From positions 1,488,001 through 1,552,000 of the forward strand of contig NZ_JAROCG010000001.1 of NCBI RefSeq assembly GCF_030433645.1: 64,000 nucleotides of DNA, in the 5' to 3' direction. The position numbers were made by a program, and so were the translations under genes. The DNA comes from Arthrobacter burdickii (GTDB taxonomy: Bacteria; Actinomycetota; Actinomycetes; Actinomycetales; Micrococcaceae). How positions within the stretch are numbered: the stretch's first letter is position 1; every line of letters begins with the position of its first letter. Under the pieces are notes generated by a model. That model made no database searches, was not told the DNA's origin, and saw nothing but the letters and a program-made list of their open reading frames with translations. This document shows, piece after piece, positions 1 through 64,000 of the stretch.

Positions 1-854
1 TCACGGCCGACGTCGCCCTCGCCGCCGACGGCAACTCGACGCGGACCGCCGTCAGCCTCGGACTGCAGAAGCGCGACGACAGGCCCCTCGGCGTCGCCGT
101 CCGCACGTACTTCACGAGCCCCCGGACGAACGACGACTGGATGGAAGGGTGGCTGGAACTCCCGGACGCCACCGGGAAGCCGCTGCCGGGCTACGGCTGG
201 GTCTTCGGCGTCGGCGACGGCACGTCCAACGTGGGCCTCGGCATCCTCAACTCGTCCGCGGAGTTCGGCAAGCTCGACTACAAGCAGGTCCTGCGCGACT
301 GGACCGGGGGCATGCCGTCCGAATGGGGCTTCACGCCGGCCAACCAGGTAGGCGAGATCCGCGGTGCGGCCCTGCCCATGGGCTTCAACCGCACGCCGCA
401 CTACAGCCCCGGGTTGCTGCTCCTCGGCGACGCCGGCGGCATGGTGTCCCCGTTCAACGGCGAGGGCATCTCCTACGCGATGGAATCGGCACGCTACGCC
501 GCCGAGTTCATCGCGCGGGCCCAGGCAGTGGCGACGCCGCTCGGACGCGACCAGGTGATGTCCGGGTACGCGCCGTACGTGCGGGCGCAGTGGGGCAGCC
601 ACTTCACGCTCGGACGCGTCTTCGCGCAGCTGATCGGCAAGCCGGCGATCCTCTCGCTGGCGCTGCGCACCGGCATGCCGGTGCCCGTGCTGATGCGGTT
701 CGTGGTGCGGATGCTCGCCAACCTGACCGACGCCGGCGGCCGCGGGTTCGAGGACCGCGTCATCCACCTGCTCGAGTCGCTCGTGCCGCCCACCTCCAAC
801 CAGCCGTCCCTGACGGGCCACCTGCGTGCGCAAAGCGCCGCCCCACTTGGTTAG
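1..854 (+). CDS. Geranylgeranyl reductase family FAD oxidoreductase (C-terminal part; starts before window)
   Basis: The reading frame is open from base 3 and the true start lies upstream, so about 283 residues are visible. The motif GDAGGMVSPFNGEGI near base 430 is the second FAD-contacting segment (GDAAG type) of geranylgeranyl reductase-like group 2 flavoenzymes, and GYGWVFGVGDG is the typical preceding block. Known members saturate prenyl double bonds, for example in the side chain of menaquinone MK-9(H2). The polyprenyl synthase 9 nt downstream supports a quinone-tail role. The ATG at 141 is internal, because family-like sequence continues upstream of it. The exact substrate is inferred. 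Confidence 0.9.
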   Translation, partial: TADVALAADGNSTRTAVSLGLQKRDDRPLGVAVRTYFTSPRTNDDWMEGWLELPDATGKPLPGYGWVFGVGDGTSNVGLGILNSSAEFGKLDYKQVLRDWTGGMPSEWGFTPANQVGEIRGAALPMGFNRTPHYSPGLLLLGDAGGMVSPFNGEGISYAMESARYAAEFIARAQAVATPLGRDQVMSGYAPYVRAQWGSHFTLGRVFAQLIGKPAILSLALRTGMPVPVLMRFVVRMLANLTDAGGRGFEDRVIHLLESLVPPTSNQPSLTGHLRAQSAAPLG

Positions 855-863
855 TCTTAGACC

Positions 864-1958
864 GTGACACAATCCTTCAACTCCGGGTGGACCAGCGTGG
901 GTCCGAACAGCGCGCTGGACACGGCGGACATCCCGGACGACGCCGACGCCCTGCGTCTGCCTCCCGGCTTCGCCCTCATCGCCGAGGACCCGGATCTGGG
1001 GCCGTCCGTCTCGTCATGCCTCGCGGAGGTGGAGAAGCAGCTCCGCGGAGCCATCGCCCACTCGGATCCCCTGGCCGATGCCACGAGCCGCCACCTGGTC
1101 GAGGCCGGCGGCAAGCGCATCCGCCCCCTCCTGACGATCCTCGCTTCCCACCTCGGTAACCCGACCCACGCCAAGGTGGTCCAGGCGGCCGTCGTCGTCG
1201 AACTGACGCACCTCGCCACGCTGTACCACGACGACGTCATGGACTCCGCGCCGTACCGGCGGGGCGCACCCACCGCGCACGAGGTGTGGGGCAACTCCGT
1301 CGCCATCCTCACCGGCGACCTCATCTTCGCCCGGGCATCGATCCTCGTCTCCGAACTCGGCGGCGAAGCCCTCGGTATCCAGGCCCGCACCTTCGAGCGG
1401 CTGTGCCTGGGCCAGCTGCATGAGACCGTCGGCCCGCGGGACGGCCAGGACGACCTCGAGCACTACCTCTCCGTGATCGCGGACAAGACCGGTTCGCTCG
1501 TGGCGGCCTCGGGCCAGCTCGGAGCCCTGTTCGCGGACACCTCTCCCGAGGTGGTCGACGTCATGGTCTCCTACGGTGAGAAGGTCGGTGTGGCCTTCCA
1601 GCTCGCCGACGACGTCATCGACGTCACCGGCCTGAAGGTCACGTCGGGCAAGGCGCCCGGCACGGACCTGCGCGAGGGCGTCCCCACCCTGCCGGTCATC
1701 CTGCTGCGCCGCGCCGCGGCTGCGGGGGATGCATCCGCGGCCGACGTCATCGCCCTCGTCGACAGTGACCTCTCCTCGGACGAGGCGCTCGCGGGCGCCG
1801 TCGAAGCCGTGCGCTCCCACCCCCAGACGCAGGAGGCCTGGGCCGTGGCTCAGCAGTGGGCCGACGACGCCGTGGCCGCCCTCGAGCCGCTGCCGGACAG
1901 CACGGTCAAACAGGCGCTGGCGAGCTTCGCGCAGGCCGTCGTCAGCAGGGACGTCTAG
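864..1958 (+). CDS. Polyprenyl diphosphate synthase (trans-isoprenyl)
   Basis: 364 aa, near the usual 330-360. It condenses isopentenyl diphosphate onto allylic diphosphates to make the long prenyl chain of menaquinone. Both Asp-rich, Mg-binding motifs are present: DDVMD at residues 123-127 and DDVID at 249-253. The GGKRIRP block (82-88) binds IPP. GTG 864 is chosen because a TAGTCT -10 box sits 6 nt upstream with no Shine-Dalgarno, so the mRNA may be leaderless. The gene follows a geranylgeranyl reductase with a 9-nt gap, consistent with one quinone-tail unit. Chain length cannot be read from the sequence with confidence. Confidence 0.93.
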   Translation: MTQSFNSGWTSVGPNSALDTADIPDDADALRLPPGFALIAEDPDLGPSVSSCLAEVEKQLRGAIAHSDPLADATSRHLVEAGGKRIRPLLTILASHLGNPTHAKVVQAAVVVELTHLATLYHDDVMDSAPYRRGAPTAHEVWGNSVAILTGDLIFARASILVSELGGEALGIQARTFERLCLGQLHETVGPRDGQDDLEHYLSVIADKTGSLVAASGQLGALFADTSPEVVDVMVSYGEKVGVAFQLADDVIDVTGLKVTSGKAPGTDLREGVPTLPVILLRRAAAAGDASAADVIALVDSDLSSDEALAGAVEAVRSHPQTQEAWAVAQQWADDAVAALEPLPDSTVKQALASFAQAVVSRDV

Positions 1959-1973
1959 CTCTCCTGCGGTTGC

Positions 1974-2057
1974 CGCGCCGCGCCGTCGTTCCTGCGGCTT
2001 CGTACCGGCCAGTGTTTCGGCTGCCGTCGCGCCGCGCCGTCGTTCCTGCGGCTTCGT
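1974..2057. repeat. 30-bp direct repeat, two copies, period 54 bp
   Basis: Bases 1974-2003 and 2028-2057 are identical over 30 bp. The second copy ends inside the left outer arm of the palindromic element that starts at 2047, so the duplication copied part of that arm (TGCGGCTTCGT) to 1993-2003. It lies 16 nt after the stop of the polyprenyl synthase. Confidence 0.85.
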
Positions 2058-2147
2058 GCACGGCTTTCCCGGGGGAGTGTCCTTGATAATCGGCGTGTCC
2101 CGTGACGACACGCGTCCTCCACGATGAAACGCGTGCACGACGCCGCA
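2047..2147. repeat. Nested palindromic element, left copy (about 101 bp)
   Basis: Outer arms 2047-2062 and 2132-2147 are reverse complements at 15 of 16 positions and centre on GTGCAC. Inner arms GCGTGTC (2093-2099) and GACACGC (2107-2113) enclose a 7-nt loop. The inner hairpin begins 46 bp into the element, exactly as in the second copy at 3157-3256. The two copies share sequence between the arms and have the same orientation. Confidence 0.8.
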
Positions 2148-2317
2148 TCCTGGCGTGTCGCTGCACCCCCCTGTCGTCACTGGTAGTCATTTCCGCACGT
2201 AGCTGCACCCGCTGCGCGTCACGGGCGCCGACATGCGCCCGCCGCTGCGCCCCGCGGCCCGTCCACATAGCCGTGGGTTCAGCGCCGATCCCGGGCGCCA
2301 GCCTCTTGGCTTGGTCC

Positions 2318-3142
2318 ATGACGATCGAGCACATTCTCGCAGTATCGGGCGGTGTGGCTTCCACGGGTGCCCTGCTGCAGCGCGGGGTGGGGGAGCGGGC
2401 GATCGAGCGCTATATCGGCGACGGCAGGCTTCTCCGCGTTCGACGGGGAGTCCTGGCCCTTCCCGACGCGCCACCGGAGTTCATCCAGGCGGTCGATGCG
2501 GGAGCGCGGCTCACGTGTGTCTCCGCCGCGGTCCACTATGGGCTTTGGCTCGTCCGACCCGCGATCGATGTGCATGTCAGCCGGCCGACCCGCTCGGCCA
2601 CCGGCTGCATCAACCATCGCGTCGTCACCGTTCCTCCGCACCCTCGGCTGCCACTCGTCGGCCTGGCCGACGTGCTGGTGCACGTGCTGCAGTGCCGCCC
2701 TGCCGACGAGTCGGTCCCTATGGTCGAATGTGCTCTTCGACGCGGTGACACTGAGGCGGTGTTTCTCGAGTCTCGGCTGCCTGGAAAGCGCAACGGCAGG
2801 GCTCGCGCAGCGTTGGCGTCGGTCGACCTCACCGGCGAATCGCCGATCGAAGTCGTTACACGACTCCTCCTGCGCGGGGCCGGTCTCGGTGTTCGCTCCC
2901 AGGTCCGGATAGCGGGCGTGGGGCGGGTCGACTTCCTGGTCGAGGAATGCCTCGTCGTGGAGATAGACGGTGCCGCATTCCACTCCGACCGGCGGGCACT
3001 CCGGCTCGATCGCATGCGGAACAACATGACGGTCATCGGCGGCTACACCGTGCTTCGCTTCTGCTACGAGGACGTCATGTTCCAGCCGGAGGAGCTTCTC
3101 GCCATGGTCTTCAAGGCCCTTGGACGCCGACCGATCCGCTGA
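2318..3142 (+). CDS. DUF559 (Vsr-like, PD-(D/E)xK) endonuclease-domain protein
   Basis: 274 aa. Residues 1-60 look like the winged-helix of AbiEi-type antitoxins (repeated helices, then the RLLRVRRGVLAL wing). Residues 170-270 are a DUF559 domain with the nuclease signature GRVDFLV (Asp205), VVEIDG (Glu215, Asp217) and His222, plus an upstream Glu in GESPIE. Such proteins are multi-copy and of unproven function in actinobacteria, often automatically labelled AbiEi antitoxin; no partner toxin adjoins this one. The ATG at 2318 is used because family similarity begins there, though no clear ribosome site is seen. The gene is bracketed by two copies of a 100-bp nested palindrome, the right one starting 14 nt after the stop codon. 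Confidence 0.82.
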   Translation: MTIEHILAVSGGVASTGALLQRGVGERAIERYIGDGRLLRVRRGVLALPDAPPEFIQAVDAGARLTCVSAAVHYGLWLVRPAIDVHVSRPTRSATGCINHRVVTVPPHPRLPLVGLADVLVHVLQCRPADESVPMVECALRRGDTEAVFLESRLPGKRNGRARAALASVDLTGESPIEVVTRLLLRGAGLGVRSQVRIAGVGRVDFLVEECLVVEIDGAAFHSDRRALRLDRMRNNMTVIGGYTVLRFCYEDVMFQPEELLAMVFKALGRRPIR

Positions 3143-3156
3143 TATCGACGGCCAGA

Positions 3157-3256
3157 TGCGGCCTCGTGCACGCCTTTGACGGGCAATTGACTCTGATAAC
3201 CGGCGTGTCGTCGTAGGACACGCTCTTGTTGCCCAAAACCCGTGCACGAAGCCGCG
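3157..3256. repeat. Nested palindromic element, right copy (about 100 bp)
   Basis: Outer arms 3157-3172 and 3241-3256 are complementary at 14 of 16 positions. Inner arms GCGTGTC (3203-3209) and GACACGC (3217-3223) have a 7-nt loop. Geometry and orientation match the copy at 2047-2147. It lies between the DUF559 stop and the end of the convergent HIT gene, so it could also act as a terminator. Confidence 0.8.
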
Positions 3257-3328
3257 TTAGCGGGCCCCCGGCGGGACGGGAACCACGGCGAAGCCGGGGA
3301 ACGGCCGAACAGGGCAGTACAGGCGGGG

Positions 3329-3805
3329 CTACGCCGCCGGGAGGAAAGCCCTCAGCTCGTCGGCCTTCCGTGCCCTGATCGCCGGGTCGACGATTGGCCG
3401 CTTCGGCGTGAAGTAGAAGCCGTCGTCGTGCCAGCGCGGGAGCACGTGCTGGTGGTAGTGCCAGACGTGCTGGCTGCCCGCTGGCTCGTTGTGCTGCCGC
3501 GTGGAGACGCCGTCCGGGCTCCATGCCCGCTTGATGGCGATCGCGATGTCACGGGTGAGGGTCATGATGCGGGCAGCGACGTCGTCGGGCAGTTCATACA
3601 GCAGTTCGACGTGCGCGCGCGGGGTGATGAGGACGTGGCCGGGGTTCGGTTCGAAGCCGTGGGAGGCGATGAACGCCAGCACGAGGTCGTCCGAGTAGAT
3701 GACATCGCCGGGGCGGCACAGGTTCTTCGGGTTGCTGAAGTCGTCGCGCGCCAGGTCGCAGAACGGGCACTGGTAGCCCTCGGGGGCGTGGTGGGCGAAC
3801 TCCAT
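3329..3805 (-). CDS. HIT-family nucleotide hydrolase/transferase
   Basis: 158 aa. The histidine triad is HYHQHVL with His116, His118 and His120; His118 is the expected catalytic nucleophile. CPFC at 13-16 is the usual N-terminal zinc-binding pair. Family members hydrolyse nucleoside phosphoramidates or dinucleotides, or act as phosphorylases; the substrate here is unknown. Its ATG overlaps the stop codon of the upstream gene by one base (TGATG), which implies translational coupling with the SUKH-like protein. It is convergent with the DUF559 gene. Confidence 0.92.
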   Translation of the reverse strand: MEFAHHAPEGYQCPFCDLARDDFSNPKNLCRPGDVIYSDDLVLAFIASHGFEPNPGHVLITPRAHVELLYELPDDVAARIMTLTRDIAIAIKRAWSPDGVSTRQHNEPAGSQHVWHYHQHVLPRWHDDGFYFTPKRPIVDPAIRARKADELRAFLPAA

Positions 3806-4230
3806 CAGTCCTCGTCGTCCTCCTCGAAGACCCACTCGAACAGGTCGAGCACGTATTCGCTGAACGTGCCCTCCTCGCTCTGCCACTCGCCCCGCGCGTT
3901 GTTGCGCCGCCAGACGATGGGGTCCGGCACGTCCAGCTGGTCCGCCCGCATGCCCCACGTGAACTGCTCGTCCTCGTCCTCGAGGAACAGGAGGAAGCCG
4001 TCCTCGATCTCGAGTTCGTCGGGATCCCAGAAGAAGTGGTAGGCCTCCATGATGTCCTCGGTGGCTCCGACCGCACGGTAGAACTCCCGGAGCGCCAAGG
4101 GCAGTTCGAAGTCCTTGCCCTCGAGCATCTGGGCGAGCTCGTCGTCGGACAGGCCGTCCTCCTCGGCCCACTCGCCCTCGAAGTACTGGGGCACGAGGGC
4201 GCGGAATTTGTCGGCAAACAGCTCAGTCAC
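3805..4230 (-). CDS. SMI1/KNR4 (SUKH)-like protein
   Basis: 141 aa, acidic. Residues 43-120 show the SUKH pattern: LPLALREFYRAVGA, then FFWDPDEL, GFLLFLEDEDEQ, TWGM and DPIVW. SUKH proteins include immunity proteins of polymorphic toxin systems and stand-alone regulators; no toxin gene lies nearby, so an immunity role is not supported. GTG 4230 follows GGAG at about 6 nt. The gene is coupled to the HIT gene by a one-base stop/start overlap. Family call from motif pattern only. Confidence 0.65.
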   Translation of the reverse strand: MTELFADKFRALVPQYFEGEWAEEDGLSDDELAQMLEGKDFELPLALREFYRAVGATEDIMEAYHFFWDPDELEIEDGFLLFLEDEDEQFTWGMRADQLDVPDPIVWRRNNARGEWQSEEGTFSEYVLDLFEWVFEEDDED

Positions 4231-4291
4231 AAGTACTCCAGGAGTGGTGGTGGGGATGCTCCCATCCTAGCCGCCGCGCCCCGCGCCCGGG

Positions 4292-4927
4292 TCACCTTCG
4301 TGCGCTGGACGTCCTTGCTGCGAGCGGGGCGTGCCAGCCGTAGCGCCAGGCGAGGACACGCAGGGTGAACACGAGCGACGCCGCCACGCTGCCCGTGAAG
4401 AGCGTGAAGGTCCCCGTGAGGTACAGCGCGGTGACGACGACGGCGCCGAGCAGTGCGGGCAGGGCGTAGATGTCGCGCGGATCGAAGAGCTGCGGGATCT
4501 CGTTGGCGACGACGTCGCGCAGCAGGCCCCCGCCGACGGCGGTGGTCACGCCGAGCAGGACCGCGGACACGGGATTCAGGCCGACCTCGAGTGCCTTGAT
4601 CGTGCCGGTGATGCAGAACAGGGCGAGTCCGGCGGCATCGAAGATCACCAGGACCCGCTTGACGCGCTCGACGCCGGAGAAGACGAAGTAGACGAGGACG
4701 GTGGCGAGGAGCGGAGGCAGCAGGTAGGCGGGAGTGGTGAAGGCCGCTGGTGGAACGTCGATGATGAGGTCCCGGGCCACTCCGCCACCCAGTGATGCGA
4801 GCGATGCGAGGAGGAGCGAACCGACGATGTCGAAGCCCTTGCGTGCCGCCAGCAGGGAGCCGGAGACCGCGAAGAAGAAGACGCCGAGGAGGTCGGCGGC
4901 GAGGGCGATGTGTGAAGCGGTATCCAT
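4292..4927 (-). CDS. TRIC-type cation channel (UPF0126/YicG family)
   Basis: 211 aa integral membrane protein with about seven hydrophobic segments arranged as an internal duplication. Each half carries a GGG-x4-RD type motif (SLGGGVARDL and AVGGGLLRDV), the hallmark of prokaryotic TRIC channels, which form trimeric monovalent cation pores. Start ATG 4927 follows AAGGAAG. It stands alone, with a divergent hydrolase gene upstream. Confidence 0.92.
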   Translation of the reverse strand: MDTASHIALAADLLGVFFFAVSGSLLAARKGFDIVGSLLLASLASLGGGVARDLIIDVPPAAFTTPAYLLPPLLATVLVYFVFSGVERVKRVLVIFDAAGLALFCITGTIKALEVGLNPVSAVLLGVTTAVGGGLLRDVVANEIPQLFDPRDIYALPALLGAVVVTALYLTGTFTLFTGSVAASLVFTLRVLAWRYGWHAPLAARTSSARR

Positions 4928-5066
4928 GTCTTCCTTCGGCGGACCGGAACGGGTGCGGCGGGGCGCTGCGCCCGTTCGTCGACGGGCGGCACGTCGACGG
5001 GCGGCAGAAGGGCCCTGACCAGCATGACAGAGGCGGCGTCGGCTTCGGTTCCCCTAGGCTGGGCCC

Positions 5067-6035
5067 ATGACGCGCGGATACGCAGCAGGCACGGAGACGG
5101 TCGAACCGAGCGTGAAGGACGGCTCACGGCCGATGCGCCTCGCGTCCCTGCTCATCAGCCTCCTTCCCACCAAGAGGAACCTGACCGGTACCGACTGGGT
5201 GAACTCGAAGTACCCGGGCCGGACCTACCCGTCGATGGCCGCCATCCCCTGGACCTTCAGGCAGACTCACACCATCCAGGAGAAGCGGGTCGATGGTGTC
5301 CGCACGCTCACGGTCCGGCCGCTCCTCGGAGGCACGCGGTCGCACATCGTCTACACGCATGGCGGCATCTACATCAACGAATTGAGCCGACCGCACTGGT
5401 GGATCATCGCCGAGCTGACCAGGCGGACGGGTGCTGCCGTCACCGTGCCCCTGTATCGCCTGGCTCCGGAGAGCACCTACCGCGAGGCCTTTCCCTATCT
5501 GGTGAGCGTCTACCGTGAGGTGCTTCGCACCGCGGCGCCGGACGACGTGACGCTGATGGGTGATTCCGCCGGCGGGGCGCTCGCCATCGCCCAACCGTGG
5601 GCCTTCCGCGACGCCGGCCTGCCCGCGCCCGGCCGCATCGTCGCGTTCTCCCCGTGGCTCGACGTCACGGCCACCAATCCCTCCATCCCGAAGTACGACG
5701 CCGTCGACCCGATGCTCTCCGTGGGCGGCGGGGTGCAGGCCGGGCTGTGGTGGGCCGGGGGCGACGATCCGAGGACATCGCTGGTGAGCCCCGCATGCGC
5801 TCCCGATGATCTGCTGGCCACGGTGCCGGTCACGCGCATCTACCAGGGCACCCGCGACGTGTGTATGGCGGACGCGACCGTGTTCCGGGACAGGGCGGTC
5901 GCCGCCGGCGCCGACGTCACACTGAACGTCTATCCCGGCGCGTTCCACGTCTTCCCCGCGTTCCCGCGTCTGCCGGAGTCCAGGGAGGTCTATGCGGACA
6001 TCGCGGCGTTCCTGGGGCGGCCGCCACTGCCCTAG
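5067..6035 (+). CDS. Alpha/beta hydrolase fold-3 (HSL-like) esterase
   Basis: 322 aa. The oxyanion-hole motif HGG lies in THGGIYIN, the nucleophile elbow is GDSAGGA, the acid is in QGTRDV and the catalytic His is in GAFHVF, the order of hormone-sensitive-lipase-like esterases. Known members hydrolyse short acyl esters; the substrate here is unknown. ATG 5067 is about 7 nt after a TAGGCT -10-like box, suggesting leaderless translation; an in-frame ATG at 5133 is a less likely alternative. Confidence 0.88.
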   Translation: MTRGYAAGTETVEPSVKDGSRPMRLASLLISLLPTKRNLTGTDWVNSKYPGRTYPSMAAIPWTFRQTHTIQEKRVDGVRTLTVRPLLGGTRSHIVYTHGGIYINELSRPHWWIIAELTRRTGAAVTVPLYRLAPESTYREAFPYLVSVYREVLRTAAPDDVTLMGDSAGGALAIAQPWAFRDAGLPAPGRIVAFSPWLDVTATNPSIPKYDAVDPMLSVGGGVQAGLWWAGGDDPRTSLVSPACAPDDLLATVPVTRIYQGTRDVCMADATVFRDRAVAAGADVTLNVYPGAFHVFPAFPRLPESREVYADIAAFLGRPPLP

Positions 6036-6080
6036 CGGAGCGGACGCCGCGAGCGGCTCCGCGTCAGCGGACTGACGGGG

Positions 6081-6245
6081 GAACGACGCTCTCTGCAGGC
6101 GCTGTGCGGGAACGCACCGCCGTGCCCACCCGACGCGGCGGAACGACGCTCGCTGCAGGCGCCATGCGGGAATGCACCGGCGTGCCCACCCGACGGTGGA
6201 ACGACGCTCTCTGCAGGCGCCATGCGGGAACGCACCGGCGCCCAC
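6081..6245. repeat. Three-copy tandem repeat, about 58-60 bp
   Basis: Units begin with GAACGACGCT at 6081, 6141 and 6199. Each continues through a CTGCAGGCGC segment, GCGGGAA and CACCCGACG with a few substitutions; the last unit has a 4-base deletion. It fills the convergent gap between the hydrolase and RsbW-like genes. Unit spacing is continuous with no unique spacers, so it is not a CRISPR. Confidence 0.9.
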
Positions 6246-6265
6246 CTGACGCACGGCCCGAGGGG

Positions 6266-6724
6266 TCAGTTTCCTGCGCCGGAGTCCCGCGACAGGACCC
6301 ACACGTTGGTATCGCCCTGGCGCTCGACCGTGACCGTGGTGACGAGTGCCCGGATCATCGAGAGTCCGCGGCCGGATTCGTCGTAGTCCTCGAGCAGTTC
6401 GTCCGGGTCGGAGACCAGGGGTGGTCCGTCGAGGTCGGGCACCGGATCGAGCGCCGCGGCCCCGATCTCGCTGATGACCGCACGGAGGCGTCCTGGGGCG
6501 ACGGTGAGGTCGACTCCGAGGAGCAGGTCGCACCCGGCTTCGGGGACGCCGTGCTGCACCACGTTGCTCGCGGCCTCGATCACGGCCGTGGTGAAGGCCA
6601 TCTGGTCGAGTGCGGGCACGAAGGCCGCATCGAGCCACAGCTGGTCCAGGATGCCGTGCAGGTCCTCGATCGCCTGCTCGTCGGCCGGCTTCTCGAGGGT
6701 GCGCCGGGCCAGGATGTCAGTCAT
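6266..6724 (-). CDS. Anti-sigma-factor-type serine kinase (RsbW/SpoIIAB-like ATPase)
   Basis: 152 aa HATPase_c_2 domain. The N box is Glu50-x3-Asn54 in VIEAASNVVQH and the G2 region is DESGRGLSMIRAL. RsbW-type kinases bind a sigma factor and phosphorylate a STAS antagonist. Its ATG overlaps the 3' end of the STAS gene by 8 bp, so the two are coupled. No sigma factor gene lies in the window, so its client is unknown. Confidence 0.88.
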   Translation of the reverse strand: MTDILARRTLEKPADEQAIEDLHGILDQLWLDAAFVPALDQMAFTTAVIEAASNVVQHGVPEAGCDLLLGVDLTVAPGRLRAVISEIGAAALDPVPDLDGPPLVSDPDELLEDYDESGRGLSMIRALVTTVTVERQGDTNVWVLSRDSGAGN

Positions 6725-7049
6725 TGAGGAAGGCTTCCTCGGGTGTTGCGTGCGGTGTCAGGACGCGGTGCATGCTGGTCAGTTCGAGCACCATGTTCAC
6801 CTGCGGCTGCACGGCGGCGATGCGCAGGTCCCCGCCCGACTGCCGGGCGAGCTTGAGGCAGCCGATCAGCGCGCCGAGGCCGGAGGAATCCATGAAGCTG
6901 GTGTCCGCGAGGTTGACGACGATCCGCTTGCCGCCCCCGCTGACGACCTCGTCGATGACCTCGCGCAGCTTGGGCGCTGCGACCATGTTCAGGCGGCCGC
7001 TGGCCGACACCTCGGTGTAGCGTCCCTTGTCCTGCGTGGTGAATTCCAT
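6717..7049 (-). CDS. STAS-domain anti-sigma factor antagonist
   Basis: 110 aa, standard length. FMDSSGLGAL carries the phosphorylatable serine (second Ser of DSSG, residue 56). In partner switching the unphosphorylated form sequesters the kinase encoded by the overlapping downstream gene. ATG 7049 follows AGGAAG. The phosphatase gene that could reactivate it lies just upstream in the same orientation. Confidence 0.92.
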   Translation of the reverse strand: MEFTTQDKGRYTEVSASGRLNMVAAPKLREVIDEVVSGGGKRIVVNLADTSFMDSSGLGALIGCLKLARQSGGDLRIAAVQPQVNMVLELTSMHRVLTPHATPEEAFLND

Positions 7050-7078
7050 GTGTACTTCCTCTTCCGATCCCTGTCCGC

Positions 7079-7111
7079 GTTCCTGAAGTGTTCCTGAAGT
7101 GTTCCTGAAGT
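7079..7111. repeat. 11-bp tandem repeat, three copies
   Basis: GTTCCTGAAGT occurs three times head to tail (7079-7089, 7090-7100, 7101-7111), followed by a diverged fourth unit. It lies in the 103-bp gap between the phosphatase stop and the STAS start, and could alter spacing or leader structure of the STAS transcript. Confidence 0.9.
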
Positions 7112-7152
7112 ATTCCTGGGTGTTTCGGAGCGGCGCCGCTCCCCGGCGCCGG

Positions 7153-8262
7153 TCAGCCCAGCAGGCGCTGGAGGACGACGACGGTGACGTCGTCGGCCAC
7201 CTCGGGCACGTCAGCCATGTCCAGCAGGACCGCGCAGGCGTCCTCCGCGCTGGAGGCGGCCGTGATGACGCCGGCTACTGCCTCCGTGAACTGGTCCACC
7301 GTCTCATAGATGTCCAGCAGGCCGTCGCTCACGATGGCCAGGGAGTCGCCGGGCCGGAGGCTGACCGTACCGGGCGGCCACGCCTGGTCCGGCCAGGCAC
7401 CCACGGGTGGTCCCCCCGACGAGAGTCGCGTGACGCCACCGTCGGCCGCGACGTGCAGTGCGAGGCCATGGCCCGCGTCGACATAGCCGACGACGCCGGT
7501 GGCGGCATCGAGGCGCCCGTGGAAGAGCGTGACGAACGAGCTGGTCTGCTCGAGGTCCGCCTCCGTGGCGCGCGCCGCCGTCGCGAAGGCGGTCTCGATG
7601 CTCGGCTGGGGCGCCACGGACCGCATGATCGCGCGGACGGTCGCTGCGATCAGCGCGGCACCCATGCCCTTGCCCATCGCGTCCGCGACGGTGAGGTGCA
7701 GTCCGTCCGGCGTGCCGTACCAGTCGTAGAAGTCACCTCCGACACTGCGGGACGGCCGGAACCGTCCGGCGAGCTCGTAGTCCTGGATCCTCAGGTTGTC
7801 GCGGGGGAGGAGGTTCTTCTGGACCTCGGCGGCGCGCTGGCGCTCGTCCGCGTTGGCGACGTCGACGGCCGCCTGGCGGCTCTGGCGGCGGAAGAGGGAG
7901 TTGATGCGCGCGACGAGCTCGCGCGGACTGAAGGGCTTGCTGATGTAGTCGTCCGCGCCGGTCTCGAGGCCGGTCAGGCGCTCGATCTCGTCCGTGCGGG
8001 CGGTGATCATCAGGATGTAGGCGTCGGAGAACTCGCGGACAGCACGGCAGACCTCCACGCCGTCGCCGTCGGGCAGGTTGAGGTCGAGCGTGATGAGGTC
8101 GGCACCGGCGCGGGCCTTCTCGAGACCCTCGCGGGCGGTGGCGGCTTCGGTCACCTCGAAGCCCTCACGCTTCAGGATCTGCACGAGCAGGCCCCGAATA
8201 TCTACGTCGTCCTCAACAACCAGTGCACGGCGTATTTCCGGGGCGGCAGTCATGGTCCTCAT
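7153..8262 (-). CDS. Response regulator fused to PP2C/SpoIIE-type phosphatase
   Basis: 369 aa. Residues 10-125 are a receiver domain with acidic pocket EDD (17-19), phospho-acceptor Asp60 (LITLDLNLPDG) and the conserved Lys in SKPFSPREL. A short linker leads to a PPM phosphatase with metal motifs GGDFYDW, DAMGKGMGA, DAGHG and IVSDGLLD. It should dephosphorylate the STAS antagonist downstream when the receiver is phosphorylated. Start 8262 is used; an in-frame ATG at 8253 preceded by GAGG is a real alternative. The divergent histidine kinase is a likely input partner (inference). Confidence 0.92.
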   Translation of the reverse strand: MRTMTAAPEIRRALVVEDDVDIRGLLVQILKREGFEVTEAATAREGLEKARAGADLITLDLNLPDGDGVEVCRAVREFSDAYILMITARTDEIERLTGLETGADDYISKPFSPRELVARINSLFRRQSRQAAVDVANADERQRAAEVQKNLLPRDNLRIQDYELAGRFRPSRSVGGDFYDWYGTPDGLHLTVADAMGKGMGAALIAATVRAIMRSVAPQPSIETAFATAARATEADLEQTSSFVTLFHGRLDAATGVVGYVDAGHGLALHVAADGGVTRLSSGGPPVGAWPDQAWPPGTVSLRPGDSLAIVSDGLLDIYETVDQFTEAVAGVITAASSAEDACAVLLDMADVPEVADDVTVVVLQRLLG

Positions 8263-8484
8263 TAAACGCTACGCCGCGCGATCGTCTGGACGCAGAACGT
8301 AGCTTCGCCGCGATCGGCGGGTTGTTGCGCCGAACTTGATGTGATCTTGAGGCCCGGCGGCACTTTCAGCACCCGTAATACCGGGACTCCCGCGCTATTC
8401 TGTGGACACTGGCGCGGGAGGTCCGTCTGCCACGTCCTGCAGGAACGGGACGGCTCGACGACGGACAAGGGGGATGGCCGACTG

Positions 8485-10170
8485 ATGGACAGGGTGCTCT
8501 CCCACCTCACGCTCAACACGAGGCAGTTCCACGAACTGACCCTCCGGATGCGTGTCGTCCTGAGCCAGCTGCCGCTCTCCCTGACCGTCCTGCTCATCGT
8601 CGTCGGGGGCTTCCTGTTCCACCGGGACCTCCTGGCGAGCCAGGCCTTCCTGGTCGGCGTGGGACTGCAGGTCGTGCTGCTGGCGGTGTGCGTGCTCGTG
8701 CCCTGGCACCGTCTTCCTCACGCCAGCTTCCTCGTCATCCCGCTCCTCGATTTCGTCCCCATCGGACTCATGCGCCATGGTGCCGGCACCGTCATCACCG
8801 GTGTGGGCCTGCTGGCGGTGTTCCCCGTCATCTGGCTGGCGGCCTCCGGGCTCTACCCGCGCGCCGCCCTCGCGGTGGGCTTCCTCGCCTCGCTCGGCAT
8901 CGTCTGGGCACCCGTCTTCGTCGGCGGTGCAGCGGTCAGCCTCGAGTCGCTGACCCAGTCCTTCCTCCTCCCGTTCATCATGCTCGCCATCGGCGTGACC
9001 ATCCGTGTCATGACGGCGAGCATGATGGCGCAGCAGGCGGTCGTGGAGGAGAAGGACCGCGCGCTGCAGGTCCTCCTGGAGGAGAGCGCGCGGCGCGAAC
9101 GTCTGCTGGAGACCGTGGTCAACAGCGTGGACATCGGGCTGATGGCCGTGGACGAGGCGGGCCGGCCCATGCTCACGAACCGCAAGCTCGAGCACTTCCG
9201 GGCGCTTGCGGGCGGGACTGGCGACGCCCCCGAGGCGGACCTCCAGATCTTCCAGCAGGACGGCCAGTCGGCCATGCCCGAGGCGCGGCGGCCGACGCGG
9301 CGCGCGGCCGAGGGCCAGGTCTTCTCCGATTACCTGCTCTGGTGGGGCGAGCGGCCCCACCAGAGGGTGCTCTCGACGTCGTCGCGCCTGATGACCAACC
9401 AGGCCGGCTCCCGGGAGGGTTCCGTCGTGACGTTCAACGACGTCACCGAACTCGTCACCGCACTGAACGCGAAGGACGAGTTCGTGGCCACGGTGTCCCA
9501 CGAACTGCGGACGCCCCTGACCGCGATCCGGGGTTACCTCGAACTGCTCACCGGCATGCCCGATCTCCAGCCCGAGGTCGCCTCCGGCCTCGAGGTGGTG
9601 TCGCGTAATTCGGAGCGCCTGCACAAGCTCGTGGTGGACCTGCTCTCGACGGCCGAGGGTTCACCGGAGATCACGCCTGTGCCCACGGACCTTTCCGAAC
9701 TGGTCGTCCAGCGCGTGGCCAACGCCAGGGAGCGCAACATCAACCCCCAGGTGCGTTTCGAGGACTCCACGGAGCCGGGCCTCGTGGCGTTGTGCGACGC
9801 GTCGCGGATAGGTCAGGTGCTCGACAACCTGCTCTCGAACGCCGTCAAGTACTCACCGGGCGGAGGACGCGTGACGGTCCGCGCCGCGGAGGTCGACGGC
9901 GAGGTGGAGTGCAGTGTGACGGACCAGGGCAGCGGCATGTCCGCCGAGGAGCTCCGCGGTGTCTTCTCGAAGTTCTTCCGGACCTCGGCGGCACGCAATG
10001 CGGCCATCCCCGGCGTCGGGCTCGGCCTCGCCATCTCGAAGGCGATCGTGGAGCGCCATGGCGGCACCATCAGCTGCCGGAGCGTCGAGGGCGAAGGCTC
10101 CACGTTCACCTTCCGTCTTCCGCTCGCGTACGCCGGCCGGAACCAGCAGCTGCAGTCGCAGGAACGGTAA
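8485..10170 (+). CDS. Membrane sensor histidine kinase with PAS-like domain
   Basis: 561 aa. Residues 18-185 contain five or six hydrophobic segments, then a coiled stretch, a PAS-like region with LMAVDEAG, the H box VSHELRTPLTAI with His339, and HATPase boxes DNLLSNAVKYS, DQGSGMS and GVGLGLAI. ATG 8485 is preceded by AAGGGGG about 12 nt upstream; the frame is open to 8341 but that part is not conserved-looking. No response regulator gene follows; the receiver-phosphatase gene is divergent upstream. Confidence 0.9.
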   Translation: MDRVLSHLTLNTRQFHELTLRMRVVLSQLPLSLTVLLIVVGGFLFHRDLLASQAFLVGVGLQVVLLAVCVLVPWHRLPHASFLVIPLLDFVPIGLMRHGAGTVITGVGLLAVFPVIWLAASGLYPRAALAVGFLASLGIVWAPVFVGGAAVSLESLTQSFLLPFIMLAIGVTIRVMTASMMAQQAVVEEKDRALQVLLEESARRERLLETVVNSVDIGLMAVDEAGRPMLTNRKLEHFRALAGGTGDAPEADLQIFQQDGQSAMPEARRPTRRAAEGQVFSDYLLWWGERPHQRVLSTSSRLMTNQAGSREGSVVTFNDVTELVTALNAKDEFVATVSHELRTPLTAIRGYLELLTGMPDLQPEVASGLEVVSRNSERLHKLVVDLLSTAEGSPEITPVPTDLSELVVQRVANARERNINPQVRFEDSTEPGLVALCDASRIGQVLDNLLSNAVKYSPGGGRVTVRAAEVDGEVECSVTDQGSGMSAEELRGVFSKFFRTSAARNAAIPGVGLGLAISKAIVERHGGTISCRSVEGEGSTFTFRLPLAYAGRNQQLQSQER

Positions 10171-10213
10171 GGGGCGCAGGAGCCCGAGGAGGCCGGCGCG
10201 CAGTGCGCCCGCG

Positions 10214-11458
10214 TCAGGCTGCGGGGCCGAGGTCCACGGTCACGGTCGTGCCGCCGCCCGGTGTCTCCGCCAGGCTGATCGATCCCCCGTGTGCTGCCGC
10301 GATCCGCGAGCAGGTCGCGAGGCCGATGCCGGTGCCTGCGGGATCACCGTCGCGCTGCAGGCGCACGAGCGGCTCCAGTACCCTCGTCCGGTCCTCGGCA
10401 GGGATGCCCCTGCCGTGGTCGACGACGCGCAGCACCTGGGTCTCGCCGACGCTCGCGAGGACCTCGATCCGCGGAGGCCTGCCGTCCGCCGAGTACTTGA
10501 TGGCGTTGGAGACGAGGTTCTGCAGGAGTGCGGTGACCTGCGCCTGATCCACCAGCAGTGGCGCGTCCTGCACCGTCACGACGGCGTCGTAGGCGCTGCT
10601 GAGCGGCAGGACGTCCTGCAGGACGGCGTTCACCATCGTGCCCAGCCGTACGGACCGGCGGCTGATCGTCCCGCCGATCCGGGAGAACTCGAGGACCTCC
10701 TCGACGGTGGAGAGCATCCGGCTGGCACTGCCGCGGATGATGCTGAAGTAGCGTGCTGCCGGTCCCGAAGGTTCGACGTCATCGTCCTGTTCGCTGAGCT
10801 CCGTGTAGCCCAGGATCGCCGTCAGGGGGTTCTTCAGGTCATGGCTGACGCGCGCGGCGAAGCCCGCGAGGTCCTCGTTGCTGCGGCGCACCACCTCGAG
10901 GGCTTCGACGAGCTGGCGCGTCGTGAGCTGCAGTTCGAGGACCTCGACCACCTGCCGGGCGAGGATCTCGAGTCCTTCCCGCTGTTCCACCCCGAAGCCG
11001 ATCGCCCGGAGGGAGAAGACGCAGAGGGTGCCGAGCGCGTACCCGCTCCCGGTGACGAGTGGAACGGACGCGTACGCCCGCACGTCCGCGATGCGGCCGT
11101 TGACGAAGGGGTTGTCGGCGAAGCGCGGGTCGAGGGACGCGTCGGCGAGCGCGGTGATGGAGCCGGACCGGAAGACCTTCGAGCACATCGAGTCGTCCCG
11201 CGAGCAGACTCCTGCGTCCACTCCCACGGCGGCGATCTGGTGCTGCTGGTCGGCGGTGATGATGTTGATGACGCCCGCGTCCATGCCGCTGACCCGGACG
11301 GCGAGCTTCACGAGGTTGAGGAGCTCCGGGGGAGTCTCGTAGTCGCGCTTGTCCACAGGGAGGCCGTCGGTCTCGCCGTAGGGAAGCCGGTAGTCCTGGA
11401 GGGCCGTCTGGCGGGCGAGCTCCTCCAGGTCCCACTCGTCGGCATGAAGCACTGACAT
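10214..11458 (-). CDS. GAF-domain sensor histidine kinase (cytoplasmic)
   Basis: 414 aa with no membrane segment. A GAF domain spans about residues 41-180. The H box is VSHDLKNPLTAI (His206), followed by QNLVSNAIKYS, DHGRGIP and GTGIGLA of the ATPase domain. Such GAF kinases respond to small ligands or redox state. It is convergent with the membrane kinase, so they are not one operon. The cognate regulator is not visible. A weak GGGGGT lies upstream of the start. Confidence 0.9.
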   Translation of the reverse strand: MSVLHADEWDLEELARQTALQDYRLPYGETDGLPVDKRDYETPPELLNLVKLAVRVSGMDAGVINIITADQQHQIAAVGVDAGVCSRDDSMCSKVFRSGSITALADASLDPRFADNPFVNGRIADVRAYASVPLVTGSGYALGTLCVFSLRAIGFGVEQREGLEILARQVVEVLELQLTTRQLVEALEVVRRSNEDLAGFAARVSHDLKNPLTAILGYTELSEQDDDVEPSGPAARYFSIIRGSASRMLSTVEEVLEFSRIGGTISRRSVRLGTMVNAVLQDVLPLSSAYDAVVTVQDAPLLVDQAQVTALLQNLVSNAIKYSADGRPPRIEVLASVGETQVLRVVDHGRGIPAEDRTRVLEPLVRLQRDGDPAGTGIGLATCSRIAAAHGGSISLAETPGGGTTVTVDLGPAA

Positions 11459-11567
11459 GTATACCCCCGAAGAACTTTGAGACCGGTGTAGGTAGGTCCA
11501 ACTATCGCATGAGGTTTCGCCCGCCGGTGCCGCCGCGCACGGATGTTGCGAACGGGTGCCGGTCGCG

Positions 11568-12989
11568 TCAGCCGAGTGCCCGCACGCGGAGGGCGAGGTA
11601 CAGGTGGACGCGGTCCGCGGTGACCGCCGGGTCGTACCCGGTCAGTGTCAGGACCTGCTGCAGCCGGTAGCGGATGGTGTTGCGGTGCAGGTCCAGGTCG
11701 GCGGCGACGGCGGCGACCGAGCCGTCGAGGTCGAGGTAGCGCTGGAGGGTGGACAGGAGGCCCGCGCCGTGCGCCTCGTCGAAGGCCTCGAGCGGTTTCA
11801 GGGTCTCGCCGGCGAGGTCGGCGAGGGGCACATCGGCGCTCGACATCAGCAGGGAGGTGATGCTCAGCCGGTCCGCGAGGTTCACCGACTGGCCCCGCTG
11901 CAGCGCCTCGCGTGCCTCGAAGTAGCTCCAGCGCAGCCCGTTCGGCTGGGCGTAGGTCCCGCCGACCCCGATGCGCGAGGTGAGCCCGGCGCCGTGCAGG
12001 TACCGGCTCAGGTCCGCCGGCTCCGGTGCGGCGCCCGCCGGGAGTACGAGGACGAGCCGCTCGTCCACGAGTGCGGCGGCGGCATTGTTCCAGCCGTCGG
12101 GCAGGGGAAGTGTCCGCAGCGCACGGCGTTGCCCCGACGCGACGTCGACGATCAGCACGCTGTGCCGGGACGAGGTGTCGATGCCCGAACTGGCGAGCCT
12201 GGCTGCGGCTTCCGCCCCGGCGAGGGTGCCGCGCATAACGTCCTCCAGCAACTGGCCGGCCGCGGTCCGCGCCCCGGTGCGGTTCCTGGCCTGGTTGGTG
12301 AGCTCGACCGAGATCAGGCTCTGCGCATAGTCGACGATCGCCGCGTGCCCGTAGGGTTCCGCGATGGCGAGGGTGCACCGGTCCTTGAGACCCGTGGCGA
12401 TCGGGAGCCGGTGCCATTCGGGGGGATCCACGCGCGCCCGGGCAGGGTCCGGGGGGCCCGCGATGCGCGCACCGTACTGGAAGAGTGCGACGTCGGTGCC
12501 GAGCATCCTGGCGAGCTCGCCGAGGAGGGAGCCGAGACCTCCTGCCCCGAGCAGCGCCGATGCGAGGACGGCGTGCCCCTCCAGAAGGTTCTCGAGGCCG
12601 GCGTAGTGGTCTGCCGACAGGGCGTCGGCCACCTTCTTGCCGATGGCGATGAAGGGGGTCTCGTAGGGGACACGGAAGGCGGGCAGGCCGACGTCGTCCG
12701 CCTCCGCCAGCACGGCCGGCGGGATTCTGCGATGGGTGAGGCCGACACCGAAACCGAGGGCCAGCGCTCCCGCCTCGTGCACCCGCTGCACGAAGGCCCG
12801 TTGCGCAGCCCCCGTCTTGAGCCGCACACCCGTGGTGAGGACCACCTCCGCGCCGTTGAGGAAAGGCCGGGGGTCCTCGAGTTCCGTCACCGCGACCCAC
12901 TGGATGGAGGAGGCCGGGGCCTCGGAACGGCCCTCCGCGACGAGTCCGAGGGCGGGATCGGACAGGAGGTCGGGAAGGGTGATGGCCAT
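11568..12989 (-). CDS. PucR-family transcriptional regulator
   Basis: 473 aa. The N-terminal PucR domain covers about residues 8-125 (LPDLLSDPALGLVAEG start), with a central GGDEF-like region. The C-terminal helix-turn-helix is in GSVAAVAADLDLHRNTIRYR. The gene is divergent from aminobutyraldehyde dehydrogenase and gabT, and PucR-type regulators next to gabT commonly activate GABA use; that role is inferred from position. Palindromes in the shared 164-bp gap are candidate binding sites. Confidence 0.88.
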   Translation of the reverse strand: MAITLPDLLSDPALGLVAEGRSEAPASSIQWVAVTELEDPRPFLNGAEVVLTTGVRLKTGAAQRAFVQRVHEAGALALGFGVGLTHRRIPPAVLAEADDVGLPAFRVPYETPFIAIGKKVADALSADHYAGLENLLEGHAVLASALLGAGGLGSLLGELARMLGTDVALFQYGARIAGPPDPARARVDPPEWHRLPIATGLKDRCTLAIAEPYGHAAIVDYAQSLISVELTNQARNRTGARTAAGQLLEDVMRGTLAGAEAAARLASSGIDTSSRHSVLIVDVASGQRRALRTLPLPDGWNNAAAALVDERLVLVLPAGAAPEPADLSRYLHGAGLTSRIGVGGTYAQPNGLRWSYFEAREALQRGQSVNLADRLSITSLLMSSADVPLADLAGETLKPLEAFDEAHGAGLLSTLQRYLDLDGSVAAVAADLDLHRNTIRYRLQQVLTLTGYDPAVTADRVHLYLALRVRALG

Positions 12990-13033
12990 GGAGCCAGCTT
13001 ACGTGCGGCTGTGCCTTTGCACGGGACCTTCCG

Positions 13034-13052
13034 GTATCTGCTGTGCAGATAC
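13034..13052. promoter_or_regulatory. Palindromic operator candidate in PucR/aldehyde dehydrogenase gap
   Basis: GTATCTGC-TGT-GCAGATAC is a perfect 8-bp inverted repeat with a 3-nt centre. It sits between the divergent PucR gene and the dehydrogenase, in the right place for shared control. Binding by PucR is inferred. Confidence 0.5.
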
Positions 13053-13059
13053 ACGTGGC

Positions 13060-13072
13060 GGAGGTTACCTCC
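13060..13072. promoter_or_regulatory. Second short palindrome in the same divergent gap
   Basis: GGAGGT-T-ACCTCC is a perfect 6-bp inverted repeat 7 bp from the larger palindrome. It may be a second half of the same control region, or chance given its G/C-rich content. Confidence 0.3.
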
Positions 13073-13153
13073 TCCCGGTACCGTCGTCTCGATACCTGCG
13101 GCCGGTTGCATCCGGATTGCCCGCGGACTCCACCTCGTGAAAGGCACTGCAGC

Positions 13154-14584
13154 GTGGCTGAGACCCTTCAGAACTACATCGACGGCGTGTTCGTGACGCC
13201 GGCCGGGACCGAACTCCTGGACATTGTCAACCCGACCAACGGGGAAGTGGTGGCCCAGTCCCCGGTCTCCACCCGTGCGGACGTCGACGACGCCATGCAG
13301 GCCGCGGCACGCGCCTTCACCACCTGGAAGCGGACCACGCCCAGCCAGCGCCAGCTCCTGCTGCTCCGGCTCGCCGACGCCGTCGAGGCCGCGAGCGATG
13401 AGCTCGTCGAGGCGCAGCATCGGAACACGGGCCAGGTACGCGAGATGATCGCGGCCGAGGAGGTAGCCGCAGGAGCCGACCAGCTGCGGTTCTTCGCCGG
13501 CGCCGCGCGCATCCTCGAGGGCAAGTCCGCGGGCGAGTACCTCGAAGGCCACACGTCGTTCGTGCGACGGGAGCCCATCGGCGTCGTCGCCCAGGTGGCC
13601 CCGTGGAACTACCCGTTCCTCATGGCCATCTGGAAGATCGGCCCCGCGCTCGCCGCCGGGAACACCGTCGTGCTCAAGCCCAGTGACACCACGCCGGAGT
13701 CCACCCTCGTGCTGGCGCGCCTCACGCAGGGCATCCTGCCCGACGGCGTCCTGAACGTCGTGCTCGGCACGGGCGAGACCGGCGCCGCGATGATCGAGCA
13801 CCCCGTGCCCGGCCTCGTGTCGATCACCGGATCCGTGCGTGCCGGGATCGCCGTCGCGACCGCCGCGGCCAAGGACCTCAAGCGGGCACACCTGGAGCTG
13901 GGCGGCAAGGCGCCCGCCATCGTCTTCGCCGACGCCGACCTCACGAAGACCGCAGAGGCGATCACGGAGTTCGCGTTCTTCAACGCCGGCCAGGACTGCA
14001 CCGCCATCACCCGCGTGCTCGTGCAGGAGGAGGCGCACGACGACCTCGTCGCCGCCATGGTCGCCCACACCGCCACCCTGAAGACGGGCAGCGAGGACGA
14101 CTCCGAGAACTACTTCGGGCCGCTCAACAACATCAACCACTTCAACGCCGTGAACGCGGTCGTCGACGCGTTGCCCGCCCACTGCAGCATCGCGACCGGC
14201 GGCAAGCGTGCGGGGACGAAGGGCTACTTCTTCGAACCCACCATCATCACCGGCGCCCGCCAGGATGATCCCGTGGTGCAGCAGGAGACCTTCGGGCCGA
14301 TCCTCACCGTCCAGACGTTCACCACGGAGGAGGAAGCGGTCGAGCTCGCCAACGGCGTGGACTACGCCCTGGCCTCCAGCGTCTGGACCTCGAACCACGG
14401 AACCGCGATGCGCGTTTCCCGCGACCTCGATTTCGGCGCCGTGTGGATCAATACGCACATCATGCTCACCGCCGAGATGCCGCACGGCGGCTTCAAGCAC
14501 TCCGGCTACGGCAAGGACCTCTCCATGTACGGCGTGGAGGACTACACCCGCATCAAGCACGTCATGAGCGTGCTGGACGTCTGA
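13154..14584 (+). CDS. Gamma-aminobutyraldehyde dehydrogenase
   Basis: 476 aa NAD(P)-dependent aldehyde dehydrogenase. Catalytic Cys282 lies in GQDCTA and Glu248 in LELGGKAP; the end FKHSGYGKDLSMYGVEDYTR is typical of the PatD/YdcW (aminobutyraldehyde) group. It converts 4-aminobutyraldehyde to GABA, the second step of putrescine oxidation. GTG 13154 follows GAAAGG; the frame is open to 13043 but the family N-terminus starts here. gabT follows after 26 nt. Substrate assignment rests on subfamily likeness plus context. Confidence 0.88.
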   Translation: MAETLQNYIDGVFVTPAGTELLDIVNPTNGEVVAQSPVSTRADVDDAMQAAARAFTTWKRTTPSQRQLLLLRLADAVEAASDELVEAQHRNTGQVREMIAAEEVAAGADQLRFFAGAARILEGKSAGEYLEGHTSFVRREPIGVVAQVAPWNYPFLMAIWKIGPALAAGNTVVLKPSDTTPESTLVLARLTQGILPDGVLNVVLGTGETGAAMIEHPVPGLVSITGSVRAGIAVATAAAKDLKRAHLELGGKAPAIVFADADLTKTAEAITEFAFFNAGQDCTAITRVLVQEEAHDDLVAAMVAHTATLKTGSEDDSENYFGPLNNINHFNAVNAVVDALPAHCSIATGGKRAGTKGYFFEPTIITGARQDDPVVQQETFGPILTVQTFTTEEEAVELANGVDYALASSVWTSNHGTAMRVSRDLDFGAVWINTHIMLTAEMPHGGFKHSGYGKDLSMYGVEDYTRIKHVMSVLDV

Positions 14585-14610
14585 TCGTCCCGTCTAGATA
14601 AGGAACTCGC

Positions 14611-15996
14611 ATGACAACGTACGCAACTCCTTCCGGCGCGGTCGCGCCGAGCTTCCGGCTCGAGCAGAAGCGCCGCATCAACGGCGACTTCCCCGGCCCC
14701 AAGTCGACGGAACTCGCCGCCCGGCGTGCCGCCGTCGTCGCCAAGGGTGTCGCCTCGACCGTCCCCGTCTACGTCGCGGATGCCGACGGCGGCGTGATCC
14801 ACGACGTCGACGGCAACTCCTTCATCGACTTCGGCTCGGGCATCGCCGTGACGACCGTCGGAGCCTCCGATCCCGCGGTCGTCGGGGCCGTGAAGGAGCA
14901 GGCTGAGCACTTCACCCACACCTGCTTCATGGTCACGCCCTACGAGGGCTACATCGCCGTCGCCGAGCAGCTCAACGAGCTGACCCCCGGTGACTTCGAG
15001 AAGCGCACCGTCCTGTTCAACTCGGGCGCCGAGGCCGTGGAGAACGCGGTCAAGGTGGCACGCCTGGCCACCGGCAGGGACGCCGTCGTCGCCTTCGACC
15101 ACGCGTACCACGGCCGCACCAACCTGACCATGGCACTGACGGCCAAGGCCATGCCCTACAAGACCAACTTCGGTCCGTTCGCCCCCGAGATCTACCGCGT
15201 GCCGATGAGCTACCCATTCCGCGAGGAGAATCCCGCGATCACGGGGCCCGAGGCGGCGCAGCGCGCCATCACGATGATCGAGAAGCAGATCGGCGCCGGG
15301 TCCGTCGCCGCGATCATCATCGAGCCAGTCCAGGGCGAGGGCGGATTCATCGTGCCCGCCGACGGCTTCCTCCCGGCCCTGGCCGAGTGGGCCAAGGCAA
15401 ACGGCGTCGTCTTCATCGCCGACGAGGTCCAGTCGGGCTTCTGCCGCACCGGCGAGTGGTTCGCGGTGAACCACGAGGGTGTGGTGCCGGACATCATCAC
15501 GATGGCGAAGGGCATTGCCGGCGGCTTGCCGCTCTCGGCCATCACGGGCCGGGCGGACCTGCTCGACTCCGTCCACGCCGGCGGCCTCGGCGGCACCTAC
15601 GGCGGCAACCCTGTGGCGTGCGCCGCCGCGCTGGGTGCGATCTCCTCCATGAAGGAGCAGGACCTCATCGGCCGGGCCCGGCACATCGAGGCCCAGGTCA
15701 CGGAGCGATTCGCCGCCCTGCAGTCCGAGCTGGGCGACGCCAGTATCGTCGGTGAGCTCCGGGGCCGTGGCGGAATGCTCGCGATCGAGTTCGTGGAAGC
15801 CGGGAGCAAGGCGCCCAACGCCGACGCGACCAAGGCGATCGCGGCACTATGCCTGCGCGAGGGCGTCATCATCCTGACCTGCGGAACGTACGGCAACGTC
15901 GTCCGCCTGCTGCCGCCGCTCGTCATCACCGACGAGCTGCTGGCGGACGGCCTCGACGTGCTGACGAACGCCATCCGCACGGTGAACGCCGGCTGA
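14611..15996 (+). CDS. gabT: 4-aminobutyrate--2-oxoglutarate transaminase
   Basis: 461 aa PLP enzyme of class III aminotransferases. DEVQSGFCRTG binds the cofactor and the Schiff-base Lys300 lies in MAKGIAGGLPLSA. It converts GABA to succinate semialdehyde. It follows the aminobutyraldehyde dehydrogenase by 26 nt and is closed by a strong terminator 13 nt after its stop codon, so the two form a bicistronic unit. No gabD is found in the window. Confidence 0.95.
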   Translation: MTTYATPSGAVAPSFRLEQKRRINGDFPGPKSTELAARRAAVVAKGVASTVPVYVADADGGVIHDVDGNSFIDFGSGIAVTTVGASDPAVVGAVKEQAEHFTHTCFMVTPYEGYIAVAEQLNELTPGDFEKRTVLFNSGAEAVENAVKVARLATGRDAVVAFDHAYHGRTNLTMALTAKAMPYKTNFGPFAPEIYRVPMSYPFREENPAITGPEAAQRAITMIEKQIGAGSVAAIIIEPVQGEGGFIVPADGFLPALAEWAKANGVVFIADEVQSGFCRTGEWFAVNHEGVVPDIITMAKGIAGGLPLSAITGRADLLDSVHAGGLGGTYGGNPVACAAALGAISSMKEQDLIGRARHIEAQVTERFAALQSELGDASIVGELRGRGGMLAIEFVEAGSKAPNADATKAIAALCLREGVIILTCGTYGNVVRLLPPLVITDELLADGLDVLTNAIRTVNAG

Positions 15997-16008
15997 CCAC
16001 CGAGCACG

Positions 16009-16043
16009 AAACAAGGCCCGCAGCGATGCTGCGGGCCTTGTTT
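16009..16043. terminator. Bidirectional intrinsic terminator
   Basis: A perfect 16-bp stem (16009-16024 with 16028-16043) with GAT loop ends in TTTG on the plus strand and AAAC/GTTT on the minus strand. It ends both gabT and the convergent GNAT gene. Confidence 0.92.
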
Positions 16044-16056
16044 GGTTGGAGGGCTG

Positions 16057-16656
16057 TCAGCCGACCGGGATGAGCGCCCGGAACTGCGGGTTCTCGGCCA
16101 GGAAGGCCTGTGCGTGCCTGCAGTACGGGATCGGCGCGAGGCGGCGGCGGTGGGCGTCCAGCAGGGCCTCCCGCACGAGGACGGGCTCCAGGCCGGCACC
16201 GCGGTGGTCGGGACCGACGACGGTCTCCAGCAGGCGGATGCGTCCCGCCCGCAGGTCGTACTTCACGTAGCCCACCATGGTGCCGTCGTGGAAGAGCTCG
16301 AAGCGCGAGCTCACGGGATTGTCGCGGAACTTCTCGCGCAGCTTCTCGCTCTCGGAGCGTTCGGCTGCCCGGGCCTCGCGGTCGGCGAGGACTTCGACCA
16401 CGGCTTCGTAGTCTTCCTGCAGGCCGAAGGGCGGGAAATCGGTGTCCAGCACGCGGTACAACTGGTTGCACAGGACGCGGAGCTCGCGGGTGGACACGGC
16501 GGACAGGTCGTGGGGGACCTCAGGGACCACCGGGCCGAGGGCCGCGGGCGAGTCCGGCGCCGGGGCGAAGTCCACAGCGTCCAGGTCCGACCAGGCGCTC
16601 CGGGAGCCGTACTCCGCGTGCTGCGAGGGGGCTGGGGAGAGAGGGGCAACAGACAT
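16057..16656 (-). CDS. GNAT N-acetyltransferase-like protein (YidJ/NATD1 type C-terminus)
   Basis: 199 aa. Residues 115-195 fit the small N-acetyltransferase fold with HDGTMVGYVKY, VVGPDHRGAGLEPVLV (acetyl-CoA loop) and ending in a PIPYCRHAQAFLAENP block. Residues 1-110 are not recognised and may be a separate helical domain. Function and substrate are unknown. It is convergent with gabT and shares its terminator. Confidence 0.72.
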   Translation of the reverse strand: MSVAPLSPAPSQHAEYGSRSAWSDLDAVDFAPAPDSPAALGPVVPEVPHDLSAVSTRELRVLCNQLYRVLDTDFPPFGLQEDYEAVVEVLADREARAAERSESEKLREKFRDNPVSSRFELFHDGTMVGYVKYDLRAGRIRLLETVVGPDHRGAGLEPVLVREALLDAHRRRLAPIPYCRHAQAFLAENPQFRALIPVG

Positions 16657-16873
16657 GACGAACCTCGAATAATCGACAAAAGGGGTAGGCCGTTGCTTGA
16701 CCGTCCTCAGACCGTAACAGCTAGCTCGGCATCCGTAAAGCTAGTCCTTCTAGCAATCAGTAGGCTCACGACGCCGGACCACGGGCGCCCGGAGCCGGGC
16801 ACCTGCCCGTTCTCCATCGAGGAGTGCCTCTAGACGGCCGGGTCCGTCCCCTTCGAGTGCTCACGCATCAAAT

Positions 16874-16921
16874 GATGACAGGGTATGTCGTCACTCAGTC
16901 GTGATGGCATACCCTGTCATC
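16874..16921. promoter_or_regulatory. Widely spaced inverted repeat (TetR operator candidate)
   Basis: GATGACAGGGTATG (16874-16887) and its exact reverse complement (16908-16921) are separated by 20 bp. The right arm is 15 bp before the TetR start codon and just upstream of a TAGGGT -10-like box (16926-16931). It is the obvious site for autoregulation. Confidence 0.6.
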
Positions 16922-16936
16922 GACTAGGGTGGGCGC

Positions 16937-17515
16937 ATGAGTCGATGGGCACCGGACGCCGCGCTGCGCCTCGAACGCGCAGCACTCGAGCTCTTCGCCG
17001 AACAGGGCTTTGCTGCGACCTCCGTACCCCAGATCGCCGCCCGCGCGGGGCTCACCACCCGCACGTTCTTCCGCCACTTCCCGGACAAGCGCGAGGTGCT
17101 CTTCCTGCTGGAGCGGGAACTCCCCGCCGTCGTCGCCCCCCTCGTAGCGGGCGCTCCCGCCTTCCTGTCACCGCTCGGCATCGTGATGCACGGGTTCGAG
17201 GCAATGGCAGCCGGGCCGTTCGAGGGCTGGCGGCCGGCACTGCAGGCCCGGCGGGCCATCATCGGCTCGGACCAGGGCCTGCGCGAACGCGAGCTGCTGA
17301 AGAACCTCCTCCTCGCAGGGGTCATCACCGAGGCGCTCGCGGGGCAGGGCGTGGGCGGACGTGAAGCACGCCTGGTGGCGCGCTACGGCATGCTGGTGTT
17401 CGAGATCGCGCTGGCCGACTGGCTCGACAGCGACAGCGACACGTTCTCCGACGTGCTGCACTCCACCGCGTACCGGATGGGACAGCTCGTCCGGCCCGCG
17501 CGCCAGGACGAATAG
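16937..17515 (+). CDS. TetR-family regulator
   Basis: 192 aa. The N-terminal helix-turn-helix covers residues 10-55 (FAATSVPQIAARAGLTTRTF, then RHFPDKREVL). The ligand-binding C-terminal half is unlike known groups. The ATG is 5 nt after a -10-like box, consistent with leaderless translation. A large inverted repeat overlaps the promoter. Its last codons and stop lie in a 30-bp tandem duplication. It is convergent with a second TetR gene; its target is not evident. Confidence 0.88.
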   Translation: MSRWAPDAALRLERAALELFAEQGFAATSVPQIAARAGLTTRTFFRHFPDKREVLFLLERELPAVVAPLVAGAPAFLSPLGIVMHGFEAMAAGPFEGWRPALQARRAIIGSDQGLRERELLKNLLLAGVITEALAGQGVGGREARLVARYGMLVFEIALADWLDSDSDTFSDVLHSTAYRMGQLVRPARQDE

Positions 17516-17563
17516 CTCGTCCGGCCCGCGCGCCAGGACGAATAGCGCGTCAGGACGAATAGG
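17484..17563. repeat. 30-bp tandem duplication spanning the TetR stop codon
   Basis: Bases 17484-17513 and 17514-17543 are identical 30-bp units starting AGCTCGTCCGG and ending AGGACGAAT. A shortened third copy (17544-17563) follows with an internal deletion. The plus-strand stop TAG (17513-17515) straddles the first junction, and the third unit encodes the last residues of the convergent TetR gene. Confidence 0.92.
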
Positions 17564-18221
17564 CCGCCAGCTGCTGGCGCAGGCCGGCGATCATGCCGTC
17601 GAGCCCTGCGCGGAAGGCGGCGTCGGCAGCGCTTTCGGCGCCCGCCGAATCGGTCGCGCTGCGCACCGCGGAGGTGAAGACGGGAAACTGGTGGGCCAGG
17701 GTGCCCGAGTCGAAGATGTCGCCGGGTGCGGCGACGTCGAGCGCCGAGCCGTAGATGAAGGACTCCAGCGCCACGATTGCCGGTACGATCCGGTCCTCCG
17801 GCCAGCCCGCCCGCAGGAAGCCCTGGGCCACCTCCTCGTACATGCGCAGGGTCTCTGCGGCATCCGTCACGGGCAGGACGGCGATGACGGGGATCAGGGG
17901 CGCGTGCCGAGCGAAGACCTCCCGGTAGGACCAGGCCCACCGCCGGACGGCCTCGTCCCACGGCTCGTCCGCGAAAGTGCTGAAATCCACCATGGTCATT
18001 ACATGGTCCTGCACCCACCGGAGCACTTCCTGCTTCGACTCGGCATGGTTGTAGAGGGCCGAGGGTGCCACGCGCAGCCGTCGGGCGAGGGCGGACATGG
18101 TCAGCCCCTCGTAGCCCTCGGCGGCGATGAGGTCGAGGGCCGCCGCGGTGATGCGGTCCCTCGAGAGGACGCTGCGTGGAGGCCGCCCCGCTCGCCGGGG
18201 TGCCGATGAAGCTGCGGTCAT
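17550..18221 (-). CDS. TetR/AcrR-family regulator, likely putrescine oxidase repressor
   Basis: 223 aa. The helix-turn-helix (MSALARRLRVAPSALYNHA) spans residues 40-60, and the C-terminal domain resembles the TetR_C group that begins with WDEAVRRW. ATG 18221 follows AGGGAG; an upstream in-frame ATG at 18287 lacks a ribosome site. It is divergent from putrescine oxidase, and a 17-bp palindrome at 18307-18323 overlaps that gene's transcription start, so repression of puo is likely (inference). Confidence 0.88.
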   Translation of the reverse strand: MTAASSAPRRAGRPPRSVLSRDRITAAALDLIAAEGYEGLTMSALARRLRVAPSALYNHAESKQEVLRWVQDHVMTMVDFSTFADEPWDEAVRRWAWSYREVFARHAPLIPVIAVLPVTDAAETLRMYEEVAQGFLRAGWPEDRIVPAIVALESFIYGSALDVAAPGDIFDSGTLAHQFPVFTSAVRSATDSAGAESAADAAFRAGLDGMIAGLRQQLAAYSS

Positions 18222-18267
18222 GGATCCTGCTCCCTGTTGCGGTGGCGTTAACTCTACGGGCGCGCCC

Positions 18268-18296
18268 TTCCCTCCGGCGGCACCCATGGCTATAGT
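18268..18296 (+). promoter_or_regulatory. Promoter of putrescine oxidase operon
   Basis: TTCCCT (18268-18273) and TATAGT (18291-18296) are separated by 17 bp, giving a start near 18303. The palindrome at 18307-18323 lies at the +5 to +20 region, where a bound repressor would block transcription. Confidence 0.55.
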
Positions 18297-18306
18297 AGGG
18301 CGAAAT

Positions 18307-18323
18307 AATGAACGGCATTCATT
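18307..18323. promoter_or_regulatory. TetR operator candidate upstream of puo
   Basis: AATGAA-CGGCA-TTCATT is a 17-bp palindrome typical in size for TetR-family operators, between the divergent TetR gene and puo and just downstream of the puo -10 box. Confidence 0.65.
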
Positions 18324-18358
18324 TAGTGGCCTGCGTCATGCAGGCCCGGGAGGAACAC

Positions 18359-19771
18359 GTGAAGATCATCGAGCGCGACGTCGTCGTCATCGGAGCGGGG
18401 CCGTCCGGCCTCACCGCCGCACGGGAACTGAAGAAGGCCGGCCATTCGGTCGCCGTCATCGAGGCACGGGACCGCGTGGGTGGAAGGACGCACACCGACG
18501 TCATCGATGGCGCCGTCATCGAGGTCGGGGGCCAGTGGGTCTCCCCGGACCAGACCGCCCTCATCGGGCTCCTCGACGAACTGGGCCTCGGGACGTTCTC
18601 CCGCTACCGCGAGGGCGACTCCGTCTACATCGGCCCCGATGGGAAGCCTGTCCGCTACACCGGGGAGATGTTCCCCGTCAGCGACTACACACGGGAGGAG
18701 ATGGAGCGCCTCATCACCCTCCTGGACCGCCTCGTGGCGGAGGCGGGACCCGAAGCGCCCTGGAACCACCCCGACGCCCGCGCCCTCGACACCATCTCCT
18801 TCCACCACTGGCTGCGGCAGCAGTCGGACGACGAGGAGGCCTGCAACAACATCGGCCTGTTCATCGCCGGCGGCATGCTGACCAAGCCCGCCCACTCCTT
18901 CTCCACGCTGCAGGCGATCCTCATGGCAGCGACCGCCGGCTCGTTCTCGAACCTGGTGGACGAGGACTTCATCCTCGACAAGCGCGTCATCGGCGGAATG
19001 CAGTCCGTGTCCGAGCGCATGGCCGCTGAACTGGGGGAGGACGTGGTCCTCTCGAGCCCGGTTCGCACCCTCCGGTGGAGCGGCATGGACGGGCGCGACA
19101 GTGCCGAGGGAGTGACGGTCGTCTCGGACACGGCGACGGTCAACGCACGGTACGCCGTCGTCGCCGTTCCGCCCAACCTCTACTCGCGCATCAGCTACGA
19201 ACCGCCACTGCCGCGCCGGCAGCACCAGATGCACCAGCACCAGTCTCTGGGGCTCGTGATCAAGGTGCACGCCGTCTACGCCACGCCGTTCTGGCGCGAG
19301 GAAGGCCTCTCCGGAACCGGGTTCAGCGCCGACTCGATCGTCCAGGAGGTCTACGACAACACCAACCACGAGGACCCTCGCGGCACCCTGGTCGGCTTCA
19401 TCTCGGACGAGAAGGCCGACGCGATGTTCGAACTCGCCCCGCACGAGCGCCGCGAACGGATCCTCGCCTCGATCGCCGGCTTCCTCGGCCCCCAGGCGCT
19501 CGAACCCGAGGTGTACTACGAGTCCGACTGGGCCTCGGAGGAGTGGACGCGCGGCGCGTACGCGTCGAGCTACGACCTCGGTGGCCTGCACCGCTACGGA
19601 CGCGACCAGCGCACGCCGGTCGGCCCCATCTACTGGTCCTGCTCGGACATCGCGGCCGAGGGCTACCAGCACGTCGACGGCGCCATCCGGATGGGGCAGC
19701 GCACCGCCGCGGCCATCCACCGTGAGCTCGCCTCCGGACTGCAGTCCGCAGCATCCGGCCGGGAATCCTGA
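18359..19771 (+). CDS. puo: Putrescine oxidase (flavin monoamine oxidase)
   Basis: 470 aa. The FAD dinucleotide motif VVVIGAGPSGLTAARELK begins near residue 8, ARDRVGGRT follows at about 39-46, and the C-terminal FAD block around YQHVDGAIRMGQRTA is present. Close in layout to putrescine oxidases of Arthrobacter and Rhodococcus, which oxidise putrescine to 4-aminobutyraldehyde with release of ammonia and hydrogen peroxide. GTG 18359 follows GGAGGAAC. It heads an operon with a USP and a permease, and the product feeds the dehydrogenase at 13.2 kb. Confidence 0.9.
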   Translation: MKIIERDVVVIGAGPSGLTAARELKKAGHSVAVIEARDRVGGRTHTDVIDGAVIEVGGQWVSPDQTALIGLLDELGLGTFSRYREGDSVYIGPDGKPVRYTGEMFPVSDYTREEMERLITLLDRLVAEAGPEAPWNHPDARALDTISFHHWLRQQSDDEEACNNIGLFIAGGMLTKPAHSFSTLQAILMAATAGSFSNLVDEDFILDKRVIGGMQSVSERMAAELGEDVVLSSPVRTLRWSGMDGRDSAEGVTVVSDTATVNARYAVVAVPPNLYSRISYEPPLPRRQHQMHQHQSLGLVIKVHAVYATPFWREEGLSGTGFSADSIVQEVYDNTNHEDPRGTLVGFISDEKADAMFELAPHERRERILASIAGFLGPQALEPEVYYESDWASEEWTRGAYASSYDLGGLHRYGRDQRTPVGPIYWSCSDIAAEGYQHVDGAIRMGQRTAAAIHRELASGLQSAASGRES

Positions 19772-19773
19772 CG

Positions 19774-20667
19774 GTGCGCTATATCGTCGGCTATACGGCG
19801 GACGAGCGCGGGCATGACGCCGTCTGCCTGGCCGTCGCCCTGGCGCGCCGACAGGACGCCACCCTGGACCTCGTCCTCGTCACGCCCGAGCACTCGCCCT
19901 ACGCCGGGACCTACCCGCCGGGCAAGGGCTTCGACAGCCTCCTGTCCGAGCAGATGCGGGAGTGGATGGACCAGGGGCTCGCCCTCGTGCCCGACGACGT
20001 CTCCGCACGCGGCGTCGTCGTCCGGGCCGAATCGAACGCGGAGGGTCTCATCCAGGCGGCCGAGGACACCGAGGCGTCCCTGATCGTGATCGGCGCGAGT
20101 TCACGCGGGCTCGCCACCCGGTTCAGTGTCGGCAATGTCGCCCGCAGCCTCCTGCACGCGTCCCCGGTGCCGGTGGCCCTGGCCCCCAGGTCCTACCGGC
20201 GCACCGATCCCGTCACCCGCCTCACCTGCGCTGTCGGGCGGAGGGCGGGCGCCGACGACGTCATCTCCGTCGCCGTCTCCTCGGCCCGACGCCGCGGGCT
20301 GCCCCTGCGGCTCGTATCCCTCGTCTCGCTCGACGCCGGCCAGCCGGATTCCGGCGGGGCGGAGGACGAGGCGAACCGGCGGCTCGCGGAGGCGGCGTCG
20401 TCCCTTGCGGCAGGTGGACGCGTCAGCGTCGAGACCGCGCGAGGGGCCTCCGTCGAGGAGGCCATCGAGGCCCTGGCCTGGGACGAGGGGGAGGTGCTGC
20501 TCGTCGGATCGAGCCGCCTCGCGCAGCACATGCGCATTTTCCTCGGCTCCACGGCCAACAAGATCCTACGTACGCTGACCATCCCCATGGTCGTCGTCCC
20601 GCGTACGTACGCAACGCCCGGCACCACTTCCGGCCCGGGCGCCTTACCCACAGAGGCGGACGCATGA
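19774..20667 (+). CDS. Universal stress protein, tandem USP domains
   Basis: 297 aa with two USP domains (about 1-145 and 150-285). The first ends in VIGASSRGLATRFSVGNVA and the second in LVGSSRLAQHMRIFLGSTAN, close to the G-x2-G-x9-G(S/T) ATP-binding pattern. It starts 2 nt after the puo stop and its own stop overlaps the permease start (ATGA), so it is co-translated in the polyamine operon. USP-permease pairs are common in actinobacteria; its role in transport control is inferred. Confidence 0.9.
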   Translation: MRYIVGYTADERGHDAVCLAVALARRQDATLDLVLVTPEHSPYAGTYPPGKGFDSLLSEQMREWMDQGLALVPDDVSARGVVVRAESNAEGLIQAAEDTEASLIVIGASSRGLATRFSVGNVARSLLHASPVPVALAPRSYRRTDPVTRLTCAVGRRAGADDVISVAVSSARRRGLPLRLVSLVSLDAGQPDSGGAEDEANRRLAEAASSLAAGGRVSVETARGASVEEAIEALAWDEGEVLLVGSSRLAQHMRIFLGSTANKILRTLTIPMVVVPRTYATPGTTSGPGALPTEADA

Positions 20668-22184
20668 GCATCGACGAGACAACACAAAGGGGAACAGGAC
20701 TCAGCAGCAAGGGCCTGGACTCCGGGACCGTAGGCCTGCTGGGCGCCGTGGTGATCGGGGTGTCCTCCGTGGCCCCCGCCTACACCCTGACCGCAGCCCT
20801 CGGCCCCACCGTCGCGGAAGTGGGGGTCAACCTCCCGGCCATCTTCCTGGTGGGCTTCATCCCCATGCTGCTCGTGGCCCTCGGCTACCGCGAGCTGAAC
20901 AACTCCATGCCGGACTCCGGGACGTCCTTCACCTGGGCCACGCGCGCCTTCGGGCCCTGGATCGGCTGGATCAGCGGCTGGGCGAGTGTTGCCGCCACCG
21001 TGATCGTGCTGTCCAACCTCGCCGCCGTCGCGGTGGACTTCTTCTACCTGATGCTCGCCCAGCTGCTCAACGATCCCGCCATCGCGGACCTCACGCTGAA
21101 CCTGCCGGTGAACATCGCGACGACACTCGTGTTCATCGCCCTCGCCTGCTACGTCTCGTACCGCGGGATGGAGGCCACCAAGACCGTCCAGTACGTGCTC
21201 GTCACCTTCCAGCTAGTGGTCCTCGCCTGGTTCGCGATCGCAGCCTTCCTCCACGTCGCCGACGGCACCGCCTTCGACGCGACGCCCATCAGTGCGGAGT
21301 GGTTCAACCCGTTCGCCGTCGGATCCTTCTCCGCCTTCGCCGCGGGCGTCTCGCTCTCGATCTTCATCTACTGGGGATGGGACGTGACACTCACGATGAG
21401 CGAGGAGACCACCAACCCGAAGAAGACCCCGGGCCGCGCGGGTGCGCTGACCGTCTTCGTCATCGTCGTCATCTACCTCACGGTCGCGCTCGCGACCCTC
21501 GCCTTCGCCGGCGTGGGCGAGGGCGAACTGGGCGCGGGCAACCCGGACAACCAGGAGAGCATCTTCGCGACGCTCGCAGGTCCCGTCATGGGCCCCTTCG
21601 CCATCCTCATGTCCATGGCCGTGCTCAGTTCCTCGGCCGCGTCCCTGCAGTCCACGTTCGTCTCCCCGGCGCGCACGCTGCTGGCGATGGGCCACTACAA
21701 GGCCCTGCCCGAGGGCTACGGGCGGATCAGTCCCCAGCACAAGTCACCGAGCTTCGCGACCGTCGCCGCCGCCGTCGCCGCCGCCGGTTTCTACGTGTTC
21801 ACCCGGCTGGTCTCCGAGAACGCACTCTGGGACACCATCACGGCCCTCGGCCTGATGATCTGCTTCTACTACGGCATCACCGCCCTGGCGTGCGTCTGGT
21901 ACTTCCGGGCGCAGGCGTTCTCGAGCATCCGCCACATGTTCTTCCGGTTCCTGGCACCCCTGCTCGGTGGCGTGATCCTGCTGGTCATGTTCTTCAAGAC
22001 GGCCGTCGACTCCATGGATCCCGAGTACGGTTCCGGGTCGGAGCTGTTCGGCGTCGGCATGGTGTTCATCCTCGGCATCGGAGTCATCCTGCTCGGCGTG
22101 GTGCTGATGCTGGTGTGGTCGCGGATCAACCCGGCCTTCTTCCGCCAGGAAGTGATCACCCAGGGGACCGCACCCGTGGAATAA
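20664..22184 (+). CDS. APC-superfamily amino acid/polyamine permease
   Basis: 506 aa with about 12 transmembrane segments. The first segment carries VGLLGAVVIGVSSVAPAYTL, the unwound-helix substrate motif of APC transporters. Its place after putrescine oxidase points to putrescine, GABA or a related amine as substrate, which is inference. ATG 20664 overlaps the USP stop. The stop codon lies in a 14-bp tandem repeat array. Confidence 0.9.
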   Translation: MSIDETTQRGTGLSSKGLDSGTVGLLGAVVIGVSSVAPAYTLTAALGPTVAEVGVNLPAIFLVGFIPMLLVALGYRELNNSMPDSGTSFTWATRAFGPWIGWISGWASVAATVIVLSNLAAVAVDFFYLMLAQLLNDPAIADLTLNLPVNIATTLVFIALACYVSYRGMEATKTVQYVLVTFQLVVLAWFAIAAFLHVADGTAFDATPISAEWFNPFAVGSFSAFAAGVSLSIFIYWGWDVTLTMSEETTNPKKTPGRAGALTVFVIVVIYLTVALATLAFAGVGEGELGAGNPDNQESIFATLAGPVMGPFAILMSMAVLSSSAASLQSTFVSPARTLLAMGHYKALPEGYGRISPQHKSPSFATVAAAVAAAGFYVFTRLVSENALWDTITALGLMICFYYGITALACVWYFRAQAFSSIRHMFFRFLAPLLGGVILLVMFFKTAVDSMDPEYGSGSELFGVGMVFILGIGVILLGVVLMLVWSRINPAFFRQEVITQGTAPVE

Positions 22185-22233
22185 CTGCCCGGGAATAACG
22201 GACCGGAAACAACGGACCGGAATAGCTGGACGG
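22178..22233. repeat. 14-bp tandem array spanning the permease stop codon
   Basis: Four imperfect units of 14 bp (starts 22178, 22192, 22206, 22220), all of the form G(G)AATAAC-GGACCG. The permease TAA (22182-22184) lies in the first unit, and later units repeat TAA/TAG-like trinucleotides. Confidence 0.85.
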
Positions 22234-22453
22234 ACGAGGCGGCATGGCCGGAAGCGCTGCGGAGGAGTGGATCAACTCCGCGGCGCCCCCGGCCGTGCCG
22301 TCCCCGTGTCCGCTCAGGGGACTGCCGAGGCCGACGACGCGGGCCTGACCGGCGCCGGCACCAGCCGGCTGCATCGCTCTCCCGCAGTCATCAGGGCGGG
22401 TAATGCCGTCATAATAGGGTGCCGATGCCCTCCCGCATGCCTACTATTCGGCC

Positions 22454-22978
22454 ATGGAAGGACGCGATGAACGGGCAGGAAGCGATTCCCGCCGTGCCGC
22501 GCTCGACGCGGTCGAGGAGAAGGCGGCCGCGATGTGCCGCAGCGAGCAACTGGTGTGCCGTGTCCTCGCCCGCGACATCGACCCCGGGATGGAACCGGCC
22601 GCGTACAGCGTCCTGACCGCAGTGCGCATCGCCCGGGCGTGCAGGGTCACCGACCTCGCGGCGACGCTGGGCATGAGCAAATCCGCAGTGAGCGGACATG
22701 TGGCGGCGCTGCAGCGGCTGGGCCTCGTGGAACGCCGCAGGACCGGCGACGACGAGCGCTCCCACCCGGTGGCACTGACGGAGGAGGGCATGCGCAGGGT
22801 GGAGCGTGCTCGCGGGGCCCGGCGCAGGGCCTTCCGCCGGCAGCTCGAGGGCTGGAACCAGGCCGACGTCGTCGACCTCGTCGGTCTGCTGTCGCGTTTC
22901 AACGCGTCTTACCTCGGTGCAGAGGTCGGGGGCGGCACGGCGCCCGGCACGTCCGTGCAGCTTCCGCACCCGGACTGA
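22454..22978 (+). CDS. MarR-family regulator
   Basis: 174 aa winged-helix protein. The recognition helix region VTDLAATLGMSKSAVSGHVA covers about residues 61-80 and the wing is RRRTGDDERSHPVALT. TACTAT (22442-22447) is a -10 box 6 nt before the ATG, so leaderless translation is likely. Its target is unknown; the neighbours are the permease operon and a convergent drug/metabolite transporter. Confidence 0.85.
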   Translation: MEGRDERAGSDSRRAALDAVEEKAAAMCRSEQLVCRVLARDIDPGMEPAAYSVLTAVRIARACRVTDLAATLGMSKSAVSGHVAALQRLGLVERRRTGDDERSHPVALTEEGMRRVERARGARRRAFRRQLEGWNQADVVDLVGLLSRFNASYLGAEVGGGTAPGTSVQLPHPD

Positions 22979-23024
22979 CCGGCGGTGCTACGGCGCTGAG
23001 GACTGCCGTGGAGGGGACCCGTCC

Positions 23025-23987
23025 TCAGGCCGCCGTCGCGGCCGGTTCGGGGGTCTTCGCAAGCCGTGGCTGACGGCGGACGGTCCGCAGCATGTCGACG
23101 GTCAGGAGGATGAGGCCCGCCCACACGAGGCCGAAGCCGATCCACCGCTCGAAGGGCATCTCCTCGTGGAGGACCAGGAGTGCGAGAACGAACTGGAGCA
23201 CGGGGGCGAGGTACTGCAGGAGCCCGATCGTGGTCAGCGGCAGGCGCCGGGCCGCAGCACCGAAGAAGATCAGCGGGACGGCGGTGATGACTCCCGACGC
23301 GGCCATGATCCAGAAGTGGCCCGTCCCCTCGGTCATCAGGGTCGCATCACCGGTCGACCCGAGCCAGAGCATGACCGCCGCTGCGATCGGCGCCAGGGCC
23401 GCCGTCTCGATGCTGAGGCTCGTTATCGCGTCCACGCGCGAGCCCACCTTCTTCTTCGCGAAGCCGTAAAGGCCGAAGGAGAAGGCGAGGGACAGGGCGA
23501 TCCAGGGGACGGCCCCGTATCCGACGGCCAGGACGACCACTGCCAGCAGACCCATGCCGATCGCCGCCCACTGCAGCGGCCGCAGCTTCTCGCGCAGCAC
23601 GATCACGCCCAGCAGCACCGAGACGATGGGATTGATGAAGTAGCCCAGGGCGGCCTCGATGGCCTGTCCCGTGGTGACGCTGTAGGTGTACACGAACCAG
23701 TTGACGGCGATCAGGAGCGCCGCGACGGCGAGCGTCCCGACGATCCGCGGGGTGCGCAGGGCGGCGAGCACCGGCCGCCAGGAGCGCAGGACCGTCAGGA
23801 GGAGCGCGCAGAAGAGCAGGGACCAGAGCACGCGGTTGGCGACGATCTCGATCGGACCGGCCGGCGCCAGGACCAGGAAGTACAGCGGCAGCAGACCCCA
23901 GAGCCCGTAGGCGCCGATGCCGAAGAGGATGCCTACCGAGTTCTCGCTCCTCGCGGGTCGCTGAGTCTTTTCGCCTGTTCCAGTCAC
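23025..23987 (-). CDS. rarD: RarD-type EamA drug/metabolite transporter
   Basis: About 320 aa with ten transmembrane helices in two EamA repeats. The opening GILFGIGAYGLWGLLPLYF and INPIVSVLLGVIVLREKLRPL match RarD (chloramphenicol-sensitive protein) proteins. The substrate is unknown. The start is uncertain: GTG 23987 gives a normal length, while GTG 24038 would add 17 basic residues and neither has a strong ribosome site. Monocistronic, convergent with the MarR gene. Confidence 0.85.
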   Translation of the reverse strand: MTGTGEKTQRPARSENSVGILFGIGAYGLWGLLPLYFLVLAPAGPIEIVANRVLWSLLFCALLLTVLRSWRPVLAALRTPRIVGTLAVAALLIAVNWFVYTYSVTTGQAIEAALGYFINPIVSVLLGVIVLREKLRPLQWAAIGMGLLAVVVLAVGYGAVPWIALSLAFSFGLYGFAKKKVGSRVDAITSLSIETAALAPIAAAVMLWLGSTGDATLMTEGTGHFWIMAASGVITAVPLIFFGAAARRLPLTTIGLLQYLAPVLQFVLALLVLHEEMPFERWIGFGLVWAGLILLTVDMLRTVRRQPRLAKTPEPAATAA

Positions 23988-24173
23988 GAGGGCGTGAACC
24001 CGCCCCGACCGGCCTTTATTCCCTCCCGGCCTGCGCACGGGGGACGGGTGCGCCGGACGAGATCCCTGCCACTGATTTCGGCGGTGCTGCGTGCCGGCAT
24101 TTAGAATAGGGAAGCGTGCGCTTATTCTGCGCCGCGCTATCCACCAGGAGCATCCCGGGAAGAAGGCTAATCA

Positions 24174-25595
24174 GTGTCTACCTCAGCTGCGGCACGACCG
24201 CTGCGGGTCGCGATCATCGGCGCCGGTCCGGCAGGCGTCTACGCTGCCGACATCCTGACGAAGTCGAACGAGGTCCAGGGCGGCGATTTTGCCGTCAGCA
24301 TCGATCTCTTCGACCAGTACCCGGCACCCTACGGCCTGATCCGTTACGGGGTTGCTCCTGACCACCCCCGCATCAAGGGCATCGTGAACGCCCTGCACAA
24401 GGTGCTGGACCGCGGGGACATCCGCTTCCTCGGCAACGTCAACTACGGCCGTGACCTCACGCTCTCCGACTTCCGCCGCTTCTACGACGCCGTGATCTTC
24501 GCGACGGGCGCTATCCGGGACGCCGACCTGGACATCCCGGGCATCGACCTCCAGGGCTCCTTCGGAGGTGCCGACTTCGTCTCCTGGTACGACGGCCACC
24601 CCGATGTCAGCCGCGACTGGCCCCTGGACGCGAAGGAGGTCGCCGTGATCGGCAATGGCAACGTCGCACTCGACGTCGCGCGCATCCTGTCGAAGCACGC
24701 CGACGACCTCCTCTCCACCGAGATCCCGGACAACGTCTACCAGGGCCTGAAGTCCTCGCCGGTGACCGACGTCCACGTGTTCGGCCGGCGCGGTCCGGCC
24801 CAGGTGAAGTTCACCCCGCTCGAACTCCGCGAACTCTCCCACACCCGCGACGTCGACATCGTCCTCTACCCCGAGGATTTCGACTTCGACGCGGGCTCGG
24901 AGGAGCAGATCGCGACGAACAACCAGACCAAGACGATGGTCAAGACCCTCACCAACTGGCTGGTGGAGGATGAGCCGACGGGTGCCTCCCGGCGCCTGCA
25001 CCTCCACTTCCTGCACTCGCCCGTGGAGATCCACGACTCGCCCGAGACGCCCGGCAAGGTCGCAGGCATGAAGTTCGAGCGCACGGAGCTGACCGGGGAC
25101 GGCAACGTCCGCGGAACGGGCGAGTTCATCGACTACCCCGTCCAGGCCGTCTACCGGGCCATCGGGTACTTCGGCTCGGAACTGCCCGAGGTCGGTTTCG
25201 ACGACAAGCGCGGCGTCATCCCGAACGAGGGCGGACGCGTCATCGACGAGGACGGCAAGCCCGTCCCGGGGATCTACGCCACGGGGTGGATCAAGCGCGG
25301 GCCGGTGGGCCTCATCGGGCACACGAAGGGTGACGCGCTGGAGACGATCGGATTCCTCCTCGAGGACCGGCTCAACCTTCCTCCCGCCGAGGACCCGTCC
25401 GAGGACGCGATCATCAACCTCCTCTCGGAGCGCGGCGTGCGGTACACGACGTGGGAAGGCTGGCTCAAGCTGGACGCCCACGAGCTGAAGCTGGGAGCAA
25501 ACTTCGTGAACACGTCGGGCAACGCGGAACTCGTACGCGAGCGAGTGAAGCTCGTGCCCCGTGAGGACATGGTGGCCATTTCTCGCGGCGAGTAG
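24174..25595 (+). CDS. fprA: Ferredoxin/adrenodoxin-type NADP+ reductase
   Basis: 473 aa. FAD motif VAIIGAGPAGVYAAD begins at residue 11, the family block QYPAPYGLIRYGVAPDHP at about 47-64, the NADP site VIGNGNVALDVARIL at about 157-171, and the C-terminal ATGWIKRGPVGLIGH FAD block. FprA-type enzymes move electrons between NADPH and ferredoxin. GTG 24174 follows AAGAAGG. A TAGAAT -10 box lies at about 24101. Single gene. Confidence 0.94.
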   Translation: MSTSAAARPLRVAIIGAGPAGVYAADILTKSNEVQGGDFAVSIDLFDQYPAPYGLIRYGVAPDHPRIKGIVNALHKVLDRGDIRFLGNVNYGRDLTLSDFRRFYDAVIFATGAIRDADLDIPGIDLQGSFGGADFVSWYDGHPDVSRDWPLDAKEVAVIGNGNVALDVARILSKHADDLLSTEIPDNVYQGLKSSPVTDVHVFGRRGPAQVKFTPLELRELSHTRDVDIVLYPEDFDFDAGSEEQIATNNQTKTMVKTLTNWLVEDEPTGASRRLHLHFLHSPVEIHDSPETPGKVAGMKFERTELTGDGNVRGTGEFIDYPVQAVYRAIGYFGSELPEVGFDDKRGVIPNEGGRVIDEDGKPVPGIYATGWIKRGPVGLIGHTKGDALETIGFLLEDRLNLPPAEDPSEDAIINLLSERGVRYTTWEGWLKLDAHELKLGANFVNTSGNAELVRERVKLVPREDMVAISRGE

Positions 25596-25651
25596 TCCCG
25601 CTACACTGTGGCCTGTCCCCGGTCACGGGACGATCACGAAGCGGAGTGCCG

Positions 25652-27004
25652 ATGTCGCCGTCCCGTTCCATCCCCGTAGCGGAGCTGTCCTCCGACGTCC
25701 TGCAGCGGAAGGCCCTCGCGGCCCATGAGGCGCTGGGCCAGGGAGAGGGCGTGGACGGGTCCCTGCGCGGCATCGTGCACGACTCCTGGCTCCGGTCGCT
25801 GGCGTTCCTGCCGAATCCGGGCACGGCGCGTGCCCGGATGTTCTGTTCCGAGGAGGACCTCGAGGCGTACCGCCAGGGGCACCCCCTCGCCGCGATCATG
25901 CCCGTCATCGACCGCCTGCTCGTGCAGCCGAGCCTGGAGTCGGGGATGCTCGTCGCGGTGGGGGACGAGAACGGCCGGCTGCTGTGGGTCGACGGCGACC
26001 GTGACCTGAGGCGCCGGGCCGAAGGCATGCTGTTCATGGCCGGCACGGACTGGTCCGAGGCGAGCGTCGGCACCAGTGCGCCGGGCACCGCACTGGCCCT
26101 GCAGCGCAGCGTGCAGATAGCGGGAGCCGAGCACTTCAGCCCCCTGGCCCACCCGTGGAGCTGCACGGCCGTGCCCCTCCACGACCCCGACTCGGGCACG
26201 GTGCTCGGCGTCATCGACATCACGGGAACGGCCGACGCCGTCGCCACATCCACGCTGTCGCTCGTCGAGGCTGCGGTTGCCGCAGCGGAGGCGCACCTGA
26301 GCATCCACCGGCTCAGGAGCCGGCTGCCGGGGGCGAAGCGGCGCCGCTCGGCCTGTACACCGGCGGCCCTGTACCGGAACAGCCTCCAGATCCTCGGCAC
26401 GGATCACGGCGTGGTGCATGCCGGAGGGGCGGCGCTGGAACTCAGTCCCCGCCACGCGGAACTGCTGACGCTCCTGGCACTGCATCCGGAGGGGCTGACC
26501 GCGGACCAGCTCGCGATCATGGCCTACCCCGAGGACGCATCGGTCACCACGGTCCGTGCCGAGATGCTGCGGCTGCGCAAGGTCCTGGCGGGGCACGGCG
26601 GCGGGATCGTTCCCCAGTCCAGGCCGTACCGCGTGCCCACCGAGCTGGTCGTGGACGCCGTCCAGGTCCTGAACTACCTGCACCGCGGCGCACACCGCAT
26701 GGCGCTCGAGATCTACCGCGGGCCGGTGCTTCCCCGCTCACAGGCACCGTCCATCGTGCGCCTGCGCGGCGAGGTGTCGGCGTTGCTGCGGGACGCCGTC
26801 CTCAACGACGGGGCGCCGGACACGGTGCTGCAGTACCTTGCCCTCGCCGAGGCGGAGTACGACGCCGAGGCATGGCAGGTCGCGCTGCGGGTCCTGCCCG
26901 GGCGGTCCCCGAAGCGGGCTGCGGTCGTCGCGCACGTGGAGTGGCTCGAGGCGGAACTGTCAGCCGCACCGTCGTCCGGCTCAAGTTCTCCTAAATTTTG
27001 GTAG
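25652..27004 (+). CDS. AcoR-like GAF-domain transcriptional regulator
   Basis: 450 aa. The N-terminal block (residues 5-60) with VDGSLRGIVHDSWLRSL is typical of AcoR-type regulators; a GAF domain spans about 80-210, and a C-terminal winged-helix-like region follows (ELSPRHAELLTLLALHPEGL). There is no AAA+ domain. Such genes usually sit directly upstream of acetaldehyde dehydrogenase and DUF779 genes; here those are 2 kb downstream behind a peptidase gene. ATG 25652 follows GGAG at 5 nt; GTG 25646 is less likely. Confidence 0.82.
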   Translation: MSPSRSIPVAELSSDVLQRKALAAHEALGQGEGVDGSLRGIVHDSWLRSLAFLPNPGTARARMFCSEEDLEAYRQGHPLAAIMPVIDRLLVQPSLESGMLVAVGDENGRLLWVDGDRDLRRRAEGMLFMAGTDWSEASVGTSAPGTALALQRSVQIAGAEHFSPLAHPWSCTAVPLHDPDSGTVLGVIDITGTADAVATSTLSLVEAAVAAAEAHLSIHRLRSRLPGAKRRRSACTPAALYRNSLQILGTDHGVVHAGGAALELSPRHAELLTLLALHPEGLTADQLAIMAYPEDASVTTVRAEMLRLRKVLAGHGGGIVPQSRPYRVPTELVVDAVQVLNYLHRGAHRMALEIYRGPVLPRSQAPSIVRLRGEVSALLRDAVLNDGAPDTVLQYLALAEAEYDAEAWQVALRVLPGRSPKRAAVVAHVEWLEAELSAAPSSGSSSPKFW

Positions 27005-27130
27005 CGGATCTCGACAATTCGTCGCGACATGGCCGGGATCGGGCTACCGTTGTCCATGGTGGCCGACGATCCGGCGGGCAGAGCGGTCCTGCGGATGGAT
27101 CACCAGACGCACCACTACAAGGGGAATTTC

Positions 27131-28930
27131 GTGACGCAGGCTGGCCAGCACCCGGGAACACCTGGGGTGCGTATCGTCCGTACCTCCCGCACGAGAATGA
27201 ATGCAAGCCTGGCCATGGTGGTCTGCTTCGTCGGATTCCAGGGGATCGTCCCGCAGTCGTGGGAAGCGGCGTCGGCCGTGGCGCCCGGCGCGCCGCGCCA
27301 TTCCGCGGTCCTCCAGGGTGATGACCTTCCGACGGGTGTCGTGGGCTCGTCCCTCCTCGCGCCGCTCGACAGTCTTGATGCGCTCGACGCAGTAGGTCCG
27401 CGCATGACGGTGGCCCCGAAGCCCGCAGGAAGCGGAGCCGGCGCAGACCCTGTCTCGACGACCGCAGTCCCCACGCAACGACCGCCCGCGGGCAAGCTGT
27501 TCGCACCCCTCGACGAGCTCGCCCCGAGTTCCTCCTTCGGGTTCCGCATGAGCCCCATCACCGGGGAGGCGGGGGAATTCCACACGGGTCAGGACTACTC
27601 CGCCCCCTGCGGCACTCCGGTCTATGCTGCCGACGCCGGCACGGTGCGTGCCGTCGGCTGGCACCAGTGGGGAGGCGGCAACCGGGTCGAGGTCGATCAC
27701 GGCAACGGCCTCATCACGAGCTACAACCACCTTCAGGGCATCTCGGTCGTGGAGGGGGACACCGTCAACAGCGGCGACCCCATTGCCGAAGTGGGCTCGA
27801 CGGGTTCCTCGACCGGCTGCCACCTGCACTTCGAGACCATCCTCGACGGAGAACATGTCGACCCCGCGCGGTGGAAGCTGGTCTCCACCCGGCACGGAGA
27901 GCGCAAGGGCGAGCTGAAGGACTACTCGCCGAGCGGCAGCAGTGCATCCGACATCCCGGCCTGGGCGCAATCCTCCACCCGCTCGGACCAGCCGGCACCG
28001 ACCACGGAACCCGGTGCACTCCCCGTGGCATCCGGTCCTTCGGGAATCGTCGGATCCGGGGGACAGCAGCCCTCCAAGCCTGCGACGCCGAACGTGCCCG
28101 GTCCGGCACCCCGGGCCCCCAAACTGCCTGCTGCGAGTGGTGCTCCCAAGACCACCCCGAGCGCTCCGTCGAAGCCCGCCAAGCCGGGATCGACCGCTCC
28201 GCGTGCCTCCAGCCCGTCCGTCCCGGCAAAGCCGGGGACCCCGACGACCCCGACGAAGCCGACGACCCCGGTGAAGCCGACGACCCCGCCGAAGCCGACG
28301 ACCCCGCCGAAGCCGGTGACCCCGGTGAAGCCGACGACCCCACCGGTCCCGCCGACGTCGACCCAGCCGAAGTCCAGCCCTTCAACGCCGCCGAAGTCGA
28401 CCCCGTCGGACCCCGCCGGCCCGGACGCTACGAAGCCGGTGGATACGACGCCGGCTCCCACCCCGGAATCGACGCCGGCTCCGACGCCGGCTCCGACCCC
28501 GGCTCCGACCCCGGTTCCCGACCCGGATCCGACCCCGACGACGGACCCGTCGTGTGACACCGACCCGTCGACTCCGGATTCGTCGGCAGATGGCACGTCG
28601 ACAACGGATCCCGCGCCATCGGGGACCCCGACGTCCGCTTCAGCGACGCCTGAACCCGTATCGGTTCCTTCCGCACCCGGCACGCACCCGACCACCGGAA
28701 CTTCAGAGCCGGGCACGGACCCGACCCCGGAAGCTGAACGGGCTTCGGGCAAGGAGACCGACCCGGCCGACCCGCCGTGCGGCGACCCCGAGGCCCCCGC
28801 TGATCCGTCAACCGAACCCGACACCGAACCCGACACCGACCCCGGCGCCGATCCCGAGACGGTTTCCCCGGGGACGGACCCGTCCCAGCCGGTCGAGGGT
28901 GCGGCAGGCGCCACGTCCGGGCAGGGCTAG
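27131..28930 (+). CDS. Secreted M23 metallopeptidase with long Pro/Thr-rich tail
   Basis: 599 aa. A basic N-region and hydrophobic stretch ([15 protein letters not shown]) form a signal peptide. The LytM/M23 domain covers about 120-250 with zinc ligands His151, Asp155 ([12 protein letters not shown]) and His233 in HLHFET. From about residue 290 to the end the chain is low-complexity Pro/Thr/Ser/Asp. It should cleave peptidoglycan peptides, the tail reaching through or anchoring in the wall (inference). GTG 27131 follows AAGGGG. It separates an AcoR-like regulator from its usual aldehyde dehydrogenase partner. Confidence 0.92.
28241..28348 (+). repeat. 18-bp coding tandem repeats in the peptidase tail
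   Basis: About six units of an 18-bp motif close to GCCGACGACCCCGGTGAA encode a (K-P-T-T-P-V/P)n tract. Near-identical codons point to recent slippage-type growth, so tail length probably varies between strains. Confidence 0.85.
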
Positions 28931-28982
28931 GCGCCGCTCGGCCCGCACCGTGGCCACGGGCGTCCGCGAGGAACGCCCGCAT

Positions 28983-28992
28983 GCAACGTTGC
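28983..28992. promoter_or_regulatory. Possible regulator site upstream of aldehyde dehydrogenase
   Basis: GCAACGTTGC is a perfect 10-bp palindrome overlapping a direct repeat of TGCAAC (28982 and 28993), 76 bp before the dehydrogenase start. It is a candidate site for the AcoR-like regulator; no experimental motif is being matched. Confidence 0.3.
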
Positions 28993-29067
28993 TGCAACTA
29001 TCCGGCTCCTACGCTGTGGAACAGGGACGACGACGTCCCGCATTCACGGAGTTCAAGGAGTTCGACA

Positions 29068-30591
<1,524 letters not shown>

Positions 30592-30599
30592 GAGTTGCG

Positions 30600-31043
30600 A
30601 TGACCGTCGAGGCCTCGGTGACCATCCCGGGGGAAACCGTCTCCCGGGTGGCGCTGACCATGAGCGCCGTCGAACTGCTGGACAAACTGTGGCTCGTCCA
30701 CGGGCCGCTGATGTTCCACCAGTCGGGCGGGTGCTGCGATGGTTCGTCGCCGATGTGCTATCCCGCGGGGGAGTTCCTCACCGCCGAGGCGGACATCCTC
30801 CTCGGCGTCCTCGACATCACCGCTGGGTCGGGGCGTCCGGACGGGCACGGCGGCGGAGACGCCGCCGGCCCGGCGGATGGCGACGCGCCCCGGCTCATCG
30901 AGTTCTGGATGTCGCGGGAGCAGTTCGAGTACTGGCGCCACACCCACCTCACCGTGGACGTGGTGCAGGGCCGCGGGAGCGGGTTCTCCGTCGAAGCTCC
31001 GGAGGGCAAGCGCTTCCTCATCCGCTCGAGGCTGATGGGCTAG
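30600..31043 (+). CDS. DUF779 protein
   Basis: 147 aa. The family signature HQSGGCCDGSSPMCY (residues 40-54) contains closely spaced Cys and His that could bind metal. The family is regularly linked to ExaC-type aldehyde dehydrogenases but has no proven function. A Gly/Ala/Asp-rich stretch of about 20 residues (near 76-98) interrupts the domain and makes it longer than the usual size. It is 8 nt after the dehydrogenase stop, so co-transcribed. Confidence 0.9.
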   Translation: MTVEASVTIPGETVSRVALTMSAVELLDKLWLVHGPLMFHQSGGCCDGSSPMCYPAGEFLTAEADILLGVLDITAGSGRPDGHGGGDAAGPADGDAPRLIEFWMSREQFEYWRHTHLTVDVVQGRGSGFSVEAPEGKRFLIRSRLMG

Positions 31044-31426
31044 GGAAGGGGCCCGGGACCGTCACCCGGGCTCCTTGCGCCGTCAGGAGTCCTCCGGTAC
31101 CCGTGATCCTGGTGCTCCGGATCGACCGCCAGCACGATCCCGAGGAGATCGGTGAGGGCGTGGCCGAGCTTCGGATCCACGAGTTCGTAGCGCGACCGTC
31201 TCCCCTCGGGCACGGACACGACGAGAGCGCACCCGCGCAGGCACGAGAGGTGGTTGGACAGGCTCTGGCGGCTCACGCCCAGGACCTCGGCCAGTTCACT
31301 GGGATACGCCGGTGCGTCCCGCAGGGCCACCAGGACCCGCACGCGGGTCGGGTCCGACAGGGCCGTTCCCACACGCTCCAGCACCGAGGTCGAGGTCACG
31401 GTCGTCGGGGTCAGGGTCGCCGGCAT
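31040..31426 (-). CDS. ArsR/SmtB-family metal sensor, CmtR-like
   Basis: 128 aa winged helix. HLSCLRGCALVV places Cys62 and Cys66 at the recognition helix like the Cd/Pb-binding Cys pair of CmtR from Mycobacterium tuberculosis. The third CmtR ligand, a Cys after the VLAVD motif, is absent; His105 and His108 occur there instead. The start ATG overlaps the CDF exporter's stop (TGATG), so the sensor is co-expressed with the transporter it likely represses. An upstream in-frame start at 31522 lies inside the CDF gene and is rejected. Confidence 0.88.
   Translation of the reverse strand: MPATLTPTTVTSTSVLERVGTALSDPTRVRVLVALRDAPAYPSELAEVLGVSRQSLSNHLSCLRGCALVVSVPEGRRSRYELVDPKLGHALTDLLGIVLAVDPEHQDHGYRRTPDGARSPGDGPGPLP
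31048..31074. terminator. Terminator-like hairpin for DUF779 operon, overlapping the sensor 3' end
   Basis: GGGGCCCGGG (31048-31057) pairs with CCCGGGCTCC (31065-31074), 10 bp with one G-T pair and a 7-nt loop. It starts 4 nt after the DUF779 stop and lies within the last codons of the convergent sensor gene. No strong T-tract. Confidence 0.55.
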
Positions 31427-32343
31427 CAGTGGCTCAGCTCCGTCTCGTGGGGCACGTGGCCCAGTGGCTCGATCTGAAACGTGGAATGGTCGATGCTCAC
31501 GTCGAAGTGCTGGCCGACGCATTCCTGGAGCTGGTCGAGGACGGCGTGGGCCGAGCCGTCCCGGTAGCAGCAGTCGTCGACGACGATGTGCGCCGTGAGG
31601 ACGGGAAGGCCGGTGGCGATCTGGGTGATGTGCAGGTCATGGACGTCCCGGACCTGGGGGAGGCGGGCGATGTGGGAGCGCACCTCCTCGAGGTCGATCC
31701 CGACCGGCGTGGACTCGAGGAGGACGTCGATCGTCTCGCGCAGCAGCGTCAGGGTGCGCGGGATGATGAGCGCACCGATGAGGAGGGCGACGACGGCGTC
31801 CGCGCGCATCCATCCTGTCAGGGCGATGACGACGGCGGCGGTGATGACGGCCACCGACCCCAGCGCGTCGTTGAGCACTTCGAGGAACGCGGCCCTCAGG
31901 TTGAAACTGGCGGCGCGGTGGCGCGCAAGCAGGACGAGGGCGGCGACGTTCCCGGCGAGGCCGACAGCGCCGAAGACGATCATCTCCGGTGCGGCCACGT
32001 CCTCGGGTGAGATCAGGCGCCGTACTCCCTCGATGACCACGTAGGTCCCGACCGCCAGCAGGAACGCTGCCTGCAGCAGTGCGGCGATGACTTCTGCACG
32101 ACGGAAACCCCACGAACGCCGAGGGGTGGCGGGGCGGACCGAGAGCGTGACGGCCCCGAGGGCCATCGCCAGGCCGGCCGCGTCGGTCAGGACGTGCACC
32201 GAATCGAAGAGCAGCGCCAGGCTGCCGGTCCACAGCGCCCCGATGACCTGCAGGACGAAGACGCAGAGCGTGATCACGAGCGCGCCGACCAGCGGCCTGC
32301 GGCCGGCTGCCGCGCTGGGGGCGTGGTGGTGGTGCGAACCCAT
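31426..32343 (-). CDS. Cation diffusion facilitator (Zn/Cd/Co exporter)
   Basis: 305 aa, six transmembrane helices plus cytoplasmic C-terminal domain. Metal-site residues lie in FDSVHVLTDAAG (Asp47, His50, Asp54) and in LEVLNDALGSV, where Glu replaces the common His. The N-terminus carries four consecutive His (residues 4-7). ATG 32343 lies just after a TACTAT -10 box with no Shine-Dalgarno, so it is likely leaderless. It is translationally coupled to the ArsR-family sensor. Metal specificity is inferred from that sensor. Confidence 0.92.
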   Translation of the reverse strand: MGSHHHHAPSAAAGRRPLVGALVITLCVFVLQVIGALWTGSLALLFDSVHVLTDAAGLAMALGAVTLSVRPATPRRSWGFRRAEVIAALLQAAFLLAVGTYVVIEGVRRLISPEDVAAPEMIVFGAVGLAGNVAALVLLARHRAASFNLRAAFLEVLNDALGSVAVITAAVVIALTGWMRADAVVALLIGALIIPRTLTLLRETIDVLLESTPVGIDLEEVRSHIARLPQVRDVHDLHITQIATGLPVLTAHIVVDDCCYRDGSAHAVLDQLQECVGQHFDVSIDHSTFQIEPLGHVPHETELSH

Positions 32344-32466
32344 GAGGAGATAGTACAGCGGTGGGTGAACACCGGCCCGGGCGGCGGAAGTCGCTGGTAC
32401 CGTGATGCTTGCGGCCACCGGGGGCTTCCGCCCCCAGGACTGTGTCGATCGAGCAGGAGGGCTGCC

Positions 32467-33213
32467 ATGACCACGGATGACGCACTTCCGGTCCGTGACG
32501 ACGCCTGGAGCGTGCCGCAGGACGACGTCGCCGGAAAGCTGAGCGAACTCGCCCGGTCCCTCCAGCGGGAGGACAGCGAGGACGCTGTCCTGGAGCACCT
32601 GGTGCGGGCCGCGATCACCCTGGTTCCCGGCGCCGACGAGGGTTCGATCACCCTGGTGCTCGGGCGCCGCCGGGTCGAATCGCGTGCTGCGTCAGGGGCC
32701 CTCGCACGGACGATCGACGAACTGCAGGAGCGCACCGGCGAAGGACCCTGCATGAGCGCCGCCTACGAGGAACAGACTGTCCGCGTGCCCGACATGCGCA
32801 ACGAGGACCGGTGGCCCGCGTTCTCCGCCGAGGCGGCCGCGGCGGGAGCGGGCAGCATGCTCTCCTTCCAGCTCTTCGTCGAGGGGGACAACCTCGGCGC
32901 ACTGAACCTCATCGGCCGCTCGGCGCATGCCTTCACCGACGAGTCCGATTACGTGGGGCTGCTGGTCGCCTCCCATGCCGCCGTCGCCTTCGCCGACGCG
33001 CAGAAACTCCACCAGTTCAGGGATGCCGTCGCCACCCGGGACCTGATCGGCCAGGCGAAGGGCATCCTGATGGAGCGGTACGGCGTCACGGCAGGACAGG
33101 CATTCATCATGCTGGTGCAGGTGTCCACGGAGACGAACGCCAAACTCCTGGCGGTGGCGGAGGAACTGGCGAACACGGGCACCCTTCCCGTGCGCCGCAC
33201 CGGCCGACGCTGA
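32467..33213 (+). CDS. GAF-ANTAR RNA-binding antiterminator
   Basis: 248 aa. A GAF domain spans about 30-170 and a C-terminal ANTAR domain about 185-240 (LIGQAKGILMERYGVTAGQA). ANTAR domains bind paired hairpins in nascent RNA and block termination. Its ATG follows GGAGGG. RNA targets are unknown; no two-hairpin ANTAR leader was recognised in the window. Confidence 0.92.
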   Translation: MTTDDALPVRDDAWSVPQDDVAGKLSELARSLQREDSEDAVLEHLVRAAITLVPGADEGSITLVLGRRRVESRAASGALARTIDELQERTGEGPCMSAAYEEQTVRVPDMRNEDRWPAFSAEAAAAGAGSMLSFQLFVEGDNLGALNLIGRSAHAFTDESDYVGLLVASHAAVAFADAQKLHQFRDAVATRDLIGQAKGILMERYGVTAGQAFIMLVQVSTETNAKLLAVAEELANTGTLPVRRTGRR

Positions 33214-33250
33214 CAGGATCCGGTACTGACGGGCCCTTGTGACCGCTACG

Positions 33251-35035
33251 TCATCCCGTGATGCCGTGGCGCTGCAGCCAGAGTTCCAGCACGCCCAGCT
33301 GCCACAGCATGTTGTTTCCCCCGGGGCTGTAGTGCCCGTTCGGTTCATCCAGCAGGAGGTCCACGTAGTCGGTGCGGAAGAGCCCGCGGTCCTTCGCCTC
33401 GGGGGCCCGCAGGGCGTCACGGACCGTCGAGAGGAGCGGCTCGGCGAGGTACTTGACCGGTGGGACCGGGAAGTAGCCCTTGGGTCGGTCGATCACCTCC
33501 GCCGGGATGACCCGGCGCGCGATGTCCTTGAGGATGCCCTTCCCGCCCTGTGTGGCCTTGAGCTCGGGAGGGCACTGGGCTGCGAGGCTGACGAGGTCCT
33601 GGTCGAGGAAGGGGACGCGGGCCTCGAGACCCCACGCCATCGTCATGCTGTCCACGCGCTTCACGGGGTCATCAACCAGCAGCAGGTGCGTGTCGAGCCG
33701 CAGGACGGCATCGAGGGCGGTCTCCGCGCCGGGTGCGCCGAGGTGCGCCTCCAACAGGGCCCTGCTGACATCGGTGTCGGCATACCACTCCGGTTCGACG
33801 ACGTCGGCGATCTCTACGTGCGTGCGATCCAGGAACGCGCCCCGGAACGCATCGAGCGCCGCATCACGCGGGGCGGTGCCCGCGGGCTGGTGGTAGGCAT
33901 AGCCCGCAAAGACCTCATCCGCCCCCTGGCCGGACTGCACCACCTTGATGTGCTCCGAGACGGTCTTGGACAGCAGGTAGAACCCCGTAACATCCTGCGT
34001 GCCCATCGGCTCCGTCATGGCGGCGATGGTGTCCTCGATGGCCGGCACCAGCTCCCCGCTGTCGATGGAGATCCGGTGGTGCCGGGTCCCGTACTTCTCG
34101 GCGATCAGGTCCGAGTAGCGGAACTCATCCCCTTCCTCACCGCCCGCACCGTCGAAGCCGATGCTGAAGGTGCTGAGTCCCTCCTGGCCGAGTTCCGCGA
34201 GGAGCGCGACGATCAGGCTCGAGTCGACGCCGCCCGACAGGAGTACGCCCACGGGTACGTCCGACACGAGGCGGCGGCGGACGGCGGTGGTCAGGGACTC
34301 CCGGAGCGCATCCTGCCAGTCGGCCGCGCTCCAGTCCGCCTTGTCCGGGTCCCGCACGTAGTCGGGCTTCCAGTACACGCGATCGCGCTGGCTGCCGTCG
34401 GCGTCGATGACCCGCACCGTCGCGGGGGGTACCTTCCGCACTCCACGCAGGATGGTCCGCGGTGCAGGGACGATCGAGTGCCAGCTCAGGTAGTGGTGGA
34501 GCCCCACCTCGTCGATCGAGGTGTCGATTCCTCCACCGGCCACGAGGGCGGGAAGGGTCGACGCGAAGCGCAGCCGTCCCGGCAGGTCCGCCACGTAGAG
34601 GGGTTTGATGCCGAGCCGGTCCCGGGCCATTACCACGCGCTCGCGGCGCTCGTCCACGATGGCGATGGCGAACATGCCCACGAGGTGGTCCACGAAGTCC
34701 TCACCCCAGCGCTCGTAGGCGCGCAGGACGACCTCCGTATCACTCGTGGAGGAGAAGACACGGTCCCCGCCGAGCTCAGCACGGAGCTCGGGGTAATTGT
34801 AGATGCAGCCGTTGAACACGAGGGAGAGCCCGGAGCCGCCGTCGTACATCGGCTGTGCGCCGGCATCGGAGAGATCGATGATGGTGAGCCTCCGGTGTCC
34901 CAGCGCGACCCACCCGTTGGTCCAGGCCCCATGACCATCCGGCCCCCGCGATTCCATCGCGGCGGTCATACGCGCGACGGGTTCCTGCTCGGCACGGGCG
35001 CCCCGAAAGGCGATCTCCCCGGCAATCCCACACAT
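33251..35035 (-). CDS. N-acetylglutaminylglutamine (NAGGN) amidotransferase, AsnB-like
   Basis: 594 aa. Cys2 (MCGIAGEI) is the glutaminase nucleophile. The ATP pyrophosphatase loop is LLSGGVDSS. Blocks KVVQSGQGADEVFAGY, DDPVKRVDSMTMAWGLEARV and EVIDRPKGYFPVP match the AsnO/NAGGN amidotransferase branch rather than general asparagine synthetases. That enzyme amidates N-acetylglutaminylglutamine to the osmoprotectant NAGGN. Its usual partner, the NAGGN synthetase, is not adjacent. ATG 35035 follows GGAGAAG. A cell-wall or asparagine role cannot be excluded. Confidence 0.85.
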   Translation of the reverse strand: MCGIAGEIAFRGARAEQEPVARMTAAMESRGPDGHGAWTNGWVALGHRRLTIIDLSDAGAQPMYDGGSGLSLVFNGCIYNYPELRAELGGDRVFSSTSDTEVVLRAYERWGEDFVDHLVGMFAIAIVDERRERVVMARDRLGIKPLYVADLPGRLRFASTLPALVAGGGIDTSIDEVGLHHYLSWHSIVPAPRTILRGVRKVPPATVRVIDADGSQRDRVYWKPDYVRDPDKADWSAADWQDALRESLTTAVRRRLVSDVPVGVLLSGGVDSSLIVALLAELGQEGLSTFSIGFDGAGGEEGDEFRYSDLIAEKYGTRHHRISIDSGELVPAIEDTIAAMTEPMGTQDVTGFYLLSKTVSEHIKVVQSGQGADEVFAGYAYHQPAGTAPRDAALDAFRGAFLDRTHVEIADVVEPEWYADTDVSRALLEAHLGAPGAETALDAVLRLDTHLLLVDDPVKRVDSMTMAWGLEARVPFLDQDLVSLAAQCPPELKATQGGKGILKDIARRVIPAEVIDRPKGYFPVPPVKYLAEPLLSTVRDALRAPEAKDRGLFRTDYVDLLLDEPNGHYSPGGNNMLWQLGVLELWLQRHGITG

Positions 35036-35104
35036 GTCTTCTCCTTCTTCCTGGGCTCCACACAGTGCGGAGCTCCTCCTTGGCCTGCGTCATCTGCGTC
35101 CCCG

Positions 35105-36547
35105 CTATCTCCGGGGGTTGGCGGCTTCCGGTTCGTCCGAGGGTTTCGGCATCATCCGGACCGTCGCCTCCCGCAGGAGGTCGCGGGTGAGCCGGACGCG
35201 TTCGGTGTCGTGTCCGTGCCGGTCCATGACCTTCTCGAGTTCGGCGAGTGCGTCGCGAAGCGGCGGGATCTCGGCCTGCTGGATCACCGCGGGAAGGGCT
35301 GCGTCCAGGGCCTGGTCGAAGGCCGGCCGATCGGTGTCCTGCAGCCTGGGCAGCAGCCGGGCGAAGGAGTGCAGGATCTTGGCCGTGGTCTGCGCCTGGC
35401 GGGATTCGGAGGCGCCGACGAGCAGGGTGGACAGGGCGACCATGCCCCGCTCGACCGCGCCGTCGGTGTAGACGACCGGGAGTTCGTCCCGCGCGATGCT
35501 CCGGTCCGAGCGGTCGCGTTCGCCCGCGATGAGCCACCGGCCCAGCAGGTCACTGAGCGTACGCACCGCCGTCGACGCCGTCTGGGGACTCTGCGAGGCA
35601 CTGGTACCCGTCTCCCAGGCGATGTTCTCCAGCTGGTCCAGGGCGTACCCGGACTCGACGTTCACATCGCGGATGTCGTCGATGCCGAAGGCGCTGATCA
35701 CCTCCTCGTCGTAGCTGGAATCCTCCGGCCCCACGCCGACGAGCCGCACCAGGAGGTCATCGAACACCAGGTACTCGCCCAGCCGGCCCTCCACGATCAC
35801 CTCGACGTCATCCCCCGCCGCCGCGGCGATCTGCCCGAGCTTCTCGGTGTCCACCGTGACCACGAAGCCGGTATCCATGGCGTGCACTTCGCGCTCGGGC
35901 TCGTCCGGGTCCGAGTGGCGCGCCATCCGGGTCCGCCCGAGCATCTTCAGTTCCACCTCCCGGGCGCGCAGCGCGAGTTCGTGGATGGAGCGCACCACGG
36001 ATTCGGGGCGCATCTGGTCGATCGTCGAGTGGATGAGCATGAGCAGGACCACGAGGGCGGCTACGGCCAGGACCAGGGTCAGGGCGGCACTGTAGAGCGG
36101 GGCGGGCTGCTGACGGGCGAGCCCGAGGACGAGGAAGGAGAAAGCGGTGGCGCCGATGAAGAAGCCGAAATACAGCTGGTTCGAGGTCCTGCGGAGGAAC
36201 TGGTCGAAGACCACCGGGGTGAGGGAACTCGCCGTCTGCTGCACGGCGAGGAGCAGGACCGAGAAGGTGATCGAGGTGACCGTCAGGAGGCTCGTGGCCA
36301 CGGCGGCGAGGAAGTCGACGGCGCCCTCCTCGGACACGATGGACCGGACCACCGTGCGCACGCCGGCGTCGTCGGAGGTGAGCCGGTCCAGCAGCGAGAC
36401 GCCGACAGCTACGAGGCAGAAGGCAGCGGTCACAACCAGCGGAAGGCGCAGGAACTCCGCGACACCGCGCTGGAACCGGTTGGCCTCGTGGAGCCCGCCG
36501 GAACTGCGCAACGGGTCGTGGCCGACCCCCGGTGAATCAGCAAGCAT
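35105..36547 (-). CDS. DUF2254 membrane protein
   Basis: 480 aa. Four hydrophobic segments lie within residues 30-175, followed by a large soluble region. The block SITFSVLLLAVQQTASSLTPVVFDQFLRR is typical of DUF2254 proteins. No function is established for the family. The ATG has no Shine-Dalgarno and lies close to a TAGACC box, compatible with leaderless expression. It ends 69 nt before the amidotransferase start in the same orientation. Confidence 0.88.
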   Translation of the reverse strand: MLADSPGVGHDPLRSSGGLHEANRFQRGVAEFLRLPLVVTAAFCLVAVGVSLLDRLTSDDAGVRTVVRSIVSEEGAVDFLAAVATSLLTVTSITFSVLLLAVQQTASSLTPVVFDQFLRRTSNQLYFGFFIGATAFSFLVLGLARQQPAPLYSAALTLVLAVAALVVLLMLIHSTIDQMRPESVVRSIHELALRAREVELKMLGRTRMARHSDPDEPEREVHAMDTGFVVTVDTEKLGQIAAAAGDDVEVIVEGRLGEYLVFDDLLVRLVGVGPEDSSYDEEVISAFGIDDIRDVNVESGYALDQLENIAWETGTSASQSPQTASTAVRTLSDLLGRWLIAGERDRSDRSIARDELPVVYTDGAVERGMVALSTLLVGASESRQAQTTAKILHSFARLLPRLQDTDRPAFDQALDAALPAVIQQAEIPPLRDALAELEKVMDRHGHDTERVRLTRDLLREATVRMMPKPSDEPEAANPRR

Positions 36548-36623
36548 CCTTACGGTCTATCACCGTGAACGACGGTTCCGGGCGGAAAGTTCGCCCTTGC
36601 GGACCGCCGGTACCGCCCTCCGG

Positions 36624-37598
<975 letters not shown>

Positions 37599-37684
37599 GA
37601 ATGCCTCCGGAGTCGAGGGTAGGTGCCTGGGCAAGAGTACGCCCGGCAGGAGCGGGTCACGAGGGAAATCCCGCGATCGCCTTT

Positions 37685-37701
37685 GTTGCACGGTGTGCAA
37701 C
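37685..37701. promoter_or_regulatory. TetR operator candidate between aldo/keto reductase and TetR-MMPL operon
   Basis: GTTGCAC-GGT-GTGCAAC is a perfect 17-bp palindrome. It overlaps a -35-like TTGCAC of the TetR promoter, with a TCTAGG -10-like box at 37708-37713 ahead of GTG 37722. It may control both directions. Confidence 0.65.
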
Positions 37702-37721
37702 TTCGCATCTAGGCTTGGTTC

Positions 37722-38381
37722 GTGCTGAGTACAACCGACAACGCGGAGCCGCTGGGGCGCCGCGAGCAGAACAAGGTCGACACGCGCCGCGCGATCGCCG
37801 ACGCGGCCTTCGACCTCGCACGGTCTGTCGGGCCGGGGGCCTTCACCGTCGACCAGATCGCCGGACGCGCCGGTGTCTCACGCCGGACGTTCTTCAACTA
37901 CTTCCACAGCGCGGAGGATGCGCTGACCGTCCGCACCGACACGTTCCTCGAGCTGGCGCTCGAGGTCTTCGGGGAGATGCCCCAGGACGAGCCGCTGTTC
38001 GACTCCATCGTGCGCTCCTTCAGCGAGACGACGCGGATGGAGGGTCTGTCGCTGCACGGCGAACTCTTCCGCATGGCGGACACGAATCCGGATCTCCTGC
38101 GCGCCCAGCTCCATTCGTGGGAGCGGGCCGAAACCCGGATCGTCGGGGCACTGCGTCGCCGGCTAGGGGCCGCCGCACCGGATCTCTACCTCTCGGCCCT
38201 CGTGGGGTGCGTGCTGTCCTGCACGAAGGCCGCGATGCGGGACTGGGCGGCGAGTACGCCGGAGCCGGGCGACGACGCCGGGAAGCAGCTCGAGGCACGC
38301 ATCCTCGCTTCCCTGACCATGCTGCGGGACGGCTTCGCCGATCCCGTCGCCGTCCCCGACGGCACTCCTGCCGGTTCCTGA
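37722..38381 (+). CDS. TetR-family regulator of MMPL exporter
   Basis: 219 aa. Helix-turn-helix at residues 28-65 ([21 protein letters not shown]). GTG 37722 lies about 9 nt after the -10-like box. It is followed 35 nt later by a MMPL transporter in the same orientation, a common regulator-exporter pair, so it probably represses that operon through the palindrome at 37685-37701 and responds to an exported compound (inference). Confidence 0.9.
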
Positions 38382-38416
38382 TCCTTCCGCTTTCCAACTC
38401 CCCGCAAGGACTCCTC

Positions 38417-40966
38417 ATGGCTTTTCTGCTCTACCGGCTCGGCTCGTTCGCCTTCCGCAGGCGATGGTGGGTCATTTCCGCCTGGTTCGCGATCATGCTC
38501 GCAGTGGGAGGCGCCGCCGTCGCCTTCTCCGGCACCCTGACGAACAACTTCACGATCCCCGGCACCGAGTCGCAGCGCATCTCCGACCGTTTGCGGGAGG
38601 AGCTGCCCGAGGCCGTCGGCGGCACGGGCACGGTCGTCTTCACCACCGACGACGGGGCCGCGTTCTCGGCGGAGCAGCGCGAGGGCGTCCAGTCCGCGCT
38701 GGCCGCCATCTCGGGGCTCGACGGCGTCCGGGGCGTCATCGATCCGTTCGACGTGGCGGACCAGATGGCAGCCGGAGCCAAGGACCTCGAGTCAGGACGT
38801 GCCGAGCTCGAGGCGGGGGAGCAGCAGCTGAGTGCGGGCGAGGCGCAGCTCGAGCAGGGGCAGGCGCAGCTCGACCAGCAGCGCACCCAGTTCGAGCAGG
38901 CCCGCCGTCTGCTTCGCCCGGCACGGGTCGCAGCCATCGAGGAGCAGCTCCAGCAGGGACAGGCCCAGCTCGACGCCAGCCGGACGGAGCTCGAAGCCGG
39001 ACGCGAGCGGCTCGAGTCGAGCAGGACCCAGCTCGACCTCGGGCAACGGCAGGTGGACGCCACCTCCGGCGTTCGCCTCCTGTCCGAGGACGGCTCCACC
39101 GCCGTCGCCAGCGTCCAGTTCGACCAGCAGATCAACAGCGTCTCGCCTGAACTGCGGGAAAGCGTGCAGGAGCAGGCCGCAGGGGCCGAGTCCGCAGGAG
39201 TGACCGTCGACTACAGCAAGGAGATCGTCGAAGACGTCTCCGGCATCGTCGGCGCCACGGAGGCCCTCGGTCTGGCCGTCGCTGCCGCCGTCCTCATCGT
39301 CATGCTCGGTACGCTGATCGCTGCCGGCCTGCCGCTCCTCATGGCCGTGGTGGGCGTCGGCGTGGGCGTGGGCATCACGTTCGCACTCTCGGGCGTCGTC
39401 GAGCTGAACAGCATCTCGCCGGTCCTCGCCCTGATGCTCGGCCTCGCCGTCGGCATCGACTACTCACTGTTCATCGTGAACCGCCACCGGACGCAGCTGC
39501 TGCACGGTATGGAGATGCAGGAGTCGATCGCCCGCGCGACCGGAACGGCAGGCAATGCGGTCCTCTTCGCGGGCATCACGGTGATCGTTGCGCTGGCGGC
39601 GCTGGCGGTCCCCGGGCTGCCGTTCCTGACCGTGATGGGCCTGTCGGCTGCCGGCACGGTCGCCGTCTCGGTGCTCGTGGCGCTGACCCTGACGCCGGCC
39701 CTCCTCGCCCTGATGGGGCGGCGGATCATCTCGAAGCGCCGCTGGGACAGGGCGCGCGGCCACAAGCACTCGGCCGCGGTGCCCCTGGACAGCGACAGTG
39801 GGACGTCCCTCGCGGACCAGCGCGCGGCGAACGGCGCCGGCTGGGGCGGACTCGCAACCCGGAAGCCCGTCCTGACGGTCCTTGCTGGTGTGGTCCTGCT
39901 GGGCGTCATCGCCGTTCCGGCGGCGCAACTGCGCGTCGGGCTGCCCGACGGCGGCACGGAGCCCGCCGACTCGACGGCGTTCCAGGCCTACAGCACCATC
40001 GGCGAGAAGTTCGGAGCAGGAACCAACGGGCCGTTGATCGTCGTCGGGTCCCTGCCCGAGACGGCCGGCGAGGCGGAGCTCACGGCCCTGCAGCTGGACG
40101 TCAACGACCTGCTGCGCGACGTCCCCGGCGTAGCCGCCTCCGTGCCCGCGACGGTGAGCGAGGACGGCCGCACGGCGATCTTCCAGGTCATCCCGGAGGA
40201 GGGTCCGGCCAGCGAGCCCACGGAGAACCTCGTCCGCGACCTGCGGAACTCGACCGACGAATTCGAGGAACAGACCGGCGTCCCCATCGCCGTCACCGGC
40301 CAGACGGCCGCCAACATCGACGTCTCGGCCAAGCTCATGGAGGCGCTGCCGGTCTACCTCGGCATCGTCGTCGGGCTGTCGCTGATTCTGCTGCTGCTGG
40401 TCTTCCGCTCGATCCTCGTGCCCATCATCGCGACCGCGGGCTTCCTGCTCTCGCTGCTCGCGAGCTTCGGCGCCACGGTCGCCATCTACCAGTGGGGCTG
40501 GCTGGGCGACTTCTTCGGCATCACGAACCCGGGGCCGATCCTGAGCTTCCTCCCGATCATCCTGATCGGTGTGCTCTTCGGGCTCGCCATGGACTACCAG
40601 ATGTTCCTGGTGTCCGGCATGCGCGAGGCGTTCGTCCACGGCGGCGACCCTAAGGCGGCGGTGCGCGTCGGCTTCAGCCACGGGGCGCGCGTGGTCACGG
40701 CCGCGGCCATCATCATGGTCTCCGTCTTCGCCGGCTTCGTGTTCTCGCACCTCGCCATGGTCCGCCCCATCGGGTTCGGGCTCGCCTTCGGGGTGCTGCT
40801 GGACGCGTTCGTGGTCCGCATGACGCTGGTCCCGGCAGCGATGTACCTCCTGGGCAGGCATGCGTGGTGGCTGCCCGCGTGGCTCGGACGGATCCTGCCC
40901 GACGTCGACGTCGAGGGCGCGAAGCTCCTGCGCGAGGAGAAGGAGCGTGAGCCGGTCCCGGTATAG
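38417..40966 (+). CDS. MMPL/RND-superfamily transporter
   Basis: 849 aa with 12 predicted transmembrane helices in two halves, each with an extracytoplasmic loop. The proton-relay GIDYSLFIV and AMDYQMFLV motifs lie in the two TM4-equivalents. The first loop (about 120-215) is a heptad-rich Gln/Leu/Glu coiled coil with repeating ELEAGEQQL-like units. MMPL proteins export lipids or drugs. ATG 38417 follows AAGGA. The substrate is unknown. Confidence 0.92.
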   Translation: MAFLLYRLGSFAFRRRWWVISAWFAIMLAVGGAAVAFSGTLTNNFTIPGTESQRISDRLREELPEAVGGTGTVVFTTDDGAAFSAEQREGVQSALAAISGLDGVRGVIDPFDVADQMAAGAKDLESGRAELEAGEQQLSAGEAQLEQGQAQLDQQRTQFEQARRLLRPARVAAIEEQLQQGQAQLDASRTELEAGRERLESSRTQLDLGQRQVDATSGVRLLSEDGSTAVASVQFDQQINSVSPELRESVQEQAAGAESAGVTVDYSKEIVEDVSGIVGATEALGLAVAAAVLIVMLGTLIAAGLPLLMAVVGVGVGVGITFALSGVVELNSISPVLALMLGLAVGIDYSLFIVNRHRTQLLHGMEMQESIARATGTAGNAVLFAGITVIVALAALAVPGLPFLTVMGLSAAGTVAVSVLVALTLTPALLALMGRRIISKRRWDRARGHKHSAAVPLDSDSGTSLADQRAANGAGWGGLATRKPVLTVLAGVVLLGVIAVPAAQLRVGLPDGGTEPADSTAFQAYSTIGEKFGAGTNGPLIVVGSLPETAGEAELTALQLDVNDLLRDVPGVAASVPATVSEDGRTAIFQVIPEEGPASEPTENLVRDLRNSTDEFEEQTGVPIAVTGQTAANIDVSAKLMEALPVYLGIVVGLSLILLLLVFRSILVPIIATAGFLLSLLASFGATVAIYQWGWLGDFFGITNPGPILSFLPIILIGVLFGLAMDYQMFLVSGMREAFVHGGDPKAAVRVGFSHGARVVTAAAIIMVSVFAGFVFSHLAMVRPIGFGLAFGVLLDAFVVRMTLVPAAMYLLGRHAWWLPAWLGRILPDVDVEGAKLLREEKEREPVPV

Positions 40967-40988
40967 GGCGGTTACGGGGCCCGGGCGG

Positions 40989-41627
40989 CTACGCGCCGAG
41001 GTAGCGCCCGGGCCGGTGGTTGAGGGCCAGCACGAGGTTGAGCAGTACGGCACCGATCGCGGACAGCAGGACGGCCACCGGCTCGACGACGGTGAAGGCG
41101 GCGAGGATGATGCCCGTGTCCAGTGCCATCTGCACGTACCCGGCCCGCCAGTTCAGTCGTTCCTGCAGGATCAGTGCGAGGATGTTGAACCCGCCGAGGC
41201 TCGCCTTGTGCCGGAAGAGGATGAGGAGTCCGACCCCGGCCAGCAGGTTGCCGCCGAGGGCGGCGTAGAGCGGGTCGAGGGTCAGCCCGCCGAGTGCCAG
41301 CGGGTGCAGGTAGGACAGGCCCGAGACGAGGGCGACCGCCGCCATGGTGCGCAGGGTGAAGTCCCAGCCCTTCTTCCACACCGCCAGGGCGAAGAAGGGC
41401 ACGTTCACGGCGAAGAACAGGACGCTGAAGGGGAGTCCTCCCACATAGCTCAGCAGCAGGGCGAGGCCGGCCGTACCGCCGGTGACCGCGCCGCTCGTCT
41501 TGAGCAGGAACAGGCCGAGGGACACCGTGAACGTGCCCGTGACGATCCCGAGGACGTCCTCCAGCAGGGAGTGCCGGACGATCAGGTCCGCGTCGTCGAG
41601 CTCGGGGCGGTGCGTCGTGGTGTCCAT
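40989..41627 (-). CDS. YitT-family membrane protein
   Basis: 212 aa with six hydrophobic segments. GLFLLKTSGAVTGGTAGLAL and RHKASLGGFNILALIL match the YitT/YczE-like membrane family, whose function is not established. The ATG 41627 has a TACCTT box about 9 nt upstream and no Shine-Dalgarno. Convergent with the MMPL gene. Confidence 0.85.
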   Translation of the reverse strand: MDTTTHRPELDDADLIVRHSLLEDVLGIVTGTFTVSLGLFLLKTSGAVTGGTAGLALLLSYVGGLPFSVLFFAVNVPFFALAVWKKGWDFTLRTMAAVALVSGLSYLHPLALGGLTLDPLYAALGGNLLAGVGLLILFRHKASLGGFNILALILQERLNWRAGYVQMALDTGIILAAFTVVEPVAVLLSAIGAVLLNLVLALNHRPGRYLGA

Positions 41628-41783
41628 GGCCGCAAGGTATCACCGGCCTTTTGCGCGGGACCAATGAATTCCCCCGGATGTGAAGGAAAGCACAGAATCC
41701 GGGCCCGGTGAAGGCCCCTGCGGTGATCCGTCGCGGCCGCGAATACGTTGTGCGGTCCTTCCCGCGCACAGGAGTGTTGAGCC

Positions 41784-42797
41784 ATGACATCCCAGTTGAA
41801 GTCCCTGAAGGACCAGGTCATCGTCATCACCGGAGCCTCGAGCGGCATCGGCCTGGTCACGGCGCGGATGGCGGCGAAGCGCGGAGCCGCCGTCGTCCTG
41901 GCCGCCCGCAACGGTGAGGCCCTCCGGTCCCTCGAGCAGGAGATCCGTGCTGCGGGCGGACGTGCACAGCACGTCGTCGCCGACGTCGGTCGGCAGGAGG
42001 ACGTCGAGCACATCGCCGTCGTGGCCCGACAGGAGTTCGGCGGGTTCGACACCTGGGTCAACAACGCGGGGGTGTCGATCTTCGGGTCCGTGGACGAGGT
42101 GTCTATCGAGGACATGCACCGCATGATGGATACGAACTACTGGGGCGTCGTCTACGGGTCCAGGGAGGCTGTGCGGCAGTACAGGGGGCGGACCGGCGCG
42201 TCGGGAGCCATCGTCACCGTGGGCAGCGTTTTCGGCGACCGTGCCACCCCGGTGCAGTCCACGTACTCGAGCACCAAGCATGCCGTCCACGGGTGGACCG
42301 ACGCCCTTCGGATGGAGATGGAGGCGCAGGGCGTGCCGGTGAGCGTGACGTTGCTGCACCCGGGTCGGATCGACACCCCCTACAACGAGCACGCCCAGAG
42401 CTACATCGACCAGCAGCCCGCGCATCGCGGCATGATCTACCCGCCCGAGGCCGTTGCCGAGGCCATCCTGCACGCCGCCGTGCATCCCACCCGTGACCTC
42501 TTCATCGGGTCCCAGGTGAAGCTGGGGGTGGTTGCCGCTGCCATCGCCCCACGGCTCATGGACCGGTTCATGGAATGGCACATGTACCGGTCGCAGCGCG
42601 CGGACAGGCCGTCGCGGCGGACCGGCGACAGCGCCCTGCACCAGCCGGGCTACGGCCTTCACGAGCGCGGAACGCACCAGGGCTGGGTCCGTGGCCGCAG
42701 CTACTACCTCAAGGCGGAGAAGCACCCTGCTCTGGCGGCGCTCCTTGCCGGGACCGCCATCGGCACCGCCCTGTCGCCACTGGGCCGACGGCGCTGA
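41784..42797 (+). CDS. Short-chain dehydrogenase/reductase with C-terminal extension
   Basis: 337 aa. The cofactor motif TGASSGIG is at residues 16-23, NNAG near 93-96 and the catalytic YSSTK around 158-162. The classical SDR domain ends near 250; about 85 extra residues follow, with a basic region and a hydrophobic end (PALAALLAGTAIGTALSP) that could touch the membrane. Such extended SDRs are common and of unknown substrate. Single gene. Confidence 0.9.
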   Translation: MTSQLKSLKDQVIVITGASSGIGLVTARMAAKRGAAVVLAARNGEALRSLEQEIRAAGGRAQHVVADVGRQEDVEHIAVVARQEFGGFDTWVNNAGVSIFGSVDEVSIEDMHRMMDTNYWGVVYGSREAVRQYRGRTGASGAIVTVGSVFGDRATPVQSTYSSTKHAVHGWTDALRMEMEAQGVPVSVTLLHPGRIDTPYNEHAQSYIDQQPAHRGMIYPPEAVAEAILHAAVHPTRDLFIGSQVKLGVVAAAIAPRLMDRFMEWHMYRSQRADRPSRRTGDSALHQPGYGLHERGTHQGWVRGRSYYLKAEKHPALAALLAGTAIGTALSPLGRRR

Positions 42798-42847
42798 GGC
42801 GCGGACCGGGCGGACCTCCCGCCGCAGCAGGGCGGTAGCGTCCGGGG

Positions 42848-43855
42848 TCAGGCGGTGCCGGCCTGTTCCGCGGCCCGCCAGGCCTCCACCTCGGCCAGCA
42901 GCGCCGCACGGCGTCCGGCATCGAGGAACGCGGACCGGAAGGAGTTCCCGGCAAGCGTGGCGAGTTGGTCCGCTCCGAGCCCGAAGGCCTTCCCCAGCGC
43001 AGTGAAGTTGTCGTCCACGTAGCCGCCGAAGTAGGCAGGATCGTCCGAGTTCACCGACACGTTCAGCCCACGCGCAAGCATCTCCGGCAGGGGATGGGCC
43101 GGCAGGGTGTCGACGGCGCGGAGCCGGACGTTCGAGAGCGGGCAGACGGTCAGCGGTACGCGGTCGAGGACGAGCCGCTCCACGAGGGCCTCGTCCTCCA
43201 TGCAGCGGATGCCGTGGTCCAGCCGGTCCACCCGCAGGACGTCGAGCGCCTCCCAGATGTAGGCGGGCGGACCCTCCTCGCCTGCGTGCGCGATGCATTT
43301 CAGTCCGGCGCCGCGGGCGCGGTCGTACACCTCGGCGAAGAGCGACGGCGGATATCCCACCTCCGCCGAGTCGAGACCGATACCGATGATGGGGGCGTCC
43401 ATGGCGAGAAGGTTCTGCAGCACCCCGAGCGCCTCGGTGGCCGGACGGTCGCGGAGGAACGCGGCGATGAGCGCCGTGCTGACGCCGAACTCGGCCTCGC
43501 TCGTGGCGAGGGCCCCGGCCACTCCGTTCACGCACGTCTCGAGGGCGACGCCGCGGGCGAGGTGGGCCTGCGGGTCCATCATGATCTCGGCGTGGCGCAC
43601 GCCGGCGGCGGCTGCGCGGCGGAGGTACGCCCGCGTCATGTCCGCGAAGTCCTCTTCCGTGCGCAGCACGTCCATGTTCGCGTAGTAGAGATCGAGGAAG
43701 GACTGAAGGTCCGTGAACGCGTAACGGGCCGCGAGGTCCGCGGTGTCGGCGTAGGGGAGGTCGATCCCGTTGCGGGCGGCGAGCGCGAAGATGAGGTCCG
43801 GCTCGAGGGTCCCCTCGATGTGCAGGTGGAGTTCGGCGCAGGGCAGTGACGGCAT
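42848..43855 (-). CDS. Adenine deaminase (adenosine deaminase-like fold)
   Basis: 335 aa amidohydrolase. ELHLHIEGTLEP (zinc His10, His12), HAGEEGPPAYIWEAL, LDHG and NSDDPAYFGGY are present. The IEGTLEP start and NSDDPAYFGGY block are features of the Aah1/PA0148-like adenine deaminases rather than adenosine deaminases (HLDG and NTDDP). It converts adenine to hypoxanthine for salvage. ATG 43855 lies 6 nt after TAGGCT, so leaderless; GTG 43858 is the alternative. Confidence 0.88.
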   Translation of the reverse strand: MPSLPCAELHLHIEGTLEPDLIFALAARNGIDLPYADTADLAARYAFTDLQSFLDLYYANMDVLRTEEDFADMTRAYLRRAAAAGVRHAEIMMDPQAHLARGVALETCVNGVAGALATSEAEFGVSTALIAAFLRDRPATEALGVLQNLLAMDAPIIGIGLDSAEVGYPPSLFAEVYDRARGAGLKCIAHAGEEGPPAYIWEALDVLRVDRLDHGIRCMEDEALVERLVLDRVPLTVCPLSNVRLRAVDTLPAHPLPEMLARGLNVSVNSDDPAYFGGYVDDNFTALGKAFGLGADQLATLAGNSFRSAFLDAGRRAALLAEVEAWRAAEQAGTA

Positions 43856-43924
43856 CACCCCAGCCTAGGAGAGCGCACCACCACGTGGCGAACGCCGGTT
43901 CCGGGTTCCGGTGGCGCCGACGCG

Positions 43925-43954
43925 GAAGGGCGGACCCGTGCGGGTCCGCCCTTC
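43925..43954. terminator. Terminator-like hairpin downstream of catalase
   Basis: GAAGGGCGGACCCG (43925-43938) pairs perfectly with 43941-43954 across a 2-nt TG spacer. It lies 58 nt beyond the catalase stop on the minus strand. No T-run follows, as often in high-GC actinobacteria. Confidence 0.75.
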
Positions 43955-44011
43955 GTTCGTGCGGGTGTTCGTGCGGTTCCTGCAGTGGTTCTGCAGGCCG
44001 GTGCGGTCCCC

Positions 44012-45499
44012 CTAGTAGAGGGCTGCTTCCGACTCGGTGGCCGGCGTGACGCCGCGGCCGAGGTTCGCGGCAAGCTTCGCGCCGAGCTCGGCATCCACAT
44101 TGGCCCAGTACTGGACGGCCCGGGCGCGGATCTCGTCGCTCTTCACGCCGCCGACCGCACCGGTGATCGTCTCGAGGAAGCGGGCACGCTGGGCGTCGTC
44201 GAACACCTCGCGGTACAGCGTTCCGGCCTGGCCGAAATCGTCATCCTCCGCGTGCAGCGAGTGGGCCGCGTAGACGAGGTCGCCGTCGTTCTCCCAGCCG
44301 CCGTGCGCACCGTACTGTGCGGGGTCCGCGGCGGGTCCGCCCACCGAGTTCGGTGCGTACACCGGGGTGGAGGCGGAGTTGAAGTGGTAGCGGCCGGCGC
44401 CGTCCTTCGAGTAGTTGCGCACCTCGTTCTTCGGCATGTTCACCGGCAGCTGCGCGTGGTTGGTACCCACGCGGTAGCGGTGGGCGTCCGCGTAGGAGAA
44501 GATACGGGCCTGCAGCATGCGGTCCGGGCTCGCGGCGATGCCGGGCACGAAGTTCGACGGCGCAAAAGTGGCCTGCTCGATCTGCGCGAAGTAGTTCTCC
44601 GGGTTGCGGTTGAGCGTGAGCCTGCCGACCGGGATCAGGGGGTAGTCGGCCTGCGGCCAGACCTTCGTGAGGTCGAACGGGTTGAAGCGGTACGTCTTCG
44701 CGTCGTCGTAGGGCATGATCTGGACCTTGAGGTCCCAGCTCGGGTGGTTGCCCCTGGCGATGTTCTCGGACAGGTCGCGCAGGTGGTGGTCGGCGTCCGA
44801 GCCGGCCAGCGACTCGGCCTCGTCGACGGTGAGGACTTCGTGGCCCTGGTTGGACTTGAAGTGGTACTTGACCCAGAACTTCTCGTTGGACTCGTTGATC
44901 CACATGTACGTGTGGGAGCCGTAACCGTTCATGGTGCGCCAGGAGTTCGGCAGGCCGCGGTCGCCCATCAGCCAGGTCACCTGGTGTGCCGATTCGGGGC
45001 TCAGGGTCCAGAAGTCCCACTGCATGTCGGCATCGCGCAGGTTGGTGCCGGGGAGGCGCTTCTGCGAGTGGATGAAGTCAGGGAACTTGATGCCGTCGCG
45101 GATGAAGAACACCGGGGTGTTGTTGCCCACGAGGTCGTAGTTGCCCTCGGAGGTGTAGAACTTGAGCGCGAAGCCGCGAGGGTCGCGCCACGTGTCGGGC
45201 GAACCCTGCTCGCCGGCCACGGAGGAGAAGCGGAGGAGGGTCTCCGTCGTCGTGCCCTGCTGGAAGAGCGCCGCGCGGGTGTACATGCTGACGTCCTCGG
45301 TGGTCTCGAAGACACCGAAGGCTCCGCCGCCCTTGGCGTGCACCACGCGCTCGGGGACGCGCTCTCGGTTGAACTGGGCGAGCTTCTCGACGAGGTAGTG
45401 GTCGGTCAGCGGGACGGCGCCGTCGCGGCCGAGGACGGACGAGTTGCTGTCATCGATGACGGGGGCGCCGGACTGCGTGGTGCTGAAGTTCGCGGACAT
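44012..45499 (-). CDS. katA: Monofunctional heme catalase
   Basis: 495 aa, clade 3 size. Distal His54 is in [12 protein letters not shown], Asn127 in [10 protein letters not shown] and the proximal heme-ligand Tyr336 in [12 protein letters not shown]. It disproportionates hydrogen peroxide in the cytoplasm, including that made by putrescine oxidase (inference). ATG 45499 follows AGGAG. The Fur/PerR-type regulator just upstream in the same orientation likely controls it. Confidence 0.97.
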
Positions 45500-45506
45500 A
45501 GTGCTC

Positions 45507-45995
45507 CTATTCGTGGGATTCGGATGGTTGGGGGCTGGGGGCTGCCGAGCGGCAGTCGTCGCAGAGGCCCTGGTAGAGGACCTCGGCGATCTGGATGGTC
45601 ATGCGGTGGGCGCCGGGCGACCACTCGGGAGTCAGGCAGGGGGCGTGTCCCACGGCGCAGTCCACGTCCTCGATCCGGCCGCAGCCGGTGCAGACGGCGT
45701 GGTGGTGGTTGTCGCCCACACGGGTCTCGTACCGGGCGGGGGAGTGCGGCGTGTCGATGCGGCGCAGGAGGCCGAGGTCGGTGAGGTCGGCCAGGACCAC
45801 GTAGACCGACTGCACGGTGATGTGCGGCAGGGCGGCGCGGACCGCGGTGGCGGCCTCGTCGGCGGTGGCATGCGGCGACTGCTCGACGGCGGCGAGGACG
45901 GCGAGGCGCTGGCGCGTCACCCTCCGGTGGGAGGAGTGCAGTGCAGCCGACCACCGGGCCTCACGGGCCTCCGGGGTGCTGGCTGTCTGCGTCAT
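45507..45995 (-). CDS. Fur-family (PerR/CatR-like) regulator
   Basis: 162 aa. Winged helix residues 25-90 ([20 protein letters not shown], then [13 protein letters not shown]), metal site region [11 protein letters not shown] and a second pair CDDC at the end for structural zinc. Direct location 7 nt before catalase points to peroxide-responsive repression of katA, as for CatR/PerR. ATG 45995 is used; a TTG at 46007 is unlikely. The upstream AT-rich motif is a candidate autoregulatory box. Confidence 0.92.
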
Positions 45996-46002
45996 GCCCC
46001 GA

Positions 46003-46029
46003 GTCAATCAGTAAATCTGAGTAAGTCAC
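46003..46029 (-). promoter_or_regulatory. Candidate Fur/PerR box and promoter of regulator-katA operon
   Basis: The stretch is AT-rich against its surroundings and, on the minus strand, contains repeated TTACT(G/C)A-type half-sites spaced 11 bp just before the regulator start. No exact consensus is matched; position is the main argument. Confidence 0.35.
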
Positions 46030-46087
46030 AATAAGGCGCGACTAACTTGCACACCACGCGGCCCGTCGGGTCGGTACCGTGGAAAGC

Positions 46088-46792
46088 GTGAATCTCCTCG
46101 AGCGGGGCCGGGCCTGGATGCTGGACTACGCCTATGTCGGTTTCTGGCAGGTGCACGGCTTCATCCTCCGGGAGGACCCGGCACGGTATCTCACGCCTGC
46201 GCCGGGCGCGCCCGCCGGCAAGGTTCCCGTGCTGCTGATCCCGGGCATCTACGAGACGTGGCAGTTCATGCGGCCCATCGCCGACCACCTGCACCGGGCC
46301 GGCCATCCGGTCCACGTGGTGCAGAAGCTGGGCTACAACCGCGGCACCGTCGAAGCCATGGCTCTGCTGGCCGCCGGCTACATCGAGGAGCACGACCTCA
46401 CCGATGTCGTCGTCGTCGCGCACAGCAAGGGCGGACTGATCGGCAAGTTCCTCATGACCATGTCGAGCATCGCTCCACGCATCACCCGCCTGGTGGCGAT
46501 CAACACGCCGTTCTCCGGCTCCGTCTACGCCAACTTCTTCCTCCTGCCGAGCATCCGCGCCTTCTCCCCCCGGGACCGGACCCTGCGGGCGCTGCTCGCC
46601 AATCTCGAGATCAATGCGCACATCACCTCGATCTACGGCCGGTTCGACCCGCACATCCCGGGCGGCAGTTTCGTGGAGGGTGCACGCAATATCCAGCTCG
46701 ACACGATGGGCCACTTCCGCCCCATCGCGGACGCGCGTGTGCTGCAGGAGGTCGACCGCGCCATCGAGGCGGGGGAGCGCGACACCGCCTGA
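46088..46792 (+). CDS. Alpha/beta-fold esterase/lipase
   Basis: About 234 aa. VLLIPGIYETWQFMRP is the oxyanion region, VVVAHSKGG the nucleophile elbow (Ser with Lys following), and the acid and His lie near YGRFDPHIP and MGHFRP. Similar to the EstA/lipase-class-like hydrolases of actinobacteria. GTG 46088 is preferred because TACCGT at 46073-46078 would start transcription near it; GTG 46079 is possible. The stop codon is in a 10-bp tandem array. Confidence 0.8.
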   Translation: MNLLERGRAWMLDYAYVGFWQVHGFILREDPARYLTPAPGAPAGKVPVLLIPGIYETWQFMRPIADHLHRAGHPVHVVQKLGYNRGTVEAMALLAAGYIEEHDLTDVVVVAHSKGGLIGKFLMTMSSIAPRITRLVAINTPFSGSVYANFFLLPSIRAFSPRDRTLRALLANLEINAHITSIYGRFDPHIPGGSFVEGARNIQLDTMGHFRPIADARVLQEVDRAIEAGERDTA

Positions 46793-46820
46793 CGCGGCCT
46801 GACGCCGGCCGACGCCCACT
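46781..46820. repeat. 10-bp tandem array spanning the lipase stop codon
   Basis: Four imperfect units of exactly 10 bp beginning GAC (46781, 46791, 46801, 46811), of the type GACGCGGCCT. The TGA stop (46790-46792) straddles the first junction. Confidence 0.75.
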
Positions 46821-46942
46821 GGGGGCATTCCGGAGGCCCACAGGGAGCCTTCCGGGCACATTCCGGCTCGCTGGACGAGGCATCCCGCCCACCGTGATGC
46901 CGCTGCGTTGCGGTCCCAGGGAGACGGGCGCAAGGTAGTCGT

Positions 46943-47437
46943 ATGGGGCAGGATATGGAGGCCCCGGAGGAACCGGGAATTCCGGTCCGGATCACGGACC
47001 TGGGTGCTCCGTGCGCCGAGCCGCCCTGCGGGGGACCGCGTGCCGAGGCCGGCGGGTCGGCGGGGCACCGGCGTCGGGTGCTGGCCGCCGTCGTCGGGCT
47101 CGCGCTTGCAGGAGCTACCTACGTGTCCACAGCCCGCGGGGAGATGTTCCCTCCTCCGCACGATGCACCTCGACCGTCTCCGGCCGTGCCCGAGGTGGGC
47201 GAGCCACTGAGGGTGTGCGACGTCTATCCGGGTGCCTGCCCCTCGCCGCGCGACGATGATCCGGCGGCCTGCAGACCCGTCAGGAGCATCGGTGCTGCTC
47301 GCGACACCTCATTCTCCCGGTCCCCCTCACCGCCCGGGCAGTCCTATCTCCGGGTTGCCGCAGGGGACGGCCCCCCATCGGACGCCGGAACCCGGTACCC
47401 CGAAGCGGCAATCACGGTCTGCGGCCCCCTGGAGTAG
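46943..47437 (+). CDS. Hypothetical single-pass membrane or secreted protein
   Basis: 164 aa, no recognised domain. Residues 43-62 (HRRRVLAAVVGLALAGATYV) look like a basic-flanked membrane anchor or signal segment, followed by a Pro-rich exported region with four Cys. The ATG at 46943 has AAGG about 8 nt upstream; a second ATG lies at 46955. GC-rich composition makes an artefact possible, but there is no competing gene on either strand. Confidence 0.5.
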   Translation: MGQDMEAPEEPGIPVRITDLGAPCAEPPCGGPRAEAGGSAGHRRRVLAAVVGLALAGATYVSTARGEMFPPPHDAPRPSPAVPEVGEPLRVCDVYPGACPSPRDDDPAACRPVRSIGAARDTSFSRSPSPPGQSYLRVAAGDGPPSDAGTRYPEAAITVCGPLE

Positions 47438-47485
47438 CCAGCAGGTCGTTGCTGGTACGAACCAATGCCCGGCTAGACTCTCCCC

Positions 47486-48772
47486 GTGCCCAGACTCCTC
47501 GCCGACATCACCCCGCTGAGGGAGTCCCCGGCATTCCGCCGGCTCTACATCGGAACGGCACTCTCCGCCATCGGTACGCAGCTCACCATCGTTGCCGTGA
47601 GCCTGCAGATCTACGCGCTCACGCAGTCGACCTTCAGCGTCGGGCTGCTCAGCCTCTTCGCCCTGGTGCCGCTCGTCGTCGCGGGCCTCTACGGTGGTGC
47701 GGTCGCGGATGCGCAGGATCGCCGCAGGGTGGCGCTCTTCTCGGGCCTGGCGCTGTGGGGCACCACCATGGCCATCGCGGCCCAGGCCTGGCTCGGTGCC
47801 GACAGCGTCTGGCTGCTGTACATCCTGATCGCCATCCAGTCGGGAGCCGCCGGTATCAACCAGCCCACGCGCAGCTCGATCATCCCGCGCCTCGTCCGCC
47901 CGGCACTGCTGCCCGCGGCGAACGCGCTGAGCATGATCACCTTCGGGCTCGCGTTCACCGTCGGCCCGCTGCTCGCCGGTGTCCTCGTGGCACAGGTGGG
48001 CTACGCCTGGACGTACACGGTCGACGTCGTCACCTTCACGTTCGCGCTGTGGGCCGTCTTCCGCCTCCCGCCCCTGCCACCCGAGGGCCCCACCCGGCGG
48101 GCGGGCCTCGCCACGGTACTCGAGGGCTTCCGCTTCCTCGGCACACGGCCGAACATCCGCATGACCTTCATCCTCGATCTCATCGCCATGATCACCTCCC
48201 AGCCGCGCGCGCTGCTGCCCGCCGTCGGCGCGGTGCTCATCGGCGGGGGCGAGCGGACCGTGGGCATCCTGCTCGCCTCCGCCGCCTTCGGGTCGGTGCT
48301 GGCCGGCCTGTTCTCGGGGCCACTGGGCCGCGTGCACAAGCAGGGCCAGGCCGTCATCTGGTCGATCGTCGGGTGGGGTGCCTCGGTGGCCGGCTTCGGG
48401 CTGGTCGTCGTCCTCGCGACCTCATCCTCCCTGCCGGCACCCGGCGAGGGGGAACTGTCCGTGTGGGTGCTGCCCGCGTCCGCGTGCCTCGTCCTCGCGG
48501 GCGTCGCGGACTCCATCAGCAGCGTCTTCCGCAACACCATCCTGCAGTCGGCGACGCCGGACGCGATGCGCGGACGCCTCCAGGGTGTCTTCATCGTCGT
48601 CGTCGCGGGTGGTCCCCGCCTCGGGGACATGGTGGCCGGTGGGCAGGCGGCGTGGCTGGGGGAGGGGTGGACCGCCGTCGCGGGTGGTCTCTGCTGCGTG
48701 GTGCTGGTGCTCGCCGTGGCCCGCTGGCAGCCGCGCTTCGCCCGGTACGATTCCCGCCGGCCGGAGCCCTGA
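47486..48772 (+). CDS. MFS exporter (EntS-like)
   Basis: 428 aa with 12 transmembrane helices. The opening FRRLYIGTALSAIGTQLTIV and the loop VADAQDRRRVAL resemble enterobactin exporter-type MFS_3 transporters. The substrate is unknown and no siderophore genes are nearby. GTG 47486 is 8 nt after a TAGACT -10 box (47472-47477), consistent with leaderless translation. Confidence 0.88.
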   Translation: MPRLLADITPLRESPAFRRLYIGTALSAIGTQLTIVAVSLQIYALTQSTFSVGLLSLFALVPLVVAGLYGGAVADAQDRRRVALFSGLALWGTTMAIAAQAWLGADSVWLLYILIAIQSGAAGINQPTRSSIIPRLVRPALLPAANALSMITFGLAFTVGPLLAGVLVAQVGYAWTYTVDVVTFTFALWAVFRLPPLPPEGPTRRAGLATVLEGFRFLGTRPNIRMTFILDLIAMITSQPRALLPAVGAVLIGGGERTVGILLASAAFGSVLAGLFSGPLGRVHKQGQAVIWSIVGWGASVAGFGLVVVLATSSSLPAPGEGELSVWVLPASACLVLAGVADSISSVFRNTILQSATPDAMRGRLQGVFIVVVAGGPRLGDMVAGGQAAWLGEGWTAVAGGLCCVVLVLAVARWQPRFARYDSRRPEP

Positions 48773-48887
48773 CCGCTGCTTCTTCCCAGCCGCCGTGCAG
48801 CGCTCCGCCGTACGATGATCGGAACACCCCGCTCCGACCCTCCGTTGTACTGATGGGCCACCGGGCCGCCACATCCAAGGAGTGACA

Positions 48888-49766
48888 GTGCACAACCATT
48901 TCAACGGTGCCAAGACGGCGTTGTTGTTCGGCGCCCTCATGGGCATCTTCCTCGTCTTCGGCGCGGTGATCGCCGGCGCCACGGGCAGTTCGTCCTTCAT
49001 CTGGATTTTCGCCCTCTTCGGCGTCGGGTCGATCGCCTACAGCTACTGGAACAGCGACAGGATCGCCATCCGCAGCATGGCCGCCGTCGAGGTCACCGAG
49101 CAGCAGGCGCCCGCCATGTACCGGATCGTCCGGGAGCTGAGCGCACGCGCCAACAAGCCCATGCCGAGGCTCTACATCTCGCCGACGATGGCCCCGAATG
49201 CCTTCGCGACCGGCCGTAACCCGGAGAACTCCGCCGTGTGCTGCACGCAGGGCATCCTGCAGCTGCTCGACGAGCGCGAACTGCGCGGTGTCCTCGGACA
49301 CGAGCTCATGCACGTCTACAACCGCGACATCCTCACCGGGTCCATCGCGGCCGCCGTCGCAGGTGTCATCACCTCTGTCGCGCAGATGTTCGCCTTCACC
49401 GGCATGATGGGCGGCAACCGGAACCAGGGCGGCAACGCCATCGGCGCGCTGCTCCTCGCCATCCTCGCCCCGCTGGCCGCGGGCCTCGTCCAGACGGCCA
49501 TCGGACGGACCCGCGAGTACGACGCCGACGAGGACGGCGCGGTCCTGACCGACGATCCCCTGGCGCTCGCCTCGGCACTTCGGAAGCTGGAGACCGGCAC
49601 CCAGCGTGCTCCGCTCCCGCAGGACCAGCGCCTCGTGAACACCTCGCACCTCATGATCGCCAACCCGTTCAGGGGCGGGGGCATGGGCCGGCTGTTCGCC
49701 ACCCATCCGCCGATGGGCGAGCGCATCGCGCGCCTCGAGGGCATGGCGGGCCGTCCGCTCCGCTGA
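48888..49766 (+). CDS. htpX: HtpX-like M48 membrane protease
   Basis: 292 aa. Two N-terminal transmembrane segments (10-50), zinc motif HELMH at 138-142, further hydrophobic segments near 150-195, and the third ligand in REYDADEDGA. Ends with the ATHPPMGERIARLE block typical of HtpX. It degrades misfolded membrane proteins. GTG 48888 follows AAGGAG at 5 nt; GTG 48882 overlaps that site and is rejected. Confidence 0.95.
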   Translation: MHNHFNGAKTALLFGALMGIFLVFGAVIAGATGSSSFIWIFALFGVGSIAYSYWNSDRIAIRSMAAVEVTEQQAPAMYRIVRELSARANKPMPRLYISPTMAPNAFATGRNPENSAVCCTQGILQLLDERELRGVLGHELMHVYNRDILTGSIAAAVAGVITSVAQMFAFTGMMGGNRNQGGNAIGALLLAILAPLAAGLVQTAIGRTREYDADEDGAVLTDDPLALASALRKLETGTQRAPLPQDQRLVNTSHLMIANPFRGGGMGRLFATHPPMGERIARLEGMAGRPLR

Positions 49767-49807
49767 CGCCGTCCTCCTTCAGGGAGTCGGGGGCGCCCTG
49801 CCACTCC

Positions 49808-49847
49808 CGTGGCGCCCTTGCTCTCCGTAGAGGGCAGGGGCGCCACG
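49808..49847. terminator. Bidirectional terminator-like hairpin
   Basis: CGTGGCGCCC (49808-49817) pairs perfectly with GGGCGCCACG (49838-49847), with further partial pairing inside. It lies between the convergent htpX and glycosyltransferase genes. Confidence 0.7.
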
Positions 49848-49895
49848 AGGTCTAAGCACCACCGGGCTGCTGAAGGACCGGGATGATGGCTCCGC

Positions 49896-50891
49896 TCAGG
49901 TGACGGTTCTCCACGGCTCGTTCTGGGCCGGTGCACCTTGCGTCGTCCGGAACGTCGCGGCATGGGCGAGTTGTCGTCCCCGGAGATACCCTCCGGTCGT
50001 GCACGCCAGAACCGCGAGGACGGCGCCCGCCCGGCTGAGTCCGGCCGTGTCGTTCCCCGACCCCCAGTCCCGGATCCCGGACAGCACCGCCCGAGGAAGG
50101 ATCCTGCGCACGTACGAGCGCTCCGATCGAAGAGCCCGCTTGTGCCCGACGAGGTGGCTCACCTGCGCCTTGGACAGCCCTTCCGACCAGGCGCGCGACA
50201 GCATGTAGTTCAGCGTCCCCCTGGTCGCGGGCACATGGTGGTTCACCACGGCCGCGGGGTCATAGACGATCCGGGCTCCGGGCAGGGCGAGGCTCGCACG
50301 GATGCAGATTTCCGTCTCCTCACAGCCGAGCGGCTTGACCGCCTGTCGGCCGAGCTCGTGGTTGAAGCCGCCGACGTGCTCCAGCACCTCGCGGCGGAAG
50401 GACATGTTCGCACCGATCAGGTTCCGGACCTCGGTGGCCACGCGGGGCATACCCCGGTGGCTGCATCCGACGATCCAATCGAGTTCCTCGCCGAAGTGAG
50501 CGGGGCGGGCCGTCTCCCACACGGGGTCGACGCGCCCTCCGACGGCGAGTACGTCAGGATCGTCGTAGAAGGCGGCCAGGCGCTCCAGCCAGTCCGGCGC
50601 GGCCTCGGCGTCGTCGTCGAGGAAGGCGATGATCTCCGCGGTGGCGACGCTTGCTCCGGTGTTACGAGCACCGGCGAGTCCCGGTTGGCCACCGCTCTCG
50701 ACCAGCACCACGTCCTGGAAGTCCATGATGAGGCGCTTGTACAGGTCCTCGTTGTGGTCGACGACGAGGATGATCTGTTCCGGGGCGAGCGACTGGACCC
50801 GGACGGAGTCGACGACCTTGGCCAGAAGGCTCAGACGCTTCTCCGTGTATGTGCAGATGACAACGGAAACGGTGGGTATTTCACTGGGCAT
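49896..50891 (-). CDS. Family 2 glycosyltransferase
   Basis: 331 aa GT-A fold. VSVVICTYTEKR opens the domain, AFLDDDAE (Asp92-94) is the metal-binding DxD, and CEETEICIRA holds the ED catalytic region. A C-terminal hydrophobic stretch may contact the membrane. It probably transfers a sugar to a surface glycan or lipid. It overlaps the upstream glycosyltransferase by 11 bp, so they act together. Confidence 0.9.
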   Translation of the reverse strand: MPSEIPTVSVVICTYTEKRLSLLAKVVDSVRVQSLAPEQIILVVDHNEDLYKRLIMDFQDVVLVESGGQPGLAGARNTGASVATAEIIAFLDDDAEAAPDWLERLAAFYDDPDVLAVGGRVDPVWETARPAHFGEELDWIVGCSHRGMPRVATEVRNLIGANMSFRREVLEHVGGFNHELGRQAVKPLGCEETEICIRASLALPGARIVYDPAAVVNHHVPATRGTLNYMLSRAWSEGLSKAQVSHLVGHKRALRSERSYVRRILPRAVLSGIRDWGSGNDTAGLSRAGAVLAVLACTTGGYLRGRQLAHAATFRTTQGAPAQNEPWRTVT

Positions 50892-51759
50892 GGAGCTCTC
50901 CTACCTCATGTGGCACTGCAAGAACGCTTTGCGGATCGGTCGGTGTGCGGGGGAAACGGACACTCGGGTAGCTGTACTTGACGCGCCGGAGGGCTTCCGG
51001 GCGGGCTCCTGCCGTCGGAGCATCCCAGGAGCCGCACTCGCGGGCGAGGGTGCGGAGTACGCGCCATCCGTCGCGGAAGGTCTGGAGGTTCGAGTTCCCG
51101 GATATCCGGTTGAGTTCCAGGCTCGGCACCTCCGCGATACGGAGGCCTGCGCGGGCGGCCCTGACGATCAACTCGGTCTCGATCTCGAATCCGTCCGACT
51201 CGAGTTCGAGGACGTCGAGACACTCTTTGCGCAGTGCGATATAGCCGTAGCAGAGGTCCGAGTAATTGCTGCGCAGTACTACGTTGGCCAATTCCGTGAG
51301 CGCACGATTGCCGACGTCGCGTAGCGGGGTGAGGTCCGCGGAACCGCCCCCGGTGATGTACCGCGACCCCTTGACGAAATCGAAGTCGTGCTGGAGCGGG
51401 GAGATGAACCAGCCGATCTCCTGCGGGTCCATGCTTCCATCGGCGTCGAGCATGACGATGATGTCCCCGGTGCTGGCCGCCAATCCGGCCCGGACGGCGG
51501 TCCCCTTCCCTGCACGGGGTTCGGCGACCACGACGACGTCGGCCCGAAGCGCCCGGGCGATCTCCACGGTGAAATCGACCGAACGGCCATCGACGATGAC
51601 GACCTCGTCCACGTAGGCGGGCATCCGGCGAAGCACCCACGGGAGATTCTTCGCTTCGTTGAGTGTGGGGATGACGACGCTGATCGACGCTCGCGGAGCC
51701 TGCGTGTCCCCGCTCCGAAGCGTACGGGAATCAGGAACGCTAACTGACAAGGATTTCAC
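50881..51759 (-). CDS. Family 2 glycosyltransferase (DPM1-like)
   Basis: 292 aa. VVIPTLNEAKNLPWVL, VDGRSVD and MLDADGSMDP (DxD at 105-107) match dolichol/polyprenol-phosphate sugar transferase-like GT2 enzymes; the usual C-terminal GtrA domain is absent. GTG 51759 has only a weak ribosome site. It leads a two-gene unit with the second GT2, which starts within its last codons. Likely makes a lipid-linked sugar used by a nearby enzyme (inference). Confidence 0.9.
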   Translation of the reverse strand: MKSLSVSVPDSRTLRSGDTQAPRASISVVIPTLNEAKNLPWVLRRMPAYVDEVVIVDGRSVDFTVEIARALRADVVVVAEPRAGKGTAVRAGLAASTGDIIVMLDADGSMDPQEIGWFISPLQHDFDFVKGSRYITGGGSADLTPLRDVGNRALTELANVVLRSNYSDLCYGYIALRKECLDVLELESDGFEIETELIVRAARAGLRIAEVPSLELNRISGNSNLQTFRDGWRVLRTLARECGSWDAPTAGARPEALRRVKYSYPSVRFPRTPTDPQSVLAVPHEVGELHAQ

Positions 51760-51912
51760 CGTCTTACGAGTGGAATGGGCGTGGCGGCCCGCGGCAGCTG
51801 GTTAGAGCCAGGAGGGGTCCCCAACAGACCTGGTCGACGGCGGTTCCTCCGCCCTCGATGCGACCGAAGTCGTCCCGAGAGCCCGTCCTCCGAGCCGGAC
51901 CTCCGAATTCCC

Positions 51913-51950
51913 GGTGAATAAAGGGTGAATTCGAAGATACTGCTTGGTGA
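51913..51950. promoter_or_regulatory. Phased GGTGAA direct repeats
   Basis: GGTGAA occurs at 51913-51918, 51924-51929 and 51945-51950. Spacings of 11 and 21 bp put all three on one DNA face, about 155-190 bp upstream of the glycosyltransferase start. Possible activator sites. Confidence 0.35.
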
Positions 51951-52174
51951 AATTCAGCTTAAACCCCGATCGTTGAGGTGTCGCCGGCCCGTGATACCCG
52001 AATTACCTGCAATCTGATACCCGCGCTATTCGACCGATACTTGGGTTGACGGCCCTTCGGCTAGGTGGCCGGCCCTGCGGTACTCGTGCGCCGCCGATCA
52101 CTACCTGCCGCGGTCCACGGAGCAGGAGACGTGACGGTGGGGTCGATCGTCGCTCCCTGAATGATTGACCGCGG

Positions 52175-52204
52175 CGAGGGCGGCGGCCAGGCGCACCGCC
52201 CTCG
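52175..52204. terminator. Hairpin, probable former yajQ terminator
   Basis: CGAGGGCGG (52175-52183) pairs perfectly with CCGCCCTCG (52196-52204), 12-nt loop. Removing the IS481 element and one target copy would place it about 35 nt after the yajQ stop codon. Confidence 0.6.
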
Positions 52205-52237
52205 AACACTCGATGCCAGTACTGCCCGCTGCCGGAG

Positions 52238-53321
52238 CCTAGCTGTACTGGGCTGGGACGTTGTTGACGCTTGGGGCTTGATAAGAGGAGGACCTCCGGG
52301 CTTAGTGGAGCTGTCTAGTTCCCACACTTCGCGACCGGAGGTCCTCGTGTCCCACGTTAATGCTCGTCTGACGGTGCATGGAAGACAGTTGCTTGTTGAT
52401 CGGGTGGCGGCAGGTCGCCCGGTCGCCCATATCGCTGCCGAGTTGGGCGTGTCCCGCCAGACCGCGTACCGGTGGGTCGGCCGGTACCGGGCCGAAGGAA
52501 CCGCGGGGCTGCGGGACCGTTCGAGCCGACCACGATCATCGCCCAGGCATACCAGCGCCGATCGGGAACAGGAAGTCCTGCAGGCCCGGCAGGCTCTGCG
52601 CTTCGGGCCGTTGCGGATCGCGGCCGCCACGGGTGTCCCGGCACGCGCCGTGACCCGGATCCTGCACCGCCATCAGGTGCCACGTTTCGCGGACTGCGAT
52701 CCGCTCACCGGGACCCCAATTCGTGCGTCGCGGGCGAGCTCGAACCGGTACGAGCGCACCACCCCCGGCGAGCTGGTCCACCTGGACGTCAAGAAACTCG
52801 GACGGATACCGGCCGGTGGTGGCTGGCGGGCGCACGGGCGTTCCGAGCAGGTCAGAGGCCGCGGCATCGGCTACGACTACGTCCACGTCGCCATCGATGA
52901 TCACACCCGGGTCGGGTACGCCGAAGTCCTCCCCGACGAAAAAGGCGCAACCGCCGCGGGGTTCCTCGTCCGCGCCGGCATCTACTTCGCCGAACAAGGC
53001 ATCAACCGTATCGAACGCGTCATCACCGACAACGCCTTCGCCTACCGCAACTCCGCCGCATTCGCCCGGGCCGTGGCGGACCTCGGAGCCGTTCAACGCT
53101 TCATCAAACCCCACTGCCCCTGGACCAACGGCAAAGCCGAACGCTTCAACCGCACACTCCAAACCGAATGGGCCTACCGCCAGGTCTTCACCAGCAGCGC
53201 TCAACGCCAAGCCGCCCTTGCACCCTGGCTCCAGCACTACAACACTGAACGCATCCACACCGGCATCGGAGCCACACCCATCACCCGAGTGTCACCAACC
53301 TGATGGCCCAGTACACCTAGC
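52238..53321 (+). mobile_element. Complete IS481-family insertion sequence with 6-bp target duplication
   Basis: The element is 52244-53315 (1072 bp). Terminal inverted repeats begin TGTACTGGGC on both ends and match in part through 27 bp, including GTTG and TGAC. CCTAGC flanks it directly on both sides (52238-52243 and 53316-53321), a 6-bp duplication of the CTAG-centred kind known for IS481. The right duplicate contains the yajQ stop codon. One intact transposase gene fills it, so it may be active. Confidence 0.96.
52347..53303 (+). CDS. IS481-family transposase
   Basis: 318 aa, intact. An N-terminal helix-turn-helix (HIAAELGVSRQTAYRWVGRY) is followed by the rve integrase core with DDE residues in VAIDDHTRVGY, VITDNAFAY and NGKAERFNRTLQ. 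GTG 52347 is the family-consistent start, though the frame is open to 52161 beyond the left inverted repeat. The stop lies 12 bp from the right end of the element. Confidence 0.95.
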   Translation: MSHVNARLTVHGRQLLVDRVAAGRPVAHIAAELGVSRQTAYRWVGRYRAEGTAGLRDRSSRPRSSPRHTSADREQEVLQARQALRFGPLRIAAATGVPARAVTRILHRHQVPRFADCDPLTGTPIRASRASSNRYERTTPGELVHLDVKKLGRIPAGGGWRAHGRSEQVRGRGIGYDYVHVAIDDHTRVGYAEVLPDEKGATAAGFLVRAGIYFAEQGINRIERVITDNAFAYRNSAAFARAVADLGAVQRFIKPHCPWTNGKAERFNRTLQTEWAYRQVFTSSAQRQAALAPWLQHYNTERIHTGIGATPITRVSPT

Positions 53322-53805
53322 GCATGTTGACGAACTGCAGGTCGGCTTCGTCGAAGTTCTTCAGCAGGGCCATGGTGGCCTGCAGGTCGTCGCGGGACTT
53401 GGAGCTTACGCGCAGCTCGTCACCCTGGATCTGGGACTTGACGCCCTTCGGCCCCTCGTCGCGGATGAGCTTGTTGATCTTCTTGGCGATGTCCTGGGCG
53501 ATGCCCTCCTTGATGGAGGTCTCCAGGCGGAATTCCTTGCCGGACGGGTAGGGCTCGCCGGTATCGAGGGACTTCAGGGAGATGCCGCGCTTGATCATCT
53601 TGGACTGCAGGACATCGAGCACGGCCAGGACGCGCTCCTCCGAGTTGGCCTTCATGAGGATCTTCTCGCCGCTGAAATCCACTTCGGCGCCGACTCCCTT
53701 GAAGTCGTACCGCTGGGCGATCTCCTTCTGCGCCTGATTGAGCGCGTTGGCGACCTCCTGCTTGTCCACTTTGCTTACGACGTCGAACGTGGATTCGCTC
53801 GCCAC
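53317..53805 (-). CDS. yajQ: YajQ family nucleotide-binding protein
   Basis: 162 aa, full length, ending [26 protein letters not shown] opens the protein and YDFKG is the characteristic motif. Members bind c-di-GMP or RNA in other bacteria; the role here is unknown. GTG 53805 follows GAGGAGG. An IS481 copy abuts the gene; the duplicated CCTAGC restores the TAG stop, so the protein is unaltered while its downstream terminator is displaced. Confidence 0.95.
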
Positions 53806-53964
53806 GGTGCCTCCTCGGGGTGGTTGGGTTTCTTGCATCAAGACTATCCGCAACCCCTGCGCTGGGCGCCGAACGGTTCACAGCTCCGTGCCAGTTCCCG
53901 CCGGGCGTGCGCACACGGTCGGGTGGCACGGTGGAGCCACATGCCGCACCAGAGGAGCCACACG

Positions 53965-54354
53965 ATGTCCACGAACCCACGCCGCCGCTACCGGGTCCGC
54001 CTCCGCAGGGCGGTGGCAGGATCCTTCCTCGCTGCGGCAGCGGCGGCATCTGTGGCCGGCCTTGCCGCAGCACCCGCGCTCGCAGTCCCGCCGGCGGTGG
54101 TCGCCGGCGTGGACTCCTCGGATTTCTCGGACTCCTTCGACTACGAGGCTCGCAACCTGATCCTCGGACTCCGCCCGGGGTCGTCACCGAACGCCGCATC
54201 GACGGTCACCGTGGGCGGAGAGCCCTCCTCGGCGGACCGTCTCGCCGGCGTCCGCGCGGACCTCGACCGGGCGGTGCTGCTGCGGATGGTCACGCCCGAA
54301 CAGGCCGACGGATTTTATGCCCAGATCGAGCGCAGAGTGGCCGCGGGGCTGTAA
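53965..54354 (+). CDS. Small secreted protein of unknown function
   Basis: 129 aa. A basic start (MSTNPRRRYRVRLRR) and an Ala-rich hydrophobic stretch ending ALA-VPP form a clear Sec signal peptide with cleavage near residue 41. The mature part (about 88 aa) has no recognised domain and ends in amphipathic helix-like sequence. ATG 53965 follows GAGGAG; an in-frame ATG 24 nt upstream lacks one. It is just upstream of tRNA-Tyr. Confidence 0.72.
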   Translation: MSTNPRRRYRVRLRRAVAGSFLAAAAAASVAGLAAAPALAVPPAVVAGVDSSDFSDSFDYEARNLILGLRPGSSPNAASTVTVGGEPSSADRLAGVRADLDRAVLLRMVTPEQADGFYAQIERRVAAGL

Positions 54355-54442
54355 CGCTCCGCCCGATTCGTCACTGGAGCGGTTTGTCTGTAAAGTTGTC
54401 TTGCCCGCGCTTGCTGCGGGCGGTCTTCCTACGAAGACGTTC

Positions 54443-54524
54443 GGCAGATTACCCGAGCGGCCAAAGGGGGCTGACTGTAAATCAGCTGGCAACGCCTACG
54501 GGGGTTCGAATCCCTCATCTGCCA
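54443..54524 (+). tRNA. tRNA-Tyr (anticodon GTA)
   Basis: The acceptor stem GGCAGAT/ATCTGCC closes an 82-nt class II tRNA. The anticodon stem GCTGA/TCAGC holds loop CTGTAAA with anticodon GTA at 54477-54479. The T arm contains GTTCGAATCC. A is the discriminator base, followed by CA rather than encoded CCA. Confidence 0.95.
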
Positions 54525-54535
54525 CAGCAAGGAGA

Positions 54536-54573
54536 GGCCGGTACTTCCGCTAGAAACAGCGGAAGTACCGGCC
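54536..54573. terminator. Intrinsic terminator after tRNA-Tyr
   Basis: A perfect 16-bp stem (54536-54551 with 54558-54573) and 6-nt loop are followed by TTTC. It starts 12 nt after the tRNA and also lies just past the end of the convergent acyltransferase remnant. Confidence 0.92.
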
Positions 54574-54581
54574 TTTCGTGG

Positions 54582-55130
54582 TTAAGCGGTGGTCAGGCTC
54601 CTGGCAAGTCCCGCAGGCAGCCTGAACAGAGGGTTCGCCGGGATCGCCCGCAGGAGCTCGTGGATCGCCAAGGACACAACGATGACGGCCACCGTAAGGC
54701 CCAACGGGTACAGGGCGTCACCGGGGACCGTGCTCACTAAGCGTTCAACTGCCGGTACGCCGGGAAGAAACGCAACGCTGCAGAGCACAAGCGGATGCAG
54801 CAGGTAGATCGGCAAGGTCCGCACGCCGACATAGGCGCCCAGGCGGGCAAGCCACGCGATCCTGCACGCCTCGAAAGGAACCGCGATGGCTGCCGGAACC
54901 GCGACCAGGCTCGACAGCAGAACCACGGGAAGCACAAGTCCCTGTGGCACGACGGTGGCGAGACCCACGAACGCCAGGAACATCTGCGTCGCCCCACGCT
55001 CGCACTGTCCTGAACGAGTGGGGGAAGCCTCCTTCCTGTGCGGCGAGGAAGAACACGAGGTAGAACGTGAGCCACACCGCGTAGATGTAGTAATTGCTGA
55101 CTGCTCTGCTCAGAAGTGAAGAAAGCGCGG
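54582..55130 (-). pseudogene. Frameshifted, N-truncated acyltransferase-3 remnant
   Basis: The last 134 codons (54582-54983) encode acyltransferase-3-like membrane segments (IYLLHPLVLCSVAFLPG, then LTVAVIVVSLAIHELL). The preceding hydrophobic segment (SNYYIYAVWLTFYLVFFLAA) continues in a different frame upstream of about 55000-55040, so a frameshift divides the gene. No N-terminal R/H catalytic block (as in LDSLRGVAI) is found upstream. Family members acylate surface sugars. A sequencing error could explain the shift but not the missing start. Confidence 0.7.
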
Positions 55131-55621
55131 ACTTTTCCTCTCGTGGATCGAGGGATGGGCGCGTAGCCGGGGGTAATCGAGTTCCGGATGGATGGCGAGT
55201 CGCATCCAACCAAGGGATGTTCCGTGCGGCGGGCGGCATGCTGGCGCTTCTTCACAGCCGTCCAGGCGCTCCCAAGCCTCCGGCCGATCCGCTCGGCCCA
55301 CTGAGGACCCCTGGTGACCGCGCCGCAGACAGCGACACCGACATCCGACACCTCACAAGCTTCCACCTGGCCTACTCGGTCCCGCCGCCCCAGGACGATC
55401 ACGACCCGCAACCGGTCCCGGAATGCCGGGCTACGAGGCTGCGGATCCCCATGACACCCGCAGGTTTTGCCGAATAATCTGCTTTCACACTGGAATCATC
55501 CGTAACAAGGGTCACACCATATGTAGTCTTCTCGGAATTCATCCGGCTGGCTCAGGTCCGGATTCTGCTGGGTTCGAAGCACTCTCGAGCGCCGAACCCG
55601 CGGCTCACATAAGGAAGCACG
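55131..55621. other. Gene-free interval before the GH6 gene
   Basis: About 490 bases without a supported gene on either strand; the open frames here have no domain or codon bias. It may include decayed 5' sequence of the acyltransferase remnant. The part from 55480 to 55540 is relatively AT-rich and probably holds the promoter of the GH6 gene. Confidence 0.5.
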
Positions 55622-57016
55622 ATGCGTCTCAGATCCACGAAGGTTCTTGCTCTGGCAGTGGTCGGGGTGATGCTCAGCGCCTCCGGTGCTGCGGCAGCCA
55701 CCGACTTCACTGCCCCTTGTACAACGGCAGAGACGGCCTGTCTGGCCCAGCGGCTCACGGCTGTCGAAGCATGGATCGAGGCGAACGACACGGATGCGCC
55801 CGTACCCAGCCCGAGCCCCAGCCCCTCCGCAACACCCACCGCGGCTCCCGCCACGTGGGACGGTTCGATCCGCTTCGGATCTGTGGCTGCTGGAAAGGCG
55901 ACCTCTCTCGCCGTCACCATCACCTCACCGTCGGGTTCACAGGGAAACAAGGTCGTCTACGTCGAAGCGTGGCAGAACAACGTCAGGAAAGCGGACGTGT
56001 TCGTGGAGGGCCGGGACCTCACCGGGACGACGACCCAGAACCTCAGCCTCCCGGCACTCCCAGCGGGCGTCTACGAGCTTCGATTGATGGTGTTCGATGG
56101 ACCTCCCGCGGGTTCCTACGCCTGGGGGGCCCTGCGCCTCAGCTCGGTCGAGCAGAACCTCACTGTTCCTGCTGCAACAACCCCGGTTTCCACGACCACG
56201 GGGGTCCTGTACGACGGGCCCGGACAGGTCGACCAGTTCGCCGGATTCGAGATCCTGAAGACCACTCCGACGGCCCATTGGTTCGCAGGCGGCACACCGG
56301 CCGAAGTTCAGGCCGAAGCCCGGCAGCGGGTGACTGCGGCGAACGGGAAGGTCGTGAGCATGCTGGCCTACAACGTCCCGATCCGGGACGTCGGCAGTTA
56401 CTCCTCCGGCGGGGCTGCGAACCCCGCGGCATACCGGGCATGGATCGACGCCCTCGCCGCAGGGATCGGCACCGCTCCCGTCATCGTCGCCGTGGAGCCC
56501 GATGCGCTCGGCCACCTCGGAGACCTGCCGGCCGCCCAGCAGACGGAGCGTATCGAGTCCCTCAAGTACGCGGTGCAGAAGCTCAAGGCAAACCCGAAGG
56601 CGAAGGTCTACGTCGACGCGTCGAACTGGATCGACGCGTCGGAGATGGCGAACCGCGTCAAGCGGATCATTCCGGCAGGAGTCACGATCGACGGCATCAG
56701 CGTGAACGTGTCCGCCTACAACTCGAACGCCTCCATCATCGACTACGGGAACAGGGTCATCACGGCTTCCAAGCTCCCGTGGAAGATGATCGTGGACACG
56801 AGCCGGAACGGTGTCGCCACAGCAACCACGTGGTGCAACCCGACCGGGCAGGGACTCGGGAAGCTGCCGACCCTCAGTTCCGGAGTCCCGAACGTCGATG
56901 CCTTCCTCTGGCTCAAGGCTCCGGGCGAGTCGGACGGTACCTGCAACGGAGGACCCCGCGCCGGCCTGTTCTTCCCGGAACGCGCCCAGGAACTCATCAA
57001 CAAGGCCAAGTTCTAG
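55622..57016 (+). CDS. Secreted GH6-family glycoside hydrolase (cellulase-like)
   Basis: 464 aa. Signal peptide 1-26, short Cys-containing segment, a PSPSPSPS linker (61-78), an unrecognised beta-rich module (about 79-185), then a GH6 catalytic domain (about 197-464). Conserved blocks: VPIRDVGSY with Asp256, VEPDALGHL with general acid Asp294, VNVSAYN, VDTSRNG with Asp392, WCNPTGQGLG and LWLKAPGESDG. GH6 enzymes invert beta-1,4-glucan bonds. ATG 55622 follows AAGGA. Location beside glycosyl- and acyltransferases suggests action on a glucan exported by, or met by, the cell (inference). Confidence 0.92.
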   Translation: MRLRSTKVLALAVVGVMLSASGAAAATDFTAPCTTAETACLAQRLTAVEAWIEANDTDAPVPSPSPSPSATPTAAPATWDGSIRFGSVAAGKATSLAVTITSPSGSQGNKVVYVEAWQNNVRKADVFVEGRDLTGTTTQNLSLPALPAGVYELRLMVFDGPPAGSYAWGALRLSSVEQNLTVPAATTPVSTTTGVLYDGPGQVDQFAGFEILKTTPTAHWFAGGTPAEVQAEARQRVTAANGKVVSMLAYNVPIRDVGSYSSGGAANPAAYRAWIDALAAGIGTAPVIVAVEPDALGHLGDLPAAQQTERIESLKYAVQKLKANPKAKVYVDASNWIDASEMANRVKRIIPAGVTIDGISVNVSAYNSNASIIDYGNRVITASKLPWKMIVDTSRNGVATATTWCNPTGQGLGKLPTLSSGVPNVDAFLWLKAPGESDGTCNGGPRAGLFFPERAQELINKAKF

Positions 57017-57084
57017 CCGGCGGGCACGCCCGCGTCCGGTCCCTGACAGTGGTCCGGGCGTGGGCTTGCTTCACCAACACCAGA

Positions 57085-57119
57085 ACAGAAGGCCCGCTCC
57101 CGTGGAGCGGGCCTTCTGT
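57085..57119. terminator. Intrinsic terminator after the GH6 gene
   Basis: A perfect 16-bp stem (57085-57100 with 57104-57119), CGT loop, followed by CTTTG. It closes the GH6 transcript 69 nt past the stop. Confidence 0.92.
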
Positions 57120-57276
57120 CTTTGCCGTGGCGATCTTCGCCGTGGCGCTGCTCCGCACCTGACAGCCACCGGCGCAGTTCCGTGAGCTGCGATCCGCACC
57201 CCCGTCATCGATTTCATCCACTCATCCCGGCCGCGGGGCCATCCGCGGGAGCGTCGTCCACGAAGCCTCAGTACGC

Positions 57277-58338
57277 ATGCTCAGGACGTACCGAGTCGAC
57301 GGGGAGGCCGCCATCAGCACTACGCCCGGGCCGCGGATCGGCTGGCTGGACAGCCTGCGCGGCGTCGCCATCCTCCTCGTCGTCGTGCTGCACGCGGGGG
57401 AGTCCCTCCGGGTCGCCGGCGGATCCACTGCCGGTATCGACGGGTTGAACCTCTTCCTCGAGCCCTTCCGGATGCCCGTCCTGATGTTCCTCTCGGGGAT
57501 CCTGCTGCCGCGGTCGGTCGCGAAACCATGGCGCGAGTACCTCGCCGGCAAGGTCTCCCTGGTCGCATGGCCGTATCTCCTCTGGTCGCTGATCATCCTG
57601 GCGGCGAGCGGCGATCTCAGCCCCGGCGGCGTGGCACAGATCTTCTACCTCGCACCGACCTACCTCTGGTACCTCTGGTTCATCCTCGCCTTCTACGCGC
57701 TCGCCTACCCGCTGCGGCGCATCTCGCCGCTCGTCGCGTCAGGTGCCGGCCTGGTGGCCTCGCTGGTGCTGCCCGACGGCAGTCGGCCCGAGACAATGGT
57801 CTTCCTCGCTGCGTTCTTCTTCCTAGGTGCCTGGTGCGCCGTGCATCCCCGGCTCCTGGAGCGGGCTCCTGCTAATCCCTGGCTGCTCGGTGCGGGAGCG
57901 GCCTCGGCAGTCGCCGTGGGCGTGTTCAACGTGCTCGACCGGAACGTCCTGTACCGCACGGAGTACGCCTGGGGAGTCCTGGGTGGACTGGTCGTCGTCT
58001 GCTGGCTCTTCCCCCGGCTGGGATCCACCTGGGCGACGGGCGCGCTCGAGTTCGTCGGGCGCTACTCGATCGTCTTCTACGTCGCGCACCTCGGACCGAT
58101 CATGATCACGCTCGCGCTCGCCGATGGCCTCGGACTGGCGGGGGAGTGGTTCGTGTTCCCCCTGCTGCTCCTCGGAGGCGTCGGGGTGCCGCTCGGCCTC
58201 GCCTGGATGTACTCGACGAGGGAGCACGCCTCGGTCAACCTGCTGTTCGAACTGCCGGCGCTGAAGTCCAGGCCGCGCGAGCGCGCGAAGGCTTCCGCCG
58301 GGCGAGGGCCTGAGCGGGGTTTCAGTCCTGGCGCGTGA
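57277..58338 (+). CDS. Acyltransferase-3 family membrane protein
   Basis: 353 aa with about ten transmembrane helices. RIGWLDSLRGVAILLVVVLHAG carries the conserved Arg and His; YLWYLWFILAFYALAYPL and the end resemble OPG/OafA-type O-acyltransferases. It transfers acyl groups across the membrane to sugars or lipids. It follows the GH6 gene after a terminator. Its 3' end overlaps the convergent DUF6314 gene by 17 bp. The ATG 57277 has no clear ribosome site, so the start is uncertain. Confidence 0.85.
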   Translation: MLRTYRVDGEAAISTTPGPRIGWLDSLRGVAILLVVVLHAGESLRVAGGSTAGIDGLNLFLEPFRMPVLMFLSGILLPRSVAKPWREYLAGKVSLVAWPYLLWSLIILAASGDLSPGGVAQIFYLAPTYLWYLWFILAFYALAYPLRRISPLVASGAGLVASLVLPDGSRPETMVFLAAFFFLGAWCAVHPRLLERAPANPWLLGAGAASAVAVGVFNVLDRNVLYRTEYAWGVLGGLVVVCWLFPRLGSTWATGALEFVGRYSIVFYVAHLGPIMITLALADGLGLAGEWFVFPLLLLGGVGVPLGLAWMYSTREHASVNLLFELPALKSRPRERAKASAGRGPERGFSPGA

Positions 58339-58762
58339 GCGTCGTCGTCAGCAGGTGGTCCTTCGCCGGTCCGGTGACGTCCCAGGAGTACTCGACCGTG
58401 CCGAACGAGGGAACCCGGAAGTCGACGAGGTAGGTGTCCGGAGAGCACCAGTGCTCGTCGTGTGCCCTGCCGCTGCGGAGGTCGAGCCGGCAGAGCAACC
58501 GTCCGTCCGGGAAGTGGATCGCCATCGTCGTGCCCTGGGCCGTGACCCGGTAGGAGCGGGAGGCGGGCCCCTGGAAGGACGGCCAGGACATGGTGCCCTC
58601 CTCGTCCCACCGCAGCCCGTCGTCGTCGGGCGTGAAGGTGGTGATACCCGTGAAGATCCCTTCCGTGCCGCTCGAGCGGTCCAGCAGGTGGCGGCGGGTC
58701 GACCAGCTGCCGGCGAGGAAGGCGAGCGGGTCGACGACGGGGAGGGCTGCGCTCGATGCCAC
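58322..58762 (-). CDS. DUF6314 family protein
   Basis: 146 aa. The lipocalin-like pattern of the family is visible: FLAGSWSTRRHLLDRSSG near residue 14, GIFTGITTFTP, an EEGTM strand, SRSYRV, FPDGRLLCRLDL and a final GPAKDHLLTTTLTR. Function unknown. GTG 58762 is chosen for the GAGGGGAGG ribosome site 8 nt upstream; the frame stays open to 58879. Confidence 0.8.
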   Translation of the reverse strand: MASSAALPVVDPLAFLAGSWSTRRHLLDRSSGTEGIFTGITTFTPDDDGLRWDEEGTMSWPSFQGPASRSYRVTAQGTTMAIHFPDGRLLCRLDLRSGRAHDEHWCSPDTYLVDFRVPSFGTVEYSWDVTGPAKDHLLTTTLTRQD

Positions 58763-58888
58763 TCGGCTGCCTCCCCTCGGTCCTCCGCGCCACGTCGGCG
58801 CCTTCTGGCACTCTACGTCCTGCTGCGACACCGTCCTGCTACGACTATGTCCGGCTCCATCGCCGGCTTGCCCGGGCATCGCAATAAT

Positions 58889-58903
58889 GTTAGGCTACCT
58901 AAC
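58889..58903. promoter_or_regulatory. MarR operator candidate
   Basis: GTTAGG-CTA-CCTAAC is a perfect 15-bp palindrome between an AATAAT -10-like box (58883-58888) and ATG 58905, ideally placed for autorepression of the MarR-MFS operon. Confidence 0.7.
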
Positions 58904-58904
58904 T

Positions 58905-59342
58905 ATGAGTCTCTCTACCGACGTGCGGCTGCTGGCCCTCGCGCAGTCCTTCCGCACCACCCTGCGCCACGCCGTGTACCTCAGCCGCTCCATGGACAGC
59001 GACGGGGAGCTGACCACCATGCAGATGAGCACCCTCAGCATGGCGGCGGAGGAACCGCTCCGGGTGAGCCGTGTGGCCGCCAACCTCGGCATCCGCGTCC
59101 CCTCGGCCACCGAGCAGATCATCAAGCTCGAACAGGCCGGGCTCGTCCTCCGGCAGCCGGATCCTACCGACTCGCGGGGTGTCCTCGTCCAGCTCACGGA
59201 CAAGGGCCGGGCGGCCTGGGAGGCGGCCAGTAGGCGCCGTAACGAGCGCGTGGCCGCGCTGCTGGACCAGCTCGACGAGGACGAGCGCGCCACGCTCGCG
59301 GCCGCCCTGCCGATCATCGAAAAACTGAACCACACCGCCTGA
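58905..59342 (+). CDS. MarR-family regulator of MFS exporter
   Basis: 145 aa. Winged helix at about 48-105 (LRVSRVAANLGIRVPSATEQ, then wing RQPDPTDSRGVLVQLT). The ATG immediately follows its operator palindrome. An MFS exporter starts 36 nt after its stop, so the pair forms a drug-responsive unit (inference). The stop codon lies in a 14-bp tandem repeat. The frame upstream to 58590 runs antisense through DUF6314 and is rejected. Confidence 0.9.
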   Translation: MSLSTDVRLLALAQSFRTTLRHAVYLSRSMDSDGELTTMQMSTLSMAAEEPLRVSRVAANLGIRVPSATEQIIKLEQAGLVLRQPDPTDSRGVLVQLTDKGRAAWEAASRRRNERVAALLDQLDEDERATLAAALPIIEKLNHTA

Positions 59343-59366
59343 ACCACACCGCCTGAACCACCGCCT
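59327..59366. repeat. 14-bp tandem repeat spanning the MarR stop codon
   Basis: GAACCACACCGCCT occurs at 59327-59340 and 59341-59354, with a 12-bp third copy to 59366. The TGA stop (59340-59342) straddles the first junction. Confidence 0.93.
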
Positions 59367-59378
59367 AGGAGTACCCGA

Positions 59379-60599
59379 GTGACCACCCACGCGCAGCCTG
59401 CGCAGCCCGCATCGGTCCTTGACGAGGACAAGCAGTCCTTCTTCCGGCAGCCCAAAGCAGTATGGGCCACAGCCCTGGCGGCCGTGTTCGCCTTCATGGG
59501 CATCGGTCTCGTCGACCCGATCCTCCCTGCCATCGCCGAGAACCTCGACGCGTCACCGAGCCAGGTGTCCCTGCTGTTCACGAGCTACTTCCTCGTGACG
59601 GCCGTGGCGATGCTCGTGACCGGCTTCATCTCCTCGCGCATCGGCGGGAAGAAGACGCTCCTGCTCGGACTGGGACTGATCGTGGTGTTCGCCTCGCTCT
59701 CGGGCCTGTCCGGTGACGTGGCCACGCTGGTCGGCTTCCGGGCCGGCTGGGGCCTCGGCAACGCGCTCTTCGTGGCCACCGCGCTCGCCGTCATCGTCGG
59801 CGTGGCCAGCGGCGGTACCGCGACAGCGATCATCCTCTACGAGGCGGCCCTCGGCCTCGGGATCTCGCTCGGCCCGCTGCTCGGTGCGCTCCTCGGCGGC
59901 TGGCAGTGGCGTGCGCCGTTCTTCGGCACCGCCGTGCTCATGGCCGCGGCGTTCATCGCCCTCACCATCCTGCTGCCCGCCACCCCCCGGCCCGCCACCA
60001 CGACATCGCTCAAGGACCCACTCGTCGCACTCGGGCACAAGGGCCTGCGCACCACGGCGTCGAGCGCCCTGTTCTACAACTACGGGTTCTTCACCATTCT
60101 CGCCTTCACACCCTTCGTGCTGGGGATGGATGCGTACGGTATCGGTGCCGTGTTCTTCGGCTGGGGCCTCATGGTCGCGGTCTTCTCGGTCCTCGTGGCG
60201 CCCGCGCTGCAGCGCATGCTCGGCACCACCCGGGTGCTGCTCCTGACCCTCGCGGCCCTGGTCCTCGTGCTCGTGGGCCTCACCCTGGCCGCAGAGCGCT
60301 CGGTGACCGCCGTCGTCGTGCTGGTGATCATCTCCGGCGCCCTGCTGGGCATCAACAACACCCTGTACACGGAGCTCGCCATGGGTGTCTCGGATTTCCC
60401 GCGGCCCGTCGCGTCCGCCGGCTACAACTTCGTCCGGTGGATGGGAGGAGCGCTCGCACCCTTCGCCGCGACGAAGCTCGCCGAGATCTTCGACCCGCAG
60501 GCCACCTACGCCGTCGCTGCGGTCATGGTGCTCGTCGCGGGAGCCGTGGTCTTCGCCGGCCGCGCCTCGCTCACGCACGCAGCCGAGGTCGGCGAGTAG
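59379..60599 (+). CDS. MFS transporter (drug exporter type)
   Basis: 406 aa, 12 transmembrane segments. The first is FAFMGIGLVDPILPAIAENL, followed by the loop motif SRIGGKKTLLLGLG (motif A-like) and LGISLGPLLGALLGGWQWR (motif C-like, drug/H+ antiporter DHA1 group). GTG 59379 follows GGAG. Co-directional with the MarR regulator 36 nt upstream. Substrate unknown. Confidence 0.9.
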   Translation: MTTHAQPAQPASVLDEDKQSFFRQPKAVWATALAAVFAFMGIGLVDPILPAIAENLDASPSQVSLLFTSYFLVTAVAMLVTGFISSRIGGKKTLLLGLGLIVVFASLSGLSGDVATLVGFRAGWGLGNALFVATALAVIVGVASGGTATAIILYEAALGLGISLGPLLGALLGGWQWRAPFFGTAVLMAAAFIALTILLPATPRPATTTSLKDPLVALGHKGLRTTASSALFYNYGFFTILAFTPFVLGMDAYGIGAVFFGWGLMVAVFSVLVAPALQRMLGTTRVLLLTLAALVLVLVGLTLAAERSVTAVVVLVIISGALLGINNTLYTELAMGVSDFPRPVASAGYNFVRWMGGALAPFAATKLAEIFDPQATYAVAAVMVLVAGAVVFAGRASLTHAAEVGE

Positions 60600-60616
60600 G
60601 AACGGGAGCGACGGCG

Positions 60617-61048
60617 TCAGCCGTCGAGGATCGCCGTCGTCGCCCGGTCCTCCTGGCCCGCGTAGTACCGGTCGAGCACGGCCTTGAACCACGGTTCCTG
60701 CGGGCCGGCCCGGTGGAAGAGCGTCATGGAGGACTGCAGCTTGCGGGCGTCGATCCCGCCGAGTACCCCGACCGGATCGCTTCCCGGGAGGTTGAGGAGG
60801 GTATGGACGCTTTCCATCAGTCGGGGTCCGAGCAGGGTATGTGCCAGGTAGGCGCGGGCCTCGTCGATCGAGCCGATGGCGTACCGGACCGACGTCGGGC
60901 TGCTGCCGAGTCCTTTCATCTGCGGGAAGACGAACCACATCCAGTGCCCCACCTTCCGGCCGTTCCGCAGCTCGGCGAGGGCCTGCTCATAGGTGCCGGA
61001 GGCCTCCTGCGCGGCGATGAATCGTGCGAGGTCATAGGTGTCGGTCAT
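60617..61048 (-). CDS. DUF1810 family protein
   Basis: 143 aa. The family blocks RNGRKVGHWMWFVFPQMKGL and VLGGIDARKLQSSMTLF are clear. Structures of relatives are all-helical; the family has been linked with calpastatin-like names but has no established function in bacteria. ATG 61048 follows GGAGG. Convergent with the MFS gene. Confidence 0.92.
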   Translation of the reverse strand: MTDTYDLARFIAAQEASGTYEQALAELRNGRKVGHWMWFVFPQMKGLGSSPTSVRYAIGSIDEARAYLAHTLLGPRLMESVHTLLNLPGSDPVGVLGGIDARKLQSSMTLFHRAGPQEPWFKAVLDRYYAGQEDRATTAILDG

Positions 61049-61105
61049 GCAGGCCTCCGGTGGGAGCGTGGGAACGGGCGGTCACTTCATCGGTAGCGAA
61101 CAGGC

Positions 61106-61134
61106 CTGACAGGTCCGGCGGTGGTCGCTAGCGT
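61106..61134 (+). promoter_or_regulatory. Thioredoxin promoter, probably leaderless
   Basis: CTGACA (61106-61111) and TAGCGT (61129-61134) are 17 bp apart, and the ATG at 61141 is 6 nt after the -10 box, so transcription likely begins at the start codon. Confidence 0.5.
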
Positions 61135-61140
61135 TAAGGG

Positions 61141-61533
61141 ATGTCGACAATCAATATCACTGAGGCAAGCTTCCCGGAAACCATCGAGGGCAACGACATC
61201 GTGTTCGTCGATTTCTGGGCCGACTGGTGCGGGCCATGCAAGCAGTTCGCGCCCGTGTACGACGCCGTCTCGCAGCAGCACGAGGACGTCACCTTCGCGA
61301 AGGTCGACACCGAGGCGGAGCAGTCGCTCGCTGCGGCCGCAGGGATCACCTCCATCCCGACGCTCATGGCGTTCCGCGAGAAGGTCCTCGTCTTCTCCCA
61401 GCCCGGTGCCCTCAACGCGACGCAGTTCGGCGAACTCGTCGACGCCGTCAAGGGACTGGACATGAAGGCGGTGCACGAGCAGATCGCGCAGCAGCAGGCC
61501 CAGGGCGGAAGCCCGGCCGGGGACGCGCAGTAG
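61141..61533 (+). CDS. trxA: Thioredoxin
   Basis: 130 aa. VDFWADWCGPCKQF has the redox pair Cys30/Cys33, and the cis-Pro is in SIPTLMAF. The C-terminal 20 residues are Gln/Gly-rich and extend past the usual length. It reduces cytoplasmic disulfides. A strong terminator follows at 61549. Start by leaderless promoter position. Confidence 0.95.
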   Translation: MSTINITEASFPETIEGNDIVFVDFWADWCGPCKQFAPVYDAVSQQHEDVTFAKVDTEAEQSLAAAAGITSIPTLMAFREKVLVFSQPGALNATQFGELVDAVKGLDMKAVHEQIAQQQAQGGSPAGDAQ

Positions 61534-61548
61534 CCTTCCCCGAACCAG

Positions 61549-61581
61549 AAGAGCCCCGCACTCGATGAGTGCGGGGCTCTT
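61549..61581. terminator. Bidirectional intrinsic terminator
   Basis: A perfect 15-bp stem (61549-61563 with 61567-61581) with GAT loop lies between the convergent thioredoxin and monooxygenase genes. Confidence 0.9.
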
Positions 61582-61592
61582 GCGTGGGGGGA

Positions 61593-61883
61593 TTAGGCCG
61601 CCTGGTCCGAACGCACCACATCGACAGGCCTGGCCAGCAGCGCGCTCAGCGATTCGTTGAGGTCCTGCACGGCAGGTCCGCGCAGGTGCGTGTCCAGGAG
61701 TTCGGTGGATTCCCACTGCTCCGTGAGGACGATGCGGTCCTCCTGTGCGTCCGTGATCTCGTACCGGATGCAGCCGGGCTCCTGCACCACCTGTTCGATG
61801 GCGATGTCGAGGGCGAGCTTCACGCGGAAGAACTCGCCGTCGAGGGGGGTGAATACTGCGGTGACGTCTACGGGTTGGGTCAT
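61593..61883 (-). CDS. Antibiotic-biosynthesis-type (quinol) monooxygenase
   Basis: 96 aa ABM dimeric alpha-beta barrel. FRVKLALDIAIEQVVQEPGC, RIVLTEQWES and the DTHLRGP segment match YgiN/ABM-domain proteins. Substrate unknown; quinol oxidation is only a family possibility. The start lies about 6 nt after a TAGGGT box and directly after GAGGA. Confidence 0.82.
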   Translation of the reverse strand: MTQPVDVTAVFTPLDGEFFRVKLALDIAIEQVVQEPGCIRYEITDAQEDRIVLTEQWESTELLDTHLRGPAVQDLNESLSALLARPVDVVRSDQAA

Positions 61884-61928
61884 TCCTCAACCCTAGCGGT
61901 GCTCGTTCGTCGGCCGCATTCCTGCGCC

Positions 61929-62903
61929 CTAGCGCCGCCGGTGGTCCTCGGGGGACAGACGGGGCCCGAAGGTCGGCTTGCGGAAGCCGCTCGAGTAGAG
62001 CGATCGGACGACCCGCTGGCGCTGCCCCCGCCAGGGTTCGAGCAGTTCGATCATCCCGGCGTCGTCGGTCCGCCGGCCGGTGAGGGCCGCGCCCACGTAG
62101 GCCGCGAGATGGTAGTCGCCCACCGAGATGGAGTCGGGGCAGCCGTGCGTGCGCTGCACCACTTCCGCCACCGTCCACACGCCGATGCCGGGAACGGACC
62201 GCAGGCCGGCGCGGACGGCCTCCCCGCCCGGCAGCGACGCGAGGCGCTCCAGTCCGCTCGCCACGAGGGCCGCCCTGAGGATGGTCGCCGAGCGCTTCGA
62301 ATCCACTCCGGCCTTGTGCCAGTCCCAGGAGGGGACGCGGCGCCACTGTTCCGCGGTCGGGGGTAGGCGGAGCGCCGCGGGGGCGGAATCTCCCGCACCA
62401 GGAGCGGCATCCCCGTACCGCGTGAGCAGGTAGCGCCAGGCGCGCTTGGCCTCGAGGCCCGTGACCTTCTGTTCGAGGATCGCCCGGGCCACCGTATCGA
62501 GCATGCGGCGCGACGCGGGCAGCCGTAGCCCCGGGTCGAGGTACCGGCCCTTGCGGGCGAGCTCGGGCAGGCCCGCGCGGAACCGGGGGCTGTCGAAGGC
62601 ACTCCAGTCGTCCTCCGCGCCGAGCAGGCGCGGAAGGGACTCGAGCGCCCGGGCGGCACCCGGCCCCCACGCCGTGGCCTGGATGCGGCTGTCGTTCAAC
62701 GAGCCGCGCTGCCGCAGAGCGAGCGTGACCGGTCCGTCACTCGTCCGGAACGCGAGCCAGCGATCAGGGCCCTGGACGATGAACGAGGGGTCGTGCGGGC
62801 CGCACTGCAGCGTACCCACCGTCCCTGCCAGGTTGTACGGGCCGTCGGGAATCCATTCCGCAGCTTCCGCGCCGGAGGAAACGGCGGCGGGGGCGATGCT
62901 CAT
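61929..62903 (-). CDS. AlkA-like DNA-3-methyladenine glycosylase 2
   Basis: 324 aa. The helix-hairpin-helix LRSVPGIGVWTVAEVV is followed by the catalytic Asp in SVGDYHLA. ARAILEQKVTGLEAKRAWRYL is the typical earlier helix. The N-terminal region resembles the AlkA beta domain. It excises alkylated bases. ATG 62903 is divergent from the CapA-family gene. Confidence 0.88.
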   Translation of the reverse strand: MSIAPAAVSSGAEAAEWIPDGPYNLAGTVGTLQCGPHDPSFIVQGPDRWLAFRTSDGPVTLALRQRGSLNDSRIQATAWGPGAARALESLPRLLGAEDDWSAFDSPRFRAGLPELARKGRYLDPGLRLPASRRMLDTVARAILEQKVTGLEAKRAWRYLLTRYGDAAPGAGDSAPAALRLPPTAEQWRRVPSWDWHKAGVDSKRSATILRAALVASGLERLASLPGGEAVRAGLRSVPGIGVWTVAEVVQRTHGCPDSISVGDYHLAAYVGAALTGRRTDDAGMIELLEPWRGQRQRVVRSLYSSGFRKPTFGPRLSPEDHRRR

Positions 62904-63009
62904 GCGTCTATCGTCCCACGAGGCCCCTGCGGTCCCGGGATGTGTCATGCTCGGGGTCCCGCAGGGGTACCATCGGGCCGTCCGGTGGAAGAGGTGGAAG
63001 GAACAGCAG

Positions 63010-64000
63010 ATGGCAGAGGTGCGGAGGGCTCGGGCGGGGAAGATCCCGTCGTCGGCGGCCAGGGGCCGGCGTCCGCGTCCCGCGCTGAGCACGGGCAGGC
63101 GTCTCGGCGTCCTCCTGGGGCTGGCGCTGCTGTGCGGCGGGTGCACCGCGGACAGGTCCGGCGATGCCGCGGAGACGTCGACACCGGCCGCTCCAGCAAC
63201 GTCGTCCCCGTCGTCGTCCCCGACGCAGTCCTCCCAGGCCTGCGAGGACTGCGTCGGGATCGTGCTCACGGGCGACCTCCTGGTGCATCCGCAACTGTGG
63301 GAGCAGGCCGCGGAGGATGCGGCGGTGACGGGGAAGCCTCCGCTCGATTTCGAGCCGCTTCTTGCGGGGCAGCGCCCCTACCTCGCGGCCGGGACGCTGG
63401 GGATCTGCCACCTGGAGACCCCGGTGGCCGACCCTCAAGGGCCCTTCTCGGGGTACCCGCAGTTCAACGTCCCCCCGCAGATCGTCGTCGCCGCGAAGGA
63501 AGTCGGGTACGACGCCTGCACCACTGCCAGCAACCATTCGATGGACTGGGGCCCGGAGGGCGTAGAGCGTTCACTCGCGGCCCTGGACGCGGCGGGCCTC
63601 CCGCACACGGGTTCCTATGTAAGCGCCGCCGATGCCGGGAAGGCCCTGATCCTCGACCAGCCGGAGGCGAAGGTGGCGGTCATCGAAGCGACCTACGGCC
63701 TCAACGGGCTGGTGCCCGACCAGCCCTGGCGGGTGGACATGCTCGACGCGCCGACGATGATCGCCAAGGCCAGGGCCGCCAGGGAGCAGGGAGCGGACAT
63801 CGTGGTCGCAGCCCTGCACGCCGGAGACGAATACGCCTCCGTCCCGAATGCCCAGCAGACCGAGGTGGCGCACGCGCTCGCCGACAGCGGCGAGGTGGAC
63901 TTCATCTACGGACACCACACCCACTCGGTCCTGCCCATCGAGAAGTACAACGGCACGTGGATCGTCTACGGCCTGGGGAACGGGGTGACCGAACTGTCGC
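63010..64000 (+). CDS. CapA-family lipoprotein (metallophosphoesterase-like), 3' end beyond window
   Basis: 330 residues visible. A basic N-region and the stretch LGVLLGLALLCGGC form a lipoprotein-like signal with modified Cys near residue 45. The CapA/PgsA domain starts at IVLTGDLLVHPQL, with NHSMDWG, ALHAGDEY and GHHTHSVLP, the metal-site pattern of this calcineurin-like branch. Relatives take part in poly-gamma-glutamate or other capsule assembly, but most are uncharacterised. ATG 63010 follows GGAAGG. It runs past base 64000 without a stop. Confidence 0.9.
   Translation, partial: MAEVRRARAGKIPSSAARGRRPRPALSTGRRLGVLLGLALLCGGCTADRSGDAAETSTPAAPATSSPSSSPTQSSQACEDCVGIVLTGDLLVHPQLWEQAAEDAAVTGKPPLDFEPLLAGQRPYLAAGTLGICHLETPVADPQGPFSGYPQFNVPPQIVVAAKEVGYDACTTASNHSMDWGPEGVERSLAALDAAGLPHTGSYVSAADAGKALILDQPEAKVAVIEATYGLNGLVPDQPWRVDMLDAPTMIAKARAAREQGADIVVAALHAGDEYASVPNAQQTEVAHALADSGEVDFIYGHHTHSVLPIEKYNGTWIVYGLGNGVTELS

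Follow-up and report, generated by a model that had tools for sequence, protein, structure and literature searches.

A DUF559 nuclease gene of Arthrobacter burdickii lies between two copies of a lineage-specific palindromic element, pointing to a possible self-maintaining genetic unit

The window, meaning the whole 64,000-nt stretch of DNA that was analysed, comes from Arthrobacter burdickii, which has a genome of 3.95 Mb and, among named species, Arthrobacter agilis and A. bussei as the closest relatives found. Near its beginning, with a polyprenyl synthetase gene and a HIT-domain gene as convergent neighbours, a nuclease gene is bracketed by two elements of about 100 nt. The features of the locus are listed below; bit scores refer to R1, a covariance model built from 28 copies of the element, 12 of which flank a gene or remnant.

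1980..1994, + strand: relic arm of the GTCGTTCC element class (14/15 letters; equalled in 0/4000 random stretches)
2047..2147, + strand: left element, 101 nt, arm class GTGCAC (R1 105.6 bits, own copy in model)
2047..2062, + strand: left element, 5' outer arm TGCGGCTTCGTGCACG (fold; arm pairing across 52 elements)
2093..2113, + strand: left element, inner palindrome GCGTGTC-n7-GACACGC (fold, alignment)
2132..2147, + strand: left element, 3' outer arm (fold; arm pairing across 52 elements)
2259..2267, + strand: DnaA-box-like site CCGTCCACA(TAG), 59 nt before the start codon, with two mismatches to TTGTCCACA
2318..3142, + strand: AbiEi-like + DUF559/EDxHD-type nuclease gene, 274 aa
3157..3256, + strand: right element, 100 nt, arm class GTGCAC (R1 90.9 bits, own copy in model)
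3157..3172, + strand: right element, 5' outer arm (fold; arm pairing across 52 elements)
3203..3223, + strand: right element, inner palindrome (fold; arm pairing across 52 elements)
3241..3256, + strand: right element, 3' outer arm (fold; arm pairing across 52 elements)
3276..3291, + strand: possible relic of the corresponding right arm of that older GTCGTTCC-class element (13/16 letters; weak, as 37/4000 random stretches did as well)

Identity between the two elements is 75% over their first 67 nt and 73% in an alignment spanning about 100 nt (E 6.6e-12, in a search of a small set of loci). In both copies the outer arms of about 16 nt form 14-15 pairs with the GTGCAC core between them, and the inner GCGTGTC/GACACGC hairpin starts 46 nt into the element. 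As + strand DNA the left element folds at -29.6 kcal/mol (z -3.8) and the right at -28.4 kcal/mol (z -5.2), fold energies that none of 200 shuffles matched in either case. The right element starts (3157) 14 nt past the stop codon of the DUF559 gene (3142). An earlier note on this DNA had described two related flanking elements of 101 and 100 nt lying in one orientation, their 16-bp outer arms centred on GTGCAC, the equal 46-bp offset of the inner hairpin and the 14-nt distance from the stop codon, all of which is borne out, both elements being on the + strand like the gene (2318-3142). It did not notice that the elements belong to a lineage-specific family with dispersed copies, or that relatives show the same bracketing.

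The encoded protein carries the Pfam domains AbiEi_4 and DUF559, and its best fold matches (VIA-align) are AbiEi and Vsr-type nucleases. An EDxHD/Vsr-type catalytic domain is supported by both fold and sequence (3hrl, E 8e-5; I-Bth0305I, E 0.057), and all 27 homologues compared keep its acidic and histidine residues unchanged. Comparison of the window gene with four relatives gave dN/dS values of 0.13-0.18, which indicates purifying selection. Proteins of this kind are common in the bacterial family, where 196 of 395 genomes have a match at E 1e-40. To our knowledge, proteins combining an AbiEi half with a DUF559 nuclease have no established role. No DDE or HUH transposase was found in the unit by Pfam domains and fold matches. 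A search over the class with PF18741 gave listed matches mostly in open frames of more than 1000 codons and was set aside.

These properties might be those of an addiction or defence module, in which the nuclease would attack foreign or unmarked DNA and the elements would titrate or restrain it. The purifying selection and a weak match of the protein to the PADLOC AbiEi models are compatible with such a role, and breaks in Caulobacter may be due to a Vsr-like DUF559 protein (PMC12907096). The protein differs from the AbiEi antitoxin of type IV AbiE systems in being fused to a nuclease. Against such a module, no AbiEii nucleotidyltransferase toxin occurs among the six neighbouring frames scanned in the window (polyprenyl synthetase, HIT protein, glycine transporter, alpha/beta hydrolase and two without a family). 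The protein has no plasmid match at E 1e-15 and one weak match among phage records, and the arrays and relocation described below are not explained by such a module alone. An addiction or defence function is very improbable as the explanation of the whole.

Bracketing of the gene is the rule within the genus. R1 matches lie on both sides of the gene for 27 of 30 homologues (L061-L090; weakest E 0.24); six of these loci contributed copies to R1, and both sides were matched in 21 of the remaining 24. At one of the three exceptions (L070, in G013) both elements are present by reading; the other two (L077, L080) have no flanking elements, and each of their genomes has another bracketed copy. The better-scoring strand was the gene strand for all 59 elements listed, one of them by a near tie. 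Among full-length matches, the nearest upstream element lies approximately 64-180 nt before the gene and the first downstream element 5 to 161 nt past the last matched codon. By blastn of the flanks the genes occupy at least six neighbourhoods, four of them common to several genomes and two (L082, L088) based on the absence of a flank match. A. agilis DSM 20550 (G001) has two units of different arm classes (L133, L064). In G021 a tRNA gene is found some 120 nt away from the unit at the site termed locus B (L066:1107-1178).

BLAST and R1 detect the element itself, at E 0.01, in 33 of the 38 genomes searched within the genus. All 30 genomes with a close homologue of the gene (at least 48% identity) have elements, including three (G010, G018, G022) in which the homologue is partial or contains a stop. 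Of the eight genomes without a close homologue, five, one of them just 68% complete (G020), have no element and one (G023) has a single weak match; in the other two (G003, G019) only gene fragments are left, yet elements remain. This co-occurrence is significant by Fisher's test (p 1.1e-4, 38 genomes), with genomes counted as independent despite their kinship, a feature common to the within-genus tests.

Scattered copies account for most of the places listed. R1 gave 302 matches counting both strands, and the best 150 of these fall in 131 distinct places. Among these 131 places, 31 have a close DUF559 homologue no more than 500 bp away, where about 0.07 would be expected, and 100 lie away from the gene, with 1-8 scattered copies per genome among the matches listed. 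Enrichment near DUF559 genes, the lack of which would by the earlier note have refuted its reading, is strong. Many scattered copies occupy orthologous sites across several species, and movement must therefore be slow. In the window's own genome (G000) five tandem units of 124 nt form an array (C1:93925-94519; L049:2926-3520), of which the middle three combine a left arm of the GTCGTTCC class with a GTGCAC-class right arm; such chimeric units would result if the two members of a mixed pair exchanged unequally at their inner palindrome. At the orthologous site G003 has a single unit and G006 roughly one and a half.

The outer arms vary by lineage (GTGCAC, GTCGTTCC, TTCCCCAGG, CCTGCAGG, CCGTGCAGG, ATCCGGGG and other classes) and keep their complementarity, while the inner palindrome hardly varies across the 52 elements that flank units in the genus. 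In these 52 elements both partners of a pair had changed in 297 cells, as compared with 112 (sd 9) in shuffles, and the covariation score was 0.456 versus 0.171 for shuffles and 0.081-0.125 for slid versions. G-U pairs are few (52 of about 843 paired outer-arm cells); complementary arms of this kind are as expected for double-stranded DNA recognised by a protein. The covariation appears between arm classes and not within the 28 copies of the first alignment, which are mostly of the GTGCAC class; a reading as RNA structure is therefore without support there.

Arm class also links elements to particular units. Left and right arms are far more similar within a unit (28.2, n=26) than between units (14.6, n=676). 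Most scattered copies likewise match the unit of their own genome, which ranks among the top 7 of 27 for 45 of 53 copies (one set of 40 and 13 of 20 from another, with one of the two copies at L422 used); the mean similarity is 28.0, a value reached in none of 5000 permutations of genomes (mean 17.2). The misfits come from G005 (four copies), G016 (two) and G037 (two). In G037 a third unit has the arm class of the scattered copies. In G005 the species-proxy gene groups with genomes of the GTGCAC/GTCGTTCC classes, which its scattered copies show, and the present unit groups elsewhere, the clade given by the proxy being rejected by the nuclease data (AU p 0.0018); either transfer or old paralogy would suffice to produce this discrepancy. 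The scattered elements of G016 (L437, L438) are unlike the class of its own unit, and no source unit was found.

The plain alternative raised in the earlier note, structured terminators or RNA elements duplicated locally, draws on the stable hairpins, on the position of the right copy directly past a stop codon and on the 11 of 20 scattered sites that lie between convergent genes. It does not account for the dispersal of the elements, which are class-specific and gene-linked across loci, for the same architecture at other loci, or for the co-divergence of arms that change wholesale and remain complementary with few G-U pairs. In addition, seven loci contained no Rfam family at gathering score except one tRNA. 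Terminators or RNA elements are a highly improbable account of the elements.

A regulatory role is a further alternative. AbiEi antitoxins bind inverted repeats at their own promoter, and the AbiEi-like protein might regulate transcription from the elements as operators, controlling its own gene at the unit and other targets at scattered copies, with the nuclease secondary. The AbiEi fold, the operator-like inner palindrome and the position of the nearest upstream element some 64-180 nt before the gene suit such a regulon. However, the second element lies past the stop codon in the same orientation, four arms over about 100 bp and tandem arrays are much for an operator, and the nuclease residues are invariant in 27 of 27 homologues. 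The 20 scattered sites examined also count against it, with 11 between convergent genes, 8 between tandem genes, 1 inside a called frame and 0 between divergent genes; orthologous sites are counted separately in this tally and the GC-frame gene calling is crude, having overlooked the HIT gene and the DUF559 gene of the window. A regulon built on the elements is unlikely.

The site preceding the gene offers a further regularity. The sequence TTGTCCACA occurs with at most one mismatch before 62 of 85 family genes, exactly in 24, where shuffles predict about one; its background is 17 in 2000 random window stretches. Among distant genes it is found with at most two mismatches at about -60 in 50 of 55. 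PMC4285127 (Table 1) lists this sequence as the high-affinity DnaA box of M. tuberculosis and S. coelicolor. Timing of the unit's action by DnaA, through this conserved box some 60 nt upstream of the gene, is a speculative possibility. The DnaA-box-like TTGTCCACATAG stands near -60 of AbiEi-DUF559 genes and is accompanied by a possible -10 site near the start codon, recognised by eye, which would suggest leaderless transcripts.

Orthologous loci include filled sites, sites with a solo element and empty ones. Among 24 genomes examined at the window's locus, a clear solo element is found in three (G004, G011, G017), a degenerate element in two (G013, G021), gene remnants with an element in two (G003, G019), and a DUF559 gene or pseudogene with no detectable element in three (G035-G037); neither element nor gene was found in 14, the right flank not being recovered in G008, G023, G027 and G033. 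Genomes without an intact gene at this locus thus have one element, none, or gene wreckage, and the pattern that the earlier note had named as refuting its reading, both elements kept cleanly without the gene, was not seen among these 24. A second site carries a single element in G002 and in G024, three elements belonging to two classes in G003 and, in G032, one from another class; inspection by eye showed none in nine genomes. G005, G007 and G000 have collinear flanks at locus B and lack the unit there. No match to the broader model R2 was found at E 0.5 in 26 of the 30 locus B stretches, and the unit is therefore not simply homing into solo elements, a candidate explanation that is weakened accordingly. 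The flanks read show no consistent target-site duplication, the empty sites being too diverged; a further empty-site search from L048 was left out because of rearranged flanks.

Filled and empty sites, together with terminal inverted repeats, would also be produced if ordinary MITEs moved by an unrelated transposase flanked the gene by chance and the gene were mere cargo. Against such a passive composite, gene subfamilies each have their own unrelated repeat pairs, the arms track the gene lineage, and five of the eight genomes without a close homologue also lack the element. Chance flanking of this sort is distinctly improbable.

Bracketing extends beyond the close relatives in altered form. 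In 56 distant loci (named relatives at 38-46% identity from Arthrobacter, Pseudarthrobacter, Sinomonas and Paenarthrobacter, with one 58% identical pseudogene, L141), a direct repeat is common to both gene flanks in 29 and absent in 27, as compared with 7/56 mismatched pairs, 7/300 random window places and 0/56 shifted loci. Inverted repeats of the right size occur before the gene in 20 of these loci, behind it in 19 and on both sides at once in 6 (6/56, versus 0.6% of 462 controls). Their arms differ from the genus classes, e.g. GGGGCACTTTG/CAAAGTGCCCC, and in one distant genome (G355) no scattered copies of its own arm class were found in 400 kb. A second DUF559 group of the same genus, at 33-40% identity, has bracketing repeats in 12 of 19 loci (13 of 20 with one further first-group locus added), five of which (L254, L255, L256, L261, L264) have a TGTCTAGACA core with CCCAC/GTGGG arms. 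Elsewhere in the class, repeats occur in 14 of 27 usable loci, several visibly palindromic, one positive belonging to the same family and 13 to four other families; this count omits L311 and L319, where short contigs make the flank windows overlap, and treats L321, also on a short contig, as a miss. A further 20 loci gave repeats in 8 and are not independent, because they possibly come from the same species as earlier loci. Detection rests on the likeness of the two sides and misses are therefore to be expected; about half of the loci are unexplained by such likeness.

The usual position of the gene between two elements, whose sequence varies together with the gene among related bacteria, points to an unrecognised self-maintaining, possibly mobile, genetic unit. 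The reading preferred here, to which we give a probability of roughly 60%, is that the gene and its two elements form one unit whose protein binds its own element class and nicks or cuts it, with recombination spreading the elements. The AbiEi-like N-terminal half, probably as a dimer, would bind the inverted-repeat arms and the C-terminal EDxHD/Vsr-type nuclease would nick or cut within the element or close to it. As the cut DNA was repaired from other copies or recombined with them, elements would be maintained and slowly multiplied at intergenic sites and tandem arrays would be built, and the whole element-gene-element unit would occasionally be moved or removed, leaving a solo element. An enzyme that cuts its own flanks would be a danger to the host, which counts against this model unless the enzyme only nicks or requires an extruded DNA form. 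Also against it stand the two loci without elements (L077, L080), the distant loci with no direct repeat or with inverted repeats on one side or neither, the scattered copies of a foreign class in G005 and G016, the locus B stretches without an element, the lack of scattered copies in 400 kb of G355, the orthologous positions of many scattered copies, the persistence of elements beside mere gene fragments in G003 and G019, and the lack of a target-site duplication in the flanks read.

The earlier note had proposed an analogue of REP-RAYT with a different enzyme, and the enrichment beside DUF559 genes supports this. The bracketing, the common orientation, the co-divergence of the arms, the agreement of most scattered copies with the unit of their own genome, the filled and empty sites and the conserved nuclease are observed; the binding and cutting of the element by the protein, and the spread driven by cutting, we infer. 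In REP-RAYT systems (REPtron; TnpA-REP) a chromosomal enzyme gene is bracketed by palindromes, with scattered non-autonomous copies and co-divergence of element and enzyme (PMC8266576, PMC3733652), and the unit here resembles them in the bracketed chromosomal gene, the scattered copies and the co-divergence. In contrast, the REP-RAYT enzyme is an HUH/Y1 tyrosine transposase (IS200/IS605-like), whereas AbiEi and an EDxHD/Vsr-type nuclease are combined here. The REP palindrome is 20-40 bp with a GTAG (or CGTC) tag, whereas the present element is about 100 nt with outer and inner dyads and directly oriented copies, unlike REP-RAYT; no GTAG was seen, nor, by reading, any tetranucleotide tag at one end common to the arm classes. 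TIRtrons, which have terminal inverted repeats around an enzyme gene and scattered short copies (PMC3733652), and MITEs share with this unit the terminal inverted repeats, present here in 52 elements. TIRtrons as described there use tyrosine (HUH) transposases, whereas each end here is a complete two-armed element. The EDxHD homing endonuclease I-Bth0305I shares the catalytic domain type; the gene here differs in lying outside any intron or intein, between two whole elements and without interrupting a target, and its protein differs in the AbiEi-like DNA-binding half. Vsr proteins (Vsr, and VsrA with DUF559) act in T:G mismatch repair and are tied to cytosine methyltransferases (PMC12907096); the unit here differs in its link to bracketing repeats.

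Among the papers listed by searches of the open-access literature, none was found to describe such a unit. A tentative and bolder reading, somewhat less probable than an even chance, is that this is a new class of self-propagating unit, widespread in actinomycetes, in which each nuclease lineage has at both ends a private, orthogonal double-dyad element of about 100 bp that it cuts or nicks, and spreads the elements and itself by DnaA-box-linked recombination timed to replication. It would then be an independent REP-RAYT-like invention in which a restriction-type nuclease replaces the transposase. If each protein is bound to a private palindrome pair, the whole protein family gains a testable function; dispersed palindromes could then be maintained by a restriction-type nuclease as well as by HUH transposases, and the proteins paired with their arm classes would constitute a natural set of sequence-specific DNA-binding nucleases.

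The surroundings of the window's unit appear to retain traces of an older element. The relic arm at 1980-1994 is repeated at about 2034-2048, immediately outside the left element, and an older solo element of the GTCGTTCC class may enclose the window's cassette, the evidence being strong on the left side and weak on the right. Farther along, a 60-nt repeat stands in three tandem copies behind the alpha/beta hydrolase gene (6076-6253), and an 11-nt tandem repeat, GTTCCTGAAGT, occupies 7079-7118.
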